Below are positions 1 through 64,000 of a stretch of DNA of 64,000 bases, in pieces. Below the pieces are notes generated by a model. It made no database searches, had not been told where the DNA came from, and worked only from the letters and a program-made list of their open reading frames with translations. Where the stretch lies: assembly GCF_000341355.1 (NCBI RefSeq), contig NC_020300.1, forward strand, positions 1,178,001-1,242,000. The letters run 5' to 3'. Both the position numbers and the translations under genes were made by a program. Positions within the stretch are counted from its first letter, which is position 1, and each line of letters starts with the position of its first letter. The DNA is from Bartonella australis AUST/NH1 (GTDB taxonomy: Bacteria > Pseudomonadota > Alphaproteobacteria > Rhizobiales > Rhizobiaceae).

Positions 1-146
1 AGCTATCGCGCGGTAAATATTACTTGTTAACATGTTGTTGAACCTGAGTATTGGCAATTTTTAATGATCTCATTCTTCCGGCAAAGAGCTTTTATAAAAT
101 TTTCGTTACCTCCAAAATCTATTTCCTCTATCTGATTGAGTAGACT

Positions 147-839
147 ATGTTAACACTGTTTCACTATCCTCTATCTTCTCCTTCGCGTTTTATACGCCTA
201 ATTCTTGAAGAGTACGGTGTAGCCACTAATCTTATTGAAGAACATGAATGGGCAAAGAGACACGAATTTCTCGCGCTTAATCCTGCTGGGCATCTGCCCG
301 TTCTTCTTGCTGAACAGGAAGTTCCGTTATCGGGTGCTATCGTTATCTATGAATATTTAGACGAAACACGTGGGAGTTTGCGGCAGGAGAAAAATTTTTT
401 CCCAAACAACCCTTTAGATCGCGCTGAAGTACGCCGCCTCAATGACTGGTTTTTGCATAAATTTGAAAATGAAGCTACACATCATATCGTACGGGAACGA
501 ATCTATAAACGTGAAATGCCATTAACTATTGGTGGTGGAGCTCCCAATTCGCAAATTTTACGCAGTGCCCGTGCCAATATCCCACCGCATATGAATTATC
601 TGAATTGGCTCTGTGCTTCTCGTGATTGGCTGATCGGTGCTGAACTGTCTTACGCTGATTTGGCGGCAGCAGCTTCTATTTCTGTGCTCGATTTTCTAGG
701 TGAAATCGATTGGGAACAATACTCTGCTGCCCAGGAATGGTATATGCGAATTAAATCGCGTCCTTCTTTCCGCCCCCTTCTAATGGACAGGATCCGAGGA
801 ATTGTGCCCAGCCCTCATTACGCAGATCTTGATTTTTAA
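147..839 (+). CDS. fzlA: GST-fold cell-division protein, FzlA-like
   Basis: The 230-residue protein has an N-terminal thioredoxin-like half (LTLFHYPLSS at the start, then LNPAGHLPVL and the cis-Pro region) and an all-helical C-terminal half with SYADLAAAA, the usual GST layout. The C-terminal tail ending in HYADLDF and the GGGAP segment near residue 134 fit the alphaproteobacterial FzlA family rather than a catalytic glutathione transferase. FzlA is known in Caulobacter as an essential FtsZ-filament-curving protein in the cytoplasm. The ATG at 147 has no strong Shine-Dalgarno sequence, but the N-terminal fold begins right there. It is followed by a likely terminator and stands as a single gene. 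The alternative call is a generic GST-family protein; the GST fold is certain, the FzlA assignment is from memory of the family. Confidence 0.75.
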   Translation: MLTLFHYPLSSPSRFIRLILEEYGVATNLIEEHEWAKRHEFLALNPAGHLPVLLAEQEVPLSGAIVIYEYLDETRGSLRQEKNFFPNNPLDRAEVRRLNDWFLHKFENEATHHIVRERIYKREMPLTIGGGAPNSQILRSARANIPPHMNYLNWLCASRDWLIGAELSYADLAAAASISVLDFLGEIDWEQYSAAQEWYMRIKSRPSFRPLLMDRIRGIVPSPHYADLDF

Positions 840-861
840 GCCGGAGAGATCGGGCTTTTTG
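839..861 (+). terminator. Likely intrinsic terminator after fzlA-like gene
   Basis: An AGCC...GGCT stem with an imperfect inner pair is followed by five T residues, starting at the stop codon of the upstream gene. The stem is short. Confidence 0.5.
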
Positions 862-1354
862 TTATTCAAAAGGGGATGTACAAAATTTCATTGTTTATAT
901 AATATCCTTGACTGTTATACACGAGCAAATACCACACAATTCTACCCAAAATCTTTTTATTAAGTCACGAAAAAGTCACACCTATCATATTATAAAAACG
1001 GGGGAGTTTTTAATTGGGTTGGAGTCGTATTACGGATATTATCAGGCAATTCGTGCACCACGAAACCGAAAGCATAGTCAATCTCGGAGATGATGTGCCT
1101 CTGTCATAAACGAGGGCTTGTGGGCTGCATGACGAAGTATGGGAACGCTATCCCGCTTACGAAGTGTGTTTTCCGACGGCTCATTGCCTTACTTTTTCGC
1201 TATATATGCTGTAATGGCAGCAAATATTTTTTTACATGGATTTTAATAAACCAACCAACCGCTAACATAAGTAAACACGCAAAAAGTTTTTTCATTAATA
1301 GGAAAAGAACAATTGGAAAGAAGAAGAAAATTTACCTATAATAAGGACAGAGTA
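862..1354. other. Intergenic stretch without a supportable gene
   Basis: About 490 bases between the fzlA-like gene and dapB. Two short open frames (908-1093 and 1090-1341) have no ribosome binding site of note, no recognisable domain and an odd composition; I see no RNA gene. It may hold the dapB promoter. Confidence 0.4.
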
Positions 1355-1370
1355 TCACAAGGAGGGAAAT

Positions 1371-2177
1371 ATGCGCCTCACAGTTGTCGGTGCGAACGGG
1401 AAGATGGGGCGCGGGCTGCTTACGGCTCTCCAGAATAAAAAAGGTGCAGAGCTCGGCGCCGCTCTTGTGCGCAAAGGTTCCCCGTTTGTAGGAAAAGACG
1501 TTAGTGCGTTAATCGGCCCGGACTGTCTCGGAATTCGTATCACCGATGACGTGGAAGAGGCCTTTTCTAACACAGAGGGCGTTTTAGATTTTTCTGGGCC
1601 ACAAGCCAGTGTTGCCTACGCGCGTTATGCTGCCCAAAAAGGAATTGTTCACATTATCGGAACAACCGGATTTAGCGAAAAAGAAGACGCACAAATTGCG
1701 GATTTTGCAAAGCATACAGCCATTGTCAAATCTGGAAATATGAGTCTTGGGATTAATCTTTTGGCCAATCTTGTTACAAAAGTGGCCAAAACATTAAAAT
1801 CTGATGATTTTGACATTGAAATTTACGAAATGCACCATTCCGGCAAAGTTGATTCTCCCTCTGGGACAGCCCTTCTTTTAGGGAATGCGGCGGCCGAAGG
1901 CCGCAATGTTGCGCTTAAAGACGTTAGTGTCAGTGATCGGAGTAATTGCACAGGCAAACGTGAAAAAGGCAGCATCGGTTTTGCTTGCTCACGAGGCGGA
2001 ACAGTCGTCGGCGACCACAGTGTTATTTTTGCAGGTCAAAATGAGCGCATTATTCTTTCACACGCGGCTCAAGAACGCTCTATTTTTGCTAATGGCGCGA
2101 TAAAGGCCGCTTTGTGGGCACAAAAACGTAAAAATGGTCTTTATTCAATGCTCGATGTTTTAGGACTAAATGATTAA
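1371..2177 (+). CDS. dapB: 4-hydroxy-tetrahydrodipicolinate reductase
   Basis: DapB reduces 4-hydroxy-tetrahydrodipicolinate to tetrahydrodipicolinate with NAD(P)H in the lysine and diaminopimelate pathway, in the cytoplasm. The 268-residue protein shows the nucleotide-binding GANGKMGR motif at the N-terminus, GTTGFS around residue 100, [11 protein letters not shown], and the catalytic [15 protein letters not shown] block (His-His and Lys) near the middle, followed by [11 protein letters not shown]. Length is normal for the family. The start is fixed by a very good ribosome binding site, AAGGAGGG, six bases before the ATG. gpmA follows 36 bases downstream, so the two are probably co-transcribed. 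Confidence 0.97.
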
Positions 2178-2213
2178 TTATAAATAGTTAGAGGCTGTCG
2201 TAGAAAGTTCGCA

Positions 2214-2834
2214 ATGGGACGCACGCTTGTATTAATTCGCCACGGGCAAAGTGAATGGAATCTTAAAAATCTCTTTACTGGTTGGAAAGATCCAGATTTA
2301 ACAGAAAAGGGTCATTTAGAAGCGATAACCGCGGGAAAAAATTTAAAAGCCGCCGGCTTGAAATTTGACGTTGTTTATACCTCTGCCCTGCAGCGTGCAC
2401 AAAAAACAGCTCAGCATATTTTAGCAGAGATGAAGCAACCAGATCTGCGATTGATAAAAAGCCCAGCGTTAAATGAACGCAATTATGGTGATTTATCCGG
2501 CTTAGATAAAGACGAAGCGCGCCGACAATGGGGGCCAGAACAAGTACATATATGGCGCCGCTCTTATACCGTCGCTCCTCCTAACGGAGAAAGCCTGCGC
2601 GATACTGGCGCTCGCGTTTTGCCTTATTACCTTTACCATATCCAACCGCATATTTTACGCTCTCAGACTGTTTTGGTTACCGCACACGGCAATTCTCTTC
2701 GTGCTCTTATCATGGCTCTTGAGGGTCTAAGCGGTGAAGAAATCGTGTCGCGAGAATTGCCAACCGGCGTTCCTATTATTTACCGATTTAACGCAGATTC
2801 TACAATTTTATCTAAGAAAATGATTGCACCTTAA
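2214..2834 (+). CDS. gpmA: 2,3-bisphosphoglycerate-dependent phosphoglycerate mutase
   Basis: Interconverts 3- and 2-phosphoglycerate in glycolysis and gluconeogenesis. The 206-residue protein has the phospho-histidine motif [10 protein letters not shown] at the N-terminus (His10), [13 protein letters not shown], the [12 protein letters not shown] block and the second catalytic histidine in [12 protein letters not shown] near residue 160. The ~206-residue size is the short form seen in Rhizobiales; E. coli GpmA is longer. It lies just after dapB on the same strand, and tRNA-Leu lies about 110 bases downstream. Confidence 0.96.
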
Positions 2835-2906
2835 ATTATGATAGCTGCGGTGATTGCAAAAATTCTTGGATAATTTGCGGTTACCTAATGAATTTTTATA
2901 ATTGCA

Positions 2907-2935
2907 TTGACAGGGTTATTTCTCAAGCTTAGATG
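2907..2935 (+). promoter_or_regulatory. Probable sigma-70 promoter of tRNA-Leu
   Basis: A perfect TTGACA at 2907-2912 is followed after 17 bases by TAGATG at 2930-2935. The tRNA starts ten bases further on. Confidence 0.6.
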
Positions 2936-2944
2936 AATTTCGCT

Positions 2945-3029
2945 GCCCAGATGGCGGAATTGGTAGACGCGCAGGTTTCAGGTACCTGTACCGCGAGGTG
3001 TGGAGGTTCGAGTCCTCTTCTGGGCACCA
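2945..3029 (+). tRNA. tRNA-Leu (anticodon CAG)
   Basis: An 85-base class II tRNA with encoded CCA. Acceptor strands GCCCAGA (2945-2951) and TCTGGGC pair, the D arm holds GGTAGACGC, the anticodon stem CAGGT/ACCTG encloses loop TTCAGGT with anticodon CAG at 2979-2981, there is a short variable arm, and the T loop reads GTTCGAGTC. It would read codon CUG. Its 3' end is the integration site of the adjacent prophage, which restores the acceptor strand and CCA. Confidence 0.97.
3014..3029 (+). repeat. attL core in the tRNA-Leu 3' end
   Basis: The 16-base sequence CCTCTTCTGGGCACCA recurs exactly at 46146-46161 (next to the intact integrase) and 49524-49539. It covers the end of the T arm, the acceptor strand and CCA, a classical tyrosine-recombinase target. 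Confidence 0.9.
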
Positions 3030-3131
3030 AAGCGCTTTTTTAAGGCCTTTTGGAGACCTTTTTGTACCTTTTTTTAAGATGTGGAAACACGTCACGGGTT
3101 TTGTTGTGCCCTTTTTCAGGAAGTGATAGGA

Positions 3132-3362
3132 TCAAAGTTTCAGAAGCCATCTTTTGATATGAGTGAGGCAGTTATCAATTGCATCAATGAACTGTGATAT
3201 CCCAAGCGTGAATGCTAGAAGACATAATATAATCCATTTTAACATCCACGTAAGCAGCTTGAATTTTTCGTAATGACCTAAAAAATCAAGTAAGAGCCTG
3301 AACTCTTTTTCATTGAGCTTTTGGATATCTTTTTCGCGAGTGATTCTCTCCTTCTCTTCCAT
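3132..3362 (-). CDS. Small membrane protein at the prophage left end
   Basis: The 76-residue protein has a charged, Glu/Lys-rich N-terminal half and one hydrophobic segment (about residues 38-60, WMLKWIILCLLAFTLG). I do not recognise the family. A clear homologue lies at 49642-49872, in the same place relative to the third att site, so the gene marks the left end of this phage family. Conservation of frame and length in the decayed element supports real coding. It could be an exclusion or lysogenic conversion protein, but nothing in the sequence proves this. Confidence 0.6.
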   Translation of the reverse strand: MEEKERITREKDIQKLNEKEFRLLLDFLGHYEKFKLLTWMLKWIILCLLAFTLGISQFIDAIDNCLTHIKRWLLKL

Positions 3363-3374
3363 GCATCACCTCAT

Positions 3375-3398
3375 AAAAAAAGCCCCCAAAATGGAGGC
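3375..3398 (-). terminator. Intrinsic terminator, minus strand
   Basis: Read on the minus strand, GCCTCC and GGGGGC form a stem around ATTTT, followed by seven T. A near-identical terminator precedes the homologous gene at 49885-49908. It would stop transcripts coming from the accessory genes to the right. Confidence 0.65.
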
Positions 3399-3511
3399 CG
3401 GTGTTGATATAATTAATTATAAATTTATCCGTCAGTTAGTTTTATTATTAAACGTTACTAGCGCGATATTCTAGCTTAAGAAATTTCACATAAAATAGAT
3501 TGGAGATCTTG

Positions 3512-4018
3512 ATGAAGAAAATTCATAAAATTATTTCCCGTTTCATCCTGCTAGCTTCCGCTTTTGCAGCTTTTCTCCTTAAGGCACAGATGACTGATAT
3601 AACAGTACAAACTCTTATGATGTTCTTCTTTACCACACTCATCTTCTACATGATCTCGATCGCCATTTTATATAATTCATCCTACCTCAAAAGCGTGCAT
3701 AAGTACGTAGATAAAAAGTTGCAGAAACGCGGCACATATATTCTAAAATCTTATTTGCTTACCAGTGGCCGTTTGTCCATTTTTTCTATTACATCGATTA
3801 TTCTTTTTACGGCATTCGCAACCAAAGATACTAGTGGCGTATTAAACACGAAGATTCCCCCGTTAACTGTACCTTTAACAAATACAGCACTGGACTTGAA
3901 TCTATTGTTAAGCTCCGGCCTATTTGGAAGTGCCGTGCTCAACATTTTTTACATGCTGCTTTTGATGAACGCCATTATTAACGGTATGGTTGAAGAGGCC
4001 AAAGGAAAGGCCGCCTAA
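3512..4018 (+). CDS. Polytopic membrane protein, unknown function
   Basis: The protein is 168 residues from the ATG at 3512, which follows TGGAG at a good distance; an upstream TTG at 3500 is possible but less likely. It has about four hydrophobic segments: the N-terminal ILLASAFAAFLL, MMFFFTTLIFYMISIAIL, SIFSITSIILFTAFA, and a C-terminal SGLFGSAVLNIFYMLLL. The basic loop in the middle carries the charged residues. It is transcribed rightward, against its neighbours, as a stand-alone accessory gene flanked by terminator-like and palindromic repeats. Such placement suggests a lysogenic conversion gene; the function is unknown. Confidence 0.6.
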   Translation: MKKIHKIISRFILLASAFAAFLLKAQMTDITVQTLMMFFFTTLIFYMISIAILYNSSYLKSVHKYVDKKLQKRGTYILKSYLLTSGRLSIFSITSIILFTAFATKDTSGVLNTKIPPLTVPLTNTALDLNLLLSSGLFGSAVLNIFYMLLLMNAIINGMVEEAKGKAA

Positions 4019-4026
4019 ATCATTCA

Positions 4027-4055
4027 CCCCAAATTTGGGGAGAGCTGCCGTGCTC
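4027..4055. repeat. Palindromic intergenic repeat family of the accessory region
   Basis: The perfect palindrome CCCCAAATTTGGGG is followed by AGAGCTGCCGTGCTC. Related copies lie at 4400-4425 (CAAATTTGGGGAGAGCTG) and 7974-8001 (CTCAAATTTGAG, then GAGAGCTGCCGTGCTC, where the palindrome has changed on both sides). The copies separate accessory genes and probably mark cassette boundaries or terminators. Confidence 0.6.
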
Positions 4056-4135
4056 GATCAAAATTGTACGGATTTCCCGGAAAACCTCTGTCTGCTCAAA
4101 ATTGGGCCGACAGCTATAAACATCTAATTTGTGCC

Positions 4136-4348
4136 TCACAATATCTCATCATCGACTTGAACCGTGAGGCCCAGCATCTGAATAATCACTAAAACTTTAC
4201 CGATATGGCAAGATTCTTTCCCTTGTTCTAATTCGCGAATAAAACGCACCCCAACACCACTTACACCCGCCAGTTGCTTTTGCGTTAGCCCTTGCATTTT
4301 TCGTGTTTGCCGAACAAGGCTTCCTAATCTTTGAACTGTCTCGTCCAT
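4136..4348 (-). CDS. HipB/Y4mF-like XRE-family regulator
   Basis: The 70-residue protein is almost entirely a helix-turn-helix domain: LGSLVRQTRKMQGLTQKQLAGVSGV with the recognition helix around VGVRFIRELEQGK, and a short C-terminal tail ending in LGLTVQVDDEIL. This is the layout of HipB-type antitoxin regulators. No hipA kinase gene lies beside it; the nearest genes are a membrane protein (opposite strand) and a DNA methyltransferase 80 bases upstream on the same strand. It may be an orphan antitoxin or the control protein of the neighbouring methyltransferase cassette. Confidence 0.75.
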   Translation of the reverse strand: MDETVQRLGSLVRQTRKMQGLTQKQLAGVSGVGVRFIRELEQGKESCHIGKVLVIIQMLGLTVQVDDEIL

Positions 4349-4427
4349 TAACTTTCAACTCGTGCTCATTTCATAAAAAGGCCGTTTAAATAGGCCTCGT
4401 CAAATTTGGGGAGAGCTGATGACTCAA

Positions 4428-5732
4428 TTAGGTTTTTTGCATAATGAGGACATATTCGTTCTTCATTGAACCAGGCATACGTTTGCTTGGAATGTTTCTT
4501 TCTAGAAGATGGACTTTCCTTAAACCTAGTCTTTCCAAAAACTCTTTTACAATCTTATCCAGGGGGATGCTGACCGAACTGATAGATCTATTCCCAAGAG
4601 TAAACATCATGAATCCACCATGACTAAGCGTCTTTACAATCCTTTGTAAGGATAAAAATAAATCATAAGCGAACATAATAAGCTTCCGCTCTCCCCTTTT
4701 GGCTTTCTGAATAAGCAAGGTGGTGATTTTTTTAAGACTAGGTGATTGTTCTTCTACCCAAAAGCGGCGTAAATCCCACTCCCCTAATTTACCTCCCAAA
4801 CTCACGCTATCTATCGCCGATTGAGAGCAAATCAAATTGTCATCAAAGGACGCACCTATATCCTCTAAATTTATAAACTGTAGCGGTAAATAGGAATATT
4901 GCCCATAGGTGATGGTCGTTGCATTGTCCCCGTAAGGTGGAGATGTAATAACCAAATCCGCTTTAACAGTCTCAGGTAAATGACGCACATCCTGGATATA
5001 TAATTCATTTTTCAGTGATAGCTCATCTTGTTTTACATATCCATTCTCGCTCAGCTCACTCCAAAATTTTACTTTAAGCTTAATATTGAGAGTGCATTTT
5101 TTAATAAAATCACGAAAAATATCCTCGGCTGTGTAAAGCGATTTGTCTTTTCGGATATGAAGCTTGTAGGTAGAAAGGCGGGTATTACTATATTTGCGAA
5201 TAATATCCACCATGGCAATCCATAAAAACCGCCTGCACCAGACTAACTCTTGTTGATTTATGAAATGGCGTATTTTTGATAAGGCCTTGAGGGCATCTTC
5301 ATCAAACCATTTGTCCGCTCCCTTAAAGCAGCATAGATCAAATGACACATTTTCTTTCTGCAAATTTTGCTCAATATCTTGAATGATCTTCTCGATCTTA
5401 CTTTGATCAAAAAAGTCCGCTTTAGATTTGCAACAAAGAATAGCCAGGGGATTTACATCTGTCCCGATAAAATTCTTTCCTCTCAAAAGGGCCTCTGCCA
5501 AAACCGTACCTGAACCGACAAAGGGATCATAGATTGTTTCGATTTTGGGATTTACCTGCAGCAGAAGATCAATCAATTCCGCCTGCATTTGCGGGACCAT
5601 CATAGCAGGATAAGCCATGAGAGCATGACAATGCTCACGCCGCGACCGCCTCCCTTTAAAATCCCAATAATCCTCGTTTCGAGCAGAGATTGATTCAAAC
5701 TTCTCTGCAACAGAATGGTCCGGTCTGTGCAT
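4428..5732 (-). CDS. Site-specific DNA methyltransferase (amino-methylating type)
   Basis: The 434-residue protein contains the SAM-binding motif DPFVGSGTVLAEALLRG with TDVNPLA near residues 60-85 and the catalytic motif ITSPPYGDN near residue 265. The SPPY tetrad belongs to N4-cytosine or N6-adenine methyltransferases, and motif I precedes it by about 190 residues. The start at 5732 follows AAGGAAG. No adjacent restriction endonuclease of usual size is seen. Its first ~11 codons, ribosome binding site and promoter are duplicated in front of the PD-(D/E)XK-like gene at 8037-8600. It is cargo of the prophage, next to a small XRE regulator. It may be an orphan anti-restriction methylase or half of a scattered restriction-modification pair. 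Confidence 0.82.
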   Translation of the reverse strand: MHRPDHSVAEKFESISARNEDYWDFKGRRSRREHCHALMAYPAMMVPQMQAELIDLLLQVNPKIETIYDPFVGSGTVLAEALLRGKNFIGTDVNPLAILCCKSKADFFDQSKIEKIIQDIEQNLQKENVSFDLCCFKGADKWFDEDALKALSKIRHFINQQELVWCRRFLWIAMVDIIRKYSNTRLSTYKLHIRKDKSLYTAEDIFRDFIKKCTLNIKLKVKFWSELSENGYVKQDELSLKNELYIQDVRHLPETVKADLVITSPPYGDNATTITYGQYSYLPLQFINLEDIGASFDDNLICSQSAIDSVSLGGKLGEWDLRRFWVEEQSPSLKKITTLLIQKAKRGERKLIMFAYDLFLSLQRIVKTLSHGGFMMFTLGNRSISSVSIPLDKIVKEFLERLGLRKVHLLERNIPSKRMPGSMKNEYVLIMQKT

Positions 5733-5893
5733 GAAATAATCTTCCTTAGGGGCACGTTTGCATGTTCGTTATTATCGCACAAAAATGCAATAATAATCAA
5801 TAAGTTAAAAGATTTTTCCCACTAGATTTCCACCCACAAATCCTGGCTCTGTGGGTATTATGTTTTAAGATTTGACGGGTTGAGAAGAGGCAT
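5701..5893. repeat. ~190-bp direct repeat, copy 1 (cargo-slot boundary)
   Basis: Highly similar by eye to 8569-8762. From right to left on the minus strand it contains the last part of the o-spanin reading frame (a duplicate of the end of the gene at 8673), a promoter, a ribosome binding site and the first codons (MHR..HS.AEK) of the cargo gene. The ~2.7 kb between the two copies could be lost or gained by recombination. Confidence 0.85.
5771..5800 (-). promoter_or_regulatory. Promoter of the methyltransferase cargo gene
   Basis: On the minus strand TTGATT (5800-5795) is followed after 18 bases by GATAAT (5776-5771), about 38 bases before the ATG. The same promoter recurs at 8639-8668. Confidence 0.6.
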
Positions 5894-6047
5894 TTACTCG
5901 TGATTTTAAAATGAACCCGTTCGGTACTATTTTATCAAAAATGGGGGTGTTTTTAGTGAATTCGTCCCGTTCGGGTTCATTTCATAAAAGCCGGTTTAAA
6001 TAGATGCCCCCAAATGGGGGCCGGTGTTGATATAATTGATTATGAAC
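5894..6047. other. Cassette boundary with terminator-like repeat
   Basis: No gene is seen. The part from about 5970 to 6047 repeats the phage-end sequence found near 3363-3430 and 49878-49930 (CATAAAA..., CCCCCAAATGGGGG, then GGTGTTGATATAATT), a likely terminator for the minus-strand genes to the right. Confidence 0.45.
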
Positions 6048-6338
6048 TTATGCGCACTTCTTGATCTGTACGCTCTTCTCAAGCTGTAAGCTCTCTAAAA
6101 TAGGGTAACAACGCGATATCAATTCACCATTGCCATAGGTCGTATCTGCAAAAAGGAGTTTCATTAAATCATCAGCAGGCGAATCTTCACTAACAACTCC
6201 CCTCATTTTAGTTACGACGTTGTTCATAGCTTTTTGGATATCAACAAACAAATCATCGTATAGGCGGGCAACTTTGCGACATTCATCTAAATATTCGCAC
6301 AAAGTAAAGAGTTCATCTATTCTCTTTTTACTCATCAT
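6048..6338 (-). CDS. Unknown protein coupled to the antirepressor
   Basis: The 96-residue, mostly helical protein (MMSKKRIDELFTLCEYLDEC at the start) contains acidic and amphipathic stretches. I do not recognise a domain. Its ATG overlaps the stop codon of the antirepressor gene (ATGA), so the two are translationally coupled and probably act together. A fragment similar to its C-terminal coding end appears near 49930-50000 in element C. Confidence 0.65.
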   Translation of the reverse strand: MMSKKRIDELFTLCEYLDECRKVARLYDDLFVDIQKAMNNVVTKMRGVVSEDSPADDLMKLLFADTTYGNGELISRCYPILESLQLEKSVQIKKCA

Positions 6339-7078
6339 ACGGCCTCCCTCAGCGTTGAATTTCCCGAAAGAATCTCCGATAAACGTGCCAGCCCCTTTGA
6401 AGTAACACGTGCCTGAACAGCGATCTTCTCACTTCCGTCACCACGGCTAATAACTTTCGTAGGACAATCCATGAGGCCTGACTGTATCTTCTCCTGGTAA
6501 GGGATATAGGCAGTATTCCCCATGCGCCTGTAGATCCATTTATTCTGCGACAGATAGGCGAATAGATCTCTCGGTCTCATCTCTAAGGCTTTAGCAGCAT
6601 TAGTGATACACATGGTACCATCTGCCCTGGTTAAGTGCTCATAGGCTGCAACCTTGGGCTCTTGCTCTTTAACCTTGCTTTCCAAGGCAATAACTTTTTC
6701 AACATTATTCAAGAGCAAAGTCTTTAGATGGTTTGGGTCGTTTAAAATCTCCTGGACATTTGTAGGAGCCGTGGCCCGACGTTCACACTCAATGAAGTAT
6801 TGTCGTGCTTGCCTGCCCTTCTTGTTGCGTTCAACCATGGATAACTCTTTCGCCATATTTAGTGAGAGGTGATATTCCTTCTGTTTTCCACCGCTTACTA
6901 AATTTTTAGTAAGCGTTACAAAGTCCCGGTTTTCAACGAATCCAAAGTCATTAATGCGGTTTTTAATCCAATCATTAAAGCGGCTTGTTACCCCTAAAAA
7001 TGCGTGTAAGTCGCGCGCATTTACCGTTTGAACAGTCTCCTGCCCAATTTGTTTTTCATTAATTGTAATGAGAGTCAT
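6335..7078 (-). CDS. Phage antirepressor (AntA/AntB plus KilAC domains)
   Basis: The 247-residue protein has an N-terminal AntA/AntB domain (VNARDLHAFLGVTSRFNDWI, then NMAKELSMVERNKKGRQARQ, about residues 15-105), a coiled linker, and a C-terminal KilAC DNA-binding domain (TNAAKALEMRPRDLFAYLSQ, about 160-245). Antirepressors of this kind bind phage repressors and trigger lytic genes. The start has AGGAG ahead of it. The 250-base leader contains the c4-type antisense module, so synthesis is probably blocked in the lysogen by small RNA pairing. A leader reading frame beginning with GTG at 7146 stays open past the antirepressor ATG, which would allow coupling as in phage P1 ant. Confidence 0.9.
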   Translation of the reverse strand: MTLITINEKQIGQETVQTVNARDLHAFLGVTSRFNDWIKNRINDFGFVENRDFVTLTKNLVSGGKQKEYHLSLNMAKELSMVERNKKGRQARQYFIECERRATAPTNVQEILNDPNHLKTLLLNNVEKVIALESKVKEQEPKVAAYEHLTRADGTMCITNAAKALEMRPRDLFAYLSQNKWIYRRMGNTAYIPYQEKIQSGLMDCPTKVISRGDGSEKIAVQARVTSKGLARLSEILSGNSTLREAV

Positions 7079-7128
7079 CGTGTACTCCTGTGAAGTTAAA
7101 TGTTTTTGATGAAGACAACCTAGAAGGC

Positions 7129-7330
7129 TGTCGGGCGCTCAAAAACACGGTTCACAGTCCGTCGTTACGCTTTTCCCATAAGGGTATTGTATGGCGTAAC
7201 CACACCCGACAAAGACTACTAATGCACGAAACTGCGCACAGAGTCAAAATCATCGCGGAAGAAAGTTTATCGGAACTCACCCGCTGTGAACTTAAAGTGT
7301 TTTTGAAGCACTTGTCTTCAAAAAAACATG
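7129..7330 (-). ncRNA. c4-like antisense RNA module 1 with its target
   Basis: Transcribed leftward ahead of the antirepressor. Upstream segments GTGTTTTTGA (plus-strand 7297-7306) and CTGTGAA (7284-7290) are perfectly complementary to TCAAAAACAC (7139-7148) and TTCACAG (7151-7157), which lie in the antirepressor leader. Between them is a hairpin with perfect stem arms GTTACGC and GCGTAAC on the minus strand (about 7165-7202). This is the P1/P7 c4 architecture: a processed leader RNA pairs in trans with a and b sites of the ant messenger. A conserved TTGACA lies just upstream (plus-strand TGTCAA near 7343). The c4 assignment is by architecture, not by a covariance-model search. Confidence 0.75.
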
Positions 7331-7398
7331 TTTAAAAAAAATTGTCAATAAGTGTTTTGAGAAATTTGTGAGTGCGTAAAAACGCCGAGAAGCGATGC

Positions 7399-7680
7399 TT
7401 ACTTGCCCTTCTTGTTGCGTTCAACCATGGATAGCTCTTTTGCCATATTTAGTGCGAGGTGATATTCCACGCTCGGACGGCCTCCTGAAGGTTTCGCTAA
7501 AATTTTAGCGAAACTGATAAAGTCTTGATTTTCTTTAAAATTATATTCATGAATGCGGTTTTTAATCCAATCTCTAAAATTGGAACTCACTTCCAAGAAC
7601 GCATGCAGATCACGCGCATTTACCGTTTGAACAGTCTCCTGCCCAAGCGTTTGCTCTGATATTGTAATGAGATTAGCCAT
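7399..7680 (-). pseudogene. Truncated antirepressor (AntA/AntB domain only)
   Basis: The 93 residues match the first ~97 residues of the antirepressor at 6335-7078 (VNARDLHAFLEVSSNFRDWI, NMAKELSMVERNKKGK) and stop exactly inside the conserved KKG(R)QARQ segment, losing the rest of the AntA domain and the whole KilAC domain. The recognition part (residues 45-75) has diverged, with ENQDFISFAKILAKPSGGR instead of the neighbour's version. It could be a deletion remnant or a short stand-alone protein. It keeps a good ribosome binding site (AGGAGG) and its own c4-like leader. Confidence 0.75.
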
Positions 7681-7734
7681 AATAGGCCTCCTTGTTGTTT
7701 AATATAGTTTCTTATTGAGGCACCTCGAAAGGTT

Positions 7735-7925
7735 GCCGGGTGCTAAGAAACACGGCAACAAGCCCGTCGTTACGCTTTCCCCATAAGGGTATTGTATGGC
7801 GTAACCACACCCGACAAGACTATTAATGCACGAAAGCGCGCAAAGAGTCAAAATCATCGCGGAAGAAAGTTTATCGGAACTCACCCGCTTGTTGCTACGG
7901 TGTTTCTTACGCACCTTCTCTTAAG
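7735..7925 (-). ncRNA. c4-like antisense RNA module 2 with its target
   Basis: A second copy of the module, ahead of the truncated antirepressor. GTGTTTCTTA (plus-strand 7900-7909) and GCTTGTTGC (7887-7895) are perfectly complementary to TAAGAAACAC (7744-7753) and GCAACAAGC (7755-7763). The arms differ from module 1 on both sides, keeping complementarity, while the central ~110 bases are almost identical. Such paired change is strong evidence for RNA pairing and for two different specificities. A TTGACA occurs just upstream on the minus strand (plus-strand TGTCAA near 7947-7952). Confidence 0.75.
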
Positions 7926-8036
7926 GAATCACACTAGAAAATATTTGTCAATAAGTATTTTGAGGAAAGTGCTCTCAAATTTGAGGAGAGCTGCCGTGCT
8001 CATTAAGCTTAATTTATCTTTATACACTTCAATCCT

Positions 8037-8600
8037 TCATGAGGTTTTAGAAATAAGATCTTCGTAAAATAATATTTCCGAGCGCAATTCTCCAACAACG
8101 TGATTAGTGCCCGGTTCTTTTATTTGTGCTGTGCTGAAATAACCGTTGCGGCCGGAAAATTTTATCCAATGCGATAATCGGTTGGGGTTCAAAGTCGAGC
8201 CGATTAAATAGCCGTAAAATTGCTGGAGCTTACCGTTAGACTTTGCCAGCAATAATTGGGAATATTCCATTAAATCAGCAACGTGATTATCCATTGAAAC
8301 GCCGGGGGCCTTAAACTCTACGATGACGGCAGCACCTTCCTTGTTTAAAATTGCTATATCAGGCCTTTTTAAATTATTTTCTTCCACGTTTCCTTTAAAT
8401 CTTCGTAACAGCTCTTCCATCCTCTCGTCTATGTCTTGCTCAAAAAAAGGACTATTATCAGGAAGTCTAATTGACGAAAGCGCTTTATCCGAGGCTATAT
8501 AATCATAATACTGGTATTCTTCATTCAATAGCCAAATATCATGCTCTGACGTTTCATCACTATCTTTCTTCTCTGCAAGAGAATGCTCTTGTCTATGCAT
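8037..8600 (-). CDS. PD-(D/E)XK nuclease-like cargo protein
   Basis: The 187-residue protein carries RPDIAILNKEGAAVIVEFKAP in the middle, which fits the PD-(D/E)XK nuclease core (Asp, then Glu-x-Lys on adjacent strands). The flanking part (WLLNEEYQYYDYIASDKALSSI and DLMEYSQLLLAKSNGKLQQFYGYLIG) resembles the C-terminal domain of large GHKL-ATPase defence-type proteins, so this may be a cut-down version of such a protein. The first codons, ribosome binding site and promoter are shared with the methyltransferase at 4428-5732. It is prophage cargo next to the lysis genes. A role in defence or in restriction together with the methyltransferase is inference only. Confidence 0.65.
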   Translation of the reverse strand: MHRQEHSLAEKKDSDETSEHDIWLLNEEYQYYDYIASDKALSSIRLPDNSPFFEQDIDERMEELLRRFKGNVEENNLKRPDIAILNKEGAAVIVEFKAPGVSMDNHVADLMEYSQLLLAKSNGKLQQFYGYLIGSTLNPNRLSHWIKFSGRNGYFSTAQIKEPGTNHVVGELRSEILFYEDLISKTS

Positions 8601-8762
8601 GGGATAATCTTCCTTAGGGGTGCGTTTACACGTTCGTTATTATCGCACAAAAATGCAATAATAATCAATAAGTTAAAAGATTTTTTCACTAGATTTCCAC
8701 CCACAAATCCTGGCTCCCTGGGTGTTATGCTTTAAGATTTGGCGGGCTAAGGAGAGGCTCAT
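8569..8762. repeat. ~190-bp direct repeat, copy 2 (cargo-slot boundary)
   Basis: Partner of 5701-5893. This copy is continuous with the complete o-spanin gene, so it is the original side of the slot, and copy 1 carries only the 3' part of that gene. Confidence 0.85.
8639..8668 (-). promoter_or_regulatory. Promoter of the nuclease-like cargo gene
   Basis: On the minus strand TTGATT (8668-8663), an 18-base spacer and GATAAT (8644-8639), identical to the promoter at 5771-5800. AAGGAAG follows as ribosome binding site before the ATG at 8600. Confidence 0.6.
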
Positions 8763-8900
8763 ATCAGCCACATCCCTTGATGTTGAATAAATCGGAAACC
8801 ACCCTATGCAAGACGAAGACGGCACTCTATTTGTCGCGCACCCATTTAAGCAGATTAGAGCGCACGCTATTATCGTCCATTTGATCAATTTCATGATCAA
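8673..8900 (-). CDS. o-spanin (Rz1-like outer-membrane lipoprotein)
   Basis: The 75-residue protein has a short hydrophobic signal and a lipobox (CLNGC, Cys at about residue 21), then a small mature part (CIGWFPIYSTSRDVADMSLSLARQIL). It starts inside the preceding Rz-like frame, overlapping it out of phase, the usual nested Rz/Rz1 arrangement. With the i-spanin it would bridge inner and outer membranes and fuse them at lysis. A homologue lies at 55667-55879. The last part of this gene is duplicated at ~5820-5890. Confidence 0.75.
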   Translation of the reverse strand: MIMKLIKWTIIACALICLNGCATNRVPSSSCIGWFPIYSTSRDVADMSLSLARQILKHNTQGARICGWKSSEKIF

Positions 8901-9045
8901 CCTCCAGTCTTATTTGCGCGGCCTTTAAATCAGCCTGGCTTTGTCTATCCCGCTCTTTCTCCCGTCCAAGCTTAAAGATCTTGAAGAAGGCCATAAAAAA
9001 AGCGGCTAATGCCGCACCCATCATCAGCAGATAGTTTTTCACCAT
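8827..9045 (-). CDS. i-spanin (Rz-like)
   Basis: 72 residues from the ATG at 9045, which overlaps the endolysin stop codon (TAATG). One N-terminal membrane segment (YLLMMGAALAAFFMAFFKIF) is followed by a charged helical region (GREKERDRQSQADLKAAQIR) likely to form a coiled coil in the periplasm. It partners the o-spanin frame nested in its 3' end. A close homologue is at 55806-56021. An upstream start at 9078 is possible but lacks support. Confidence 0.75.
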   Translation of the reverse strand: MVKNYLLMMGAALAAFFMAFFKIFKLGREKERDRQSQADLKAAQIRLEVDHEIDQMDDNSVRSNLLKWVRDK

Positions 9046-9722
9046 TATGCTTCCTTCAAGCGCTTCATCGTGGCCCACAATCCGAACCCAACACCTGCAA
9101 GCGTCAAGGCTAAAAACGCATAGCGCATTATATCCAGATTACCGATAAAAGGCTCTAGCTGGTGAGCTGCCTCAGAACATGTAGATCCCAAAAGCCCTAA
9201 ACCCGCAACGATGGCCGATTTCCCCTCACCTGTCTTATGGAAACGTTGACGTTCAGGTTCTGCACACTCAACACATTGTGATGCGATAAAGGAGCCCTTA
9301 GACCACAAACCTATTTCCGCAGCACGGCGATTGATTAAGCCTTGCGATCTTTTTCCAGAGCAATATACCCAACGATTGAGCTGTCCGGGCACACAGTCGT
9401 AATCACCTTGATTGAGCTTCTTAACCAGGGTAGATTCTTTGAAAGCAGCTACACCAATATTGAACGCAAAGGAAACAAGGGCGGCAAACTGGTTGTCATT
9501 CAAGTCCACCTTGACTGCTTCATGAACAGCCCGCTCAAAGCCTATGAGATCCTTTTTTAAAAGCACATCAGCTTGCTTAGCCGTGATCGTCTCCCCCGCT
9601 TTAACATTCTCTGTATGGCCGTAACCAATGGTCCAAACTCCTCCAATATCCTGGTAGGATTCAAGCCGTAAACCTTCCCACCTCTTGAGAGCTTCAATGC
9701 CGTCTTTATTGATTTTTCGCAT
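9045..9722 (-). CDS. Phage endolysin (GH24 lysozyme) with C-terminal membrane segments
   Basis: The protein is 225 residues from the ATG at 9722, preceded by a perfect AGGAGG. The lysozyme domain shows the T4-type catalytic spacing Glu16-x8-Asp25-x5-Thr31 (RWEGLRLESYQD, GGVWTIGYGHT) and QFAALVSFAFNIG around residues 75-87. After about residue 150 the chain has two hydrophobic segments (IVAGLGLLG and IMRYAFLALTLAGVGFGLWA), so it is membrane-attached, and no separate holin gene is visible in the cluster. The C-terminal part may supply holin or pinholin function. Order lysozyme, Rz, Rz1 is standard. Confidence 0.9.
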   Translation of the reverse strand: MRKINKDGIEALKRWEGLRLESYQDIGGVWTIGYGHTENVKAGETITAKQADVLLKKDLIGFERAVHEAVKVDLNDNQFAALVSFAFNIGVAAFKESTLVKKLNQGDYDCVPGQLNRWVYCSGKRSQGLINRRAAEIGLWSKGSFIASQCVECAEPERQRFHKTGEGKSAIVAGLGLLGSTCSEAAHQLEPFIGNLDIMRYAFLALTLAGVGFGLWATMKRLKEA

Positions 9723-9780
9723 AAATACCTCCTGCCGTAGCTTAGCCATTAAAGTGGACTTTCATTTTTAGAATGCCCCC

Positions 9781-11085
9781 TCATATATCGCCTTCTTCCA
9801 TGTGAATGACGCCCTCGCCTTCATCATAAGATGCATCTGGCGGAGCATTTGGGTCGATAGTATCATCCTTATCTGGCATCGTATTTGCTACATTTCCTGC
9901 AGCATCTTCCTGCGCTTTATCAAAAAGCTCGCAGTCTATTCTCGTTGTATATCCGCCCGTTCTATCGAGTTTGTGTTTGACACTTTTTATACACCACTCA
10001 GCAGGAATGTAAGGCCGAAATGGTGGCTCCTGTACAAGTTTTGCTTCTGCTTGAACAAAGGGATCACCGCCAATATCGCACGAAAAAGATGACTTCCCTC
10101 GTGATGACTTATTGCGGTAAGCGGCGATTGCTGCAACCGCTTCTGATTGATTATGATAGGTGTATTTTAATTCATGAAAAGGCGGGTTACCAACTTTGAC
10201 TTCCTTTTTTTCACCACTGCGTATATCATGATAAGTTGCGGTAACGCCGCCCTTTTTTTCTTCCTCTTGCTTTTCAGGTTCTTTGACTGTCGTTTCTGGT
10301 TCAGGTGGGTCCGGCATGTCCTTTTCATCCATGTGAATGAAATCCCCACCATCATCAATCTCTTCGGGTTCTCGTATATCCGCCGCGGCTTTTTGGTCGT
10401 CTCCGGCATCTGTTTCTAAGCCATTTGCGGCACCAGCTTCATCACGCGCACTATATTTAAAATCCCAAGAGGTGCATAATTTTTCATGAATAACCACGAC
10501 AGGAAGTGTTTCACCAGTTATAGCTTTGCCTTCACCACGTTTAGCGAGAACAAGTTTGCCATTAACGGGCTTTGCGACAGCATCATATTCCCCCGCAAGA
10601 CGCGCTGCAAAAGCCATATCGCTTTCAGCAGTTTGGTCTATGTGACGGACAACAATTTTTGCAAGAGTAGGATCAACTTTTGGCGTATAGCCGTTGCGCT
10701 GTGCTATCTCCTGGATGATATTCCCTAATGTTTGCTGGTGATAAGATTGGCTTTTTGGCGTCCTATAAGACGTGTTCATGGATGCCGCGCGTCCTGTAAC
10801 ACTTAAATTTCGTGGTGGACTACTAACAGATATCTCATCAATCAAATAGGCTCCCATATTGCGTATTTTGCCACCCTCATATCCAAGTGTCACAGAAATG
10901 ATTGTCCCTATTAAAGGGATATCGAGCGAGCCGTTATCACTGTCCCGTACACGGTCATCAAGCTCTATGGTGATACGATCACTTTTGTTCTCTGCCTCAT
11001 CGGTGATTTCAATCGACAACACATAATTCATTAAGCTTCTTGTGATGTCTTCTCCATTTGCTGTAACCGTGCAAAAAGGTTTCAT
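9781..11085 (-). CDS. D: Phage late control / tail protein D (P2 gpD family)
   Basis: 434 residues from the ATG at 11085, which overlaps the stop of the X gene (ATGA). The N-terminal region (VTANGEDITRSLMNYVLSIE and DEAENKSDRITIELDD) and the middle (ESDMAFAARLAGEYDAVAKP, KLVLAKRG) are typical of P2 gpD and related contractile-injection hub proteins, which sit at the baseplate centre under the spike. It is the last gene of the tail operon, directly after X. The C-terminal third is acidic and proline-rich (PDPPEPETTVKEPEKQEEE), an unusually low-complexity linker. Confidence 0.88.
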   Translation of the reverse strand: MKPFCTVTANGEDITRSLMNYVLSIEITDEAENKSDRITIELDDRVRDSDNGSLDIPLIGTIISVTLGYEGGKIRNMGAYLIDEISVSSPPRNLSVTGRAASMNTSYRTPKSQSYHQQTLGNIIQEIAQRNGYTPKVDPTLAKIVVRHIDQTAESDMAFAARLAGEYDAVAKPVNGKLVLAKRGEGKAITGETLPVVVIHEKLCTSWDFKYSARDEAGAANGLETDAGDDQKAAADIREPEEIDDGGDFIHMDEKDMPDPPEPETTVKEPEKQEEEKKGGVTATYHDIRSGEKKEVKVGNPPFHELKYTYHNQSEAVAAIAAYRNKSSRGKSSFSCDIGGDPFVQAEAKLVQEPPFRPYIPAEWCIKSVKHKLDRTGGYTTRIDCELFDKAQEDAAGNVANTMPDKDDTIDPNAPPDASYDEGEGVIHMEEGDI

Positions 11086-11306
11086 TGCCTGCTGCCCCAA
11101 ATTCTGATCACTGGCATCGCTTTGGGATAAGGCAGGACAGGTAAGAGGATAGTGATGCCCGCTTCTAAGATTGGCCCATATTCTGCAAGTCCAAAATTAG
11201 CCGCATAGACGCGCTCAACAGCAAGCGCTTGCTGACCTTTGGTATAATATTTCCAGCAAATGGCATCAACCATATCGCCTTCTTTGGTCACATAAAGATC
11301 ACTCAT
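11082..11306 (-). CDS. X: Tail protein X (LysM-like, P2 gpX family)
   Basis: The 74-residue protein is short and typical: YVTKEGDMVDAICWKYY at the start, ANFGLAEYGPILEAGITILLP in the middle. It fits the LysM-like X protein thought to plug or connect the tail tube. It overlaps the U gene (TAATG) upstream and D downstream, so it is translationally coupled to both. Confidence 0.9.
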   Translation of the reverse strand: MSDLYVTKEGDMVDAICWKYYTKGQQALAVERVYAANFGLAEYGPILEAGITILLPVLPYPKAMPVIRIWGSRQ

Positions 11307-11683
11307 TAATCTTCACCATATTCTTTTAAATGCACGGTAAATTCTTGTTTCTTGGGAAGGCCATTTTGATGAAAAACGCTCTGCGTTTCGCTCACGGAAA
11401 GGATGACAAATTTGCCTAAAATCAGGCCCTGACCCGTCACCAGGATGTGAGGTCCCCCATGCGCCATGTGCCGCAAATATTCTAGCTGTCCATAACCGCC
11501 TTTGAAATCTGGATAAATCACGCCTGTTAAAGAAAATTCCACATTTGCAGCAGCAGGCAATTGAAGTGCCGTTTTTCGTCCCAATCGCCCTTGCTCAACC
11601 CACGGGACCTCGTAAGACATATCAAGTGTTTGATAGGCTGCTGTTTCAATCGAAAAAATAAAACACCCTAAAGCCAGCATCAT
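11306..11683 (-). CDS. U: Tail protein U (P2 gpU family)
   Basis: The 125-residue protein has the family traits PWVEQGRLGRKTALQ and TGVIYPDFKGGYGQLEYLR, and the glycine-rich HGGPHILVTGQGLILGKFVI. P2 gpU acts in tail completion near the tube end. The gene order T-U-X-D is exactly that of P2. Confidence 0.9.
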   Translation of the reverse strand: MMLALGCFIFSIETAAYQTLDMSYEVPWVEQGRLGRKTALQLPAAANVEFSLTGVIYPDFKGGYGQLEYLRHMAHGGPHILVTGQGLILGKFVILSVSETQSVFHQNGLPKKQEFTVHLKEYGED

Positions 11684-11688
11684 GGTAT

Positions 11689-13572
11689 TTAGTCCGAAAG
11701 GCTGGAGGCTATAGCTAAGCGTTGTTGCTTAGCATGGCGTTCAAATGCTCGGTTAACCGCCGCGTGGATTTCTTCCGTGGAACCATTTCCCCCCGAAATA
11801 TTTAAATTTGTAATGGTTATAGAAGCGTCTATTTCTGCTGATCTATGGACCCTAATAGGTTCAGGAGCCTTAAAGGATCCAACTTTTACATTTGTTGCCT
11901 CCCCGTATTCTGTTTTGACTTCACCTGGATGGAAACCATTATCGCTTTTTCCAGACGGAGTGCTCGTAACAACTGCCCTATCAACCATTCTTTTTGCGCG
12001 CGCATTAGTTTCATCGGTGAAGGTTTTCAGAGTTTCCGTTGAAGTTTTATTGATCGTGACGTTAAAACCTAACTTTTCTTTTATCCAATTGGGCATCCAA
12101 CTCGTTAATTTGTTAACGCTATCGCTGAACCAATTGCACAGAGCATTCCATTTGCTTTTCATGCCTTCCCATAATCCCGCAATGAGATTAGAGCCTGCTT
12201 CGATTAAATTGTGCTCCAGCAACCACTTAACCAATGCGTTGATTTTTTTGGCTATCCAATAGAGTGGTGAAAAATCTTTAAAGAGAGTTATTAATTCATC
12301 AAAAACGTTACTGCATAAGCCGACAAAAGAATCCCATAATTTTCCTATAAAGCCTGCGACCCTATCCCAGTTTTTGTAGAGCAGATACCCAGCCCCCACA
12401 AGCAATGCAATGCCCCCAATTATCCAACCGATAGGGGTGGTCATAATAGCGACACCTAGCGAAACGACTGCTTCCCCAACCACAATTAAAGACGCAATGA
12501 GCGGGCCCACAATGAAAGCGCTAAGCGCAACGAGACCAACCTTAAAGAGTGTTATTTCACCGATCAGTGGCTCCATCCACCGAAACCAGGCTTTAATGCT
12601 TTCCGTGATATCGCTGATACCCCTTCTCAAATCAGAAGCGGGATTAAGCAAATCCAGCATAAATTGCTTCAGGGTTTTTGCCCATTCAGAAGCGGTTGTT
12701 TGAATGAGATCGCGGTTTTCATCAATCAATTTTGAAAAGATATCAATCATGTCATTGAGCACGGGCATGAAACGTGAACCAATGAAATTAGCGACACCAC
12801 CTATTTTTTTCTTAAAAGCCCCAAGCTTATCACTTAAATCTGCTGCATAGTGCGCGACATCTGCACCTATTAGCCACTTTCCTTTGCGCGCCTTCGCGAA
12901 TAGTTCTTTGAAGGGCTCCATGCCTTGCGAGAGCATAGCAGCCATTTCTTTGCCATCACCACCAAATAGTAGAGCTGCGATGTGTTGCCTTTGTGCTTGA
13001 TTTTTCATTTTACTCATCTTGTCAATAATTTCTTCCAACAAGGCTGAGTTTGATTTGAGCTGTCCCGAGGCATTTTTGACAGAAATGCCAAGTGCCTTAA
13101 ACCCCATAACACCTCTTCTTTGTCCAGAGAAAGCTTGTGCAGAACGCCTATTCAAAGTTGCCAAGGACTGCTGAAAGAGTTCACCGGAATATCCTGAACG
13201 ATCAGCAGCATCACTCCATAATTGAAGCGCTGCGACACTCATACCTAGGTGCCGCGACGCGTGATGAAGGCTATCCCCCATATGTATGGTTTTCATGGTA
13301 ATGGCACTTAAGCTTGCCACAAGGCCACCACCAGCCAGCCCTAAAGCTCCGGACAAAATCGAAGCACGTTTTGCCACCGTGCTGAGGGCACCTTGAACAC
13401 CTTGCAGACTTTTGGTCATATTTTTTACCGCAGCAGAAAAACGGTGAACACCCAATTTATGCGATATCTTCTTTGAAAGGACATCAAATTCCTTTTGAAG
13501 ACGCTTGATAGGTGCAGTGAGCCCGTCTTCTAAAGACAGTTTTACTTTTGCATCTGCAACTTTTTTGCTCAT
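11689..13572 (-). CDS. T: Tail tape measure protein (gpT-like)
   Basis: The 627-residue protein has an N-terminal helical coiled part (LQKEFDVLSKKISHKLGV), a middle with TMP-like repeats, strongly hydrophobic segments near residues 345-400 (VGLVALSAFIVGPLIASLIV, GWIIGGIALLVGAGYLLYKN) and tryptophan-rich repeats after (LWDSFVGLCSNVFDELI, LWEGMKSKWNALCNWF). It sets tail length; 627 residues implies a tail of roughly 90-95 nm at 0.15 nm per residue. It follows the E/E' chaperone genes with its ATG overlapping the E' stop (ATGA). Confidence 0.93.
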   Translation of the reverse strand: MSKKVADAKVKLSLEDGLTAPIKRLQKEFDVLSKKISHKLGVHRFSAAVKNMTKSLQGVQGALSTVAKRASILSGALGLAGGGLVASLSAITMKTIHMGDSLHHASRHLGMSVAALQLWSDAADRSGYSGELFQQSLATLNRRSAQAFSGQRRGVMGFKALGISVKNASGQLKSNSALLEEIIDKMSKMKNQAQRQHIAALLFGGDGKEMAAMLSQGMEPFKELFAKARKGKWLIGADVAHYAADLSDKLGAFKKKIGGVANFIGSRFMPVLNDMIDIFSKLIDENRDLIQTTASEWAKTLKQFMLDLLNPASDLRRGISDITESIKAWFRWMEPLIGEITLFKVGLVALSAFIVGPLIASLIVVGEAVVSLGVAIMTTPIGWIIGGIALLVGAGYLLYKNWDRVAGFIGKLWDSFVGLCSNVFDELITLFKDFSPLYWIAKKINALVKWLLEHNLIEAGSNLIAGLWEGMKSKWNALCNWFSDSVNKLTSWMPNWIKEKLGFNVTINKTSTETLKTFTDETNARAKRMVDRAVVTSTPSGKSDNGFHPGEVKTEYGEATNVKVGSFKAPEPIRVHRSAEIDASITITNLNISGGNGSTEEIHAAVNRAFERHAKQQRLAIASSLSD

Positions 13573-13733
13573 TTTGTTTTATGCCTTTCTGCTGCTAGAT
13601 TACGCCAAAAAATTAACTCTTTTGGCTCCATTTCCATCATGTCTGAAAGCGGCCAATGAAAAACGATGGCGATATCGGCTATGAGTTTTGCGGCGGTTTC
13701 CCAGTCGAGGATGCCCGCCGTTTGATAAAAGAT
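13569..13733 (-). CDS. GpE-type tail chaperone extension (probable -1 frameshift product)
   Basis: In the -1 frame relative to the gene at 13679-13966, an open stretch without its own early ATG encodes ILDWETAAKLIADIAIVFHW then PLSDMMEMEPKELIFWRNLA, the hallmark of P2 GpE'. The frame opens at 13733 after a stop and closes at 13571-13569 in an ATGA overlap with the tape measure start. P2 makes E+E' by -1 frameshifting. I see CTTTTA in the overlap but no textbook slippery heptamer, so the exact shift site is uncertain. Confidence 0.7.
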   Translation of the reverse strand: MFYQTAGILDWETAAKLIADIAIVFHWPLSDMMEMEPKELIFWRNLAAERHKTK

Positions 13734-13966
13734 TCAAGAATTTCTCCAATGCCCGATAAGTCATCGATATCGAGTTCGCTGATAGCCTCATAAGGCCACC
13801 CAGAAAGGCGTGTGATCATAGCAATCGTTTGCTCTACGCCTTCCTTCTTATCAATCGCTTGCAAATCCTTTGCTTTTGGACGACGCAAAGTAATCTCACT
13901 ATGTTCTTTTCCTTCAAATTCAACAGGCATGAATAATTGATACGTAACGCTTGATTGTGATGCCAT
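13679..13966 (-). CDS. E: Tail assembly chaperone (gpE-like)
   Basis: The 95-residue protein has FMPVEFEGKEHSEITLRRPK, which is typical of phage tail assembly proteins of the Mu gp41 / P2 gpE kind. It lies two bases after the tube gene and before the tape measure. Its 3' part overlaps the GpE' frame, so both a short and a frameshifted long chaperone are expected, which guide tape-measure-templated tube assembly. Confidence 0.88.
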   Translation of the reverse strand: MASQSSVTYQLFMPVEFEGKEHSEITLRRPKAKDLQAIDKKEGVEQTIAMITRLSGWPYEAISELDIDDLSGIGEILESFIKRRASSTGKPPQNS

Positions 13967-13968
13967 TT

Positions 13969-14475
13969 TTATATTCCTAAAAATTTTCTATGCTTTGCTA
14001 ATTGATCAACACCATTGAATTTTCTCACCATGTTGATGGCGTCTATCTCGACAATTTCGACGTCTTTCTGGACATATTTAAAGTAATTCAATGCGAATGT
14101 TGCCGTAGATGTATTTTTGCCTCCTGGTTGCCATTCTGCCATTTCGAAACCTTTGCAAAGTCCTCTCATGGTGATGACAACACCTTCCGCTGCTGCACCT
14201 TGCGCTTGCACGGAACCTCGTAATGAGATGTCTACATCAGGACGTCCTAATTGCGTCATAAGCTCTGGAGAGCAATCAGAAATGGTCATGGCGAGTGTCA
14301 AAACTTCGAGACCCATATCAATCTCAATGGGCACATCCATGCCGCCTCCTCGGTAACTTTCAACGGTAAAATTCAAATTCGGGGGGGTTACACTTTCGCA
14401 TTTGGCCTGATATGGAATGCCATCGACATAAATATTAAAATATTTCAGAACTCTTGGTAAAACGGGTACGGCCAT
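13969..14475 (-). CDS. FII: Major tail tube protein (FII family)
   Basis: The 168-residue protein begins MAVPVLPRVLKYFNIYVDG, which is characteristic of P2 FII tube subunits, and ends with FNGVDQLAKHRKFLGI. It forms the inner tube of the contractile tail. It starts exactly at the stop of the sheath gene (overlap at 14475). Confidence 0.94.
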   Translation of the reverse strand: MAVPVLPRVLKYFNIYVDGIPYQAKCESVTPPNLNFTVESYRGGGMDVPIEIDMGLEVLTLAMTISDCSPELMTQLGRPDVDISLRGSVQAQGAAAEGVVITMRGLCKGFEMAEWQPGGKNTSTATFALNYFKYVQKDVEIVEIDAINMVRKFNGVDQLAKHRKFLGI

Positions 14476-15866
14476 TAAAAGATCTCCTCTAAATAATCAC
14501 TGACGATTTGTGAACGGAATGTGATATGTTCTGCCGGTGTTGTTGGTGTGAATTCCACGTTGAAATAGACTTTGCCACTTTCAAGAGCGCTAGCTGTGTT
14601 CAGTTCTGGATCGGGAGCGCAATGCCCACCAAGAATGGCGCCTTGTGCTTTTAAATCGCGTAAGTAAGCATTGACGCTTTCACTCACATCGTTCATGTAG
14701 GTTTTTTTGATATTGCGATCGACTGCCCATAGATGCCCGCGTAAAACGGCATCATTGATCATATCCGCAGTTCTCACCACCGATAAAAAAGCAAATTTTG
14801 CGTCACTTGAAAGTGTGCGGTTGCCCCATAGGCGATAACCGTTTTCCCGGATAATAGTCGTGATATTTTGTTCGTTAAGAAGATTGGCGCGGCTAGAGCT
14901 GTCACCGATAGAAAAATCAATCGGGCGTGCTATACCAACAATCCCATTGATTACTTTATTTGAAGGGGAATGCCAAAAACCATTTGCAGCGTCAGTTTTG
15001 GCAATGACACCTGCAACTGCTGCACTCGCCGGTTCTTCTAAGATTTTGCCATTTCGATTAACCTTCACAAAGGGATCAATGAGAATGACACGTTTTGAAT
15101 CAAAATCTTGTGCCGCAGCAAGAGCTGCTTCATCTGTCGTGTTTGGTGCATCAATCACCACAATAGCACGCAGACGTTCTGCAATACCGATGAGTTCTGC
15201 TGCCACAGGATTAGACGTTATACTGGTTTCAGCCTTGGCGGTAGCACCAGTCCCGTCACCTTCAATGGTTACAATTGGAGCAGTTTGATAATCAAAGCTA
15301 TTTTTCTTTATGACGATAGACGTCACTTTCCCATCCGTAAGGATCGCTTCTGCTTCTATATCACCGGCAATCTTAACTGTCGCCTGGGTGTAACCACTCC
15401 CTTGGTTTGTAACATCAATCTTGTTAATGCTAAGAGGACGCTTATGGGTAAAGCCTGGAGCGATCAGGATGCGTGGTGTTTGCCCCACAAGGGATTGTGC
15501 TCCAATCAAAGCGTGAACGCCTTCATAAGAACCATTTGCGTCCACACCACCCAGAATATTCGTCAATGTTGCGCTCTCATCGTCGCCTTCCTTTACCCGT
15601 ACGACAACAACAACAGCTCCCACTTGCTTGAAAATCAGGTCAAGAGCATTGGGCAAAGTGCCGCGTCTCTTGCCTGTTTTATCAAGTTTGGCTGCTTGTG
15701 AAAGAGAACCTGATATCAAAACCGGTGTGTTGAGAGGAAAGGCTAGCTCGTCTGCATCCGGTGCTGTGCCGACAATGCCGATAACCGCTGATTGAACCGC
15801 GCGAAGGGGACGCGTGGCATCATCAACCTCGACGACTTCAACGCCGTGTAAAAAATCTGTCGCCAT
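14475..15866 (-). CDS. FI: Tail sheath protein (FI family)
   Basis: The 463-residue protein begins with HGVEVVEVDDATRPLRAVQS and contains SAVIGIVGTAPDAD, RLWGNRTLSSD and the C-terminal VEFTPTTPAEHITF, all typical of P2 FI sheath proteins. The sheath contracts to drive the tube into the host cell. At residues ~146-218 there is an extra beta-rich insertion (NQGSGYTQATVKIAGD ... APIVTIEGDGTGATAKA) of a type seen as decoration in phage tail proteins. Together with FII it heads the sheath-to-D operon. Confidence 0.95.
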   Translation of the reverse strand: MATDFLHGVEVVEVDDATRPLRAVQSAVIGIVGTAPDADELAFPLNTPVLISGSLSQAAKLDKTGKRRGTLPNALDLIFKQVGAVVVVVRVKEGDDESATLTNILGGVDANGSYEGVHALIGAQSLVGQTPRILIAPGFTHKRPLSINKIDVTNQGSGYTQATVKIAGDIEAEAILTDGKVTSIVIKKNSFDYQTAPIVTIEGDGTGATAKAETSITSNPVAAELIGIAERLRAIVVIDAPNTTDEAALAAAQDFDSKRVILIDPFVKVNRNGKILEEPASAAVAGVIAKTDAANGFWHSPSNKVINGIVGIARPIDFSIGDSSSRANLLNEQNITTIIRENGYRLWGNRTLSSDAKFAFLSVVRTADMINDAVLRGHLWAVDRNIKKTYMNDVSESVNAYLRDLKAQGAILGGHCAPDPELNTASALESGKVYFNVEFTPTTPAEHITFRSQIVSDYLEEIF

Positions 15867-16121
15867 GCTTTATGCTCCTTTAAAATGGTTGGATGATTTT
15901 AAGATTAATGGGGGGTGAAAAACTCATTATACTTCCCGCCGATTCATATAATGAGTTAATAGAATCCCGTTCCGCTATAGAACCTCTCGTCTATGCAGAT
16001 GCCTCAAAGGATATATGAGATGATTTAGATTGTGCTTTAGATGATAGTTGGAATGGCGATGAAAATATCTAAAGTCGGCGCTATCGTCCGATATGATTAT
16101 TTGCTTCTGATAAGCAAATTT

Positions 16122-16448
16122 CTAGCGGCTACGTTCTATTTGCGCGTCCACCCTACCAACCGTTAATGTTGGAATGGAAGAAACATCAATATCTCGTAAT
16201 GCATGCCATGTGTCATAATTTGCCTGCAACTGTAACCATAAAGCTGGTCCATTGCCCAAAAGTTTGCCGATACGTGCAGCTGTAGCCGCTGTAACAGGAC
16301 GTGCCCCCTTAAGAATGCCATGCAAATGTTGGCGTGATATTTGAAGAATTCGAGCAATTTCTGTTTTACTTATATCTAGATTTTCTAAAGCTTCAGCTAA
16401 AATCTCTCCTGGATGAGAAGGGCAACGTTCGGGATTGCGTGTAGTCAT
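16122..16448 (-). CDS. higA: HigA-family antitoxin
   Basis: The 108-residue protein starts with PSHPGEILAEALENLDISKT, followed by a helix-turn-helix (EIARILQISRQHLHGILKG) and ALWLQLQANYDTWHALRD, the standard HigA/VapI antitoxin layout. It binds the toxin and the operon promoter. It lies downstream of the toxin gene with a 24-base gap, the toxin-first order of higBA loci. Confidence 0.92.
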   Translation of the reverse strand: MTTRNPERCPSHPGEILAEALENLDISKTEIARILQISRQHLHGILKGARPVTAATAARIGKLLGNGPALWLQLQANYDTWHALRDIDVSSIPTLTVGRVDAQIERSR

Positions 16449-16472
16449 AGGTAAAAACTCCTTCTGAAGAAC

Positions 16473-16748
16473 TTAATGATATTGCTCTAAATCAACATGA
16501 ATTGCATGACCATCAATAAATTCAAAAGTAATGCACCACGGTCCATTGACGTGGATAGTATAACGAGCTGGATTAAATCCCCTAAGCATATGAAAATCAT
16601 AGCCCGGTATATTAACGTCGCTTACTTGAGAAGCGGCTTCAAGAGTATCAAGACGGCGAATGATACGCTTATGGAGCCTACTATCAATCTTGCTCTTTCC
16701 TGTCTCCCAAAGAGATTGCAAGTCTTTATTTTTAAATGTTTTGATCAT
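16473..16748 (-). CDS. higB: HigB-family toxin (ribosome-dependent mRNA endonuclease type)
   Basis: The 91-residue protein has IKTFKNKDLQSLWETGKSKI, LHKRIIRRLDTLEAA, LRGFNPARYTIHVNGPWCITFE and HVDLEQYH at the end, matching the HigB (RelE-fold) family, whose members cleave translated mRNA. It forms an operon with higA. The locus sits inside the tail module, between the sheath gene and the tail fibre gene, as an inserted accessory unit. Confidence 0.92.
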   Translation of the reverse strand: MIKTFKNKDLQSLWETGKSKIDSRLHKRIIRRLDTLEAASQVSDVNIPGYDFHMLRGFNPARYTIHVNGPWCITFEFIDGHAIHVDLEQYH

Positions 16749-16930
16749 AGCAACTCAATGGCTTCATTTTAAGTAGAATGTAATGTAATAAGTGACAACT
16801 GTCAACAAAAATGTTACTATCGAAACAATATGATGTAATTGATACTGTAAAAATTAAAGACATTGCAGAAATGAACCTGAGACCCATGCGTCCTGAGCAA
16901 GATTCATCAAAAAGCATTTATCCGAAAATC

Positions 16931-17851
16931 TCATGCCTTTATGGCGTAAATAACTGTCGCATTCACAGGCCGCGTTTCTGCTCCGCCTGTTGAAGAAATG
17001 GTTGCCCTGTGCGTATGCACACCAGCAGATTCTGTCATACGTGATCCCGTTTGCCTCTTATAACGAGGATTCCTTTGACCAATATCCGAAGCACCTGTAT
17101 CAACTTCACTATACCAAAATTTGTGTGCATGCCCGCCCGCTGCATCAATGGTGCAATTATGCGTGTGCGACCTTATGCTATCTGGCTGATATTTAGCAAA
17201 TTCTCTCTCTTGATCTAGACCACGACCATTATCAAAGCCACGTAAAAACACCCCTCTGAAATCAGGAACTTTAAAGGTTGTATCACTGTCTTTTCCCCAT
17301 TGATCCCCTATTGCCTTGAATAATCGCGGATAATCTGTACGTTTATAAGTTGCGCCATCGCATAAAAGCCAGCCGCTTGGCACTGTCTTCATGGCAAATG
17401 TGGCAATGAATCCAGAGGGGAAAATTTCCTTTATTTCTCGCTCAATTTCATCGTGGAGCTCCTGATAAGAATCCTTAAGCCCAATAATATCTTCTGCTTT
17501 GTGTTGATGTTCTCCTAAGAGTGAAATAGCGCTACCAAAGGTAAAATGATCATCATTTAATTTATATAAAACATAATTATTCGCCGCATCCCTAGCGCCT
17601 TCTACATCACTTAAATCAGCAAATGAAAAAGTCTTATCTGCTGCCATTTTATTCTTGAGAGCTGTCTCAAGTCCCACGACATCTTCCATCGCGTGGAGAT
17701 GCTGTGAAGATGCTTTGCTATCCGCCTTTTCATCAATATCGTCAATCGCCTGATCAATCTTTACTAAATTTTCACGCAAGATCGGAAATTCAGAACTGAT
17801 AAAACGACCTTCTTTTGGTAGTTCCATATTTAACTTTTTTGTTTTTTCCAT
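16931..17851 (-). CDS. Tail fibre protein with collar domain
   Basis: 306 residues from the ATG at 17851, chosen because GGAGT precedes it; an upstream start at 17917 would overlap the previous gene. The N-terminal half is helical linker with ALKNKMAADKTFSFADLSDV. The C-terminal half has FIATFAMKTVPSGWLLCDGA, the Phage_Collar domain, followed by RGVFLRGFDNGRGLD and several His motifs (RSHTHNCTI, GGHAHKF, GVHTHRATI) that usually bind iron in trimeric fibre tips. It probably acts in host recognition. Confidence 0.88.
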   Translation of the reverse strand: MEKTKKLNMELPKEGRFISSEFPILRENLVKIDQAIDDIDEKADSKASSQHLHAMEDVVGLETALKNKMAADKTFSFADLSDVEGARDAANNYVLYKLNDDHFTFGSAISLLGEHQHKAEDIIGLKDSYQELHDEIEREIKEIFPSGFIATFAMKTVPSGWLLCDGATYKRTDYPRLFKAIGDQWGKDSDTTFKVPDFRGVFLRGFDNGRGLDQEREFAKYQPDSIRSHTHNCTIDAAGGHAHKFWYSEVDTGASDIGQRNPRYKRQTGSRMTESAGVHTHRATISSTGGAETRPVNATVIYAIKA

Positions 17852-17864
17852 TATTTTACTCCAA

Positions 17865-20800
17865 TTATAAGATGCTTGCGCCAAAATCACACACCATGGA
17901 TCGTGCCGCGGGGCCACCGGTAAGCGTGAGTTTTAAGCGCACTTGTTTTGCTGTTTTATCCTCACTGACAAATTTATGTTCCATCCAAAGCGGCTCGGGG
18001 AGTTGTTCTGTCTCATCTAATTTCAGAGGAGCAAAATCTCCGTCATCCAGCTGGATCTCCATAGTGAGTGCGGCCCCTCCTGGTAAAAAACTTTTAATAT
18101 AGCTGATGAGCCTCGACTTTTCGCCAAAGGCAAAAGCGCGGGTGATGTAAGTTGCTGTTTTGTGGATTCTTCCTGCAACCAATTGGACAGGAGCAAAGAG
18201 CACAGGCGAGAGCTTCTCTGTGCCTTTGAGAATAACACGCAGTTGGATTTTTTCACTGATATATTCAGTAAGGTTAAGCAACTGAAATGGCAAAAGTTGA
18301 TAAATTGTGCCGTTGTTACGCTCAATTTCAAACACAACAGAACACTCACTTGAAGGCAATTCAATCGCTGCGCGGACTTGCAGATCAGAGCATTCAACGA
18401 GATCAAATTCGCCTAAATCGATAATTTTTTCTGTTTGTGTATAGCGCGCGGCCAATATACGAAATGTCAAGGCCTCATCTTGATGAGCTGTCCATGTCCG
18501 CGCATTAACAGAAGAAAAACGCGGCCCTGTCACATAAGGATGGCTTGCAACATATCTTTGATTTTGTTCATCGAAGCCTCCAAGTTTGGCTAAAGAAACA
18601 GCATGGTTAGCATCGTCTGTCTTAATGACGAAAGCTGTTAAGCGATCATCCGGAACGATTAATGGTACATCATAGCGTGCTTGCGCCCAACCTGTTTGTG
18701 CTTCTTTCATAGAATATAAGGTTTGTGCTTGAATATCGGATGTGGGATAGCCGTTTTCTGTGGAGACTAAATCGATCACCAAATCATTGGCAGGATTGCC
18801 GATTTTGCAAAGATGAAAATCTACCCCTGTTATTTGTCGTGTTTCATCCGGTGTGAAGACTTGCGCCTGAGGATCGGATTTTGTCCATATATGCACCGTT
18901 GTTGTACGCCGCATCACTTTTACATCAATCACACCTTGACCAGTAAAAAGACCTGTTGCGGTCGTCCCGCCTTTTCCCCGTGCCACAACATTTTTTGTTC
19001 CTGCGGTGATTTTTTCAGGAATTTTAAATGTGCCTTCCATGACCCCTTTGGCATCCGCAATCAGGCTATTTTCTGGCGCAACATCCACACCATCAAAGGT
19101 GAGGCTTTCTAAAACTTCTCCTTTGGCAAAGCCTTCAATTTTAAAGCTAAGCTCTATTCTCCTTAAGAAATCGGTTTGCTCTTGGTGCGTACTCACCAAT
19201 TCATCTTTTGTTTCTGTCGACCAGAAACCAATGTAACGAACGCGATGATGCTGACCTATGTTCAGTTGATTGGTCGTTCCGGAAAGCCAATCAGTGCGTT
19301 GCACATGCCAAAAATCTGTTGCTGGAGTAAGGGTCAGCGTCCCCGGCAAAGAAGCAAAATTTTGATAAGGATTTATTTTTTCGCAAGCTGTCGTCAACTC
19401 TTGTGCGATGATGACTTCATTTTCCCAATCAAGAGTTACAGGGAACTGTAAAGAAGTGTAGTAAAAGGTCGGCTCAATAGCGAGCTGTAGAACACCACTG
19501 CCTATAGCAGCTGTTTGCGGAAAACCTTCATCTCTATAATTATCGTCGAGGAAAGGATCAGCAAACATGCCTTTCTTGGCAACAGGCTCTTTGGAATCGA
19601 TGTTGCTTTTAATCTTCTCTAACTGCATGAGCCTATCAAGGGAAAGAACACGCTGAAAATAGCGCCACATTTCATCATAGGGAGCAACACGTGTGCCATC
19701 ATTTTTTACAATAGGCACGTCCCTCCAATTATTTGTAATCGTTGCAAGGGATAACACATCTTCAGGAATGCTGGGCGCCATAGGCTGATCTGCTGAGATG
19801 CCTTTTATATAGACCACATTGCCTTGCGCATTCAGCCCTATGCGATCAATACGCGGCAATTTATAGGTATAACTGACAATAATGTCACCGCCCTGCGCAC
19901 CATCTGATACGGTAATCTCCTGGTCCGTCACTTGATCGGCAGTTATTTGTGCGCGATAACGATAAGTAACCGTGTAGATACTGCCTGGTAGCGGTTCATC
20001 ACCGACGGGTGCCCAATCAATCGTGTCGCCTGTTTTTTTAAAATCAATGCCTTCTTTAAACTCTTTGTTACCTTGAACAATTTTGACGAAAGATGTGATG
20101 CTTTTATCCGGGACGCCATCACGTCCTGATGCAAGCGCACCGCGTGTTACATTGACCGTTTTTTCCTTTGTGAGCAAAAGAGAATGAATATTCGCGATGG
20201 GAGAATAATAGGTTTTAAAAGTAAAGTTCGCTTCGTCTTCTTTCGTTGAAAAGATATGGGTTTCACTGGGAACCAGGCCTTCAGAAAAGTCTTCTGCTTC
20301 TTCATATCTCAAAGCAGCAAGCCGTTTGCGCTTAAAGCCGTTAATATTGGCTTCCCCTTCTTGAATGCTGAACAGTTGATTGTGTCCATCTTTGCCTAGT
20401 GCTGTGACGCGACAGCCACTCACAATATAGTGGCCATGCGCGCGGTCATAGGTCGCAATGGCTTGTATGGCGGGTTCAAGCAATGAGGGAGATTTTTGAT
20501 CAATCAAGACACCATCCTGGAGAACATAAACCGGAAAGAAAGTGCCTTCTTGTTGATCGTCTTTCAGTGCCCAAACAAGTTTCGCGACTTCCCGTGCTGC
20601 TCCTGGTTCACCTTCAGCCAATGTGCCTGGAATTTGCCCCAAAAGCCCTGGATCATCCTCGTGCGTAATCCACCTCTTCTGAAGTTTTACGCCAATTTCC
20701 GTACGGCCAACCATAGAAACATTGTCTAAAATGGCTTCTGAAACTGGAAAAATATCCCCTGCGATATAAATCTTGCCATCCGTCAAAGTGACAGTTTGGC

Positions 20801-21017
20801 TATCTTTGTCAACAAAAGCATCAGCGCGTTCAACCCGGTCACCTTCTTTGGCCACAAGACGTCCTAAGCGATCATGGCGCCCTCGGATAATGGTCTGAAC
20901 CTCATTGAGTTCACCACTTTGAATAAAGGATCGTTCTCCGTAAAATACAACACTTTGTTGTTCATCTTTGCCGATAGATCTATCAATTGCAAATGGCAAA
21001 CCACTTTCATGCTTCAT
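17865..21017 (-). CDS. Large tail protein with DUF4815 domain
   Basis: The 1050-residue protein contains, near residues 190-240, YIVSGCRVTALGKDGHNQLF and INGFKRKRLAALRYEE, typical of DUF4815 baseplate/tail proteins in P2-like and Mu-like phages. The rest is rich in beta structure. It lies between tail protein I and the tail fibre, in the place of fibre-connector genes, so it likely links fibres to the baseplate. It stops 13 bases before the fibre start. Confidence 0.8.
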   Translation of the reverse strand: MKHESGLPFAIDRSIGKDEQQSVVFYGERSFIQSGELNEVQTIIRGRHDRLGRLVAKEGDRVERADAFVDKDSQTVTLTDGKIYIAGDIFPVSEAILDNVSMVGRTEIGVKLQKRWITHEDDPGLLGQIPGTLAEGEPGAAREVAKLVWALKDDQQEGTFFPVYVLQDGVLIDQKSPSLLEPAIQAIATYDRAHGHYIVSGCRVTALGKDGHNQLFSIQEGEANINGFKRKRLAALRYEEAEDFSEGLVPSETHIFSTKEDEANFTFKTYYSPIANIHSLLLTKEKTVNVTRGALASGRDGVPDKSITSFVKIVQGNKEFKEGIDFKKTGDTIDWAPVGDEPLPGSIYTVTYRYRAQITADQVTDQEITVSDGAQGGDIIVSYTYKLPRIDRIGLNAQGNVVYIKGISADQPMAPSIPEDVLSLATITNNWRDVPIVKNDGTRVAPYDEMWRYFQRVLSLDRLMQLEKIKSNIDSKEPVAKKGMFADPFLDDNYRDEGFPQTAAIGSGVLQLAIEPTFYYTSLQFPVTLDWENEVIIAQELTTACEKINPYQNFASLPGTLTLTPATDFWHVQRTDWLSGTTNQLNIGQHHRVRYIGFWSTETKDELVSTHQEQTDFLRRIELSFKIEGFAKGEVLESLTFDGVDVAPENSLIADAKGVMEGTFKIPEKITAGTKNVVARGKGGTTATGLFTGQGVIDVKVMRRTTTVHIWTKSDPQAQVFTPDETRQITGVDFHLCKIGNPANDLVIDLVSTENGYPTSDIQAQTLYSMKEAQTGWAQARYDVPLIVPDDRLTAFVIKTDDANHAVSLAKLGGFDEQNQRYVASHPYVTGPRFSSVNARTWTAHQDEALTFRILAARYTQTEKIIDLGEFDLVECSDLQVRAAIELPSSECSVVFEIERNNGTIYQLLPFQLLNLTEYISEKIQLRVILKGTEKLSPVLFAPVQLVAGRIHKTATYITRAFAFGEKSRLISYIKSFLPGGAALTMEIQLDDGDFAPLKLDETEQLPEPLWMEHKFVSEDKTAKQVRLKLTLTGGPAARSMVCDFGASIL

Positions 21018-21018
21018 G

Positions 21019-22128
21019 CTAAAACCTCAATAAAATCTTGAATTGTTCACGAATGTCGGCTCGTAAAGGAATGTTCACAGGTGTTTTGATGATCTCTACG
21101 CCACCTATGAGTTCATCAGGTTTGAGCCATAATTTCCCAGGGGGGACATTTTTTGCTACAGATGCATGAACTAAAAGAGAAACGAAAGCAGCTTGTTGGC
21201 TGTCAACATCGTGAAACTCTGTGCGTGCCCCGAGCAAAACCATAGTGCTCGCCGTCATGGAAGGATTAAATCTTTTGCCTGAATGGCTATAAACACCGTC
21301 CAACGTTTGTTCTACAGCTTGTATAATATTGCATCTTCGGTAGCCAATCAGTGCATTCTTTGCGTCTGTCAATGCGAAATAAAGGGTGCGATTTTGAAAC
21401 CACAACGCCATCAGCATATCGCGCTCATGCTTTTTGACTGAACACCACGGAAAATTCACCAATTCCCATGGATAATTGATATCTTCCCAATTTAATTCAT
21501 CATCAATATCATCTATCCAATTCCCAATGAGAGTGCCTTCTTTTTTGGTTAAAATATGATTTATCTCTGTCCTGCGTCCAAAGGAAAACAAAGTGCTTCC
21601 ATCTGTTACCCGAACACCACTTTCGCTCTCTAGCATACTATGATCGAGCCTTGACATATCGCTCTCAACAGCTTCAACATCGTAGCCATAAACACCACGA
21701 CGAAAATCAGATCGCAAACTTTTGGAAAGATCCGTGATAGCTTCAATTGTCTTAAGGCGGCTTCGTCCAGGTAATTGATTGAAATGAAGCTGAAATGAAT
21801 TCCACCATACACGTCCTGTCCACGCTGCTGTAAAGCGCGCTGACATTTTTATCCATGAAAGCCCCAGATCAACTGCCGCAAGAGATCCGCGTACCTGCTG
21901 CCATTTGGGACCAGTATCAATCAAATCATAGGGGTTTGCGATATAAGGAGTGAGCTCACCAAGTCCGTATTCCTCAATTAACCACGGTAGAAAGCCGGGA
22001 GGACGTGTGGTGAGCTTTGCATGTGAGATCCCCGAAATTGAAGCACTAACATCTCGATGAAAGTCGCAAACATCGGCAAGGCGCTTTTCAAATGCCGTCG
22101 CATTGGTCGGAAGCATAGACCCAGACAC
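21019..22128 (-). CDS. I: Tail protein I (baseplate, P2 gpI family)
   Basis: The 369-residue protein starts with LPTNATAFEKRLADVCDFHR and has PPGFLPWLIEEYGLGELTPY, typical of P2 I. It overlaps baseplate J by one base at 22128. It is longer than P2 gpI (about 180 residues), so the C-terminal half (from about residue 190) is an extra region of unknown role. Confidence 0.88.
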   Translation of the reverse strand: MSGSMLPTNATAFEKRLADVCDFHRDVSASISGISHAKLTTRPPGFLPWLIEEYGLGELTPYIANPYDLIDTGPKWQQVRGSLAAVDLGLSWIKMSARFTAAWTGRVWWNSFQLHFNQLPGRSRLKTIEAITDLSKSLRSDFRRGVYGYDVEAVESDMSRLDHSMLESESGVRVTDGSTLFSFGRRTEINHILTKKEGTLIGNWIDDIDDELNWEDINYPWELVNFPWCSVKKHERDMLMALWFQNRTLYFALTDAKNALIGYRRCNIIQAVEQTLDGVYSHSGKRFNPSMTASTMVLLGARTEFHDVDSQQAAFVSLLVHASVAKNVPPGKLWLKPDELIGGVEIIKTPVNIPLRADIREQFKILLRF

Positions 22129-22955
22129 TAGCGTGCACGCCCTCTCAAATTTAAGGTAATTTTGCCAATCGATAACACTTCTTCAGCACAAACAGCATAT
22201 TCTTGTGTTGGCTCAACAGCGATAATTTTCTGTACACCAGGGATCATCAATTTTGAGACCCACCAGGAGAGGCTCAATTCACGACCGAGCGCTTGCTCTT
22301 GTTTCCAAGCAGCCCGTAAATTTGCTTCCATTTGATTTAAAACCACCAGTGCCGTTTCTGGTAACAGCCAAACATCAGCTTTTAAGTCTACAACTTTTGC
22401 TACAGCGGCATGCACAATAATCGTATCGTTGGTCATGATTACATTTTTATTGTGAAGCGCTTGTGAGACTTTTTCCAAGAGCTCGGGGTTTGCTGTTTCT
22501 TCTTCATTGTTGCCAAAAAGAGCAACATGAATGGTTGGGTCTTTGCCTTTCCGATAAACAATAGCGTCCTTCACACGGCTATCTGCTGACAGAGCAATAA
22601 ATTTATAATAAGGCTCTGTGCCGCTGCCTTTGCCACTGCGTGCGTAAAGCTTTATGCGTTCACGATATCTCTCATCACTTTCGCCGTCCATTCGTTGAAC
22701 ACCATGCCAATCCCCCAAAGCATCCAGAGAAGAGCCTATCGCGAAATCAAGAAGGCTGTTGCGTGCCGCTTCATTAATACGCTGTCTTAAAAGCAGTTCT
22801 CGGTAGCTAAAAACTTCAATGACTTTGACTGCAGGATCGCTTTCTAGAAGTGTATAGTCAGGCAACAGCCCTTTTAAATGAGCAAGAGCGGCCGCGCGAA
22901 TTTCTTCAAAAGACAGTTCTGAGATAATCTCAGGTTTAGGCAGGACTTCTTTCAT
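22128..22955 (-). CDS. J: Baseplate assembly protein J
   Basis: 275 residues from the ATG at 22955, which overlaps the W stop (ATGA); an upstream start at 23045 would lie inside W. It has LESDPAVKVIEVFSYRELLL, SSLDALGDWHGVQRMDGESD and RYRERIKLYARSGKGSGT, the hallmarks of gpJ wedge proteins. Order V-W-J-I as in P2. Confidence 0.93.
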   Translation of the reverse strand: MKEVLPKPEIISELSFEEIRAAALAHLKGLLPDYTLLESDPAVKVIEVFSYRELLLRQRINEAARNSLLDFAIGSSLDALGDWHGVQRMDGESDERYRERIKLYARSGKGSGTEPYYKFIALSADSRVKDAIVYRKGKDPTIHVALFGNNEEETANPELLEKVSQALHNKNVIMTNDTIIVHAAVAKVVDLKADVWLLPETALVVLNQMEANLRAAWKQEQALGRELSLSWWVSKLMIPGVQKIIAVEPTQEYAVCAEEVLSIGKITLNLRGRAR

Positions 22956-23293
22956 TGGATAATTAATCCTTCCATGGTAATAGGCTTTCCCGATGGCAAA
23001 TAAATTCCCGCGAAGGACAAAGAAATTTTCCCAGCTTCGACCCAATCAAAATCAATCTTTTTCAGTTTAAAACGCGGTTCCCATTGATCCAAAGCTTCTG
23101 CAATAGCCGCATAAAGGGCGACGGCAAAAGCATCATTCATCGGTGCATCAATCAGCTCAGCAACGCGTGAACCATAATCACGTCGCATGACCCGCGTCCC
23201 AATCCGCGTCGATAAAATATCAATCATCGATTGGCGTAAATGATCAATACTGGATAAGGGCTTCCCCGTCATCCGGTCCATTCCCATGTTCAA
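22952..23293 (-). CDS. W: Baseplate wedge protein W (gp25 family)
   Basis: The 113-residue protein has IDHLRQSMIDILSTRIGTRV and MRRDYGSRVAELIDAPMN, the gp25/GpW signature with the conserved EPR motif (WEPRF). It sits between V and J and overlaps both. An internal start (MDRMTG) 12 bases later is possible. Confidence 0.94.
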   Translation of the reverse strand: MNMGMDRMTGKPLSSIDHLRQSMIDILSTRIGTRVMRRDYGSRVAELIDAPMNDAFAVALYAAIAEALDQWEPRFKLKKIDFDWVEAGKISLSFAGIYLPSGKPITMEGLIIQ

Positions 23294-23979
23294 TTTGGAC
23301 CTCCTGTCATAGAGCCACCAGGGGAAACACCTTTATGAACATGTGTTGCCCCTACATTTGTGCCATTATGCTTTAATCCGCTTGAGTGGATGGAGGTATC
23401 ATTCCCTGAATGAAGAGAGATACTATCACTTGAAGTGAGTGAAATTTCGCCCCCTGCTTTTAGGGCAATGTCTCCCTTGGCGTTTAAATTAAGATCACTT
23501 TCCGAAATAAGCTTTATGCCCTCCGGAGCCCTCAGTTCTAACCTAGTGCCATCACCTTTTATCGATACGCCATCAGAAATTGTGAGAATGAACTTTCCTC
23601 CTGATTTTATTGTAAGGGCATAAATGTTTTGTTCATCGTCATATGCGACTGTTGAGCCATCGGGATATATGGTTTGGTGAATATTACCTCTATCAGCAGC
23701 TTGATTGCTATCGGTATGAATGGAGCCGACAATCACTCCTTGAGATAAATCGCCTGATGAAGAAACAACAATAACCTGCTCTCCAACGTCGCGTCCTTCA
23801 TAAGAACGCGTTTTTCCGGCACGAGCTTGTGTATCCGGAATCCAGTCACTGATAAGGTTGCCACTTTTCACTCGATAGCGTGCATTTTTATGATCTACAT
23901 GGCTGATCTTTCCCACCATAACCATATTTGCTACGCGCCTTTTTAAATCGGTGATTTCTTTATCGCGCCGTTCAAACAT
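23290..23979 (-). CDS. V: Baseplate spike protein V
   Basis: The 229-residue protein has an OB-like N-terminal domain (RRVANMVMVGKISHVDHKNA, YEGRDVGEQVIVVSSSGDLS, QGVIVGSI) and a C-terminal beta-helix of repeats (LELRAPEGIKLISESDLNLN, GDIALKAGGEISLTSSDSIS). The end reads THVHKGVSPGGSM, whose His-x-His can bind iron at the needle tip. It pierces the outer membrane on contraction. It is the first gene of the V-W-J-I cluster. Confidence 0.93.
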   Translation of the reverse strand: MFERRDKEITDLKRRVANMVMVGKISHVDHKNARYRVKSGNLISDWIPDTQARAGKTRSYEGRDVGEQVIVVSSSGDLSQGVIVGSIHTDSNQAADRGNIHQTIYPDGSTVAYDDEQNIYALTIKSGGKFILTISDGVSIKGDGTRLELRAPEGIKLISESDLNLNAKGDIALKAGGEISLTSSDSISLHSGNDTSIHSSGLKHNGTNVGATHVHKGVSPGGSMTGGPN

Positions 23980-24502
23980 GAGTATCCTCGATTTTCGTAT
24001 ATTTCTCTTCGTTTTTTATCCCTGTCTCGGGTTCGAAGCCTGTAAAAGGCTCAACAATTCCTATCTTTCCTTCTTCTTCATTCCCGTTGGGAAACGTTAC
24101 ATAAGTAACTTCAAAGGTTAAAATTGCACCATGGAGTGCCGAGGAGCCATTATCACCAAATGCCATTGCAATATCGTGGAGACGACAAGTCTCTACCGTG
24201 TCGCTGAGATTGGGATTGGCATGAAAAATCTTTTCAACTTCCCACGCCAATTGATCAACGCAGCGTGCACCCCCCCCTCCTGTTGCGTAACATTCAACAT
24301 CAACTGTTAAAACACGCCGCCTTAATCCATAATCATGCCCATCTTCGATCCTTTCGCTTTGCGTTGAAATGTTGATCGACGGCATTATCTCAACGAAAAA
24401 ATTGAAATCGCGCATATTAAAAACATTGTCGCCAGCAGCTGTGTTTGCCGCTTTTATCAAGGCGACAAAGCTTTCTCTAACCGTTTCTCTTGGGTGCATC
24501 AT
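23972..24502 (-). CDS. Putative tail completion / terminator protein
   Basis: 176 residues from the ATG at 24502 (MMHPRETVRESFVALIKAAN); an upstream start at 24556 would overlap the preceding gene more. The conserved-looking stretch RRRVLTVDVECYATGGG and FEVTYVTFPNG suggests a beta-sandwich tail-terminator fold, and its place between head-tail joining and spike genes agrees. The function is inferred from position; I do not recognise a specific family. Confidence 0.65.
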   Translation of the reverse strand: MMHPRETVRESFVALIKAANTAAGDNVFNMRDFNFFVEIMPSINISTQSERIEDGHDYGLRRRVLTVDVECYATGGGGARCVDQLAWEVEKIFHANPNLSDTVETCRLHDIAMAFGDNGSSALHGAILTFEVTYVTFPNGNEEEGKIGIVEPFTGFEPETGIKNEEKYTKIEDTHV

Positions 24503-24845
24503 CGTTAATGTTACGTAAAATAAGCTTATACATGCCGGATTCTGAAGCTTGTACATTCACTACAGTAAAATGCTCTTGAGCTTCGTTATTTTCGGTGGCT
24601 ATAACTACGACACTGTCATTAGACTTTGGCGCCACTCCCCCAATATCATTGATACAAATATCAAGTTCTTTTCTTTCGATTGTCGTAGAGATTCTCCCAC
24701 CAGCTTCTGATTCCGAATATCTGATGCTGTAAATCGCCGTAATATGAAAAGATTGCTGATTATCACTTCGGGTGTAGACGACGGATTGCCCAAAGGTGTT
24801 GCGTACATCTTTAATCATTTTGTCGAGCAACCCGCGCCATAGCAT
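24477..24845 (-). CDS. Putative head-tail joining protein (lambda FII-like)
   Basis: The 122-residue protein lies directly after the major capsid gene, where lambda carries FII. DKMIKDVRNTFGQSVVYTRS and VNVQASESGMYKLIL suit a small beta-rich joining protein. It overlaps the next gene by 26 bases. The family assignment is mostly positional. Confidence 0.6.
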   Translation of the reverse strand: MLWRGLLDKMIKDVRNTFGQSVVYTRSDNQQSFHITAIYSIRYSESEAGGRISTTIERKELDICINDIGGVAPKSNDSVVVIATENNEAQEHFTVVNVQASESGMYKLILRNINDDAPKRNG

Positions 24846-24846
24846 C

Positions 24847-25923
24847 TTATTTTTCTCCTATCGTCGCTTTGAAGAGCATTTCAGGACGCGTACAAATATA
24901 AAGCGGGTAGCTGTATACTTCCGGCTTTACCCACGCATTACGCTCGTGATCTGCTATCAAAATAGTGTAGAGAGGCTTTCCAACTGTATTCACAAAATCC
25001 AAGCTTTCACCTGGAGAAAAGGTTTTCTGGAATACGCCAGGTGCATCAGCAGGAAAAAATTGGCATTCATCAGGCTTAATTCCTATTGCACGTTTAGTGC
25101 CTGCTTTAGCGCTTACATTATAGTTATGAATGCTCCGGTAATTAATGAAAGTTACGCCAGCAAAGTTAAAACTTCCAAAGCTCCCTGATCCAATAGCACT
25201 CGGCGTTGCTATACCTCCCGCACTGTTCAAGGTTTGTGCGAGAGCTGTGTTTAAATAGGTTTCACGGATTGCTTTATGGTTTTTAAATTTAGAAAAGAAT
25301 TCATTTCCACAAAGCCCAATAACCCGTGAACGATCAGTAAAAGCTCCTTTCGAAACTTCAACCATCTTCGTAATGACTTGATCAACATGATTAGCAACAT
25401 TGGTTGTTTCTGTATTCAATTCAAAATTAATGGGTTTTGGCGGTGTGATTTCCCATTCTTTATACCAGTCGACAATGACTGATCCATCGGCATCCAGGAC
25501 AACACCTTGAACAGCTCCAAGCTGCATATTTTCCCACGTGAGTTCAATTTCAGAAATCAGCTTCTTTTGTATTTTAGCGATATATTTCATCGATGTTTCC
25601 AGCTGGTCTTCTGTTCCAAATTCCCGCCGGTCTTGGATTTCTTCTGCCTTCACAGTATCACTTTTGGCGATACGTGTTGTTTTGAAAAACCGAAGATTAG
25701 AACCACTTCTGTCACCTTCTGTCAAAGGTGCACCACGTTCACTCGTTTGAATCAGTGCTAATCTATTGTCACATCTTTCAATGCCAACCACTGTCGTACT
25801 TGTTTCAACTGTCTCAAAAAGATCAAGAGAGCTGATAAGACTAGGCTTAAACTCATAGTTTTCGATCGCTTTCATCATTGTTGCTACTGAGAAAGCATCA
25901 TGTTTAAAAAAATTCATATCCAT
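24847..25923 (-). CDS. Major capsid protein (lambda gpE family)
   Basis: The 358-residue protein begins MNFFKHDAFSVATMMKAIEN, with RGAPLTEGDRSGSNLRFFKT and ENMQLGAVQGVVLDADGSVI, as in the lambda E / phage capsid E family. It forms the capsid shell. It follows the decoration protein gene in the order D-E, as in lambda. A start two codons later (MNFF) is equally possible. Confidence 0.94.
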   Translation of the reverse strand: MDMNFFKHDAFSVATMMKAIENYEFKPSLISSLDLFETVETSTTVVGIERCDNRLALIQTSERGAPLTEGDRSGSNLRFFKTTRIAKSDTVKAEEIQDRREFGTEDQLETSMKYIAKIQKKLISEIELTWENMQLGAVQGVVLDADGSVIVDWYKEWEITPPKPINFELNTETTNVANHVDQVITKMVEVSKGAFTDRSRVIGLCGNEFFSKFKNHKAIRETYLNTALAQTLNSAGGIATPSAIGSGSFGSFNFAGVTFINYRSIHNYNVSAKAGTKRAIGIKPDECQFFPADAPGVFQKTFSPGESLDFVNTVGKPLYTILIADHERNAWVKPEVYSYPLYICTRPEMLFKATIGEK

Positions 25924-25935
25924 ATGCGCATTCTC

Positions 25936-26304
25936 CTATCGCAGCATAATTTTGTTGTGATCTTCTAAAGATTGAATGGCTGTCTTTTTCTGCTCATCTT
26001 TGATGGTATCCGGCCATAGCAATTCGGAAGATTTCACTGTACTTAAGCACGCTGTAATCACCGCGCGTTGCTCTCGTTCCGTCGCATCAACTGTAGCAAA
26101 AGAAATGCCTGCGGGAATTTGGCTACCATCTACTGCTTTAGGATTAAGGGGGACATATTTTCCCGTGGCTGTGACCTTACCCATAACAGTGCCAGCCTCA
26201 ACAAGTGCCCCTGATGCAAATATAACTTCTTTGTTTGACATATCAGGTTCGTAGCGCCCGAGATAAGCACCATTGCGAACATCTGTATAAAAAATATTAC
26301 TCAT
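25936..26304 (-). CDS. Head decoration protein (lambda gpD family)
   Basis: 122 residues from the ATG at 26304. NGAYLGRYEPDMSNKEVIFA, GALVEAGTVMGKVTATGKYV and GISFATVDATEREQRAVITA are typical of the D/HDPD decoration protein with its N-terminal arm. It stabilises the capsid. Its start overlaps the end of the scaffold frame. Confidence 0.9.
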   Translation of the reverse strand: MSNIFYTDVRNGAYLGRYEPDMSNKEVIFASGALVEAGTVMGKVTATGKYVPLNPKAVDGSQIPAGISFATVDATEREQRAVITACLSTVKSSELLWPDTIKDEQKKTAIQSLEDHNKIMLR

Positions 26305-26765
26305 TGTATTGCCTTCCAAGCTGTTGCCCATTTTGCGTGAATCTTTGCCTTGCTCTTTCCGTCGCCATGGGGAGCAGTGGGTGATATTTTCAAAGATGTA
26401 CTTTTGAATACGGCAGCGTCTAAAACAGCCTTTTTGGCTCGTCCTAATCTCATACCGCTTTTAATCGCTTTCGCTGCATTAAAAGAAACGCCTAAGCGTT
26501 GTGCTTGTTTTTCAAGTTTTGTTAGTTCTTGAGCACGTTTTCTTTCCTTTTCAAGTGCAGCTTTTACATCTTCGCGATCTTCTTCGTTGTCTTCATCTTC
26601 TTCAGTTTCTTCACCTTCAACTTCATCTTCCTTATCTTCTGGGTCGTCAAAGACTTCGGTGTTTGCGTCAATGTCGTCATCTTCTTCAGCTTCGTCGTCG
26701 TCGTTGATGATTTCGATAATCCTTTTGTCATCATTTTCTTCAATTCGGTATTTGGTGCATGCCAT
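26301..26765 (-). CDS. Capsid assembly scaffold, overlapping the protease gene out of frame
   Basis: The 154-residue protein has a very acidic N-terminal half (long Asp/Glu runs, residues ~8-65), then VKAALEKERKRAQELTKLEK, QAQRLGVSFNAAKAIKSGMR, like the C-terminal scaffold part of S49-type proteases. AGAAGGA stands before its ATG at 26765. Its first ~200 bases overlap the 3' end of the protease gene in another frame. In lambda the scaffold Nu3 is in the same frame as the protease C; here the frames differ. Confidence 0.7.
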   Translation of the reverse strand: MACTKYRIEENDDKRIIEIINDDDEAEEDDDIDANTEVFDDPEDKEDEVEGEETEEDEDNEEDREDVKAALEKERKRAQELTKLEKQAQRLGVSFNAAKAIKSGMRLGRAKKAVLDAAVFKSTSLKISPTAPHGDGKSKAKIHAKWATAWKAIQ

Positions 26766-27658
26766 ATTTTTTGTCCTTCTTCTGTTGATATTGGGGGTAA
26801 TGAGATGGAATCCATTAAGGCTTCCAGGGCTTGTGCAAGGGTGCCCTGCACATCAGCTAACCCAAGCTCTATGGCCTGAGTGCCTATAAAAGTTTCTGCT
26901 TTCGTTTCGCGAATTGCGGCAGAACTCATAGACCTGCTTTGCGCCACCAAATCGACGAACATGTCGTAGAGCAGTGTGCAATCTGCTTGCATTTTTTTTA
27001 ATGCTGTATCAGCTAATGGCTCGTGAGGATTGCCGTGAAGTTTATGATCGCCTTCAAAAATAAACGTCCATTTATATCCGCTTTTTTCATCAGCACGTGA
27101 TTGATCGAGATGTGCACAAACAACGCCAATTGAACCTACAACAGCTGTGCGTGCAATCCAGATTTGAGCAGCAGAACAAGCAATGGCGTAAGCCGCCGAA
27201 CATGCAAGTTCATTTGCATGTGCCCAAATAGGTTTATTATATTGTTGCGACAGTGCCCGGAACTCTTCAACCAGATCAAAAACTCCTCCGGCTTCCCCTC
27301 CTCCACTATCAATATCGAGCAATACAGCGCGAACATCAGATTGTTGAATAGCTTCACGAAAAGAAGCGCTTAAACCTTCATAAGAGGTCAATCCTGATGA
27401 TGCACCAAGCCATGCACCACGGCGTACAAGTGTGCCGTGAACTGGTAGTATGGCGACATTGTTTTGCACCACGTAGGTTTCAGGCGGCCTTAAAGCTATG
27501 GCATCATTTTGCGAAAAGGCTCCTATTGGAAACTTTTCCCCCGCAAAAAGACGCGGCGCAAGAGCATTAAGAATGACATCAAGTTTTGTGGAAGCAAGCA
27601 TGTGAGGAACACCAAAAAGGCGTGACATCAAAAACGGCATATCGAGATTATTTACCAT
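26564..27658 (-). CDS. Prohead protease, S49 family (lambda gpC-like)
   Basis: 364 residues from the ATG at 27658; upstream starts would run into the portal gene. The catalytic core shows VLLDIDSGGGEAGGVFDLVE, the serine in ELACSAAYAIACSA and the lysine in FEGDHKLHGNPHEPLAD, as in SppA-type serine/lysine proteases that mature the prohead. The final ~65 residues are a Lys/Thr-rich low-complexity tail produced by the overlap with the acidic scaffold frame, so the useful part may end near residue 300. Confidence 0.9.
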   Translation of the reverse strand: MVNNLDMPFLMSRLFGVPHMLASTKLDVILNALAPRLFAGEKFPIGAFSQNDAIALRPPETYVVQNNVAILPVHGTLVRRGAWLGASSGLTSYEGLSASFREAIQQSDVRAVLLDIDSGGGEAGGVFDLVEEFRALSQQYNKPIWAHANELACSAAYAIACSAAQIWIARTAVVGSIGVVCAHLDQSRADEKSGYKWTFIFEGDHKLHGNPHEPLADTALKKMQADCTLLYDMFVDLVAQSRSMSSAAIRETKAETFIGTQAIELGLADVQGTLAQALEALMDSISLPPISTEEGQKIWHAPNTELKKMMTKGLSKSSTTTTKLKKMTTLTQTPKSLTTQKIRKMKLKVKKLKKMKTTKKIAKM

Positions 27659-29189
27659 ATGCACGCACCTCACTGCCTTGATCTCTTTCATAATCTTCAT
27701 AAGATTCTGAAGGGTCATCAATCACTTCACGATTAGCAGAAGGATCTGCTATATCTGTGTCAAAGGATAAGCCACGCGCTAAGGCGTCTTTATGTTCTTC
27801 CTCGAGTTCGGCATGAATACTGTCAATATCAAAACCGCGTTCAGCAAGTGCCATACGTCGCGTCTTCAGACCTGCGCGAATTTCTTCTTTTTCCGCTGAG
27901 ATATCCTTTCTTGGATCAATCATTTCAAGTGGCGGTGCAAAGCTTTCACATTGAAGCCATGGTAAAGAATTTTCTTCCCATCCTGGTAAATGAATACGTC
28001 CAGCAAGCACGGCCATTTCAACGAAGCGTTCCCAAACAATGCGATTGAACTGAAAAGCAATAATATGTTCACGCCACTGTTTGACATGACGTCTAAACTG
28101 GATGATAGCGGTGCGTACATTAGAAAAATTACCCCGTGTAACGTCTCCAGTGACAACGGCGTAAGGCATATTCAATGCTGCACAAATTTTCAAAATATTA
28201 CGATATTGAAAAGCTTCATAAGAGCCGCCAACTTCTACGGGATTTGAAAATTTAATATCTTTATTTTCTCCCAAATAAAACGCTGAACCAGGTTGCACGG
28301 CGGGCAATTCTGGTGGTTCTTCGACGCTTTTGTCGCTACGGTTATCATACAATCTTTCATCCTGGGGAGAAGTTCCTGTGATAAATATCGCAAAAAGAGC
28401 TGCTGTTCTTTTTCGATCAAGCTCCGCATCATCATAAGAATCGAGCTGAAAAATCTTTGCCATGCTGCGCGTTATTTTAGGTGACCCCCGTAATTGTCCT
28501 GCAATGCGACGTTCTTTGATATGAAGAACCATTTCAGCAGGCACTCTCACGCGCTCTTGATTTTCAAATGCTCCGTTCGGTGGGCAATCATCATAAGGAT
28601 GATATTTCCAAAAATGATAAGCAACGCGCTTGCCACTCGCATTAAATTCAATGCCCATACGAATGTAATTGCCTTCAATTTCAGCTAACCCATTATAAGT
28701 GAAATCCAGCATTTCGGTGGGGTAAATTTGCAATTGAAGAGGCACACCCGAGCGCCCATAAAAGTCGATATAGTGCAAGCGCACAAAACATTCGCCAGTT
28801 AAAAAAACCTCTCGTGCAATGGTCGCTTGAAGTCCATAAAAATTCGCGTCTTCATCGTAATCGGCTTCGTCAACCCATTGCCACCAAAGATCAAGGAGCT
28901 CTTTCTTTTCTTTCTGAAAGCCTTCAATTCTAGGATAAGGCTTAATGCCATCGCTTACAGCAGCAGAGACCCATTCTTCCGTAGCAGAACCGTAAATAGA
29001 TTCATTGTCATAAAGCCATCTGGATCGTGCGATAATTGTATCGCCGCATTCTTCAATCGCCTTATTGATATGTTTTTTTGCAGGATCAAAACCGCCCATG
29101 CGACGGCTACGGCTTGCTGCTTCAAAATGTGGATTATGGTTGCTGAAATTGCCCAAAAATCCTGTGATTTTATTTAAAAAGCCAGCCAT
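27648..29189 (-). CDS. Portal protein (lambda gpB family)
   Basis: The 513-residue protein has GGFDPAKKHINKAIEECGDT, RSRWLYDNESIYGSATEEWV, VFLTGECFVRLHYID and YAVVTGDVTRGNFSNVRTAI, the signature of lambda-type portals (pfam Phage_portal_2). It forms the dodecameric DNA channel and binds the terminase. It overlaps the protease start by 11 bases and the gpW-like gene by one. Confidence 0.95.
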   Translation of the reverse strand: MAGFLNKITGFLGNFSNHNPHFEAASRSRRMGGFDPAKKHINKAIEECGDTIIARSRWLYDNESIYGSATEEWVSAAVSDGIKPYPRIEGFQKEKKELLDLWWQWVDEADYDEDANFYGLQATIAREVFLTGECFVRLHYIDFYGRSGVPLQLQIYPTEMLDFTYNGLAEIEGNYIRMGIEFNASGKRVAYHFWKYHPYDDCPPNGAFENQERVRVPAEMVLHIKERRIAGQLRGSPKITRSMAKIFQLDSYDDAELDRKRTAALFAIFITGTSPQDERLYDNRSDKSVEEPPELPAVQPGSAFYLGENKDIKFSNPVEVGGSYEAFQYRNILKICAALNMPYAVVTGDVTRGNFSNVRTAIIQFRRHVKQWREHIIAFQFNRIVWERFVEMAVLAGRIHLPGWEENSLPWLQCESFAPPLEMIDPRKDISAEKEEIRAGLKTRRMALAERGFDIDSIHAELEEEHKDALARGLSFDTDIADPSANREVIDDPSESYEDYERDQGSEVRAYGK

Positions 29190-29437
29190 TAATAACCCCG
29201 TGATATATTAAAATAAAAAACACGTGAACGCCTACGACTTTCAAGATCAGCTATTTGCCCATCAAGCATCTGGATAGCTCTACGAAGTTCTTCGACGGAA
29301 CGGTTGCTTACTTGCTTATCGCCATGGCGTACCGATTGCGCACCTGAATAAAGAGCATCTTCCAGTTCTTCTCGCCGTTTTTTTAAGCTTTCAAGCCTTT
29401 CAGATTTGCTATTAAATTGCTCTGAATCTTCACTCAT
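29189..29437 (-). CDS. gpW-like head-tail connector protein
   Basis: The 82-residue, mostly helical protein (ERLESLKKRREELEDALYSG) with SVRHGDKQVSNRSVEELRRA in the middle fits the lambda gpW family. It lies between terminase and portal, the same place as W in lambda. Confidence 0.85.
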   Translation of the reverse strand: MSEDSEQFNSKSERLESLKKRREELEDALYSGAQSVRHGDKQVSNRSVEELRRAIQMLDGQIADLESRRRSRVFYFNISRGY

Positions 29438-29445
29438 AGATATCT

Positions 29446-31371
29446 CTAATCCCTCCGCATATAAGGACTTACGACTACTTTGAATTGCTTTTTTTGAGGC
29501 TCTTTTGCTTGAAGCCTTTTCAAAGAAGACAACAAAGAATTTCCTGATATTGGCTGCTTCAAAGGCGTTTCAGCATTCTTAAGATCTTCTAAGCGCTTTT
29601 CCAAAATGTCGACTTCTCGATTAAGGTTCAGCCCCCCCGAAATCAGACCTTGTAAAGCAGCGTAAGCATAGACTCTGCAATCCAACGCTTCGTTTCGTGC
29701 TTTTTCACTTTTTTGCCATTCGATACGTTTGAAGCCTTTAAAATATTTGATGACTTTTCGTTCAGCGGTCAGCTGGTCAAAATATTCCCGATCAAGGCTT
29801 TTATGAAAGTGTGTTGCCCCAGCACCAGATGCCTCAGGACCAGATTTCTTAAACCGCGCTGTAATGATCTCTTTCGCAGCATCAACACCAACAATATAGA
29901 GATTAATCTGTCCTTTGTTGTTTCTGCTTGGGCGGCGCGGCCATACCGCACGCCATCCCGATTGTCCCTTAATCCCCCATATGCGTCTTCCCTCACGGGG
30001 ACGCACATAATTATAAACAGCTTGTGTATGTCCTCCACCGGTATCAATACAAGCAGCTGCTATCCTTATGCCATCTTTATAACCTGGGTGCGGCCAGTCT
30101 TTTCGGAGATAGGCGTCTAATTGATCCCAGACTTCAAAAGAAGATGGATCACCGAGGATCACTTGATAGTCTATATTCCAGCTTTCCTCACCGCGCCCCC
30201 ATCCCACCACTTCGAGTTCCAAACGATCATTCTGTACATCAATTCCTGCTGTCAATAACACGGCTTGTGGTGGTGCAATGGGATAATCTTCACGCCGTGC
30301 ATAAAGGCTTTCAGGATCAACAACTTCGCCAGTCCTGTCCTCCCATGGTTCTCCAAGCACTGTATTGACAAAAGGCTGTAATAATGCCGGATCATCTTTA
30401 GCATCTAAAAATTCACGGGCACATTCTCCCCAAGTTAGCCAAGGTGAATAGAGTGCCGAAATATGATAAGAGCGCAAATTTGGTCTGCTTGACTCGCTCG
30501 TCGGTAGCCAACACGCACCTCTTTCCTCACACATCAAATCAGTTTTTCGGTGTTCCGCATGTTCGTGACCGCAATGAGCACAAACAAAAACAGCTTTCTC
30601 AGGGGCTCCTTTCGGCCACTTAATTTGGGACCAAACAATAGGTTGTAGAGTGCCACATGCATCACAAGGGACGTTGTAATATCGTTGATCTCCGAGCACA
30701 AAATCCTTAACGATACGGCTTGTGTCACGATGTGTAGGCGTAGACAATTTAAAAATCTTTCGTTGAACGAAGGTAGAGGTACGCCTTTCAGCGATCATCA
30801 CCGGATCACCTTCATTATCGACGCTCAGTGGATAGGCATCGACTTCATCAAGGACCAGATAGCGAATAGGCATAGAGCGCAATCCAGCAGCACTGTTGGC
30901 TCCTGTAATCATTAAGGCACCGCCATCAAACTCTTTCGAGAACATTGTATTACCACTGTCACGTGAACGGGCGGGAGCAATGCGTTCACTTAAAGCCGGA
31001 CTCGCCATAATCATCGGATCAAGACGTGTCTTTGAAAGCTTCTTGGCTGTCTCAACCGTTGGCATCACATAAAGCGCCGGTCCCGGACTGTGGTGAATAG
31101 CGTAACCGCAGAAATTCAATCCTGCTTCAGACATTCCCACTTGAGCACCTTTCATCACTATAGTAGTTTCAATCGGCACGTAGGATGAAAGGTTATCCAT
31201 AATTTCGCGCAAGTAAGGTGTACGCTTCGTCCTCCACAAACCAGGCTCAGCACTTGCAACTGTGCTTAGATATCTATTTTTGTCCGCCCATTGTGAAACT
31301 GTATAAGGTGGGTCCGGTTGTCTCGCATCATTGGCATTCGCGAAAAATTCTTTAACAGAGCTCTCATCCAT
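29446..31371 (-). CDS. Terminase large subunit (lambda gpA family)
   Basis: 641 residues. The ATPase half shows PLRYL-type context: TTIVMKGAQVGMSEAGLNFC (Walker-A-like), IRYLVLDEVDAYPLSVD (Walker B) and STPTHRDTSRIV; the nuclease half has GIDVQNDRLELEVVGWGRGE and IRIAAACIDTGGG. A zinc-finger-like CDACGTLQP ... CAHCGHEH lies between. It packages DNA and cuts cos-type ends, suggesting cohesive ends. Confidence 0.95.
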   Translation of the reverse strand: MDESSVKEFFANANDARQPDPPYTVSQWADKNRYLSTVASAEPGLWRTKRTPYLREIMDNLSSYVPIETTIVMKGAQVGMSEAGLNFCGYAIHHSPGPALYVMPTVETAKKLSKTRLDPMIMASPALSERIAPARSRDSGNTMFSKEFDGGALMITGANSAAGLRSMPIRYLVLDEVDAYPLSVDNEGDPVMIAERRTSTFVQRKIFKLSTPTHRDTSRIVKDFVLGDQRYYNVPCDACGTLQPIVWSQIKWPKGAPEKAVFVCAHCGHEHAEHRKTDLMCEERGACWLPTSESSRPNLRSYHISALYSPWLTWGECAREFLDAKDDPALLQPFVNTVLGEPWEDRTGEVVDPESLYARREDYPIAPPQAVLLTAGIDVQNDRLELEVVGWGRGEESWNIDYQVILGDPSSFEVWDQLDAYLRKDWPHPGYKDGIRIAAACIDTGGGHTQAVYNYVRPREGRRIWGIKGQSGWRAVWPRRPSRNNKGQINLYIVGVDAAKEIITARFKKSGPEASGAGATHFHKSLDREYFDQLTAERKVIKYFKGFKRIEWQKSEKARNEALDCRVYAYAALQGLISGGLNLNREVDILEKRLEDLKNAETPLKQPISGNSLLSSLKRLQAKEPQKKQFKVVVSPYMRRD

Positions 31372-31415
31372 CATCGACCATATGATTATTCATTCTTCAC
31401 TTACTGAAAACTCTC

Positions 31416-32033
31416 TTATTCTGGAGATTGAGAATCATGAAAAGGAACTGGAATATGAACCGCCTCAAGCAGAGCTTCCCGCATATAATGATCAATGGCA
31501 CCAATAAGACTGGCAGCCTCACATCCAACCTGAGCAGCAATCGCCGCACCAAACCGATGAGGGAAATTTAACATCGTATCACGGTGAGCTCTTCCAAACT
31601 CACGGGCGGCTTTCTTCACTTCTTCGCGATCAACAGTCGTTTCGCGCAACCGCTCAAGTGCAATCTTCTCACTTTCAAGCGCAACCTGCATCCTCTCCAA
31701 TTTGATCTTGTATTCATTGGCTCCATCGGTGGAGTCTTGTTTTATCTTTGCTCGCGCTTGATCATCAGGTTCTAAAAGCGGATAAGGACGCTTCGTTGGA
31801 TTCTCATTCCAGATGGCTGTTGCAAGAGCTTCATTGACCGAGCCATCTTCAAAAAGGGCAGCGTCAAATTTACCTGTTTTGAAACGAGACACAACCGCAT
31901 TAGGAGATACCTGCATCTTTCTTGCAAAGGCCCGAACCGAGAGACCTTGTCTATCCTTCTTATTCATCAAATATTTTCTCCATTGTGAAGAATGATATTT
32001 TGCAGAACAAATTGTTGGCTTCCTTCTCGCCAT
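31416..32033 (-). CDS. Putative terminase small subunit
   Basis: The 205-residue protein precedes the large subunit by 41 bases. The N-terminal part has a helix-turn-helix (LSVRAFARKMQVSPNAVVSR), suitable for binding the packaging site, and the middle is a long helix (MQVALESEKIALERLRETTV), as in Nu1-like subunits. The C-terminal IAAQVGCEAASLIGAIDHYM may contact the large subunit. The assignment rests on position and architecture. Confidence 0.75.
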   Translation of the reverse strand: MARRKPTICSAKYHSSQWRKYLMNKKDRQGLSVRAFARKMQVSPNAVVSRFKTGKFDAALFEDGSVNEALATAIWNENPTKRPYPLLEPDDQARAKIKQDSTDGANEYKIKLERMQVALESEKIALERLRETTVDREEVKKAAREFGRAHRDTMLNFPHRFGAAIAAQVGCEAASLIGAIDHYMREALLEAVHIPVPFHDSQSPE

Positions 32034-32092
32034 AAAGGGGGTCCTTTACGGCGCCGACTAGAAACAAATTTCAATATGGCAAGAAAATATTT

Positions 32093-32170
32093 TGCACAGT
32101 GTACAGGGTGTAATGCACAGTGTACATACTAAAATTATTATTTATCAATGACTTATGTGTACAATGTACA
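32093..32170. promoter_or_regulatory. Repeat-rich control region upstream of the packaging operon
   Basis: TGCACAGTGTACA occurs exactly at 32093-32105 and 32114-32126, 21 bases apart (two helical turns), followed by the related TGTGTACAATGTACA at 32156-32170. Each unit has a GTGTAC or GTAC centre. This looks like operator or activator binding sites, or part of a cos/packaging region. The whole gap 32034-32360 has no credible gene. Confidence 0.55.
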
Positions 32171-32360
32171 GTCAATTTGAAAATTCTGTCGCTAGAGATA
32201 TCCCGCGCTCGCCTGCCCCGCAATAAAGCCACCCCGCCAGAAAGTACCTTTCTCATTGATTTTACTGCATTTTTTCCACAAGAAACCAAAGAACAATGAG
32301 TGATCAGCTTTAAAATTAAACTCATTATGTGTAGCGCACCGATATCATCTAAAAAGGTGA

Positions 32361-32939
32361 TTAAGCTTTCTTCTTGGCAGCGTATTCTTGGCGTGCCAAT
32401 TGGATCTGAATATTTTTAGTTAATCTTTCGTGGGCATATTTTTCAATGGAACCCGTTACCTCTTGTCCGGACATGACTTTCGCAATCGCAGGCCCTTCTT
32501 GTTTCGCAATAGGAAACTTATCGCCTTTGGCCTTTTCGAATACGTTACCCCCCATATTTAAATCAACGCGCTTAGGAAATCTTCCGCCCCGAATAAAACC
32601 ATGGGGCAGGATCTGTCTTTTCCCAAATAGTGTATAGACTACGCCACGTTTTGTTTCTTTTGCTTTAAAGAATTTAAGAGGCAGTGCTGTTCCGCTCCCA
32701 ATGATTTCCGTTTCAAGAAATTTCGCTGTGGCCTTTGCTTTGATATAAATCCCTTGCTTAACACGCTTTGATTTGGCCGATGTAAGTTCGGTAACTTGCT
32801 TTTCAGCGAAGCGCTCAACCTGCTTTGCTGAGCTATTGATAGCGTTGCGCAAAGCCCAATTAAGGCGTGGTGCTTGGAGATTGCTGAAGCTCTTTTCTAC
32901 CTGTTGAAGATACCATTTTTGTCGGATGATTAATGTCAA
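32361..32939 (-). CDS. Phage minor tail protein Z-like
   Basis: The 192-residue, basic protein starts LQQVEKSFSNLQAPRLNWAL, with RNAINSSAKQVERFAEKQVT, YTLFGKRQILPHGFI and SGQEVTGSIEKYAHERLTKN. This pattern fits prophage minor tail protein Z / head completion proteins. Its place upstream of the terminase, apart from the tail genes, is unusual. Confidence 0.7.
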   Translation of the reverse strand: MTLIIRQKWYLQQVEKSFSNLQAPRLNWALRNAINSSAKQVERFAEKQVTELTSAKSKRVKQGIYIKAKATAKFLETEIIGSGTALPLKFFKAKETKRGVVYTLFGKRQILPHGFIRGGRFPKRVDLNMGGNVFEKAKGDKFPIAKQEGPAIAKVMSGQEVTGSIEKYAHERLTKNIQIQLARQEYAAKKKA

Positions 32940-32942
32940 ATT

Positions 32943-33254
32943 CTAAGCCTTTTTTGAGATAGATGCCGATGGTTTAGAAACCTTCGATATTTTTGACTCT
33001 CCGAGAGAAACTTCCTCTGCTCCTGGTTTAATGGATGTTTGAACCGCTTCTTGCTCCACCTGTTCAACTACCTTACCAGGCTTTTCTCTTATATCGATCA
33101 TAGTAAAAGGCTTTGCAGCGTTAGCACGTTTAAGACGAGCATAGACATGATGGGAAACTTCGACAAATGGATTGTCCGGCGTTGAAGGTTCAAAACGGAC
33201 GGTGCTTTTACTATCGCCAACAACACACATGGGTTTAGTGATAACTGCTTTCAT
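32943..33254 (-). CDS. Unknown phage protein
   Basis: The 103-residue protein has an N-terminal beta-like part (MKAVITKPMCVVGDSKSTVR, NPFVEVSHHVYARLKRANAA) and a Glu/Lys-rich disordered tail. I do not recognise a family. It lies 3 bases before the Z-like gene on the same strand and looks co-transcribed with it. Possibly a small head or completion protein. Confidence 0.6.
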   Translation of the reverse strand: MKAVITKPMCVVGDSKSTVRFEPSTPDNPFVEVSHHVYARLKRANAAKPFTMIDIREKPGKVVEQVEQEAVQTSIKPGAEEVSLGESKISKVSKPSASISKKA

Positions 33255-33611
33255 TTTTGTTCCTTTTGAGGTGGGAAATTAATGACATAAATGGCCGATT
33301 AATAAGTTTTGATATCGGCAAAATGGATCAGCCAATTTTGTTCAAAAAACACGACTTTCAAACCACACTGAAAGCTTGATATTTTACTGCCCTAAAACTG
33401 CCAAAAAAGACGCAATTCTTCTTTGCCAGTTAGAGGTGATGATCAAGATCGAGGGATGAAGTGCCTAACTATAAGAAAATAAAGGGTTTTAACGACAAAT
33501 AACGAGGCGTTTAAATGAAAAAAGCAGGAACAAATTCCTGCCGCTAGATACAATTCTGCCATTGAATTTGTGCAACTTAATCGAACTTTTTTGGAAAGTC
33601 AAGTAAAAAAA
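33255..33611. other. Intergenic gap with a repeat shared with element C
   Basis: No gene is seen. The part 33420-33612 is closely similar to 53190-53400 in element C, including the terminator; it therefore belongs to the common phage backbone. It separates the late operon from vapBC. Confidence 0.5.
33518..33541 (-). terminator. Intrinsic terminator after vapBC
   Basis: On the minus strand a perfect GCAGGAA/TTCCTGC stem is followed by six T. The copy in element C lies at 53296-53319. Confidence 0.8.
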
Positions 33612-34037
33612 TTAAGCCTTATCAATGTCTGTGTGAATAAAGTCATTACCTTTGAATAATAAAGGCAATTTATGATTGACAGCACACGCATAGGCGAAAC
33701 AATCCCCCATATTTAATTGGGCCTTTTGTCCTGTCCCCTTACCGAATTTTTGTTTTGCATCAAGAGCTTTTTCGCCTTCATCTTCCGATACAGGGATAAG
33801 AGAAATTTTATGCGCCATAAAAAATTCATGTACAGCAAGCCTACTTTCTTTGAGTGTTGTTTGTGATATCGGCTTGCCTTTCGGTGTATTGAATACGCAA
33901 AGCCCCGCTACAGCCTCAAACTTTGCTATAGAAGACGAATATTTTTCTTTGGCTAACTTTAGCTTTTCGTTAAAAAACGCGGCTTCTGGTTCTTCATTAA
34001 TAACGGCTATAATCGCTGAAGCATCAACAAACATCAT
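33612..34037 (-). CDS. vapC: VapC-family PIN-domain toxin
   Basis: The 141-residue protein shows the PIN acidic residues: Asp in FVDASAIIAVI at the start, Glu in KFEAVAGL near residue 42, Asp in NMGDCFAYACA near 111 and Asp in KGNDFIHTD near 130. VapC toxins are Mg-dependent RNases. The start overlaps the antitoxin stop (ATGA), so synthesis is coupled. Confidence 0.92.
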   Translation of the reverse strand: MMFVDASAIIAVINEEPEAAFFNEKLKLAKEKYSSSIAKFEAVAGLCVFNTPKGKPISQTTLKESRLAVHEFFMAHKISLIPVSEDEGEKALDAKQKFGKGTGQKAQLNMGDCFAYACAVNHKLPLLFKGNDFIHTDIDKA

Positions 34038-34300
34038 ATTCCCCCACTTAAATCATCGAAGAAAGCTTTCTTATCTTCTTCGTTCCAATGGGGATTATTT
34101 TTTCTGACTTTCGTTCTAAATCTCTTTTGTATAGCTGCTATTTTTTCATCTATGGATGGTTCATTCCGTTTTTGCTGTTGTAGAAGCAACATCCCTTTTT
34201 CGACGGTATCACGCAAACTTTTGAAACCGTTTTCATTCTTCACTTGTTCAACCAATTCCCTGACACTAGGATCAGCAATAAATAGAGATTTCCCTGCCAT
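34034..34300 (-). CDS. vapB: VapB-family antitoxin
   Basis: The 88-residue protein (SLFIADPSVRELVEQVKNEN at the start) matches the Rv0623-type VapB antitoxins: an N-terminal DNA-binding strand and helices and a C-terminal toxin-binding tail (WNEEDKKAFFDDLSGGI). Order antitoxin-toxin, four-base overlap. Confidence 0.85.
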   Translation of the reverse strand: MAGKSLFIADPSVRELVEQVKNENGFKSLRDTVEKGMLLLQQQKRNEPSIDEKIAAIQKRFRTKVRKNNPHWNEEDKKAFFDDLSGGI

Positions 34301-34357
34301 GATATTATTCCATAATTAATAGCTTTTTATTGATATGATGATATCATATATATAATA

Positions 34358-34981
34358 TTATTTATAGGATTTTTCTACGAAAGATGCCTTTTTTCCGGGA
34401 TTAAAATGGGCGTGAAGAATATCGCATAAAAGACGTAAACTAGCCATATAGTGAGACATGGCAATGTCGCGCAATATTACGTGTTTTATAATAATTGCAA
34501 AATGGGCATTTGGATTATCTCTTTGTCCTTTCGCAATAGCCTTATTCGCCTCATCATAACGCTTAATGGCCTGTTTGCACCATTTTGTATATTCGTCATC
34601 ATTTCCACCCAGCACGATTACTCCTTTGTCCCATACAGCTCCTGGTGAGCATATTGCTTGTTTATATTCATTAACCACATAAAGATATTTGACGACAGCA
34701 TCATATTGATCTGCCGTAATACCTCTTCCTGGTTCCCTTTCATTCAAGAGCACCAGCCTGCCTAAATTGGTGGCGGACCGCGGGTCTCTGGCCTCTTCAA
34801 GGCTTAAACCCGTTAATCTTGCCCTGACTTCAAGAGATGTATTATCCGGTGGGTTTTTTGCTCTCGATGGCTTCCCATTCGGCTGTCGACGAATTCCCTC
34901 AAACTTCGGCCGCCCTCGCCTTCTCTTCGTACGTAATTTCCCCGCTTTTGAGCGTGCTTTTGTTATACTTCCTTTTCCCAT
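34358..34981 (-). CDS. Unknown basic protein (possible nucleic-acid binder)
   Basis: The 207-residue protein starts with a very basic AT-hook-like stretch (ITKARSKAGKLRTKRRRGRP), then a helical domain with LVLLNEREPGRGITADQYDA and YLYVVNEYKQAICSPGAV. I do not recognise the family. It lies 57 bases from vapB and just after the SSB gene in the same operon, at the boundary of early and late genes, so it may be a late-gene regulator or packaging factor; this is inference. Confidence 0.6.
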   Translation of the reverse strand: MGKGSITKARSKAGKLRTKRRRGRPKFEGIRRQPNGKPSRAKNPPDNTSLEVRARLTGLSLEEARDPRSATNLGRLVLLNEREPGRGITADQYDAVVKYLYVVNEYKQAICSPGAVWDKGVIVLGGNDDEYTKWCKQAIKRYDEANKAIAKGQRDNPNAHFAIIIKHVILRDIAMSHYMASLRLLCDILHAHFNPGKKASFVEKSYK

Positions 34982-34991
34982 TCAAACCACC

Positions 34992-35450
34992 TTAAAACGG
35001 AATCTCATCACTAAAAGGGCTCTGTGCTGATGTGTACTGCGTTGCGCGGTTAGCACCCATCGCTTGATGTCCGCCTGCTGTGTTTGAACTGCTTTGTCCC
35101 TGAGTTTCTAAAAGGACAATATTGCCACCAAAGGACTTTAAAACCACTTCGGTTTTATAATGATCATTCCCGCTTTGATCTTGCCATTTACGGGTTTGTA
35201 ATTGCCCTTCAACGTAAATCTTGTTGCCTTTTTTGAGATAGTGTTCCGCAAGCTTCACCAAACGTTCATCGAAGATCACAACATTGTGCCACTCAACACG
35301 CTCGCGCTTTTCCCCTGTCTTGCGGTCTTTCCAGACTTCAGAGGTCGCAAGGGTGAGATTAGCAACTCTGTCCCCTGAATTGAGGCTACTGATTTTGGGA
35401 TCAGCTCCAAGGTTCCCCAGTAAAATTACTTTATTGACACCGCTCGCCAT
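34992..35450 (-). CDS. ssb: Single-stranded DNA-binding protein
   Basis: 152 residues from the ATG at 35450. It has the OB-fold signature VNKVILLGNLGADPKI, VANLTLATSEVWKDRKTGEK, WHNVVIFDERLVKLAEHYLK and the conserved acidic C-terminal tip SDEIPF that recruits replication proteins. It is part of the phage replication module with RusA. Confidence 0.96.
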   Translation of the reverse strand: MASGVNKVILLGNLGADPKISSLNSGDRVANLTLATSEVWKDRKTGEKRERVEWHNVVIFDERLVKLAEHYLKKGNKIYVEGQLQTRKWQDQSGNDHYKTEVVLKSFGGNIVLLETQGQSSSNTAGGHQAMGANRATQYTSAQSPFSDEIPF

Positions 35451-35823
35451 GATGATCATCCTCTCTGCTCGTTAATTGAAATGGCTCTACACATACTAAA
35501 CACTCGCAATTAAGGGTGCTGTCCCATGACAGGGTTAATTGCTCACAATGACTGTCATTCTTGATAATCCCACTGCCCTGTAAGAGGTCATTAATGGGCT
35601 TGACCAAGTTATCGATATCTCTGCACCGTTTATCAGGACGTTTGACAGCAACGGACAGGCTATATTCCCTCAGCCCCTGCCTATGGCTGTCCTTAATCCT
35701 GTAGCCGGCCTCTGTCATCCATGCTTTGTACCGGGCTGTTTTATGCCGCCCGCGTTTGTTCCCTCCGTTGGCATACATGGCGTTGACAGAAGGGGGAAAA
35801 GGAAGTTCAAGTCTAATCATCAA
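35431..35823 (-). CDS. rusA: RusA-family Holliday junction resolvase
   Basis: The 130-residue protein has LELPFPPSVNAMYANGGNKR at the start and the catalytic motif RCRDIDNLVKPINDLLQGSG with paired Asp residues, then IIKNDSHCEQLTLSW. It cuts four-way junctions. It overlaps the SSB start by ~20 bases. A broken copy of its 5' half lies at 52456-52585. Confidence 0.93.
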   Translation of the reverse strand: MMIRLELPFPPSVNAMYANGGNKRGRHKTARYKAWMTEAGYRIKDSHRQGLREYSLSVAVKRPDKRCRDIDNLVKPINDLLQGSGIIKNDSHCEQLTLSWDSTLNCECLVCVEPFQLTSREDDHHGERCQ

Positions 35824-36010
35824 ACAGCTCCTTGCCTTGCTGTTTGTGAATGTTCAACTCCCCTAAATATAAAAACTTAAAATAAAGGCCACAGAGAGCT
35901 ATTTTTAACCTCGATATAGTTCCATTCATTTTTACCATGAAAAGCTCGCCAGTGGGCTTTAAAATAGGAAATAGAGTATAAAACAGGGCATAAATGTGTG
36001 TCATTTTCAC
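35813..36010 (-). CDS. Possible small protein upstream of rusA
   Basis: A 65-residue open frame (MKMTHIYALFYTLFPILKPT at the start) overlaps the 5' end of rusA and the stop of the next gene by a few bases. It has no recognisable domain. The corresponding DNA persists in element C (52690-52800) but without a matching frame, so real coding is doubtful. Confidence 0.25.
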   Translation of the reverse strand: MKMTHIYALFYTLFPILKPTGELFMVKMNGTISRLKIALCGLYFKFLYLGELNIHKQQGKELFDD

Positions 36011-36594
36011 CCCATACCCTTCGTCTGCTTCAATTGGCCAAACAAAAGCTGAAACTTTTCCTCCGATATGCGAGGAGCAGCCGCTTGTTGTTCGGGCGCC
36101 CTCAATATCCTCTCGATGCTGGTGATCTTAGAGATCTCCTGCTTTTCTAAATTTTCACAATAGACCGCCAATGCAGGTCCTGTCGGTGCAAAAGTACTGT
36201 GAAATTCACTTATCCTCCCCTTTGCAATCTGGTGAATGACATAGTCAAAAATCACCGAAGATACCTCATTCAAAGCCATGAAATAGCCTATAGCCGCCTG
36301 TTCACCATTGGCGTTTACTGGCAGACGCATAACCTCCAAAACGGGCACCAATCTTTCGCTAATTTGCTCAGCAGTTACCCGTGGGGAAAGTACATCCCGC
36401 ACTTGCGCTAACTGAGCTCGTATAACCGCTATTTCTCCAGTAATCGGCTTCTTTCCGCAACGAAATTTGGGGGGATATGTGGTCTCTAGAAGGCCTTGAA
36501 GACGATCCAAAATTGAGCTGACTAGCGAAGCGCTGTAGATGTTCTGTGACTGAGTTACCCATTGGTTTTGATCGATTGTTGTGACTGCTTCCAT
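36007..36594 (-). CDS. Unknown replication-module protein
   Basis: The 195-residue protein is helical, with VSSILDRLQGLLETTYPPKF, LSPRVTAEQISERLVPVLEV and EEKFQLLFGQLKQTKGMG. I do not recognise the family. It overlaps the 3' end of the replication initiator gene by ~225 bases in another frame, and a broken homologue lies at about 52800-53160. By position it may be a helicase loader-type or accessory replication factor; that is inference. Confidence 0.6.
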   Translation of the reverse strand: MEAVTTIDQNQWVTQSQNIYSASLVSSILDRLQGLLETTYPPKFRCGKKPITGEIAVIRAQLAQVRDVLSPRVTAEQISERLVPVLEVMRLPVNANGEQAAIGYFMALNEVSSVIFDYVIHQIAKGRISEFHSTFAPTGPALAVYCENLEKQEISKITSIERILRAPEQQAAAPRISEEKFQLLFGQLKQTKGMG

Positions 36595-37486
36595 AGCTTT
36601 TCTCCGAAATTTGTGCCGGTTGATCTGCCCACCGTTCCTGGTTCAAAAAGGTAGTGGGATTGAGCCATTGCCTGTCTGGCGGCTTCGACATGACGTAGCG
36701 ATTAAGCCCTTCCATGATCACCGATAACTCCCCCTTGCTCCGCGCTCTGAGGAAGGAGGTCAAAGCCTTGGGCTTGCCAACTTTGTGTGGGTAAGAGGGC
36801 CAAAAGGTCTCGTGAAATTCGCGTTCAAGCTGTCGCTTACGCTCTTCAGCTGTATCCTTGACTGCTGTCGCTTTGGCTGGTGAAAGGGTAATGGGTTGTG
36901 ATGATATTTCGCTTTGCTCTGAACAAGGCTCCAAAACCTGATCAGTGTTTTGAGCAAAATCCTCATCAAGTTCTTTTTTGACTAAACCGATAGGTTTAGG
37001 TTTTTTATTATATATACTGTTATTGTTAATGTTATTAGCATTGCTCATGCATTGCCCATGCATTGCTTGTGCATTACTCATGCATTGCTCATGTATTTCA
37101 TTAGCATCATGATCATTTTTATCTTTAGACTTTTTCCATCTAGCTTTTGCCGCGTTTGCACCTTTTTCTGAAGATTTTATTAAACTCTCTTGACAGTCAT
37201 TGAGCTCACTCTCAACGTCTAAACTCCACAAACGGCCGTCTTCCAAACGGATGATATGACCCATGTCTATTAAAACGTCTAAGGCTTTCTCAAATTCTTC
37301 TACTAAGCAGCCAGCATAATGGGTTAAAATCTTAAGATTATTTACAAGAGGTTCACGAGTGAGCAACATTTGCACTCGCAATCGCATATAAACATTACCT
37401 TCAACCGTAGGTAACTGAAAGAGCTTAATTGCCCACTGCTCTGCAAAAAACCTTGTCCATGGTAACTTGTCTAACCTATTTACCAT
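36368..37486 (-). CDS. Phage replication initiator (DUF1376/YdaU-like)
   Basis: The 372-residue protein has WTRFFAEQWAIKLFQLPTVE and RLRVQMLLTREPLVNNLKIL (YdaU-like winged helix N-terminal domain), a low-complexity middle encoded by the iterons (NAQAMHGQCMSNANNINNNS), and a C-terminal FHETFWPSYPHKVGKPKALT ... PDRQWLNPTTFLNQERWADQ. Proteins of this kind start DNA replication, and an origin embedded in the initiator gene is typical for lambda O. It follows the RuvC-like gene with an 11-base overlap. Confidence 0.8.
   Translation of the reverse strand: MVNRLDKLPWTRFFAEQWAIKLFQLPTVEGNVYMRLRVQMLLTREPLVNNLKILTHYAGCLVEEFEKALDVLIDMGHIIRLEDGRLWSLDVESELNDCQESLIKSSEKGANAAKARWKKSKDKNDHDANEIHEQCMSNAQAMHGQCMSNANNINNNSIYNKKPKPIGLVKKELDEDFAQNTDQVLEPCSEQSEISSQPITLSPAKATAVKDTAEERKRQLEREFHETFWPSYPHKVGKPKALTSFLRARSKGELSVIMEGLNRYVMSKPPDRQWLNPTTFLNQERWADQPAQISEKSYGSSHNNRSKPMGNSVTEHLQRFASQLNFGSSSRPSRDHISPQISLRKEADYWRNSGYTSSVSASAGCTFPTGNC
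36985..37092. other. Probable phage replication origin (iterons plus AT-rich tract)
   Basis: Five tandem 11-bp units (consensus GCATTGCTCAT, each with 0-3 changes) fill 37038-37092. They are followed on the left by a ~50-bp AT-rich stretch (36985-37037) with runs such as TTTTTTATTATATAT, a good unwinding element. Everything lies inside the initiator gene, as in lambda ori. The repeats encode the odd Cys-Met-Ser-Asn peptide repeats of the protein. Confidence 0.75.
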
Positions 37487-37961
37487 TATCTTTTTCCTTC
37501 TCTTTAACTACCATGTGTAGAATTGATAAAGCATCTGCTTCGTTATCATCTCGCGGTGCGCGCCCTTTTGAACGCATTGCTGCAATCATCTCTTCTTTTG
37601 AAGCGTTTCCTTTACCTGTTGTTGCTTTCTTAATGGTACCAACAGGGATGCCCTCATACGGTATCTGATAGTGTTCACACCACGCTGTTAGAGTTGCTAG
37701 AAAGCCTCCATAAACATGCGCGGCATCCGTGCCTATATGCCGACGTAACTCTTCAAAATGCACCACATCAATTTCATCAACGGACCTCTTTAGTTCGGAA
37801 AGCCACTTCTTAAAGCGCAGATAACGCATTCCACCGCCTTCAAAACGGCGTGATGGAAAATGTTCTGTATTGCTTGTTACGTGACCACCCGCACCACATA
37901 CCGCCCTGCCAGTCTTTGTGCCTAAATCAAGACAAAGAATGGTTTGTGCATCAGTGATCAT
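37476..37961 (-). CDS. RuvC-like Holliday junction resolvase
   Basis: The 161-residue protein has the RNase H-type acidic residues: Asp in ILCLDLGTKTGRAV at residue ~12, Glu in VVHFEELRRHIGTD, and Asp near the end in RDDNEADALSILHMV. This fits phage RuvC-type resolvases. Together with RusA the phage carries two unrelated resolvases. It heads the replication operon. Confidence 0.88.
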   Translation of the reverse strand: MITDAQTILCLDLGTKTGRAVCGAGGHVTSNTEHFPSRRFEGGGMRYLRFKKWLSELKRSVDEIDVVHFEELRRHIGTDAAHVYGGFLATLTAWCEHYQIPYEGIPVGTIKKATTGKGNASKEEMIAAMRSKGRAPRDDNEADALSILHMVVKEKEKDNGK

Positions 37962-38086
37962 AATCCCCCCTCAAGGCTCTACGTATTTATATGTGTGCTA
38001 TGACAGAACGTGTCGTGATTGCCCGTCTTGCAAAAATATTTGTAAAAAAATATCTTCCCAACGATTCTAAAAAAGCGGGGGGGGTT

Positions 38087-38878
38087 ATGATGCAAGAACG
38101 GATAATTGATAACGCTATATTCTTATTGCACTGGATAAATGATGATGCTGTATTTTTGCTACGCTGGATAAGTAATAATCCTACGGTCGCTCCTATCATT
38201 GTTACGATAGTTACTGGAATAGTAGCACTTTTTGTGCAAAAACGAAGCTTTAAAAAACAACTTAAAATCCTCCAACGACAAACTATAGCATCAGAAACCC
38301 AGGCAGCTATTCTATTAGAAGATAAAAAAGCGCGGGATTTGGGGCCATATTTGACATTAATGGCAATATTCATCCCACCAAAATATGAAGCTTCCTCAAC
38401 TGTTAAGGTAAGGCTGTATATTAGAAATCTTACAAAAAGAGATATAATGATAAGGAATATACGCATATCTAAAAAAAGTCCCTTTAAGTTTATTAAGAAT
38501 GCCTGCTCTGTTTTGAGTTATAAGTCTGATATCCGAAATGAGCCCTTCATCACGAAAAGGACAACTCCCAAACTCCTTGCTACATGTCCGCAACATATGA
38601 AATCCAATTCTTCGTTAGAGTATGCGTTAAATTTTTTTATTATTTCTGCTCAGAATATCACTGTTTTAGATTTCATGACTACCTGTCGTAAGCCTAGTTC
38701 TCGCAACATTGCAAATTTTACACTTGAACACACTTCGATTATTAATCCAGATGAAACACGCACTGTGCATTTCTGGGCGTCATGGCCACGCTCAAAAGAC
38801 ACATATCGTGAAATTGGTCTTCTATCGCTTGTTGCTGCTAATGATCCTTATTTGAAGGATTTATGGGACCAGCATTAA
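38087..38878 (+). CDS. Membrane-anchored protein of unknown function
   Basis: 263 residues from the ATG at 38087, preceded by a G-run (GGGGGGG) as ribosome binding site. An N-terminal part is followed by a membrane segment (TVAPIIVTIVTGIVALFV, near residue 45), a coiled segment, and a soluble, beta-rich C-terminal domain (LYIRNLTKRDIMIRNIRISK). I do not recognise it. It is transcribed rightward alone between leftward operons, a usual position for lysogenic conversion or exclusion genes. Its 3' end overlaps the convergent gene at 38838. Confidence 0.6.
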   Translation: MMQERIIDNAIFLLHWINDDAVFLLRWISNNPTVAPIIVTIVTGIVALFVQKRSFKKQLKILQRQTIASETQAAILLEDKKARDLGPYLTLMAIFIPPKYEASSTVKVRLYIRNLTKRDIMIRNIRISKKSPFKFIKNACSVLSYKSDIRNEPFITKRTTPKLLATCPQHMKSNSSLEYALNFFIISAQNITVLDFMTTCRKPSSRNIANFTLEHTSIINPDETRTVHFWASWPRSKDTYREIGLLSLVAANDPYLKDLWDQH

Positions 38879-39332
38879 CAGCTTCTCCTGGTAAGAGAAA
38901 CTCTACTAATCTAACTTCTTTGTTGGCTAAATCATTGATTTTATCAGTTAATTTATCAACAATTCTCATCTGTGAATCCAATTTTAATCTTTGTTTACGC
39001 AGCGTTGTATTTTTTTTCTTAATTAAAGAGGATAGGTTTTCAATAGCTGCCTGTTGATCCTCAATTGATTTATCTCGCTCTGCAAGAAGTGCTTTATGCC
39101 ATCTCATCCAATGATCAAATTTTGACTTATACCACTCTTCTTGTTGTTTAAGAATTTCCGTATGAATCGTATGCCGTTCTATAAGATCTTTTATGAGACG
39201 TTGACGATCTGGTACTCTTCTCCATTCTTTTCTCCATTCTTCCGTCAATCTATCTTCATTCTTTATTTTTGTATTACGACCTATTAATCTGCAAAACTGG
39301 GTGCAGACCTTCTTCAACATTTCGTTTTTCAT
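38838..39332 (-). CDS. Coiled-coil protein, unknown
   Basis: The 164-residue, highly charged protein has EWRKEWRRVPDRQRLIKDLI at its N-terminal side and a long heptad region (KSIEDQQAAIENLSSLIKKK, DKLTDKINDLANKEVRLVEF). There is no known family. It overlaps the convergent membrane gene by ~40 bases. It probably belongs to the leftward early transcript. Confidence 0.55.
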   Translation of the reverse strand: MKNEMLKKVCTQFCRLIGRNTKIKNEDRLTEEWRKEWRRVPDRQRLIKDLIERHTIHTEILKQQEEWYKSKFDHWMRWHKALLAERDKSIEDQQAAIENLSSLIKKKNTTLRKQRLKLDSQMRIVDKLTDKINDLANKEVRLVEFLLPGEAVNAGPINPSNKDH

Positions 39333-39523
39333 AATCTCTCTTCTTCTAAGACTTTGAATGCTGCTGTGGCTGTTTGTTATTTCTGTAGGAGCAGCAACAA
39401 AAGCAGTTTTACTTCCGTATCTACCTCGCTATAAATCTGGGCAGTGTCACGAGTTTCGGTATTACCAAATCATGGAAAGCATGAATTCTATAAAGCTGAG
39501 CTTTCCATAATATCGCCGTTTCA

Positions 39524-39805
39524 TCAGTGAGTTCGTATTTCTTCACCGCTGCCCCCCTCTTGCCGTGCTTCTAAAACTTTCGCAAACAACGGCATGCTAT
39601 CCTCTTCGAAAGTCTTTGAGTAATCCATTTGGACAAAGGCATTTTCCAGTCTGTCCATAGCTCCTTTTGCTGCTGCCAGAGCTACCCTTGCTTCCAATCC
39701 TGCCGCCCTTGCCTCCCTTCTGGCTTTTTTCGCCCTTTCTTCGGCATCTAGGGCTCTTTTCATTTCTCGGATTGTTGTCTTAGTTAGTTCTGCTATCTGT
39801 TCCAT
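39524..39805 (-). CDS. Small helical early protein
   Basis: The 93-residue protein is Ala/Arg/Glu-rich, with a long helix (RALDAEERAKKARREARAAG). It overlaps the upstream Cro-like gene by 26 bases and lies in the leftward early operon. Unknown function. Confidence 0.55.
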   Translation of the reverse strand: MEQIAELTKTTIREMKRALDAEERAKKARREARAAGLEARVALAAAKGAMDRLENAFVQMDYSKTFEEDSMPLFAKVLEARQEGGSGEEIRTH

Positions 39806-40100
39806 AGACTCTCCCTGGCTGTTGATGCTGTTGTTTCAAAGCTTTCGTGCTAAGTGGCACACTCTCTTCTTTAAGAGACGGCCGTGGAATATCAGAAGGC
39901 CATTGAACACCTTCAGGCCAATGATCAGAAAACCAGTAAAAAGCGTGGTTGAAAGTTTTAACTTCAATGCCCCTACCTTTCCTAAGATTGCAGATCCTTT
40001 TTCCGCTATTAAATACGTACGTGCTCACACTGCTATCGGTTAGCCCTGTAGCAATTCGGTAAGCATCGATAATTTTTAGTAAGTGCGCAATTTTAAGCAT
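39780..40100 (-). CDS. Cro-like early DNA-binding protein
   Basis: 106 residues from the ATG at 40100. IIDAYRIATGLTDSSVSTYV with FNSGKRICNLRKGRGIEVKT and WFSDHWPEGVQWPSDIPRP is a pattern of small helix-turn-helix proteins in rhizobial prophages. Divergent from the CI-like repressor at 40192, in the position of Cro. The promoter (40106-40134) places the transcription start almost at the ATG, so the message may be leaderless. Confidence 0.7.
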   Translation of the reverse strand: MLKIAHLLKIIDAYRIATGLTDSSVSTYVFNSGKRICNLRKGRGIEVKTFNHAFYWFSDHWPEGVQWPSDIPRPSLKEESVPLSTKALKQQHQQPGRVYGTDSRTN

Positions 40101-40105
40101 ACACA

Positions 40106-40134
40106 ATTATCGTGTCATAATACTATGATGTCAA
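40106..40134 (-). promoter_or_regulatory. Strong leftward early promoter
   Basis: On the minus strand TTGACA (40134-40129), a 17-base spacer and GATAAT (40111-40106). The ATG of the Cro-like gene follows after five bases. On the opposite strand TATAAG (40181-40186) lies five bases before the repressor ATG; both divergent messages may be leaderless. Confidence 0.75.
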
Positions 40135-40191
40135 GAAAAAATAGGATAATAACTCTATTTAAAAAAAATAAAAAATTTCCTATAAGAACAT

Positions 40192-40875
40192 ATGCTCGAT
40201 AAAATTTTGGAACGCATTGATAAAAGACTAAAGGCTGTAGGACTTACAGAAAGTCGTGCTGCAATAGAAGCTGGTCTTTCGAATTCTACAATTCGTAGCA
40301 TACGCATAAAAGTAAAAAGAGGCGACATAAATAAAGGAGTTGAGACAAAAACACTTGCTGCCCTCGCCCCTGTCTTAAAAACGAACGTCGCTTGGCTGGC
40401 AGATGGAACAGGCAACGAAGAAGGTGAGGCCTTTGCATTAGGACAAGATGGTACGCCACTTGTATCTCAGATGAAAATTGTTGAATTAGAACAAAGAGAG
40501 ATACCACTTGTATCTTGGGTAAGTGCTGGCGAAATGAGCGATCAAGAAAGCGTAACGGACTTATCTGAATTTCCTACTGTTACAGCGTATAACCTTCCAG
40601 AAGGCCAATGGATAGCGTTGCGTGTTGATGGTCTTTCCATGAATAAGATCAGTCCACCTGATTCAATAATCTTTGTGAATATGCTTGATCAGGTCCTGGT
40701 CCCAAATGCCTGTTATGTCATTGCAGATGAAACAGGTAGGGCAACTTATAAGCGTTATCGTCCAAGCGAAACGCCTCCCTGGCAACCTGCCTCATATAAA
40801 AACATACCAGCACCAAAACTGGAAGGTGCAATAAGGATAATTGGCCGTGTTAAACGTTCCGTTATTGAAATGTAA
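40192..40875 (+). CDS. CI-like repressor 1 (HTH plus S24 peptidase)
   Basis: The 227-residue protein has an N-terminal helix-turn-helix region (LTESRAAIEAGLSNSTIRSI) and a C-terminal LexA/CI-type S24 domain: cleavage-site-like VSWVSAGEMSDQ, catalytic Ser in RVDGLSMNKISPPD and Lys in ATYKRYRP. It should repress the divergent leftward early operon (Cro-like gene, replication genes) and be inactivated by RecA-stimulated self-cleavage. Confidence 0.9.
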   Translation: MLDKILERIDKRLKAVGLTESRAAIEAGLSNSTIRSIRIKVKRGDINKGVETKTLAALAPVLKTNVAWLADGTGNEEGEAFALGQDGTPLVSQMKIVELEQREIPLVSWVSAGEMSDQESVTDLSEFPTVTAYNLPEGQWIALRVDGLSMNKISPPDSIIFVNMLDQVLVPNACYVIADETGRATYKRYRPSETPPWQPASYKNIPAPKLEGAIRIIGRVKRSVIEM

Positions 40876-40991
40876 AAATGAAATTAAAGGGGGGATGTAG
40901 TGGAGAAAATTTTAGAGGAAAACCTTCGGCGATTTTTTGTGCAGTTTATTTAGGCTTTTCCAAATTCAGAGAACCTCTTCAACTATTCTCA

Positions 40992-41690
40992 TCAAACGTG
41001 CGATATAGGTTCACCAGACAAAGCTATAAAATGAACGGAGATCACTTTATCGTGTGGGAAGCGTAGCTCTTTAGGCGGGTTGAATTGTTCAAGAACTAGC
41101 TCTTCCGCATTGTGCTTACAGAAACGCTTCACAAATGCATGGGGTATTGAATGTTCGTCAATGAGAATTTGCGCAACAACAAAATCGCCCCTTTTTAAGC
41201 GGCGGTGGGGATCGATATATACGATTTCGCCATCGAAATAACGCGGAGACATCGAATCTCCACTAACTATTACACCGTAAGCGTCATTTACCTTTTGAAG
41301 TTGAGGTGGGCAAAGTACCTCAAAGAGCACGTTACCATTCAGAGCAAAATCTCCATCGACGCCCGCTACCGCCTGGCCGTAAACAGGTATCCTTTTTTTA
41401 TCGTCAAAATCTATTCGGCCAATGACTTTGGCATTTGGTTTATCAAAATTGTGAGTTACAACAGGAACAGAGACGCTTTTATCTAACTTAAACGCGAATA
41501 TAAGCACAGAGATATCCAAGTCTAAAGCTGAAGCTACCGAAGGTAATTTATCATATGCGAAAGTTTTTTTGCGTCCTTTAATAAAATCCCGTATATAGCC
41601 GCGCTCTAGGCCGACTTTCTTTGCTGCTATAGTCGACCCCAATTGAAGTTCTTTAAGTCTTTCAATAATAAGTTTTCTTAAATTTTCCAT
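40992..41690 (-). CDS. CI-like repressor 2 (HTH plus S24 peptidase)
   Basis: The 232-residue protein has an N-terminal helix-turn-helix (GSTIAAKKVGLERGYIRDFI) and a second full S24 domain: PVYGQAVAGVDGDF with an Ala-Gly cleavage site, Ser in IVSGDSMSPRYFDGE and Lys in AFVKRFCKH. It is unlike repressor 1 in its DNA-binding part. Convergent with repressor 1 and divergent from the rightward recombination operon, which it probably controls. Confidence 0.92.
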   Translation of the reverse strand: MENLRKLIIERLKELQLGSTIAAKKVGLERGYIRDFIKGRKKTFAYDKLPSVASALDLDISVLIFAFKLDKSVSVPVVTHNFDKPNAKVIGRIDFDDKKRIPVYGQAVAGVDGDFALNGNVLFEVLCPPQLQKVNDAYGVIVSGDSMSPRYFDGEIVYIDPHRRLKRGDFVVAQILIDEHSIPHAFVKRFCKHNAEELVLEQFNPPKELRFPHDKVISVHFIALSGEPISHV

Positions 41691-41699
41691 AGCTCAAAT

Positions 41700-41854
41700 T
41701 TTTAGAACATATCCGACCGAAATTTACGCTTTTTATCGGATTCTAAGCTCCTATTCTACAGCCCTTTGTAATAAATGATTCGGCGTTTTGCCCAATGGCA
41801 TAAAATTAATATCATTTTAAAATACTATTTATGTTGACATTAGTATTTTAGAAC
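41700..41854. promoter_or_regulatory. Operator/promoter region of the rightward early operon
   Basis: TTTTAGAAC occurs at 41700-41708 (near the repressor start) and at 41846-41854. Around the second is an inverted repeat AAAATACTA (41819-41827) and TAGTATTTT (41841-41849) that straddles a perfect TTGACA at 41834-41839. A -10-like TAAATA follows about 17 bases later. Repressor 2 bound here would block the rightward promoter. Confidence 0.6.
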
Positions 41855-41943
41855 GATAAATATACTTCCCATCACAACACATCACGAAGAAGCGAAAGCC
41901 GATCTGGTGTGAAACAGAATTACTTACAGAAAAGGGTGGGGAA

Positions 41944-42138
41944 ATGAGATTTTTAAAGAGACTCATTACGCGGTATCGTCTTCATAAGAGGACATCTTCT
42001 ACTGATCACGACAGGGCAAAGCAGCCAACGAAGGTAACCTTTATTGATTATCCAGCCGGTCCCAGAGGCTATATTCGGGTTTGGAAAAGAGGTAACGAGA
42101 AAGTTGACTCAAAGCTGGTGACGAAATGTACCAATTAA
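41944..42138 (+). CDS. Small basic early protein
   Basis: The 64-residue, Arg/Lys-rich protein (MRFLKRLITRYRLHKR at the start) is preceded by GGGTGGGG. It is the first gene of the rightward early operon. Unknown function; possibly a small regulator. Confidence 0.55.
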   Translation: MRFLKRLITRYRLHKRTSSTDHDRAKQPTKVTFIDYPAGPRGYIRVWKRGNEKVDSKLVTKCTN

Positions 42139-42506
42139 CTTTTACCCCCAATAACGAAGAGCTTATCTATTTCCCTATAACTATATCCTTTCAGAAGTTG
42201 AGAGAATTGAGACAAATTATCAATGAATTGTCTAGATTCTTAACTGATGAGCAATTTTACGCTATCGAAAGCTTTGACTTAACAGACAAGAAAAAGAAAG
42301 GAGCTACCGATTATACGGAAGAGGTAGCACGGATTTGGATTCAAGAGGAAGAGTCACAAGGGCGAGATGTTCATGAAGAGAGTGAAGTTCCACAATTTGT
42401 CAAAGATTCAGATGCCCTGTGGAACCACAACCATATACAGGAAGGCGAAAAAAGCCGTCCTTATTGGGAAGATGAAAAGAGTGCTTTGGAGTTACGCTTC
42501 TTATAG
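42126..42506 (+). CDS. Unknown acidic early protein
   Basis: The 126-residue protein starts inside the end of the previous gene. FTPNNEELIYFPITISFQKL and DEQFYAIESFDLTDKKKKGA are its recognisable stretches but match no family I know. Overlap suggests coupled translation. Confidence 0.5.
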   Translation: MYQLTFTPNNEELIYFPITISFQKLRELRQIINELSRFLTDEQFYAIESFDLTDKKKKGATDYTEEVARIWIQEEESQGRDVHEESEVPQFVKDSDALWNHNHIQEGEKSRPYWEDEKSALELRFL

Positions 42507-42649
42507 TTTAAGCGGAGAAGCTTTGAAGGACTCTCGCCCTTAGGACTTCCCGTTTTATTCCCCCTTCATATAGAGCCTTAAACACTACATCTAGCGCATG
42601 CTTTTGTAGAAGGTACTCTATTTGCTAAATTTATAGAAAGAGAAAGATT

Positions 42650-42874
42650 ATGGGACACGAATATAATGTTAAAGGTGAGATCGAAAAATTAGGACACGGA
42701 ATGATCAGTTATGAAACTGATGAGGTGTGTGGACTTTGTGAAGCTGCGAAAAATAACGCCCGTAAACTCAAGGACATTGAGAGCGATTATAAGAAAGCGT
42801 CTAGGCTGCTATACACCCTTATTTTCCTGGAATTTACCGCATGTATCTTGTCCATCATAGGGCAAAAATTATGA
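42650..42874 (+). CDS. Small protein with C-terminal membrane segment
   Basis: The 74-residue protein has a CGLCEAA motif near residue 30 and a C-terminal hydrophobic segment (LLYTLIFLEFTACILSII). Unknown function. The last codons overlap the start of the next gene (ATGA). Confidence 0.5.
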   Translation: MGHEYNVKGEIEKLGHGMISYETDEVCGLCEAAKNNARKLKDIESDYKKASRLLYTLIFLEFTACILSIIGQKL

Positions 42875-43380
42875 GAAAGAAATATGAACTCACGAATGAG
42901 ACGACAAAAATATTGATGAAAAAAGAACTTTATAGGATCCGTGCTCTACGTGACTTTGGTGACGTTAAAGCCGGTGACTTAGGCGGCTTTGTTGAAAGCG
43001 AAAAGAACCTGTCTCAACAAGGCAATTGTTGGATTAGCGGCAATGGTAGGGTTTATGACAATGCATGTATCCGTGATAATGCGCAAATTTTCGGTGATGC
43101 GCAGGTGTGTGGCAACGCGTGGGTTTACGACAATGCGCAGGTGTATGGCAAGGCGTGGGTTTCAGAAACTGCACGGGTTTACGGCAATGCGTGTGTCATG
43201 GACAATGCTGGAGTTTATGGAGATGCACGTATCCATGATAATGCGCAAATTTATGGCAAGGCGCGAGCTTCATGTCGCGCAACTATTCACGACAGTGCTC
43301 GGGTTTATGGAGACACTGAACTCCACTACGATGCAGTGGTTAGCGGGTGCACACAGATCTTCGACAACAAATTAGCCTGA
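42871..43380 (+). CDS. Left-handed beta-helix-like repeat protein
   Basis: 169 residues from the ATG at 42871. After a short N-terminal part (ELYRIRALRDFGDVKAGDLG), about twenty six-residue repeats of the type V-Y-G/D-N/D-A-x follow (e.g. NARVYGNA-like units ARVYGNACVMDNAGVYGDAR), predicting a parallel beta-helix. Similar repeat proteins are common in phages, usually of unknown role. Located in the recombination operon upstream of the Sak4-like ATPase. Confidence 0.7.
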   Translation: MRKKYELTNETTKILMKKELYRIRALRDFGDVKAGDLGGFVESEKNLSQQGNCWISGNGRVYDNACIRDNAQIFGDAQVCGNAWVYDNAQVYGKAWVSETARVYGNACVMDNAGVYGDARIHDNAQIYGKARASCRATIHDSARVYGDTELHYDAVVSGCTQIFDNKLA

Positions 43381-43398
43381 TGGAAAGGGAGAGCAATA

Positions 43399-44493
43399 AT
43401 GAATATCCAACGCGCTGTCCGCGAACAGGTGCATACTCTAACTTTAATCGCTGGCCCATCTGGTTCAGGAAAGACGTATAGCGCCCTATTATACGCCCGT
43501 GGTTTGGCGGGACCAAACGGGAAAATAGGCCTGATTGACACCGAAAATAAACGCTCGTGCTTTTACGCAGATATCGCAGGTGGTTTTGATGTCATTGACC
43601 TTGACCCGCCCTTTACAGCTGAGCGCTATATACAAGCTGTTAAAGCATTTGAAGAGGCCGGTTATAAAGCGATCATTATTGATAGCATTTCTGATGAATG
43701 GGAAGGTCCAGGCGGCGTTCTTGAACAAGCAAAAAACGCCGAAATGAAAACAAAAAAACCAGGATTGCACTGCTGGATAAAACCAAAGGAGGACCATAAA
43801 AAGCTTATTCGTGAACTTGTACAAACCAACGCACATTTAATCTTTTGTTGTCGGGTAAAAGATGACCTCAAGCAAGTAACGGTTGAGGGCAGAAGAGAAA
43901 TTGTCAAGGAAGGCTACGCCCCTATCCAAGACAAATCCTTCCCCTATGAAATGACAATATCAATGATGCTATCGGAAGGCACTCATTTCCCAGAAATAAA
44001 AAAATGTCCAGGTGATATTCGTCATGCATTTCCAGATAATAAGCCAATTGACATTAGCTCTGGTACGGCAGTGCTTGAATGGAGTAATATGGGCGTTGCC
44101 ATTGACGAAGAGCAGGAACTGTTAAAGCGAAACGGAATGATAGCTGCCTCAAACGGCACGAAGGCTTTGCTTGAATGGTGGAATAGTCTCGACAAAGAAA
44201 CCAAGCATAAATTCTCCCATCTCAAAGACACACTTAAGGGCATTGCCGAAGGTTATGATCAAATTGGACATATCCCTGATCATGAGGATTTACAAGACAC
44301 CACCACTATAACAGACGCACAGCAGACAGAAATTAAGAATATATTGTCGGCATTAGGTCGTGATGAAGAATCTTTTCTCAAATATGCACGTGTCCCTTCA
44401 TTAGGCTTTTTAACAGAGACGCAAGCATTAGAGCTCTTAGCTCATCTCAAAGATATGCTTCATGAGCAAGTCTCTGGCTCTCGTGAGGTATAA
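43399..44493 (+). CDS. AAA/RecA-type ATPase, probable Sak4-like annealing protein
   Basis: The 364-residue protein has a Walker A motif (IAGPSGSGKTYSALLYARGL), a Walker-B-like segment (YKAIIIDSISDEW) and AHLIFCCRVKDDLKQVTVEG. Its place before a YqaJ exonuclease is that of the annealing/recombinase partner in phage recombination modules; Sak4 proteins are RecA-like ATPases used for this. A generic AAA ATPase is the alternative. The C-terminal third is poorly conserved. Confidence 0.75.
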   Translation: MNIQRAVREQVHTLTLIAGPSGSGKTYSALLYARGLAGPNGKIGLIDTENKRSCFYADIAGGFDVIDLDPPFTAERYIQAVKAFEEAGYKAIIIDSISDEWEGPGGVLEQAKNAEMKTKKPGLHCWIKPKEDHKKLIRELVQTNAHLIFCCRVKDDLKQVTVEGRREIVKEGYAPIQDKSFPYEMTISMMLSEGTHFPEIKKCPGDIRHAFPDNKPIDISSGTAVLEWSNMGVAIDEEQELLKRNGMIAASNGTKALLEWWNSLDKETKHKFSHLKDTLKGIAEGYDQIGHIPDHEDLQDTTTITDAQQTEIKNILSALGRDEESFLKYARVPSLGFLTETQALELLAHLKDMLHEQVSGSREV

Positions 44494-44494
44494 C

Positions 44495-45091
44495 ATGGAA
44501 CAACGTACAACTGAATGGTTTAAAGCCCGCTTGGGCAAAATCACGGCTAGTGGTGTTAGTAAGCTGTTTTCGGGCAAAGCGACTTACGAGGGATATATTT
44601 TTGAGAAATTATCTGAACGCCTCACTGGTGAATTGAAAGAACATAAAGTCACAGCTGCCATGCAATGGGGCATAGATCATGAAAAAGAGGCTCTTGATGC
44701 TTACGCATTTGCAACGAAGCATAAGGTGCAAAAGGTCTTTTTTATCAACCACCCTGAAATCGAAATGGCTGGAGCAAGCCCTGATGGTCTTGTCGGTGAT
44801 GAAGGCCTGGTTGAAGTCAAGTGCCCTGAAAGCAAAACCCACATAGGCTTCTTGGTGACGGGTGAACCTAAGGAAGAATATATGAGACAAATGATATTTC
44901 AGATGGCCTGTACAGGCCGACAATGGTGCGACTTCATGTCCTATGATCCACGCTTTCCCACCAAATTTCGCATGAGAGTGAAGCGGTTTTTCCGTGATGA
45001 TAGCGCTATTAAAAAAGTGGAAGAAAAAGTCATAAAGGCTCTGGAAGAAATTGATCAAATGGAAGAACAGCTCTGTTCTGGGGGGAATTAA
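44495..45091 (+). CDS. YqaJ-like recombination exonuclease
   Basis: 198 residues from the ATG at 44495, with GAGG upstream; an earlier ATG at 44462 overlaps the ATPase gene. RTTEWFKARLGKITASGVSK is typical of YqaJ, and the nuclease core shows AGASPDGLVGDEGLVEVKCP, the PD-(D/E)XK motif. It resects DNA ends for annealing. Confidence 0.92.
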   Translation: MEQRTTEWFKARLGKITASGVSKLFSGKATYEGYIFEKLSERLTGELKEHKVTAAMQWGIDHEKEALDAYAFATKHKVQKVFFINHPEIEMAGASPDGLVGDEGLVEVKCPESKTHIGFLVTGEPKEEYMRQMIFQMACTGRQWCDFMSYDPRFPTKFRMRVKRFFRDDSAIKKVEEKVIKALEEIDQMEEQLCSGGN

Positions 45092-45094
45092 ATC

Positions 45095-46087
45095 ATGGCT
45101 TCAAAAAAAGCTGTACAGATCTTGAATCTTGATGCAACCGTCAAGAGACGTGAAGAAGAACCCAAGAAGAGTTTAATAAAAGGGCTTGTCCGCAAAGGTT
45201 ATGAAAGCCTTAAAAGTAAGTTATCAAAACCTAGGCACCCTAAAAAGGGTTCAATTGAAGAGCTTATTTGCAAATATTATGAAAGTATTGAGTGGAATAA
45301 ACTATCCGAACCCACACGTCGTCAACGTCAATCTGTGTTTACGCGCTTGATCAATAAGAGCGGTCACGTCCCCTATTCAGCAATTACTAAGAAGACGTTA
45401 CAGCACACTGTGAACGCGCAACAGGATAAACCAGGAGCCGCTGGTAATTTTATGAAAGCCATGAGCGGCTTATTTAAGTGGGCTGTTGACATGGATTATA
45501 TTATTACAAACCCAGCGATTGGCGTTAAAAGAGCTATATATCAGAACAAAGATGGGTTTATAGCTTGGACAGAAAAAGACGTAGAAACCTATTATGCGCA
45601 TTGGCCCGAGCGTACCAAAGAGCGTGTATGGCTTGACGTTTTGCTTTATACGGGCTTGCGTCGTGGTGATGCGGTCCGTATTGGCTGGAAAGATGTTAGA
45701 GACGGTATCTTATTTTTAACAACGGAGAAAAGTGGCTTTCAAACAGAAGTTCACCTCCCCCTTTTACCGGCACTTCAAGATAGTCTGGAGCGTGGCAAAA
45801 CTGGTTCTGACAATTTTATATGCGGTGAAAAAGGGGATTCTTTAACGAAAGAAAGCTTTGGAAATTATTTCCGTAAAGCTTGTAATGAAGCTGGGATTAA
45901 AAAATCTGCTCACGGTGTGCGAAAAATAGCCGCCACACGTGCTGCAAATTCTGGCGCGACACTGGCACAAATGAAAGCGCTGTTCGGTTGGACAGATGAT
46001 ACCATGGCGTCGCATTACACAAAAACAGCAGATAGAAGGAGACTTGCTATTGAAGCAATCAATAAACTCAATAAAAGTTCAGAATAA
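45095..46087 (+). CDS. int: Phage tyrosine integrase
   Basis: The 330-residue protein has an N-terminal SAM-like core-binding domain (about residues 65-150) and the catalytic domain with Arg in LLYTGLRRGDAVRI, the lysine in TEKSGF, HGVRK (His-x-x-Arg), the Trp in LFGWTDD and the Tyr nucleophile in MASHYTKTADRRR. It sits 59 bases from the right att core, so it is the integrase of prophage A for tRNA-Leu. Confidence 0.95.
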   Translation: MASKKAVQILNLDATVKRREEEPKKSLIKGLVRKGYESLKSKLSKPRHPKKGSIEELICKYYESIEWNKLSEPTRRQRQSVFTRLINKSGHVPYSAITKKTLQHTVNAQQDKPGAAGNFMKAMSGLFKWAVDMDYIITNPAIGVKRAIYQNKDGFIAWTEKDVETYYAHWPERTKERVWLDVLLYTGLRRGDAVRIGWKDVRDGILFLTTEKSGFQTEVHLPLLPALQDSLERGKTGSDNFICGEKGDSLTKESFGNYFRKACNEAGIKKSAHGVRKIAATRAANSGATLAQMKALFGWTDDTMASHYTKTADRRRLAIEAINKLNKSSE

Positions 46088-46145
46088 ACAGTGAAAAAAC
46101 ATAGCAAAATTAAACAATGATGAGTCGCATATTCGTGATCTCGTC

Positions 46146-46161
46146 CCTCTTCTGGGCACCA
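46146..46161 (+). repeat. att core, right end of prophage A
   Basis: An exact copy of the 16-base core CCTCTTCTGGGCACCA. The bases before it (CTCGTC) differ from those in the tRNA, so homology ends at the core. Confidence 0.9.
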
Positions 46162-46711
46162 TTATATTTGCAAAAATATAATAAAAATAATTAGTTATGA
46201 ATATATAACTTTCTTTGGCCCACTTTTCAGCCCGCCTTTCGGTGCGCGCTTGAATGATCTTAATCGAGACTTATTGAAAGATCATATCTTTTGAAAATAT
46301 TACAATTGTGCCTATCTCCCTGTGCCTGTGAAACACGAAATGTGTGTCCCTTATATCTTCAATCGCTTGGTTGCCGTACAGGAGGAAACCCGCAGAATTT
46401 TCTAAGATAGGCACGATTGTACTTTTGAGTTTCCGCGCTTTTTTTGCTATTGATCTGATTAGAAAGACGGATCACTGATCGCCCATTCATCTAAATCTTC
46501 CGGCTGATTACACCGAAGAGTGCTTACAAGATTCCCGCGCGGACCATCGCTGTTTATTGCTAGACACACTAATGTATGCCGAGTAATTAGCACACTAAAT
46601 TTCTCGACGAGGTACTTGGATACGCCACTGTCACGCAACTAGGAATCTACGTCATGATCGCCCTGCCTGATAACCGTTGTCTCTACGAGCTCTATAAGCG
46701 CTAATTCGGCA
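46162..46711. other. Intergenic stretch without a supportable gene
   Basis: About 550 bases right of the att core. No open frame of quality is seen; only the short similarity to 49400-49445. Confidence 0.4.
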
Positions 46712-46894
46712 CTACAAGCAGCACCGGCAAGGCTGCTTATCCTGTTGTATAGATAAAGTTGAAAGTGTCGATGCCGCCTCACTTATGGTCAACATACTAA
46801 AAATATTCGCATAGACAGACGCCGCCGTCACCAAATCCAATACAACAAAAATGACTGAAACGCTTAAAAAGCATATTATGTACCCAATGATCAC
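46712..46894 (-). CDS. Possible small membrane protein
   Basis: The 60-residue frame begins with a hydrophobic segment (MIIGYIICFLSVSVIFVVLD). Its ATG overlaps the stop of the upstream small frame (ATGA), which suggests a pair. No family recognised. Confidence 0.35.
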   Translation of the reverse strand: MIIGYIICFLSVSVIFVVLDLVTAASVYANIFSMLTISEAASTLSTLSIQQDKQPCRCCL

Positions 46895-47130
46895 AAGAGT
46901 ACAAAGTCTATTTTTTCCACTAACTCTCTTCCCCGTCGAATTTGTACGCTATCTTTAATTCCCGCAGCCATTAAGTCTACCTTCACACTAAAGTCCACGA
47001 TATCATAATATTCTAGGACGTACGCTTTTTCTATTTTTCTGCGGTTCTCGGGCCGATGGATGGCATAACGCTCGATGAGGACTTCCGACTTCCTTAGCTG
47101 TATTGATTTCGTAGGATGCCCCCTATTCAC
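46891..47130 (-). CDS. Possible small unknown protein
   Basis: The 79-residue frame is rich in charged residues (AIHRPENRRKIEKAYVLEYY, KVDLMAAGIKDSVQIRRGRE). It looks coupled to the membrane frame downstream. No family recognised. Confidence 0.35.
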   Translation of the reverse strand: MNRGHPTKSIQLRKSEVLIERYAIHRPENRRKIEKAYVLEYYDIVDFSVKVDLMAAGIKDSVQIRRGRELVEKIDFVLL

Positions 47131-47185
47131 GACTAAAAACTACATCTACTATACCACCAAATGACGGAATTAAACCCTTAGGTCC

Positions 47186-48403
47186 TTACGTTTCGCGCTC
47201 GCGCAACTTTTCCCAATAAAAATTTACGATCATGCCAATGATACCTGCAGTCATGCTGATGATGCCAATCCATATAAGAGCGGATTGGACGTCAATTAAA
47301 TCGATAAATCCGCCACCTATAAAACCCACAAGAACTGACGTTTGAAGGATAAATGCGTAGGCAGGCATTTGTTGTTTACGCAGCTCTTTAGGGATATGCT
47401 TCATCATAAAGCTAGCCATTAGCGTATTTTGCACACCATTAGCTATCCCTATTAATAAGGATGATAATAGCATGAACTTAACATTTATACTGCTTGCTAA
47501 ACAAAATATTCCAAGCCCGATAGATGTGGCGGCCAAACATGCTCCTGGTGCGTAGCCCAAGCGCTTAAAAAGCCCAGTAAAAAGTAAGGGACCAAAAACA
47601 AGTCCAATGCTTGTGGCACTCACAATTAGGCCATAGATTGGAGCATCAAAATTAAGAATTTTGCGCATATAAACGATAAGCAAAACCCCTTCCGCTGAAA
47701 TAAAGATGATTGTGATAATCAGTGGAATCAATACGAAAGTGATCGCTTTTTTACCAAACAGCCCTACAAGGTCGAGGTGCTTTTTGACCTTCTTTGCTGT
47801 GTTTTCATCCCTGAAAGCTTCTTTGTTTTTATGCCTTTCTTCTGCTTTGAGCTTTTTTAAACAGAATTTCATAATAAAGCCCGAAAGCAAAACCGCTACC
47901 GCCAACCACACCATTCCGTGAGTATTTTGTAGATAGTCGAAAAACAAACTTCCCACTAATGGGCCGCCTACATAGCCAAAATTGCGTAAACTTTGAACAA
48001 CGCGGTTAATCCAATCCAAACGCTGCTCACTTTCGGCAAAATCGGGTATGACCACAAAAATTGCTGACCACAGCATTGAAAGGACCGATCCCAAAGCCGC
48101 TGACAGTATAATATAGGCCCAAAATTGGCTTGAGAAGGCCGCAATAGCAATAAGAGCTGCTTCGCCACAAAAAACAGCCAAAATAAGTTTAAAAGGTCCA
48201 AAACGATGCAATAAATAAGGGGCTGCAAGGCTTGAAACGATGCCACATAATAAGCCTGTTGACAAAAGTGCAGAGACGAATTTTGTATTCTCTGCCAAGC
48301 GCAAGGCAAAGGTAATTTGCGCTGCTTCATCGGAAAGGCTTGCAAAAGTTAGCATAAAGCAAGCACAAAGCTGTAGAAAAATACTAAATTTTATTCTTGG
48401 CAT
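47186..48403 (-). CDS. MFS-type transporter
   Basis: 405 residues from the ATG at 48403, which has GGGGGG ahead. About twelve hydrophobic segments occur; the central loop is highly charged (KKLKAEERHKNKEAFRDENT, around residue 195-220), dividing two six-helix halves, as in major facilitator proteins. The substrate cannot be told. It is intact while its neighbours are decayed, so it may be under selection as cargo of element B. Confidence 0.85.
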   Translation of the reverse strand: MPRIKFSIFLQLCACFMLTFASLSDEAAQITFALRLAENTKFVSALLSTGLLCGIVSSLAAPYLLHRFGPFKLILAVFCGEAALIAIAAFSSQFWAYIILSAALGSVLSMLWSAIFVVIPDFAESEQRLDWINRVVQSLRNFGYVGGPLVGSLFFDYLQNTHGMVWLAVAVLLSGFIMKFCLKKLKAEERHKNKEAFRDENTAKKVKKHLDLVGLFGKKAITFVLIPLIITIIFISAEGVLLIVYMRKILNFDAPIYGLIVSATSIGLVFGPLLFTGLFKRLGYAPGACLAATSIGLGIFCLASSINVKFMLLSSLLIGIANGVQNTLMASFMMKHIPKELRKQQMPAYAFILQTSVLVGFIGGGFIDLIDVQSALIWIGIISMTAGIIGMIVNFYWEKLRERET

Positions 48404-48803
48404 AGTGCCCCCCATGATGCCAAACTTGCGGTAAGATCCAAACATGTCCGCCGTTCAATTTTTGATAATTCGAAAATTAAATCGGCTATATCTATTTTGA
48501 TTCCCAGAGAACATTTATATAAAAACCGCACGTAGAGCTGGCTATAGGGCAAACAGATACAATGACCATTCGCAGATGCCAATAGTTCTTTTGGTGTCAA
48601 AAGCGGTATCCATTGTAATATGGTATATGACGCAAGTTTTATAATATCTTCTATTTTTGATACCTTTGTGTGGGGGGAGAAGGACGTGCACTCCCGATCC
48701 GGGAACTTATTTCCATCATTAAGCATGCCACAGCTAGCCTCTCTTTAAAAGCACCATTTTTTAAGAGTGTATAAAGCACAGATAACTGGAATTCATCATC
48801 AAC
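48391..48803 (-). pseudogene. Broken gene of unknown family upstream of the MFS gene
   Basis: Two frames appear to make one damaged product: FQLSVLYTLLKNGAFKERLA (end of the frame at 48651) continuing after a shift into IIKLASYTILQWIPLLTPKE and IKIDIADLIFELSKIERRTC, which runs into the MFS start. Its 5' end is fused to the integrase ruin. I do not recognise the family. Confidence 0.4.
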
Positions 48804-49366
48804 TCCCAAAGCCGCCGCATGTCTCAAGCAGATATTAAGGCGGTTTATCACCTTGCGAGCTGTATCAGCCCTTTTATGCCAGATGGGTGCAAGAGTATCT
48901 ATATCCGAATACAATATCCCGGATATCTGCCTGATCTATATCCGATACCGGTACATTGCCAAGCTCGGGTAAAATATGAAGTTGAAGAGGAATAAAACAG
49001 CGCCTTGTCTTACCATCACTCTTTAATTCAGCTTTACGGCTCTCGAAAGTATCCGCAGCGATATCTTTCAAAAAGTGAAGGTTACTGGCCGCTTCGCGTT
49101 TCAGCTTTACCAGTCGCTTGATAGGATCATAGCCTTCACGTGATACAGAATGCCATTGTTCAGCAGCCCACCGTGCTTCCTTTAAAGATACGGTATTGAT
49201 AGCGCCGAGCCCCATCCTCTCGCCATCGTCCGTGCGCTGTAAATCGCAAAACCCACTCGCCGGTTTCGATAGTCGTTTTCACCAACCATAAGCCTGCTTC
49301 GTCATTACATTTCCCAGTAGACAGCGCAGTAACAGATTTTACGCTTAAACGATTCATTGCTCGCAT
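48804..49366 (-). pseudogene. Decayed integrase (P4-type, DUF4102 arm-binding domain)
   Basis: Three frames together read as one integrase N-terminal half: RLSVKSVTALSTGKCNDEAG, LWLVKTTIETGEWVLRFTAH; AINTVSLKEARWAAEQWHSV, LQLHILPELGNVPVSDIDQA; APIWHKRADTARKVINRLNI. At least two frameshifts are needed, and the catalytic domain is missing. It is a different family from the intact integrase at 45095. Confidence 0.85.
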
Positions 49367-49523
49367 GTTCCCGCCCATCTTCTATTATGACTTGTCAGTC
49401 CATCTTTCAGCGTGCACTTGAATGATTTTCAGTGATGCTGGGGGAAACAAAAATATATTGCAATATCAATCCGTTTGATAACACGGGATAATTTTTTCTT
49501 TATCTTGTAATTTCAATATGTTG

Positions 49524-49539
49524 CCTCTTCTGGGCACCA
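49524..49539 (+). repeat. Third att core
   Basis: An exact copy of CCTCTTCTGGGCACCA. The sequence right of it (AAAGCGCTTTTT and on for ~380 bases) resembles that right of the first core at 3030. Confidence 0.9.
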
Positions 49540-49641
49540 AAGCGCTTTTTAAAGCTTTTGGGGACTCTTCTATGCCTTCTTTAAAGACGTAAAAACACGT
49601 TGAGAGTGTTATTTTACCTTTTTTAAGTAGAGGAAATAGAT

Positions 49642-49872
49642 TCAAATTTTCGGAAACCATTTTTCGATATGAGTAATGATATTATTAATTGCGTCAATGA
49701 ACTGTGATGTTCTGAGCGTGAATACTAGAAGACGTAATATAACCCATTTCAACATCCTTGTAAGCATTTTGAATTTTTTGTAATGATTTGAAAAATTAAA
49801 CAAAGATTTGGACTCTTTTTCTTTTAAATCCTTGATATCTTTTTTACGGATGATCTTCTGTTTATTCTGCAT
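49642..49872 (-). CDS. Small membrane protein, homologue of the gene at 3132
   Basis: The 76-residue protein is aligned end to end with the one at 3132-3362 (HYKKFKMLTRMLKWVILRLL, TLRTSQFIDAINNIITHIEK), with the same length and hydrophobic segment. It is intact although most of the element has decayed. Confidence 0.6.
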   Translation of the reverse strand: MQNKQKIIRKKDIKDLKEKESKSLFNFSNHYKKFKMLTRMLKWVILRLLVFTLRTSQFIDAINNIITHIEKWFPKI

Positions 49873-49884
49873 GTGTTACCTCAT

Positions 49885-49908
49885 AAAAAAAGCCCCCAAA
49901 ATGGGGGC
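49885..49908 (-). terminator. Intrinsic terminator, minus strand
   Basis: On the minus strand GCCCCC-ATTTT-GGGGGC followed by seven T; counterpart of 3375-3398. Confidence 0.7.
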
Positions 49909-50261
49909 TGATAATTTAATTAATATTGAATTTATGCGTATTGCTTAGCTGCACACATTGCCTAAATTTCGGGCTCTTTAAGACAGGATAAATATGATCT
50001 CATAATTCAATATTATCCCCATAAATTGCGTGTGCTTTGCCAGGGCTTTTTGTGTGCTTAAGATTTGTCCCTGTTTCTTTTGCGTCTCCTAACATAATCA
50101 TTTTTGGAACAACCTTCGACGTGGAATAAAGCGCCTGTCGCCGATCCAAGATGGTCATTGGAGCCCATTATATTTAAACTTTCGCCTTCACGTCGTGCCG
50201 CTTTGCCAACAAAGCACGTCCTTTTTGCCTTACAGATGAGTGTAGATCCTCCTTAAATATT
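49909..50261. other. Gap with phage gene fragments
   Basis: The left part (to ~50000) resembles the 3' end of the gene at 6048. The middle gives a minus-strand stretch (LDRRQALYSTSKVVPKMIML) without start or clear end, probably the remnant of a structural gene. Nothing intact. Confidence 0.4.
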
Positions 50262-50685
50262 TCACATCAATGCAAAATGGACTTCCATCCAATTCCCAAC
50301 AGTTTCGACAATAAAGCCATTCACCTTGCTGCTTGTATTCGTGCCATCAACAACATATTTAGCTCCAAGATAGCGCTGGCCTTTTGATGTAAGAGGAGGA
50401 ATAGTGATAGACAGAGTCTTTCCTTGCGATAATTTTTCGACGGGAACAGCGCCTGTTGTTCCAATCACTGTCTCATTTGTTTTAAGATCTTCACTATCGG
50501 CAATCACCAATTGAAACTCTACACTTTCTCCCCCCCTCAAAGGATTGTGGAATTGAGAAATGCATGTAAAGAGGCTTACCAGTTCTAATATTTCCTTGCG
50601 TAGACAGGTCAATGCTGTAGCGCAAATAGCTGGTTCCTTTCACCACCTGTTCTTTGCTGAATGTTAAAAGATGATTTGTAATCAT
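50262..50685 (-). pseudogene. Capsid cement protein (Bbp16-like), frameshifted
   Basis: Two overlapping frames form one product: NHLLTFSKEQVVKGTSYLRY, GKPLYMHFSIPQSFEGG and then EFQLVIADSEDLKTNETVIG, GAVPVEKLSQGKTLSITIPP. This resembles the cement protein next to the capsid in Bordetella phage BPP-1-like podoviruses. The frameshift lies near 50530-50550. Confidence 0.7.
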
Positions 50686-50702
50686 ATCTGTTTCTTTCCC
50701 CG

Positions 50703-51737
50703 TTATTCCACGACTTCTTCGGTGTTTAAAAGCGCGTCAACGCGGCGTAAGGGCACGCCCCGGGAGCCCAATAATAAATAAGGCGCGCTAAATAGCATAA
50801 GGCCTTTTTCAATTATCAGAGCTGGATGGCTCTTATCCAATATCGACATGACAAGCGCTTCATGAACAGATCGGTTCATGTAAAAAGCCGGCTTCCCACG
50901 CTCAGGCCTAGGAATATGACTAATAGCTTTCTCTAAAAGCTTTGTCAGTGCCGTTGGTGCATTAGGAGCTTGCGTTCCCTTCTGCTCGTTTAAATCGTCA
51001 ATATCAATATTGGCAATGCGCACCACATAACGCCAATCTTTAACAACAAGGCCGCTACGCCATTGATATAAAGACTCATAACCACGATATTTGCCACCCT
51101 CTGGATCTGTAATATCCATTTCGCCTAAATCTCGGTGAATGAGCCCGGCCTTTGAGCCTTTTGGGAAATGACAATACACCGTCTGCTCCTCCCAAACCAC
51201 CAGATAAACAGAGGTATTATTTGAACCGCGACCCCCTGCATCAAGGATATTGCGCCCATTTTCTGCCTTCATATCGCTATAACGAGGTGCGAGCCCAAGA
51301 AAATATTCTGAGTTCTTCTCCGGGTCACCATGAAATAGCATTTGCTCTTGCTCTTGATTCATCGAATTCAAAACAGCTATGTCTTCCGATAAGCGGAATT
51401 GTGATATATTCTCACTGAGCATTGCTAAATCTTTATCCACACTTGAGCGTGCCTCCAATATGCTACAAATCTCATCAACTTGGGTTGTCGTCGATTTACT
51501 GGAAGGAATCCCTTTGTTGAGAGCATGCCAATAAACTGTCGGTAGCCCCGTGCGAATAAAAACGCGTTCACCACCCTTGGGCAAATTACCCTCCTTATAA
51601 ACAGCGTCCTGCAAAATCTCATTGGTTCGAGATAAAAGATTTGCAATGATGGGGGTTTTACCATTAGGATCCTGCCGCTTGGCCCAATCGGCAAGGGTGA
51701 GATCAGAACTGGGTAAAGAGGTTGTTGTATTATCCAT
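50703..51737 (-). CDS. Major capsid protein, podovirus (Bbp17-like) type
   Basis: The 344-residue protein is intact: LTLADWAKRQDPNGKTPIIA, ERVFIRTGLPTVYWHALNKG, LGLAPRYSDMKAENGRNILD, DAGGRGSNNTSVYLVVWEEQ and YESLYQWRSGLVVKDWRYVV are typical of BPP-1-like capsids. It has no relation to the lambda E-type capsid of prophage A, so element C was another phage. Confidence 0.8.
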   Translation of the reverse strand: MDNTTTSLPSSDLTLADWAKRQDPNGKTPIIANLLSRTNEILQDAVYKEGNLPKGGERVFIRTGLPTVYWHALNKGIPSSKSTTTQVDEICSILEARSSVDKDLAMLSENISQFRLSEDIAVLNSMNQEQEQMLFHGDPEKNSEYFLGLAPRYSDMKAENGRNILDAGGRGSNNTSVYLVVWEEQTVYCHFPKGSKAGLIHRDLGEMDITDPEGGKYRGYESLYQWRSGLVVKDWRYVVRIANIDIDDLNEQKGTQAPNAPTALTKLLEKAISHIPRPERGKPAFYMNRSVHEALVMSILDKSHPALIIEKGLMLFSAPYLLLGSRGVPLRRVDALLNTEEVVE

Positions 51738-51760
51738 AATATATTTCCTTAAAGATTAGA

Positions 51761-52453
51761 TTAATTTTCATAAAAAGCACGCGCCATGCCATTGAAGTCC
51801 TTAGGGGTTTCTCCTCTCGTCATTGCACCTTGAGAACTCCCTACATAGCCGTCTTCGCTCATATTCTTACCCACACGATAAAAGGTGCGGATAAGCTCAG
51901 GATGGTTGCCCAATCCCGATTGGTTTAAAAACTCTTTCAACTCTGGTGAACCAAATTGCCCCATAGCTTTTTGGGCGAGACCCAGATTTTCCTGCAATCT
52001 CTCGCCGCCAAATTCCTTGTCATTGGTTGAGGCTGTTATAAATCCTTGAGAAAGTTCCGCCATGCGCTCTTGCTGTCGCTGAACGGCAAGGGGCGCCATT
52101 TTATCCATAAACTTATCCATGGCTGCTCGGGAGAGATCGAGCTCTCTTGCTGCTTCCTTTAATCCGTCCTGAATAACTGGATCAAAATCTGCCCCTTCAA
52201 ATTCTTTAAAACTATAATTTTCAGGCGCACCAAGAATTTCAAAAGAGTTTTTATCTTGATCATTTTCCTGACTATTGCTCTCTTTTTCGGTCTGCACATC
52301 CTCCTTTTGTTGTGGTTCCGATTGATCTTGATCTGATTGAGCCTGCTGCACTTCTTGGCTCTCTGTGTTGTCATAAAGTGAAGCGCTCACCTCTTGCTGC
52401 GGTGAATCTGGCTGCTGCATGACAACATCAGAATTTACTTGTTCATCGGACAT
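51761..52453 (-). CDS. Scaffold-type protein of the element C head module
   Basis: 230 residues from the ATG at 52453. The N-terminal half is Gln/Glu/Ser-rich (SQEVQQAQSDQDQSEPQQKE type), the C-terminal half helical (LKEAARELDLSRAAMDKFMD, GSPELKEFLNQSGLGNHPEL), like scaffolds that precede podoviral capsids. The frame is open further upstream to 52621, but those codons come from a rusA fragment. Confidence 0.7.
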   Translation of the reverse strand: MSDEQVNSDVVMQQPDSPQQEVSASLYDNTESQEVQQAQSDQDQSEPQQKEDVQTEKESNSQENDQDKNSFEILGAPENYSFKEFEGADFDPVIQDGLKEAARELDLSRAAMDKFMDKMAPLAVQRQQERMAELSQGFITASTNDKEFGGERLQENLGLAQKAMGQFGSPELKEFLNQSGLGNHPELIRTFYRVGKNMSEDGYVGSSQGAMTRGETPKDFNGMARAFYEN

Positions 52454-52455
52454 GT

Positions 52456-52585
52456 TCTTTAATTCCGCGGGCTGCCTCTGTAATCCATACTTCGTCAAAA
52501 CTGTCTTATGCCGGCCACGTTTATAACCTTCATTGGCATAAGGAACATCGACAGAAGGGGGAAAAGAAAGTTCAAGTCTCATCAT
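52456..52585 (-). pseudogene. rusA 5' fragment fused to the scaffold gene
   Basis: LELSFPPSVDVPYANEGYKR and GRHKT correspond to the N-terminus of RusA at 35431-35823; the DNA similarity continues in another frame up to the scaffold ATG. A deletion has joined the replication module to the head module here. Confidence 0.8.
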
Positions 52586-52799
52586 AAAATTATATATTCC
52601 GATATATTCTTCCGGTCTCATCTAAACAAATTCACCAATCATTGATTATTTTGCTTGCTTCTGATTCTATCACAAAATAAAAATAAAGGCCACAGGAAAG
52701 CATTTTTATTCCTTGATTAATTTAACAATCATTACAATAAAAAGCTAGCCAGCGACCTTTAAAAACGCAAATAGAGTATATTTATGAAATAACCTTGGT

Positions 52800-53160
52800 C
52801 AATAAACCTAATATTCTTCAATTGGCCAAAAAAAGCTGAAACTTTTCCTCTGATATACGAGGCGCAAATGCTGTTTGTTCAGGCGCTCCCAATATTCTCC
52901 CGATGCTAGTGATCTTACAGATCTCCTGTTTTTCTAAATTCCCACAATAAACGGCCAATGCAGGTCATGCCGGCGCGAAAATATTGTGAAAATCACTTAT
53001 CATTCGCTTCAAAATTTGGTAAAGATATAGTCAAAAATCACTGAAAACGCTTCATTCAGGACCATGAGATAGCCTATGGCCGCCTGTCCGCTGTTAATGT
53101 TTGCTAGAAAACACGCAACCCTCAAAACGAACATCAATTTTTCGCTAATTTGCTCAGCAG
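52800..53160 (-). pseudogene. Remnant of the replication-module gene (homologue of 36007-36594)
   Basis: The DNA follows the gene at 36007 closely (for example the stretch with CAATTGGCCAAA and the CTGTTTTTCTAAATT region) but with several frame breaks. The order rusA, small spacer, this gene is the same as in prophage A. Confidence 0.75.
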
Positions 53161-53295
53161 CACCATAGGCTTTAGCGCCGCCAGAAAGACATAAGCCTCC
53201 CCTCTTAGTCGGAGGAATAACTAAGATTGAGGAATTAAGTATCTAAGTATAAGAAAATAAAGAGTTTTAACAACAAATAACAGAGCCTTTGAATC

Positions 53296-53319
53296 AAAAA
53301 AGCAGGAACACATTCCTGC
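53296..53319 (-). terminator. Intrinsic terminator (copy of 33518-33541)
   Basis: On the minus strand GCAGGAA/TTCCTGC stem followed by six T, inside a ~200-bp block similar to 33420-33612. Confidence 0.7.
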
Positions 53320-53433
53320 CTCTGGACACAATTCTGCCATTGAATTCGCGCAACTTAATCGAACTTTTTTGGAAAGTCAAGTAAAAAAATACTATAGGAC
53401 TAAATCACATATATGGGCGAAAAAGGGGGAAAT

Positions 53434-53781
53434 TTTTAAACTTAAATCGTTCGCTAAATTTGCCAAAAAGAATAACTTCGCGACGAAAAGCTTTGAGCTA
53501 TCATCAAAGAAACGGAAGCCGGAATCATACACACTGATTTAGGAAGTCATGTTATAAAGCGTAGAATAGCCAAAGACGCAAAGACGGCCAAGGGAAGTGT
53601 AGCGGTTATCGGGTTGTCGTCTCTATAAAGTTAGTAAATTAGAATTTTTCGTTCATGGCTTTGCCAAGTCAAAGAAGGATAAATCAGTAAAACACAAGAA
53701 GACAAATTTAAGGAATTGACAAATTTTTTTTCAAGTTTGACAAAAACTGAGCTCGATAAACTTCTTGTCGCTAAAAGGTGA
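53434..53781 (+). pseudogene. Decayed RelE/HigB-type toxin gene
   Basis: Pieces in different frames read KLKSFAKFAKKNNFATK, IIKETEAGIIHTDLGSHVIK, EFFVHGFAKSKKDK and FKELTNFFSSLTKTELDKLL, which in order make the RelE-like toxin family with the usual HGFAK-type motif and helical end. At least two or three frameshifts are required. No antitoxin gene is left. Confidence 0.75.
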
Positions 53782-54020
53782 ATGCGCCTCTCACTTATCT
53801 CACAACTGATCATAGACTGCGAAATGCGTAGTCTGTGGAAGAGGTACCTGTATTAAATCTGTCCGCCCCTACACGGGTCTTTCTCAATAATTTCATCGGT
53901 AATTTACGTTCTTTAGCGCAGATTTTTACCACATAGAAAACTTTATATCTTCTTATAGAACGCCCCAAATCACGTATTTTTTACTCAAAATAGGAATTGC
54001 AATGAGGTTTGTAATCAATA

Positions 54021-54374
54021 GTGAAGGAAAAATTGAGCCTGAATACTACAACACAACCGCCGGGGTGTCATCTTTCAGACCTCAGCGACTTAAGTGGGTT
54101 TGAAATAAACAAAGGTTTTCACCTGAAATTATCTCTTTTTTTCACTTTAGTTTCTAGTTTAAGTAAAGCTACCGGAAGATTAAGCAAAATTCCAGGAACA
54201 CAAATAGACTTGTCAGAATCGAATAAAAATGTGGGCAGCAAAAATAATTTATGGGATTTGGACAAATATGTTTTGGCTGGAAAAGCGCTTACCAAAAGAG
54301 TAGAAAATTCTGGTATTGCCCGAGGAAGCATTTTTTTAAAGGGCTCCGTTTCTCACGCGACCATTTTTAAGTAG
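54021..54374 (+). CDS. Unassigned open frame in decayed region
   Basis: The 117-residue frame with GTG start has FHLKLSLFFTLVSSLSKATG and LDKYVLAGKALTKRVENSGI. No family is recognised and the surroundings are decayed; it may be a remnant. Confidence 0.2.
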   Translation: MKEKLSLNTTTQPPGCHLSDLSDLSGFEINKGFHLKLSLFFTLVSSLSKATGRLSKIPGTQIDLSESNKNVGSKNNLWDLDKYVLAGKALTKRVENSGIARGSIFLKGSVSHATIFK

Positions 54375-54382
54375 AGCTTGAT

Positions 54383-54757
54383 GTGTCGCGCGGGCGGTGC
54401 CCTGCATTTTCATCACTGCTAGCGGAAGCTGTATCAGACCATTGTTTAATATGTGACCTGGTAATATGTTGGCACCTTCATATTAAAGCGGGAAACGACT
54501 TTAAATCGAATAATAAAGAAATATCAGCGCTGTGGCATACAATGTCAATTTTTGGCATTAATTACAGAAGTCCTCCGATTTTATGCGGCTGTACGGCAAT
54601 CGCTATCTCACCACCAAAAAATTCGAAACTTTCAGGCATATGTCCAATGCAACAACAGAGCGAAAAAGCACTTAAATCGGCGAAAGATGGTGCGGGAAGC
54701 TTTGTGGAGAAGTTTAAACTCAACAAACAAATAACCAGTTTGGCAAAAAGCAAATAA
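54383..54757 (+). CDS. Unassigned open frame in decayed region
   Basis: The 124-residue frame is Cys-rich and Ser-rich and ends with KALKSAKDGAGSFVEKFKLN. It directly follows the previous frame. No family recognised; probably a remnant. Confidence 0.15.
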   Translation: MSRGRCPAFSSLLAEAVSDHCLICDLVICWHLHIKAGNDFKSNNKEISALWHTMSIFGINYRSPPILCGCTAIAISPPKNSKLSGICPMQQQSEKALKSAKDGAGSFVEKFKLNKQITSLAKSK

Positions 54758-54799
54758 AAAGAGTTAGAGTAAGCTAAAAGGGCTATAAAATTCTGCAAC

Positions 54800-55660
54800 G
54801 TAAAAAGAATAAACTGGCGGATTACCTCGTTACAATAACGGGCAGCCCCAAAAAAAATTGTACGCTTAAGAAGCAGAAAAGAGCCTCTGAGCGCACTGTA
54901 AAATCACCTATCGCGAATTTAAGAAAACCTATTTAGCCAATATCTTCAATATATTATACCTACATTGTGAATCAAAATGCGAACTTCTGCACCTCATATT
55001 TTCTTCTGTCAAATATTCAGTCCAAATTTTACTTCAATAACATTCTTGATATTCCCTGGAACATAAATATGCGCGAGATAAAAACCAACGCGCACAAAAA
55101 CCAATCTGTCCTTACCAATGAAACGGTCAATCAACACCCCACTGGACTGGATATACCAACCTCAATAATCTTCCCAATTTCCAGCTAAGCGTAACCACAG
55201 TGCCTAATTTTTAAATACCGATTATTTTAACGCTTCAGCGATTTTTGGGCTCCTCCTCAATAAGGCGACACCGCCCCTTCTTCTCACGCTTATAGCCGCG
55301 CTTAAAAGAGGTGGTGCATTCAATCTTCCACATTTAAGTCCACCATTAGTTTACCGACACTATCAAACTGTGCTAAAAATCTTCTTCAGCTTCAGCAAAA
55401 GCCGCTAACGCCTCGGCGCTTGATCGAAACGACGCCCGTAGGATAACTTTACCCCGCGCAATATAGATTATTAACGCCCCACCGCCTCACTAACCGGTAA
55501 ACCCGCTCCTTGACAACCCGGTTAGGAACACTTTGTATACGCCTCAGAACCCGCACCCCGCACTACACAAACAGCGGCAACGATAGCCTCCCTTTACGGA
55601 CATAATAGACCTACAACGCGTTACATTTTAAAAATAATTGCGATGACGAAGAAAAATAAA
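54800..55660. other. Decayed DNA without a supportable gene
   Basis: About 860 bases. Minus-strand scraps such as SSAEALAAFAEAEEDF (near 55380-55430) suggest an old helical phage gene, but there are stops in all frames. Confidence 0.4.
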
Positions 55661-55666
55661 AGCTGC

Positions 55667-55879
55667 TCATTTCGCCGTCTTCCACCCGCACACCTTAGCC
55701 CCGTAAGCGTTGTGTTCTAAAATTTGACGCGCTAACTGCGAACTCATGCCCGCCACATCCTTCGACGTCGGATGTATCGGCGTCCACCCTACACAGGGCG
55801 AGACTCTATTCATCGTGCACCCACTTAGAGAGGCGAGAACGCACACTATCATCACCACTTTGATCGACTTCATGATCAA
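55667..55879 (-). CDS. o-spanin (Rz1-like) copy in element C
   Basis: The 70-residue protein matches the one at 8673-8900 (MKSIKVVMIVCVLASLSGC with the lipobox Cys, then SQLARQILEHNAYGAKVCGW). It is nested in the 3' end of the Rz-like frame. Intact. Confidence 0.7.
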   Translation of the reverse strand: MIMKSIKVVMIVCVLASLSGCTMNRVSPCVGWTPIHPTSKDVAGMSSQLARQILEHNAYGAKVCGWKTAK

Positions 55880-56021
55880 CCTCTACTCTCGTTTCAGCCG
55901 CTTTTAAATCATCCTGTTTTTGTTTACTCCGCTCTTCGTTCCGTCCAAGATTAAAGACCTTGAGCAGAACAGCCAAAAAGGCAGAAATTGCCGCACCGAT
56001 GATAATGAGATATTTTTTCAT
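55806..56021 (-). CDS. i-spanin (Rz-like) copy in element C
   Basis: The 71-residue protein has an N-terminal membrane segment (KKYLIIIGAAISAFLAVLLK) and a charged helix (RNEERSKQKQDDLKAAETRV), aligned end to end with 8827-9045. Confidence 0.7.
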   Translation of the reverse strand: MKKYLIIIGAAISAFLAVLLKVFNLGRNEERSKQKQDDLKAAETRVEVDHEVDQSGDDSVRSRLSKWVHDE

Positions 56022-56034
56022 GACCGCACCATTA

Positions 56035-56200
56035 TGTTGCTTTCAACCGCTTCACTACCGCTCAAAGACCGAACTCAACATCCACAAGCGGCAGCATCAT
56101 AAACACATAACGCATAATATTCAAGCTTTTAATAAAAAGCTGAATCTCATGAGCTTCCTCAGTAAGGTCGCTTATAAAACGACTTCTCCCGTTAATACGA
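56035..56200 (-). pseudogene. Endolysin 3' fragment
   Basis: The DNA resembles the 3' end of the endolysin gene at 9047-9200 (the membrane-segment part), with frame breaks; the lysozyme domain is absent. Confidence 0.6.
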
Positions 56201-56264
56201 CCGCCCGCAAAGCTCAGAACCGTAAGTATTGTATTTTAACATTTTACAAGCTAAGATAGGCTTC

Positions 56265-56375
56265 TGTCGGTCATGCCCTTCGATGTCAGATAGATCGGTG
56301 CCTATTCTATACAAGATGAGATCCTATTTGCCGGCGCCCCCTGTTAAAAGAATTAAAAGCGCACGCTGTTCGCCT
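56265..56375 (-). pseudogene. Second, heavily decayed spanin fragment
   Basis: The stretch with CCTTCGATGTCAGATAGATC and GCGCACGCTGTTCGCC resembles the spanin overlap region at 8770-8880. So two lysis cassettes once lay in tandem here. Confidence 0.55.
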
Positions 56376-56429
56376 TGGAATAGCCAGCATAACGTGCTCG
56401 TGGCTTTCACTGCAAACAAGCTTTAATCT

Positions 56430-57200
56430 TTTTTAAGAAAAATAGCTCCCTATAACATGTTTAATAGCATAACGCCCTGTAAGATCAGGATTTATTGACT
56501 ATTCATAGCTTGGGGTTAGTATCATACCCCCACATAGCCTGTGCCATATTTAATACAATAGAGGATTGCATAGTTCAAAAGATCCCATAGTTCATGGAGT
56601 GGCTTTCTTTGCCGATAATCTCATAAAAGCTTCTGATGTCATGAGCATAGGTACCGCTGATATTAATATACCCGTTGGAAGACACAAATAAGCAATCAGT
56701 ACAGTTTCCGACTATCGCTTTTTTGAGCGACCAGGTACATAATAAATATGTTGATGTAGGCCATCTATTGAGCATTCATCATTACATTTCTATAACGCAG
56801 ATTAAGTGGGATATTATCGATAATCTTATCCCATATTATCCCAGCTTTAAAGCGAGCGTTACCATATCATGCAACGATAAAATGTGTCTTAACTTCGGCT
56901 ACAAAAGCTCCGACTAACTAGAACTTAAATCATTATACTGATCAAAGTTTAGCTTTTAATCCCACAGGATTATTTTCTGAAACTACAAGGAAACAACAAC
57001 TAAATATCATAAAATAATCGAAGACAAGCTATAGAAATAGAAAATCAATTATACATCTAGTGCTGTCACCAAAAATTATATAAACTCCAGGACTTTGGCA
57101 TGTTTGTCCTCAATCAAATACACTGCGCCGCCTTTTATATATGCGTAACGGCTACTTTCAATGAATCATGAGGGTCAATACTGCTTCTCGGGAAGAGACG
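56430..57200. other. Intergenic region with a possible gene remnant
   Basis: On the plus strand ~56575-56690 reads FFADNLIKASDVMSIGTADI and 56720-56915 continues with DVGHLLSIHHYISITQIKWD, separated by stops; this looks like a dead gene that I cannot name. Nothing else is seen. Confidence 0.3.
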
Positions 57201-58001
57201 ATGAAAATAAAAGTGCTTGCTTTTTTGCTTATACCGGCTTGTCTGACATCGTATACAGCTGGCAACGCAGAAAAATACCGCGTAATCATGAACAACGTAA
57301 CCGCTGAAAAAGTTAACAAAATTATCCGGACTGAGGTCATCCCAGCATCAAGCGAAAATCATGGTGAAATAGTTGACCGTGTATCTGCAGCCTTTCTAAC
57401 TACTCCCTACAGGTCAGAAACACTTATTGGCTCACCCAAAGAACCAGAGGCGCTAGTCGCTGATTTTGAAGGTGTGGACTGCTTTGTTCTTGCAGATTAC
57501 GTCGAAGCTCTTAGCCGAAGTAATAATAAAGAAACATTTCTTAAGAATTTGGCCCGAATCTGCTACGTTAACGGCAAGGTCAGCTATCTAAGCCGCCGTC
57601 ACTTCTTCACCGACTGGTACGCTACCTTTCCACGTAACGCCCGCGATATAACGCCGAATGTCAGTTCTGCCTACGTCACAGTTAAAAAGTGGCTTAACCG
57701 CAAGTCTGACGGCCGCCGATATGTGAAAGGGCTGGAGATTATTCCGCGCAAAATTAATTACATTCCTGGCCCATCAATTGATGTTCAGGTGCTGAATCAA
57801 TTGAAGACGGGAGACTATGTTGGTATTTATTCACCGCGGGAGGGACTAGACGTCTCACATGCGGGCATTATCATCCGCCGTAACGGCCAAGTATGGTTCC
57901 GAAATGCCTCATCATTGCAAGAAAACAGAAAGGTGGTCGACTCACCGTTTATGGAGTATATGCTCTCAAAACCAGGCATCATCGTTCTGCGGGCTGATTG
58001 A
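57201..58001 (+). CDS. DUF1460 (NlpC/P60-like) exported amidase-type protein
   Basis: 266 residues from the ATG at 57201 (GGAAGAG upstream). There is a signal peptide (KIKVLAFLLIPACLTSYTAG, cleavage after NA). The conserved DUF1460 features are the catalytic-type Cys in FEGVDCFVLADYVEAL and His in LDVSHAGIIIRR, with the FPRNARDITPN region between. This family is related to N-acetylmuramoyl-L-alanine amidases acting on peptidoglycan in the periplasm. It stands alone, outside the prophage remnants. Confidence 0.85.
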   Translation: MKIKVLAFLLIPACLTSYTAGNAEKYRVIMNNVTAEKVNKIIRTEVIPASSENHGEIVDRVSAAFLTTPYRSETLIGSPKEPEALVADFEGVDCFVLADYVEALSRSNNKETFLKNLARICYVNGKVSYLSRRHFFTDWYATFPRNARDITPNVSSAYVTVKKWLNRKSDGRRYVKGLEIIPRKINYIPGPSIDVQVLNQLKTGDYVGIYSPREGLDVSHAGIIIRRNGQVWFRNASSLQENRKVVDSPFMEYMLSKPGIIVLRAD

Positions 58002-59013
58002 CTAAGCTCCCGGTATTTGATGTGTTTTTCTGTCGGCCCAGAATGAACTTCACGCAGAAAATACAACGATAAACTTGTAGCAACACTGCCAACTCGAATT
58101 ATAGTAGAAATAATAGAAATTTTGCGGATCGGCGAAAAAATATAATATCCTCTTTTTTCTGCAAGAAAGGAGTGAAGTCACGCTATATATAATTATTGCG
58201 TCGCCGGAAGAGTGATTAGACTATCATCCCGCTTAATTGCCGATAACCGCACGCAAACAGCCCTAAATTTTGCCAGACACCTCCACATTCGCATTTCAGC
58301 TCTGGCGTTAGAAAATGTCTTTTTTTGCAAAATAATCCAAACACCAGACTGGCCACACAAGACTTTTATGTCTCATACACTCATCCAAGGTGCAGAAAAT
58401 AGTGTTAACTCTAGATTCCAAACATTCACTATAATCTCTGCAATACCCTCTGCATCCGTCTGTCAACCCTATAGCCATAAAAGTAAAACTCCCTTGCTAG
58501 TTCGAGCGCCTTTCACACAGAAATATTTTACGGATCTGTATACGTTAACTCCGCCTACGCGTGTGCAGCTCATAGTTTATTGTCCCGCACTATAGGCCTT
58601 TACCGGCTATTTGCGGAAATTTGGTACATGGTCAAAAAAAATAGCAATATTCCGCCAAGTTCTATTTGATCGCTATATTTAGCACGGCCGATAAAAAGGC
58701 AGTCTTTGTTAATCCGTCCGCGCATTAATACTGTCTGATTTTCAAAAATTCCCGTAGTAAAACATTACCCCCGGGCAATAGCCGACTAAGAGAGCCGCCC
58801 GCCTCTACTAAATCCCAGTAAATTGCAGTTTAGCCCCCTGTTCACGAATAGCCTGTCCTTAAAGACACTATAAATAACGAAAGATGACCGAACACCTCCA
58901 GCCCTAGCAATATCATAATCCTCTGCATAATACAGCAAACAAAACCTCAGATGGCTCTGCAGATATAACTCTCGACTATAAAAATAAATATATTTCAATT
59001 AAGGTGGGTTATA
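58002..59013. other. 1-kb gap without a supportable gene
   Basis: Only short frames (e.g. 58212-58595 and 58786-58998) without ribosome binding sites or known domains; I see no RNA gene. It may contain decayed sequence. Confidence 0.4.
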
Positions 59014-59784
59014 TCATTCTGCCGGGAAATACTTATCCACCAACGCGAAGAGGACAGCCGCCGTCTCAGCATCCAGGACTCCGTCATAATTTTCTGGACG
59101 AAAATGTAACTGAAACGCCCGGATTAAAGTCTTATACCCATCCTCAGTACCCGCAATTGAAGTATTATATCCGTATCGCGTTAATTTAGACAAGACCTCT
59201 GTCTTAGTCGGAAGTGCTTTCATAAATTTTCCTTGATATTGAGCTTTTAATTTATCGTCATACCATGCCCCAATACCTTCTGCATAAAGGCCTTTCCATG
59301 GAAAAGCCGCACCTGGATCACTTTTTCTCCCAACAGCGATATCACTATGCCCAACAACATTAGTCGGCGTAATATCCGGATGACGCTGAAGAATATTCAG
59401 CGCCAGTTCTTTAACTGCGTCAATTTGAGTCGGATTATAAGGAGGGAAGAGGGATTTCTCGTTACTCGCAGACCCTAAATTGACTATTTCAATCCCAATA
59501 GATGTATCATTCAGGTTATTACGCCCAGCCCACGAACTAACGCCCGCATGCCACGCGCGCTTGTCTTCATCAACCAAATTGAAAATACGCATATCCTTAA
59601 ATCCCGCGTCAATATATGTTTGCTCTTTAGGATCGGGGACAAGATAATGAGAGCTAACTGATGCCCCTGTGAGAGCTGAAACAGATTCTTTAAAGTTAAT
59701 CGCGGTATAATGCATCACTAAAAAACGGACACGACGACTAAAACTTTTGACAGAACGATAGTTATTGTAATCAATGTAATACAT
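59014..59784 (-). CDS. N-acetylmuramoyl-L-alanine amidase (AmiD-type, Amidase_2 plus PG-binding)
   Basis: The 256-residue protein has FLVMHYTAINFKESVSALTG (zinc His25), RAWHAGVSSWAGRNNLNDTS, IGIEIVNLG, and NVVGHSDIAVGRKSDPGAAF with the second zinc His and the catalytic Lys/Asp region. A C-terminal peptidoglycan-binding domain (LIRAFQLHFRPENYDGVLDA) follows. It cleaves the peptide from N-acetyl- or anhydro-muramic acid. No signal peptide is visible, so it may be cytoplasmic or exported otherwise. Confidence 0.92.
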   Translation of the reverse strand: MYYIDYNNYRSVKSFSRRVRFLVMHYTAINFKESVSALTGASVSSHYLVPDPKEQTYIDAGFKDMRIFNLVDEDKRAWHAGVSSWAGRNNLNDTSIGIEIVNLGSASNEKSLFPPYNPTQIDAVKELALNILQRHPDITPTNVVGHSDIAVGRKSDPGAAFPWKGLYAEGIGAWYDDKLKAQYQGKFMKALPTKTEVLSKLTRYGYNTSIAGTEDGYKTLIRAFQLHFRPENYDGVLDAETAAVLFALVDKYFPAE

Positions 59785-60439
59785 AAAGAAGACCCTCTCT
59801 CTTCGTTAAATTTACTAACACCACCGCGTAAAATAGCGGACCGTGTACAAAACCAGCATTAACTTTATCTTCAAAATCTGCCACAGCACCCCCGCACTCA
59901 CCTCCCAAGCTCGTAGCATTTAAGCCAATAATCGAACAACCATCAACACAAAGGAGCGCCGATATTTAAAGCCCCTCCCCATCAATAAAGTGGTCACCAA
60001 AAACCACCCCCTCACCGCCCAAAGTATCCCGGAAACACCCGCCAGAAAAAAGGAAAAAGCTTTACAAAATCGTCAGCCAAAAACCCATATACACCGTGCA
60101 CGCAGCACAGCCACGCTTATCACTGGCCCAAGACACCACATAGCGGGCCTCAAACCCACTGTGCACAGCATCTCTTAGCTAACTGCCTCACAACTCCTAA
60201 TGATTTAATCTGGGAGCGTTGTTAAAAAAACTTTGCGGCAATTTCTTGACAAATAAATTAACCATCGCAGGCGCTTACAATCAATCTTAATATCGATATC
60301 CTCCGTGATAAAATTTGGAAAATTCCCGCTTGAACACATCTTTACAAAGCTCTTTTCCGCATCGCGTCAACATCATGCTGCTGGAACATAATTTTCCGCT
60401 GCGCATTTTATCCCCAGTATCATTCAAGGAGATATACAT
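59785..60439. other. Intergenic gap without a supportable gene
   Basis: About 650 bases with only weak frames. The 3' part holds the region upstream of the membrane protein gene (AAGGAG stands before its ATG). Confidence 0.4.
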
Positions 60440-61495
60440 ATGGAAACGCGTATTCCAATAGACGCATCGTCAGACACTCATTTCGCAGGAAGCTTTGCAC
60501 TGGAAACAGAGTATTCAACCAGCAGCCAAAATATTTCATGGTCCGCTATTCTAGCCGGCTTCATTACCGCTGTCGCCATCTCAATCTGCTTTTCTTTTTT
60601 GGTCGCAGCTTTAGGCCTGGGGAAAATCGATCTCTCTTTTTCTGCTCCCTTCGAAGGGGCCCTAACATCAATGGGTATTGGTTCTATTGCTACCATTATT
60701 CTTAGTCTTGCAGGTGGGGGCTTCGTGGCTGGACGTTTCGCAAAAGGAGCAGGAGCAGCTCACGGCTTTTTAACTTGGGCCCTCTTAACTCTTGCGGTAA
60801 CACTGCAAGCTGCCCTGTTTCTTTCAGGCGCTGCCAATCTAGGTGCTCAAACTGTATCAGGCGCTGCTTCTTCTCTTAAAACAGGAGGACAGGCCATCCT
60901 CTCCGCAACAAATTCTCAGTCTTTGGAGCGCTTGCTGGATGATCAAGTCAGCCCTGTGGCCGATTTTGATAAACTCCGTGGCGATTTACGCACACTTCTG
61001 AACAAAAACGAGATCTCTGCTTTGGACCCTGAACGCCTGAACCAGGCCTATGAAGGAGCTCTTGGAGATATTCGGTCAGCTCTAACAGCTTTCAAAGATG
61101 ACCCTTCTCATTACCGTACATATCTCAGAGACCTCGGTTCCAACCTTTCTGAGCGTGCACAAACCTTAAAGGCGTCTATCAACCGTAATGATATTGTTCG
61201 TACTCTCGTGAACGATGGCATGACCCAAGCTGAGGCTGAGCAAACAGCAGACCGCGCCATTCGTACTTATCAGGCTGCAAGAGAAAAAATTGAACAGGCG
61301 ATCGAAACACTAAGTGAGCAAACTGGCCATATTGAAACACTCGCCCAAAACGCCCAGACCGCCGCCAATAAAGCTATTGGGACGGCTTCGGCCATTGGAT
61401 GGTTGAGCTTCTTAGGTAGCCTCATTGGAGCTATCACTGCCAGCATATGCGGCTATTATGGTTATCAAAGCCGTCAAAATTATTTCATTTTTTGA
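60440..61495 (+). CDS. Membrane protein of unknown function
   Basis: The 351-residue protein has three N-terminal hydrophobic segments (ILAGFITAVAISICFSFLVA, IGSIATIILSLAGGGFVAG, TWALLTLAVTLQAALFLSGA), a long soluble helical part (about residues 155-315), and a C-terminal segment (AIGWLSFLGSLIGAITASIC). AAGGAG precedes the ATG. I do not recognise a function; the layout suggests an inner-membrane protein with a cytoplasmic or periplasmic helical domain. Confidence 0.8.
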   Translation: METRIPIDASSDTHFAGSFALETEYSTSSQNISWSAILAGFITAVAISICFSFLVAALGLGKIDLSFSAPFEGALTSMGIGSIATIILSLAGGGFVAGRFAKGAGAAHGFLTWALLTLAVTLQAALFLSGAANLGAQTVSGAASSLKTGGQAILSATNSQSLERLLDDQVSPVADFDKLRGDLRTLLNKNEISALDPERLNQAYEGALGDIRSALTAFKDDPSHYRTYLRDLGSNLSERAQTLKASINRNDIVRTLVNDGMTQAEAEQTADRAIRTYQAAREKIEQAIETLSEQTGHIETLAQNAQTAANKAIGTASAIGWLSFLGSLIGAITASICGYYGYQSRQNYFIF

Positions 61496-61520
61496 AAATA
61501 GTTTGACCACCATCTACCCT

Positions 61521-61555
61521 CCAAAAAGGCTGCACAAACTGTGTGGCCTTTTTGG
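61521..61555. terminator. Bidirectional intrinsic terminator
   Basis: CCAAAAAGGC and GGCCTTTTTGG form a strong stem with A- and T-rich ends on both strands, between two convergent genes. Confidence 0.7.
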
Positions 61556-61790
61556 TTAAGCGCCCTCTCACTCCTTCTCTTTTCAGAGAAGAATCAACAA
61601 GATATTTGCTATAACGACAATCAGACGCAGAAGTACGACGCCCACATATTGCAGAGGTGAGTCTACATTGAGAGTAATCATCTATATCTATCTAATAGAG
61701 AAAGAAAATTCTATCGCGCAGCTTGCACGTCCGTGCTAGAGCTCGCAAAGAAACCATCTTTAGCAATAAAGAACTTTTGGCGCATAATCC

Positions 61791-63971
61791 TCATTTTTTG
61801 CAACTTTTTTCATTATGAATATGTTGCAAAATAGTCCACGAAGCATATTCTATCAAAACATCTTTCAAGAGCGGCAATGTATAGGGAAATTCGATAAAAT
61901 AAGACTTTTTCCGATTAATCTTTATATCCATTTTAATTCGCCCAAGATTTTCAGTCTGTTGATAAACCTCTTCTATAGAGGGGTTGATATTTATATTAGC
62001 CTCAATTTGAAGTTTGTTTTCCCCTTTATTTAAATCCACCTCCTTCTGTAAATATTTTAGAAGATTTGGATCTTGAGATGAAAATTGAATTGACGCAATA
62101 GGGGCTAGTTTTTTTTGAGCTGTTGTGATTTCTGCCCCCACTAAATATTTTCGGAAACGCTTCTCAAAATTTTCTTTTGCTATTTTTGACAAAGGCGCCG
62201 CAGATAAACTAACAAGCTGCACAATCACATAGGGACTTTTCCATAAAAAATGGCTCTCAAAAAGGTGGTCTGCGAGGTGCTCATCCACCCAATTGGCAAT
62301 TTCACTTTCACTAATTCCTATCAGAGTCCAAGCATATTGGTGCTTTGGTAATAATTGATGTCCTTGAAAATGCTCCAAATAGCGCGCCAAAAGAGGATTG
62401 GCTTGCGTAGGCGGTCCGGGCAAAACAACGATGCAACTTCTTCCACAACGAAGATGAAAGCCGGGTGCTGTCCCGCCTAGATTGTCAAGCACCGTTGCAT
62501 TTTTTGGGAAAAGAGCTTGTCGACTATTGGCCTTATTTGCCTGAATTCCAAGCCGCTTTAGCTGACTCTGCACAGTTTCCCATACTATTTCGTGATGAAT
62601 AAGAGGCCGTTGCACAGCAATGGCAACCGCATCACGTGTCTTATCGTCAGAAGTAGGCCCTAAACCGCCACTTATAATAATTAAATCATCTTGATCGAGA
62701 CATTGGATGATTGTTTCTGAAATCTGCTTCAAGCTATCCGCGCATACAAATTGTTTTCTGACTCTGATATTTTTTTCTTCAAGCTGTTTACTTAATGATT
62801 GTAAATTTGTATTGAGATATTGACCAGAGAGTAATTCATCGCCAATTGTAATAACAGATGAAATACAGGTTTTCTGATTTATTTCTATAGTATCAATGAT
62901 GTTATTGGCAAAATCTTTTGTTGAGCTCACACCGCCTAAATCATAAGTCAAAATCTTTTCAGAACGAATAAGCTGATCCACATGATCCGAAAGAGAACGT
63001 GCTTCATCTTTAAAATTCAAATATTCCAATAACAAAGAAATTGTATAAAACATCGCTGCAGGATTTGTTTTTCCCTGTCCTGCTACGCACGCAGCGCTCT
63101 CATGAACAGGCTCAAAATATGCAATATCTTCCCCTATATTCGCGCTAGGTGCCAACCCCAGGCCTCCCATAACACCAGCAGCTACATTAGACAAAATATC
63201 ACCGAGCATATTTTCTGCAACAATAACACCAAATCGGCGTGGTTTCTTAACTAACCATAAGGCGACAACATCGACATCATGGATTTCTGCTTCAATATCT
63301 GGGAAATGCACAGAAACTTTTTCAAAAATCTCTTCAGCGAATTGCCCACTTTCTCTCATAATATTTGATTTATTTGCAAAAGTTACACGGGATAAAGCAT
63401 GCGTTTTGGCATAAGAAAAAGCACTCTTAAACAAACGCTCTAAGCCACATTTTGTTTGTAACTGCACAGACCATGCCGCTTCTTCTGGACCGTATTTTTC
63501 TATATTGGGGTGTTTAAGCCAAGAAGCAATATGCTCTGGGACGCTCCTGAAATCCATGCCCGCGTGTAAACCTTCCGTATTTTCGCAGATGACACATCCT
63601 CTAAAAGGCTCAAAAGGACCGGATATGTACCTAAACGGCCTTATGTTAGCAAATAATCCAAGCTTCTGCCTTAATTGAATAATAGGCGACACATAATTGA
63701 GCCTTTTATCCTTCAAGTGTGGGGCAAGCTCTTTTTGCGCTTCTTCTTCTCCTTTACTTGTTATAGCACCAAGAAGAATAGCATCACTTATTTTAATTTT
63801 TTCCCATGTGTCTGACGGAATAGGATCTCCATTTTTTTTCCAACATTCCCATCCAATCTCTCCATAAATCAATTCTACCGGTACTTTTATACGCTCCAAA
63901 ATTGGAAGAGTAGCACCACATATTTCCGGACCTACCCCGTCTCCTGGCAATACAAGAATTTTCTTTTTCAT
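61791..63971 (-). CDS. Isopropylmalate dehydrogenase-like / CinA-like fusion protein
   Basis: The frame begins near the window edge but the ATG at 63971 fits the domain start (KILVLPGDGVGPEICGATLP). Residues ~1-362 form an isocitrate/isopropylmalate dehydrogenase-type domain (NIRPFRY, ENTEGLHAGM, GDILSNVAAGVMGGLGLAPS, ANIG, FEPVHESA). Residues ~370-530 form a CinA/MoaB-like domain (ITIGDELLSGQYLNTNLQ, IISGGLGPTSDDKTRDAV, GTAPGF, VLPGPP), with a further ~200 residues of unclear kind. Two expected dehydrogenase residues are changed: the Arg before ENTEG is Cys, and the second Asp of GDxLSD is Asn. So substrate or activity is likely altered. It cannot be assigned as LeuB with confidence. Confidence 0.85.
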   Translation of the reverse strand: MKKKILVLPGDGVGPEICGATLPILERIKVPVELIYGEIGWECWKKNGDPIPSDTWEKIKISDAILLGAITSKGEEEAQKELAPHLKDKRLNYVSPIIQLRQKLGLFANIRPFRYISGPFEPFRGCVICENTEGLHAGMDFRSVPEHIASWLKHPNIEKYGPEEAAWSVQLQTKCGLERLFKSAFSYAKTHALSRVTFANKSNIMRESGQFAEEIFEKVSVHFPDIEAEIHDVDVVALWLVKKPRRFGVIVAENMLGDILSNVAAGVMGGLGLAPSANIGEDIAYFEPVHESAACVAGQGKTNPAAMFYTISLLLEYLNFKDEARSLSDHVDQLIRSEKILTYDLGGVSSTKDFANNIIDTIEINQKTCISSVITIGDELLSGQYLNTNLQSLSKQLEEKNIRVRKQFVCADSLKQISETIIQCLDQDDLIIISGGLGPTSDDKTRDAVAIAVQRPLIHHEIVWETVQSQLKRLGIQANKANSRQALFPKNATVLDNLGGTAPGFHLRCGRSCIVVLPGPPTQANPLLARYLEHFQGHQLLPKHQYAWTLIGISESEIANWVDEHLADHLFESHFLWKSPYVIVQLVSLSAAPLSKIAKENFEKRFRKYLVGAEITTAQKKLAPIASIQFSSQDPNLLKYLQKEVDLNKGENKLQIEANININPSIEEVYQQTENLGRIKMDIKINRKKSYFIEFPYTLPLLKDVLIEYASWTILQHIHNEKSCKK

Positions 63972-64000
63972 ATTTTTTTGATCCACGAATTTATAATATC

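Follow-up and report, generated by a model that had tools for sequence, protein, structure and literature searches.

Two separately coded antisense switches on an sRNA-Xcc1 scaffold predicted upstream of antirepressor genes in a Bartonella australis prophage

The 64,000-nucleotide stretch of the Bartonella australis AUST/NH1 genome that was analyzed (the window) holds a tailed prophage with terminase, portal and tape measure genes. Two leaders within positions 7060-7960 lead into two AntA-type genes, all on the minus strand. Antirepressor gene 1 (6335-7078) encodes an AntA domain (Pfam, 92.7 bits) and an ANT (KilAC) domain (98.9 bits), and antirepressor gene 2 (7399-7680) encodes 93 amino acids with the AntA domain only (97.7 bits, whole profile 1-68). 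Both genes can probably switch the prophage out of dormancy. Relatives of the antirepressor that carry an NCBI organism name are mostly from Bartonella among the 120 listed of 1622. Two convergent CI-like repressor genes (PHROG 4) stand side by side at 40192-40875 on the plus strand and 40992-41690 on the minus strand, and they are possible targets of the two antirepressors. Near-identical blocks of about 130 bases, found by eye at about 5735-5865 and 8600-8740, enclose the antirepressor modules; these blocks are upstream of a methylase-like gene (5732-4428) and an HSDR_N-like gene (8600-8037).

Each module has the same order on one strand: an upstream target pair (a1-b1), an sRNA segment with two arms (b' and then a'), a second target pair (a2-b2) and the antirepressor gene. 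Both arms have a target upstream (a1 or b1) and another at the Shine-Dalgarno region (a2 or b2). In module 1 the sRNA occupies 7121-7211 of the minus strand, with b' (7150-7157) in the loop of its last hairpin and a' at 7139-7148. The upstream complements are exact, with 10 bp between a' and a1 (7297-7306) and 8 bp between b' and b1 (7284-7291). Downstream, a2 (7101-7109) complements a' over 9 nt just 5' of the Shine-Dalgarno region, and b2 (7088-7094) complements b' over 7 nt and enters the Shine-Dalgarno GGAG (7088-7085). A weak hairpin with a U-rich 3' side follows b1 (7255-7284), at the place of an attenuator in relatives.

Module 2, also on the minus strand, repeats this plan with its sRNA at 7726-7816. 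Its arm b' (7755-7763) pairs exactly with b1 (7887-7895, 9 bp) and its arm a' (7744-7753) with a1 (7900-7909, 10 bp). The downstream matches are an 8-nt complement of a' in a2 (7707-7714) and a 7-nt complement of b' in b2 (7691-7697), which is followed by GAGG and enters the Shine-Dalgarno sequence. The predicted fold again places a weak hairpin (7859-7888) 3' of b1, in the attenuator position. A sequence-only reading of this DNA had already described the upstream arms, and its lengths hold for a1 of module 1 and for both arms of module 2 (10 + 9 bp), but b1 of module 1 pairs over 8 bp rather than 7. It was also right that the arms differ between the modules on both sides and that the remaining RNA is nearly identical. 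The a2/b2 pair at the Shine-Dalgarno region, which is the predicted silencing target, was absent from that reading, and the interval that it covered (7129-7925) ends before the ribosome-site target of module 1.

Both sRNA segments belong to the Rfam family sRNA-Xcc1 (RF02221), and they match its whole covariance model (positions 1-87) with 57.7 bits in module 1 and 56.3 bits in module 2, above the gathering score of 53. The search with the C4 antisense RNA model that the sequence-only reading had proposed turned out otherwise: the C4 (RF01695), c4-a1b1 and c4-2 models have no match up to E = 10 in window positions 6900-8100, and the C4 covariance model has none in the whole genome. Each sRNA segment is predicted to fold as a three-helix structure in which an outer stem closes two hairpins (-31.3 kcal/mol for module 1 and -34.3 kcal/mol for module 2, z = -2.66 in both). 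Arm b' belongs to the last hairpin, and arm a' to the segment that joins this hairpin to the outer stem. The hairpin-bearing stretch 3' of b1 has a z-score for its whole fold of -0.15 in module 1, which is no better than shuffles, and -0.52 in module 2. A scan of the coding strand of 7060-8040 found neither a terminator-like site nor a sigma-70-like promoter.

The complementarity of the arms exceeds chance expectation. Upstream pairing reaches 18 bp in module 1 and 19 bp in module 2, and the maxima among 1000 dinucleotide shuffles of each are 15 and 14 bp, so that no shuffle (0/1000 in both) attains the upstream score; the downstream score is attained by 1/1000 shuffles in module 1 and 0/1000 in module 2. 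All six arms of each module change together, and therefore the two modules differ in code and should not silence each other. The pairing scores agree with the earlier claim that modules 1 and 2 do not interfere: own pairing is 16 and 15 bp (-19.0 and -16.5 kcal/mol) and crossed pairing is 10 and 5 bp (-7.2 and -9.8 kcal/mol). Two results detract from this claim. Co-folding of whole sRNA and target molecules gives -12.0 kcal/mol for module 1 and -3.1 kcal/mol for module 2, with crossed values of -5.1 and -4.3 kcal/mol; it thus fails to reproduce the pairing of module 2, whose own value is weaker than both crossed pairs, although the co-fold is weak evidence because its model cannot form loop contacts. 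In addition, a third copy in the genome has the b' code of module 2 (cross-pairing of 12 and 11 bp), and these two modules may engage in cross-talk through their common b'.

The 1.6-Mb genome holds four RF02221 copies in all, three of them above the Rfam cut-off. The fourth (locus L004, 1501-1650) looks degenerate, with an RNA of 37.1 bits, imperfect arms and an AntA frame that by eye ends early. Its state, together with the short gene 2 that retains the AntA domain alone, would fit the notion that the modules of this genome are decaying remnants in which the arms still match, nothing is expressed and the short gene of module 2 is dead. Against this, exact arms on both sides and RNAs above the cut-off are retained in modules 1 and 2 and in the third copy, and the fourth copy displays what decay looks like, unlike the intact modules, to which it forms a natural contrast. 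We regard decay of the intact modules as unlikely.

The arms covary across relatives of the window modules, and this covariation is seated on the ribosome site. We compared 17 modules of the window type (two in the window, another in the same genome and 14 in viral contigs), which have 12 different 7-nt b' codes. An exact complement of the b' 7-mer occurs in the module's own downstream region in 16 of the 17 by script and in the seventeenth (L099) by eye; the latter is an artefact of the called start, and its matching site is just outside the extract, before GAGA. Upstream, 16 of 17 modules have the exact complement. Between modules with different codes, b' 7-mers match in 0 of 258 cases downstream and 3 of 258 upstream. 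The one true upstream miss is the second copy of locus L059 (8079-8352), where b1 has the code of L074 and the sRNA and b2 have another, and this hybrid-looking module appears as if its parts had recombined. The paired covariation that the sequence-only reading took as the signature of an antisense RNA extends beyond the window: matched codes recur in related modules when these are set against swapped controls.

The family is widespread. Within the phylum, 58 of 398 genomes carry RF02221 (40 above the cut-off), and 0 of 14 control genomes do. It is present in 74 of 247 genomes of the family of G094, which is taken as Xanthomonadaceae on the grounds that the six best sX13 (RF02232) matches come from its members. 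The core pattern was found in at least 120 stretches of viral contigs. This material yielded 161 non-redundant modules, for which the criteria were sequence pattern and outer stem rather than Rfam score; an Rfam check of 16 loci returned RF02221 above the cut-off for all 16. Seventeen modules without a called gene (including L113) were excluded from the tests, which left 118 modules and a separate set of 26 without a ribosome-site target; C4 loci (L160-L189) and distant SymE loci (L202-L261) were kept outside the set by design. Group assignment used simple text rules applied to the start of the protein, and as a result 21 modules of L262-L331, many of them target-less in kind, were placed in the 'other' or 'SymE' groups.

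Modules pair better with their own targets than with those of others. Two-part pairing averages 15.67 bp (own) versus 10.01 bp (swapped) downstream and 17.67 versus 10.44 bp upstream in the window-type AntA group (n = 15), 12.55 versus 9.51 bp and 14.36 versus 9.93 bp in the SymE-named group (n = 11), and 12.48 versus 9.16 bp and 14.22 versus 9.47 bp in the remaining 92; in each group 0 of 2000 permutations reached the observed mean. A positional test that requires at least 12 bp and a b2 end no more than 20 nt 5' of the start codon is passed by 80 of 118 own pairs and 85 of 4720 swapped pairs. By origin, these passes comprise 75 of 97 loci up to L261 and 5 of 21 from L262-L331. Because the filter used pattern and outer stem, the 118 include the probable non-RNAs L091, L111, L132 and L140, which are counted as misses. 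The two-part test replaced a comparison of the single longest loop-target helix (mean 7.31 versus 5.25), in which the own helix was strictly longest in 5 of 72 cases, a poor separation that arises because a' arms are common to many modules. A first two-part set of 75 modules (12.20 versus 9.11 bp, own strictly best in 30 of 75) was set aside because it contained probable non-RNA pattern matches (such as L083, L091, L111, L113, L136 and L140).

The genes behind the modules are mostly of antirepressor types (AntA, Bro-N, KilA-N, Rha and P22_AR), with SymE in addition. Among 92 of the 108 proteins, and with one protein able to count in two families, Pfam finds AntA 19 times, Bro-N 19, KilA-N 10, P22_AR_C 10, Rha 9, ANT 9, SymE 8, P22_AR_N 5 and ORF6C 5; this tally is tilted towards antirepressors because the proteins left out are L111 and 15 of L274-L329. 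Named modules confirmed by Rfam include those of the ant gene of phage Aaphi23, a KilA-N gene of Acinetobacter phage 4316 and a Bro gene on a Pseudomonas plasmid. The plasmid module (L154, 2498-3127) adjoins a mer operon and a Tn3-family transposase, and therefore modules may travel on transposons. Outside Pseudomonadota, a Nitratidesulfovibrio plasmid carries a 69.7-bit RF02221 match before a hypothetical gene (L155, 1982-2072). In L009, L018 and L020 a short frame seems to begin at the covered ribosome site, before a longer gene, an arrangement that recalls icd of phage P1. Within the upstream 120 nt, a T5 run occurs in 5 of 15 window-type, 9 of 11 SymE, 25 of 26 target-less and 73 of 92 other modules.

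SymE genes form a second class of neighbor. A copy of RF02221 precedes a SymE-family gene (PF08845) in one genome, the SymE relatives of which bear the name Cupriavidus, and a scan of named genomes found the RNA at five of seven Cupriavidus loci and in one Thiotrichaceae MAG, or 6 of 12 loci (L190-L201). In the other 60 SymE loci (L202-L261), searched whole and on both strands, the only pattern matches were two weak ones in L246 and L251, each at the far edge of the locus. The sRNA code and the symE ribosome site co-vary between groups, as judged by eye. Seven Xanthomonadaceae-type modules (L262, L264-L268 and L270) carry a b2 site, 6-8 nt long, whose end lies 7-9 nt ahead of the start of a SymE-type frame; this frame is cut short in L262. 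Locus L263, from the same family, has neither a b2 site nor a called gene. The positional test is passed by 7 of the 11 SymE-named modules and failed by L270, L304, L313 and L314. By their flanks, we read the SymE loci found here as probable integron cassettes. The most widespread Xanthomonas integron cassette is described as symE with sRNA-Xcc1 upstream (PMC12444791), and the SymE modules here fit that description.

A different picture holds for 26 modules that precede small genes of other kinds, 25 of them from the Xanthomonadaceae-type family and one (L008) from family f67. None of the 26 has a ribosome-site target by the positional test, and their own and swapped downstream pairing are alike (9.77 versus 9.62 bp). 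The upstream pair is nonetheless kept in these modules (14.65 versus 10.43 bp) and reaches at least 13 bp in 25 of 26, so that a1-b1 seems to be conserved for itself. By eye, several of them and phage P1 have a terminator-like hairpin with a T run 3' of b1. Of seven proteins from these modules that were scanned, five are above the cut-off of the XAC0095 model (NF047335), one is just below its cut-off, and the seventh is SymE-like with 35.3 bits, far under that model's cut-off of 132. In the Xanthomonadaceae-type loci L269-L331, most sRNA-Xcc1 copies precede XAC0095-type or other small genes. The target-less copies count against the generality of silencing at the ribosome site.

These copies bear on two broader ideas about the family. 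One is that RF02221 is a general RNA code for self and non-self with which phages lock their own antirepressors, and that bacterial copies, in integrons and beside XAC0095-type genes and sometimes lacking a ribosome-site target, silence the same-code antirepressors of incoming phages in trans, with a1-b1 as a safety catch. In a single small search, the 118 other leaders were examined for foreign targets of the 26 copies, and 5 of 3068 pairs had 14 bp; as a baseline, 28 of 5550 swapped pairs in the 75-module set reach at least 14 bp. The idea therefore gained no support, and we consider it unlikely. The other is that the family mainly regulates host genes in trans, in virulence or as vesicle cargo, and that pairing with the neighboring gene is incidental. 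Such a role has been proposed for sRNA-Xcc1 in Xanthomonas and Xylella (PMC12444791, PMC12189769), and it would accommodate the copies that have no neighboring target. Pairing with the own neighbor, however, far exceeds that of swapped pairs, many copies reside in viral contigs and phage records, and the target lists given in PMC2996969 and PMC12189769 are computational, which together make a mainly host-directed role very improbable.

Our best reading of these patterns is that sRNA-Xcc1 provides a second scaffold for C4-type antisense silencing and that the window carries two separately coded switches of this kind. We assign a probability of roughly 0.86 to the two window modules being self-contained, sequence-coded silencing switches of C4 type on the sRNA-Xcc1 scaffold. 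One transcript would contain, in order, a1-b1, the weak hairpin, the three-helix sRNA-Xcc1-family RNA of about 90 nt, a2-b2 and the antirepressor gene. After processing had released it from the leader, the RNA would bind two sites, the Shine-Dalgarno region (b2) by its arm b' and the adjoining upstream a2 by its arm a'. If this pairing forms, then translation of the antirepressor would be blocked and the prophage would stay dormant. The a1-b1 pair could capture these arms too, in cis before the transcript is processed or, as a short RNA, in trans, and may thus serve as an antidote or decoy. It is read as an antidote because IsrK, a terminated 5' RNA, activates its operon in trans (PMC4825925). 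We infer that modules 1 and 2 would also act orthogonally in the cell.

The role of a1-b1 could instead be purely cis-acting. At minimum energy both full leaders (-82.7 and -86.4 kcal/mol) place a1-b1 on the arms, and a leader with this fold could have a purely cis role in which a1-b1 pairs with the sRNA segment within one mRNA, opens or closes the ribosome site and releases no antisense RNA. The retention of a1-b1 where there is no ribosome-site target is compatible with this. The sRNA segment, however, scores as a stable closed RNA by itself; the Xanthomonas member of the family is described as a free 88-nt RNA mapped by Northern blot and RACE, with about 100 nt on the blot (PMC2996969); and C4 of phage P1, which has the same layout, is described as acting as a processed RNA, with 5' processing (by RNase P in P1; PMC5320573). 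We therefore consider a purely cis-acting leader improbable. A P1-type account, with an operon transcript, a released RNA and a block at the antirepressor start, is the most economical one.

If silencing on this scaffold occurs as proposed, then an orphan Rfam family, so far associated with virulence and vesicle cargo but lacking a mechanism, gains a testable function, and a prediction follows for how SymE cassettes stay silent. sRNA-Xcc1 (RF02221) of Xanthomonas campestris has been linked to virulence regulators and placed upstream of symE in integron cassettes (PMC12444791), whereas the window RNAs stand before antirepressors. Elsewhere in the literature as searched, it is described as a virulence-linked or integron-borne RNA or as vesicle cargo, or it is an entry in a table; one such table (PMC5331693) gives sRNA-Xcc1 89 nt and 40293 reads in E. 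coli EDL933. The literature searches found no link of sRNA-Xcc1 to C4 or to antirepressors; 'sRNA-Xcc1' and 'C4 antisense' occur in separate table rows of PMC12189769, and both names are also in a table of PMC12370729. The proposed role for sRNA-Xcc1 as a C4-type silencer of antirepressors is new so far as these searches show.

The SymE toxin gene, which is silenced by an RNA, offers one comparison. SymR is transcribed opposite to symE, and the RNA described here is predicted to cover the symE ribosome site. In E. coli SymR is reported as cis-encoded (PMC12444791), whereas the present RNA lies upstream of symE on the same strand. In the antirepressor operon of Gifsy-1, IsrK (RF01394) is a short, terminated RNA from the 5' end; it acts on its own mRNA in trans and is reported to activate translation of the operon about 140-fold (PMC4825925). 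It is an activator and corresponds to the a1-b1 part rather than to the silencing RNA; part of the P1 a1-b1 region matches the IsrK model with 35.1 bits, under the cut-off of 50. The c4-2 family (RF02944), named in the Rfam 15 paper, has a name that suggests a C4-like motif, and it was compared by name and model match: it has no match in the 16 genomes searched, in a search run without a positive control.

The closest counterpart is C4 of phages P1 and P7 (RF01695, with c4-a1b1 as RF03163). The P1/P7 c4-ant architecture recognized by the sequence-only reading is supported by the phage P1 record, which annotates a1, b1 (marked as putative), C4, a2, b2 and icd/ant in the order of the window modules. 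Both RNAs have an outer stem and two hairpins, and they place b' in the loop of the last hairpin and a' in the stretch from there to the outer stem; in both, b2 lies at the ribosome site and codes vary between relatives. When 30 C4 loci and P1 were put through a similar pairing test that allowed looser spacing, the values were 14.90 versus 10.09 bp downstream and 13.61 versus 10.05 bp upstream, and sRNA-Xcc1 is therefore like C4 in pairing with its own target. The two differ in sequence and setting: neither the C4 nor the RF02221 model matches the other's example, the printed Rfam matches give clan CL00128 for C4 and c4-a1b1 and none for RF02221, and the first hairpin of the window RNAs is a different element (AUACAAuACCC..GGG). 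In P1, icd intervenes before the antirepressor gene, whereas in the window the gene follows the module directly and no icd-like gene is present. C4-type control of antirepressors may thus be built on two RNA scaffolds with many private codes, which would make several such switches possible in one cell.
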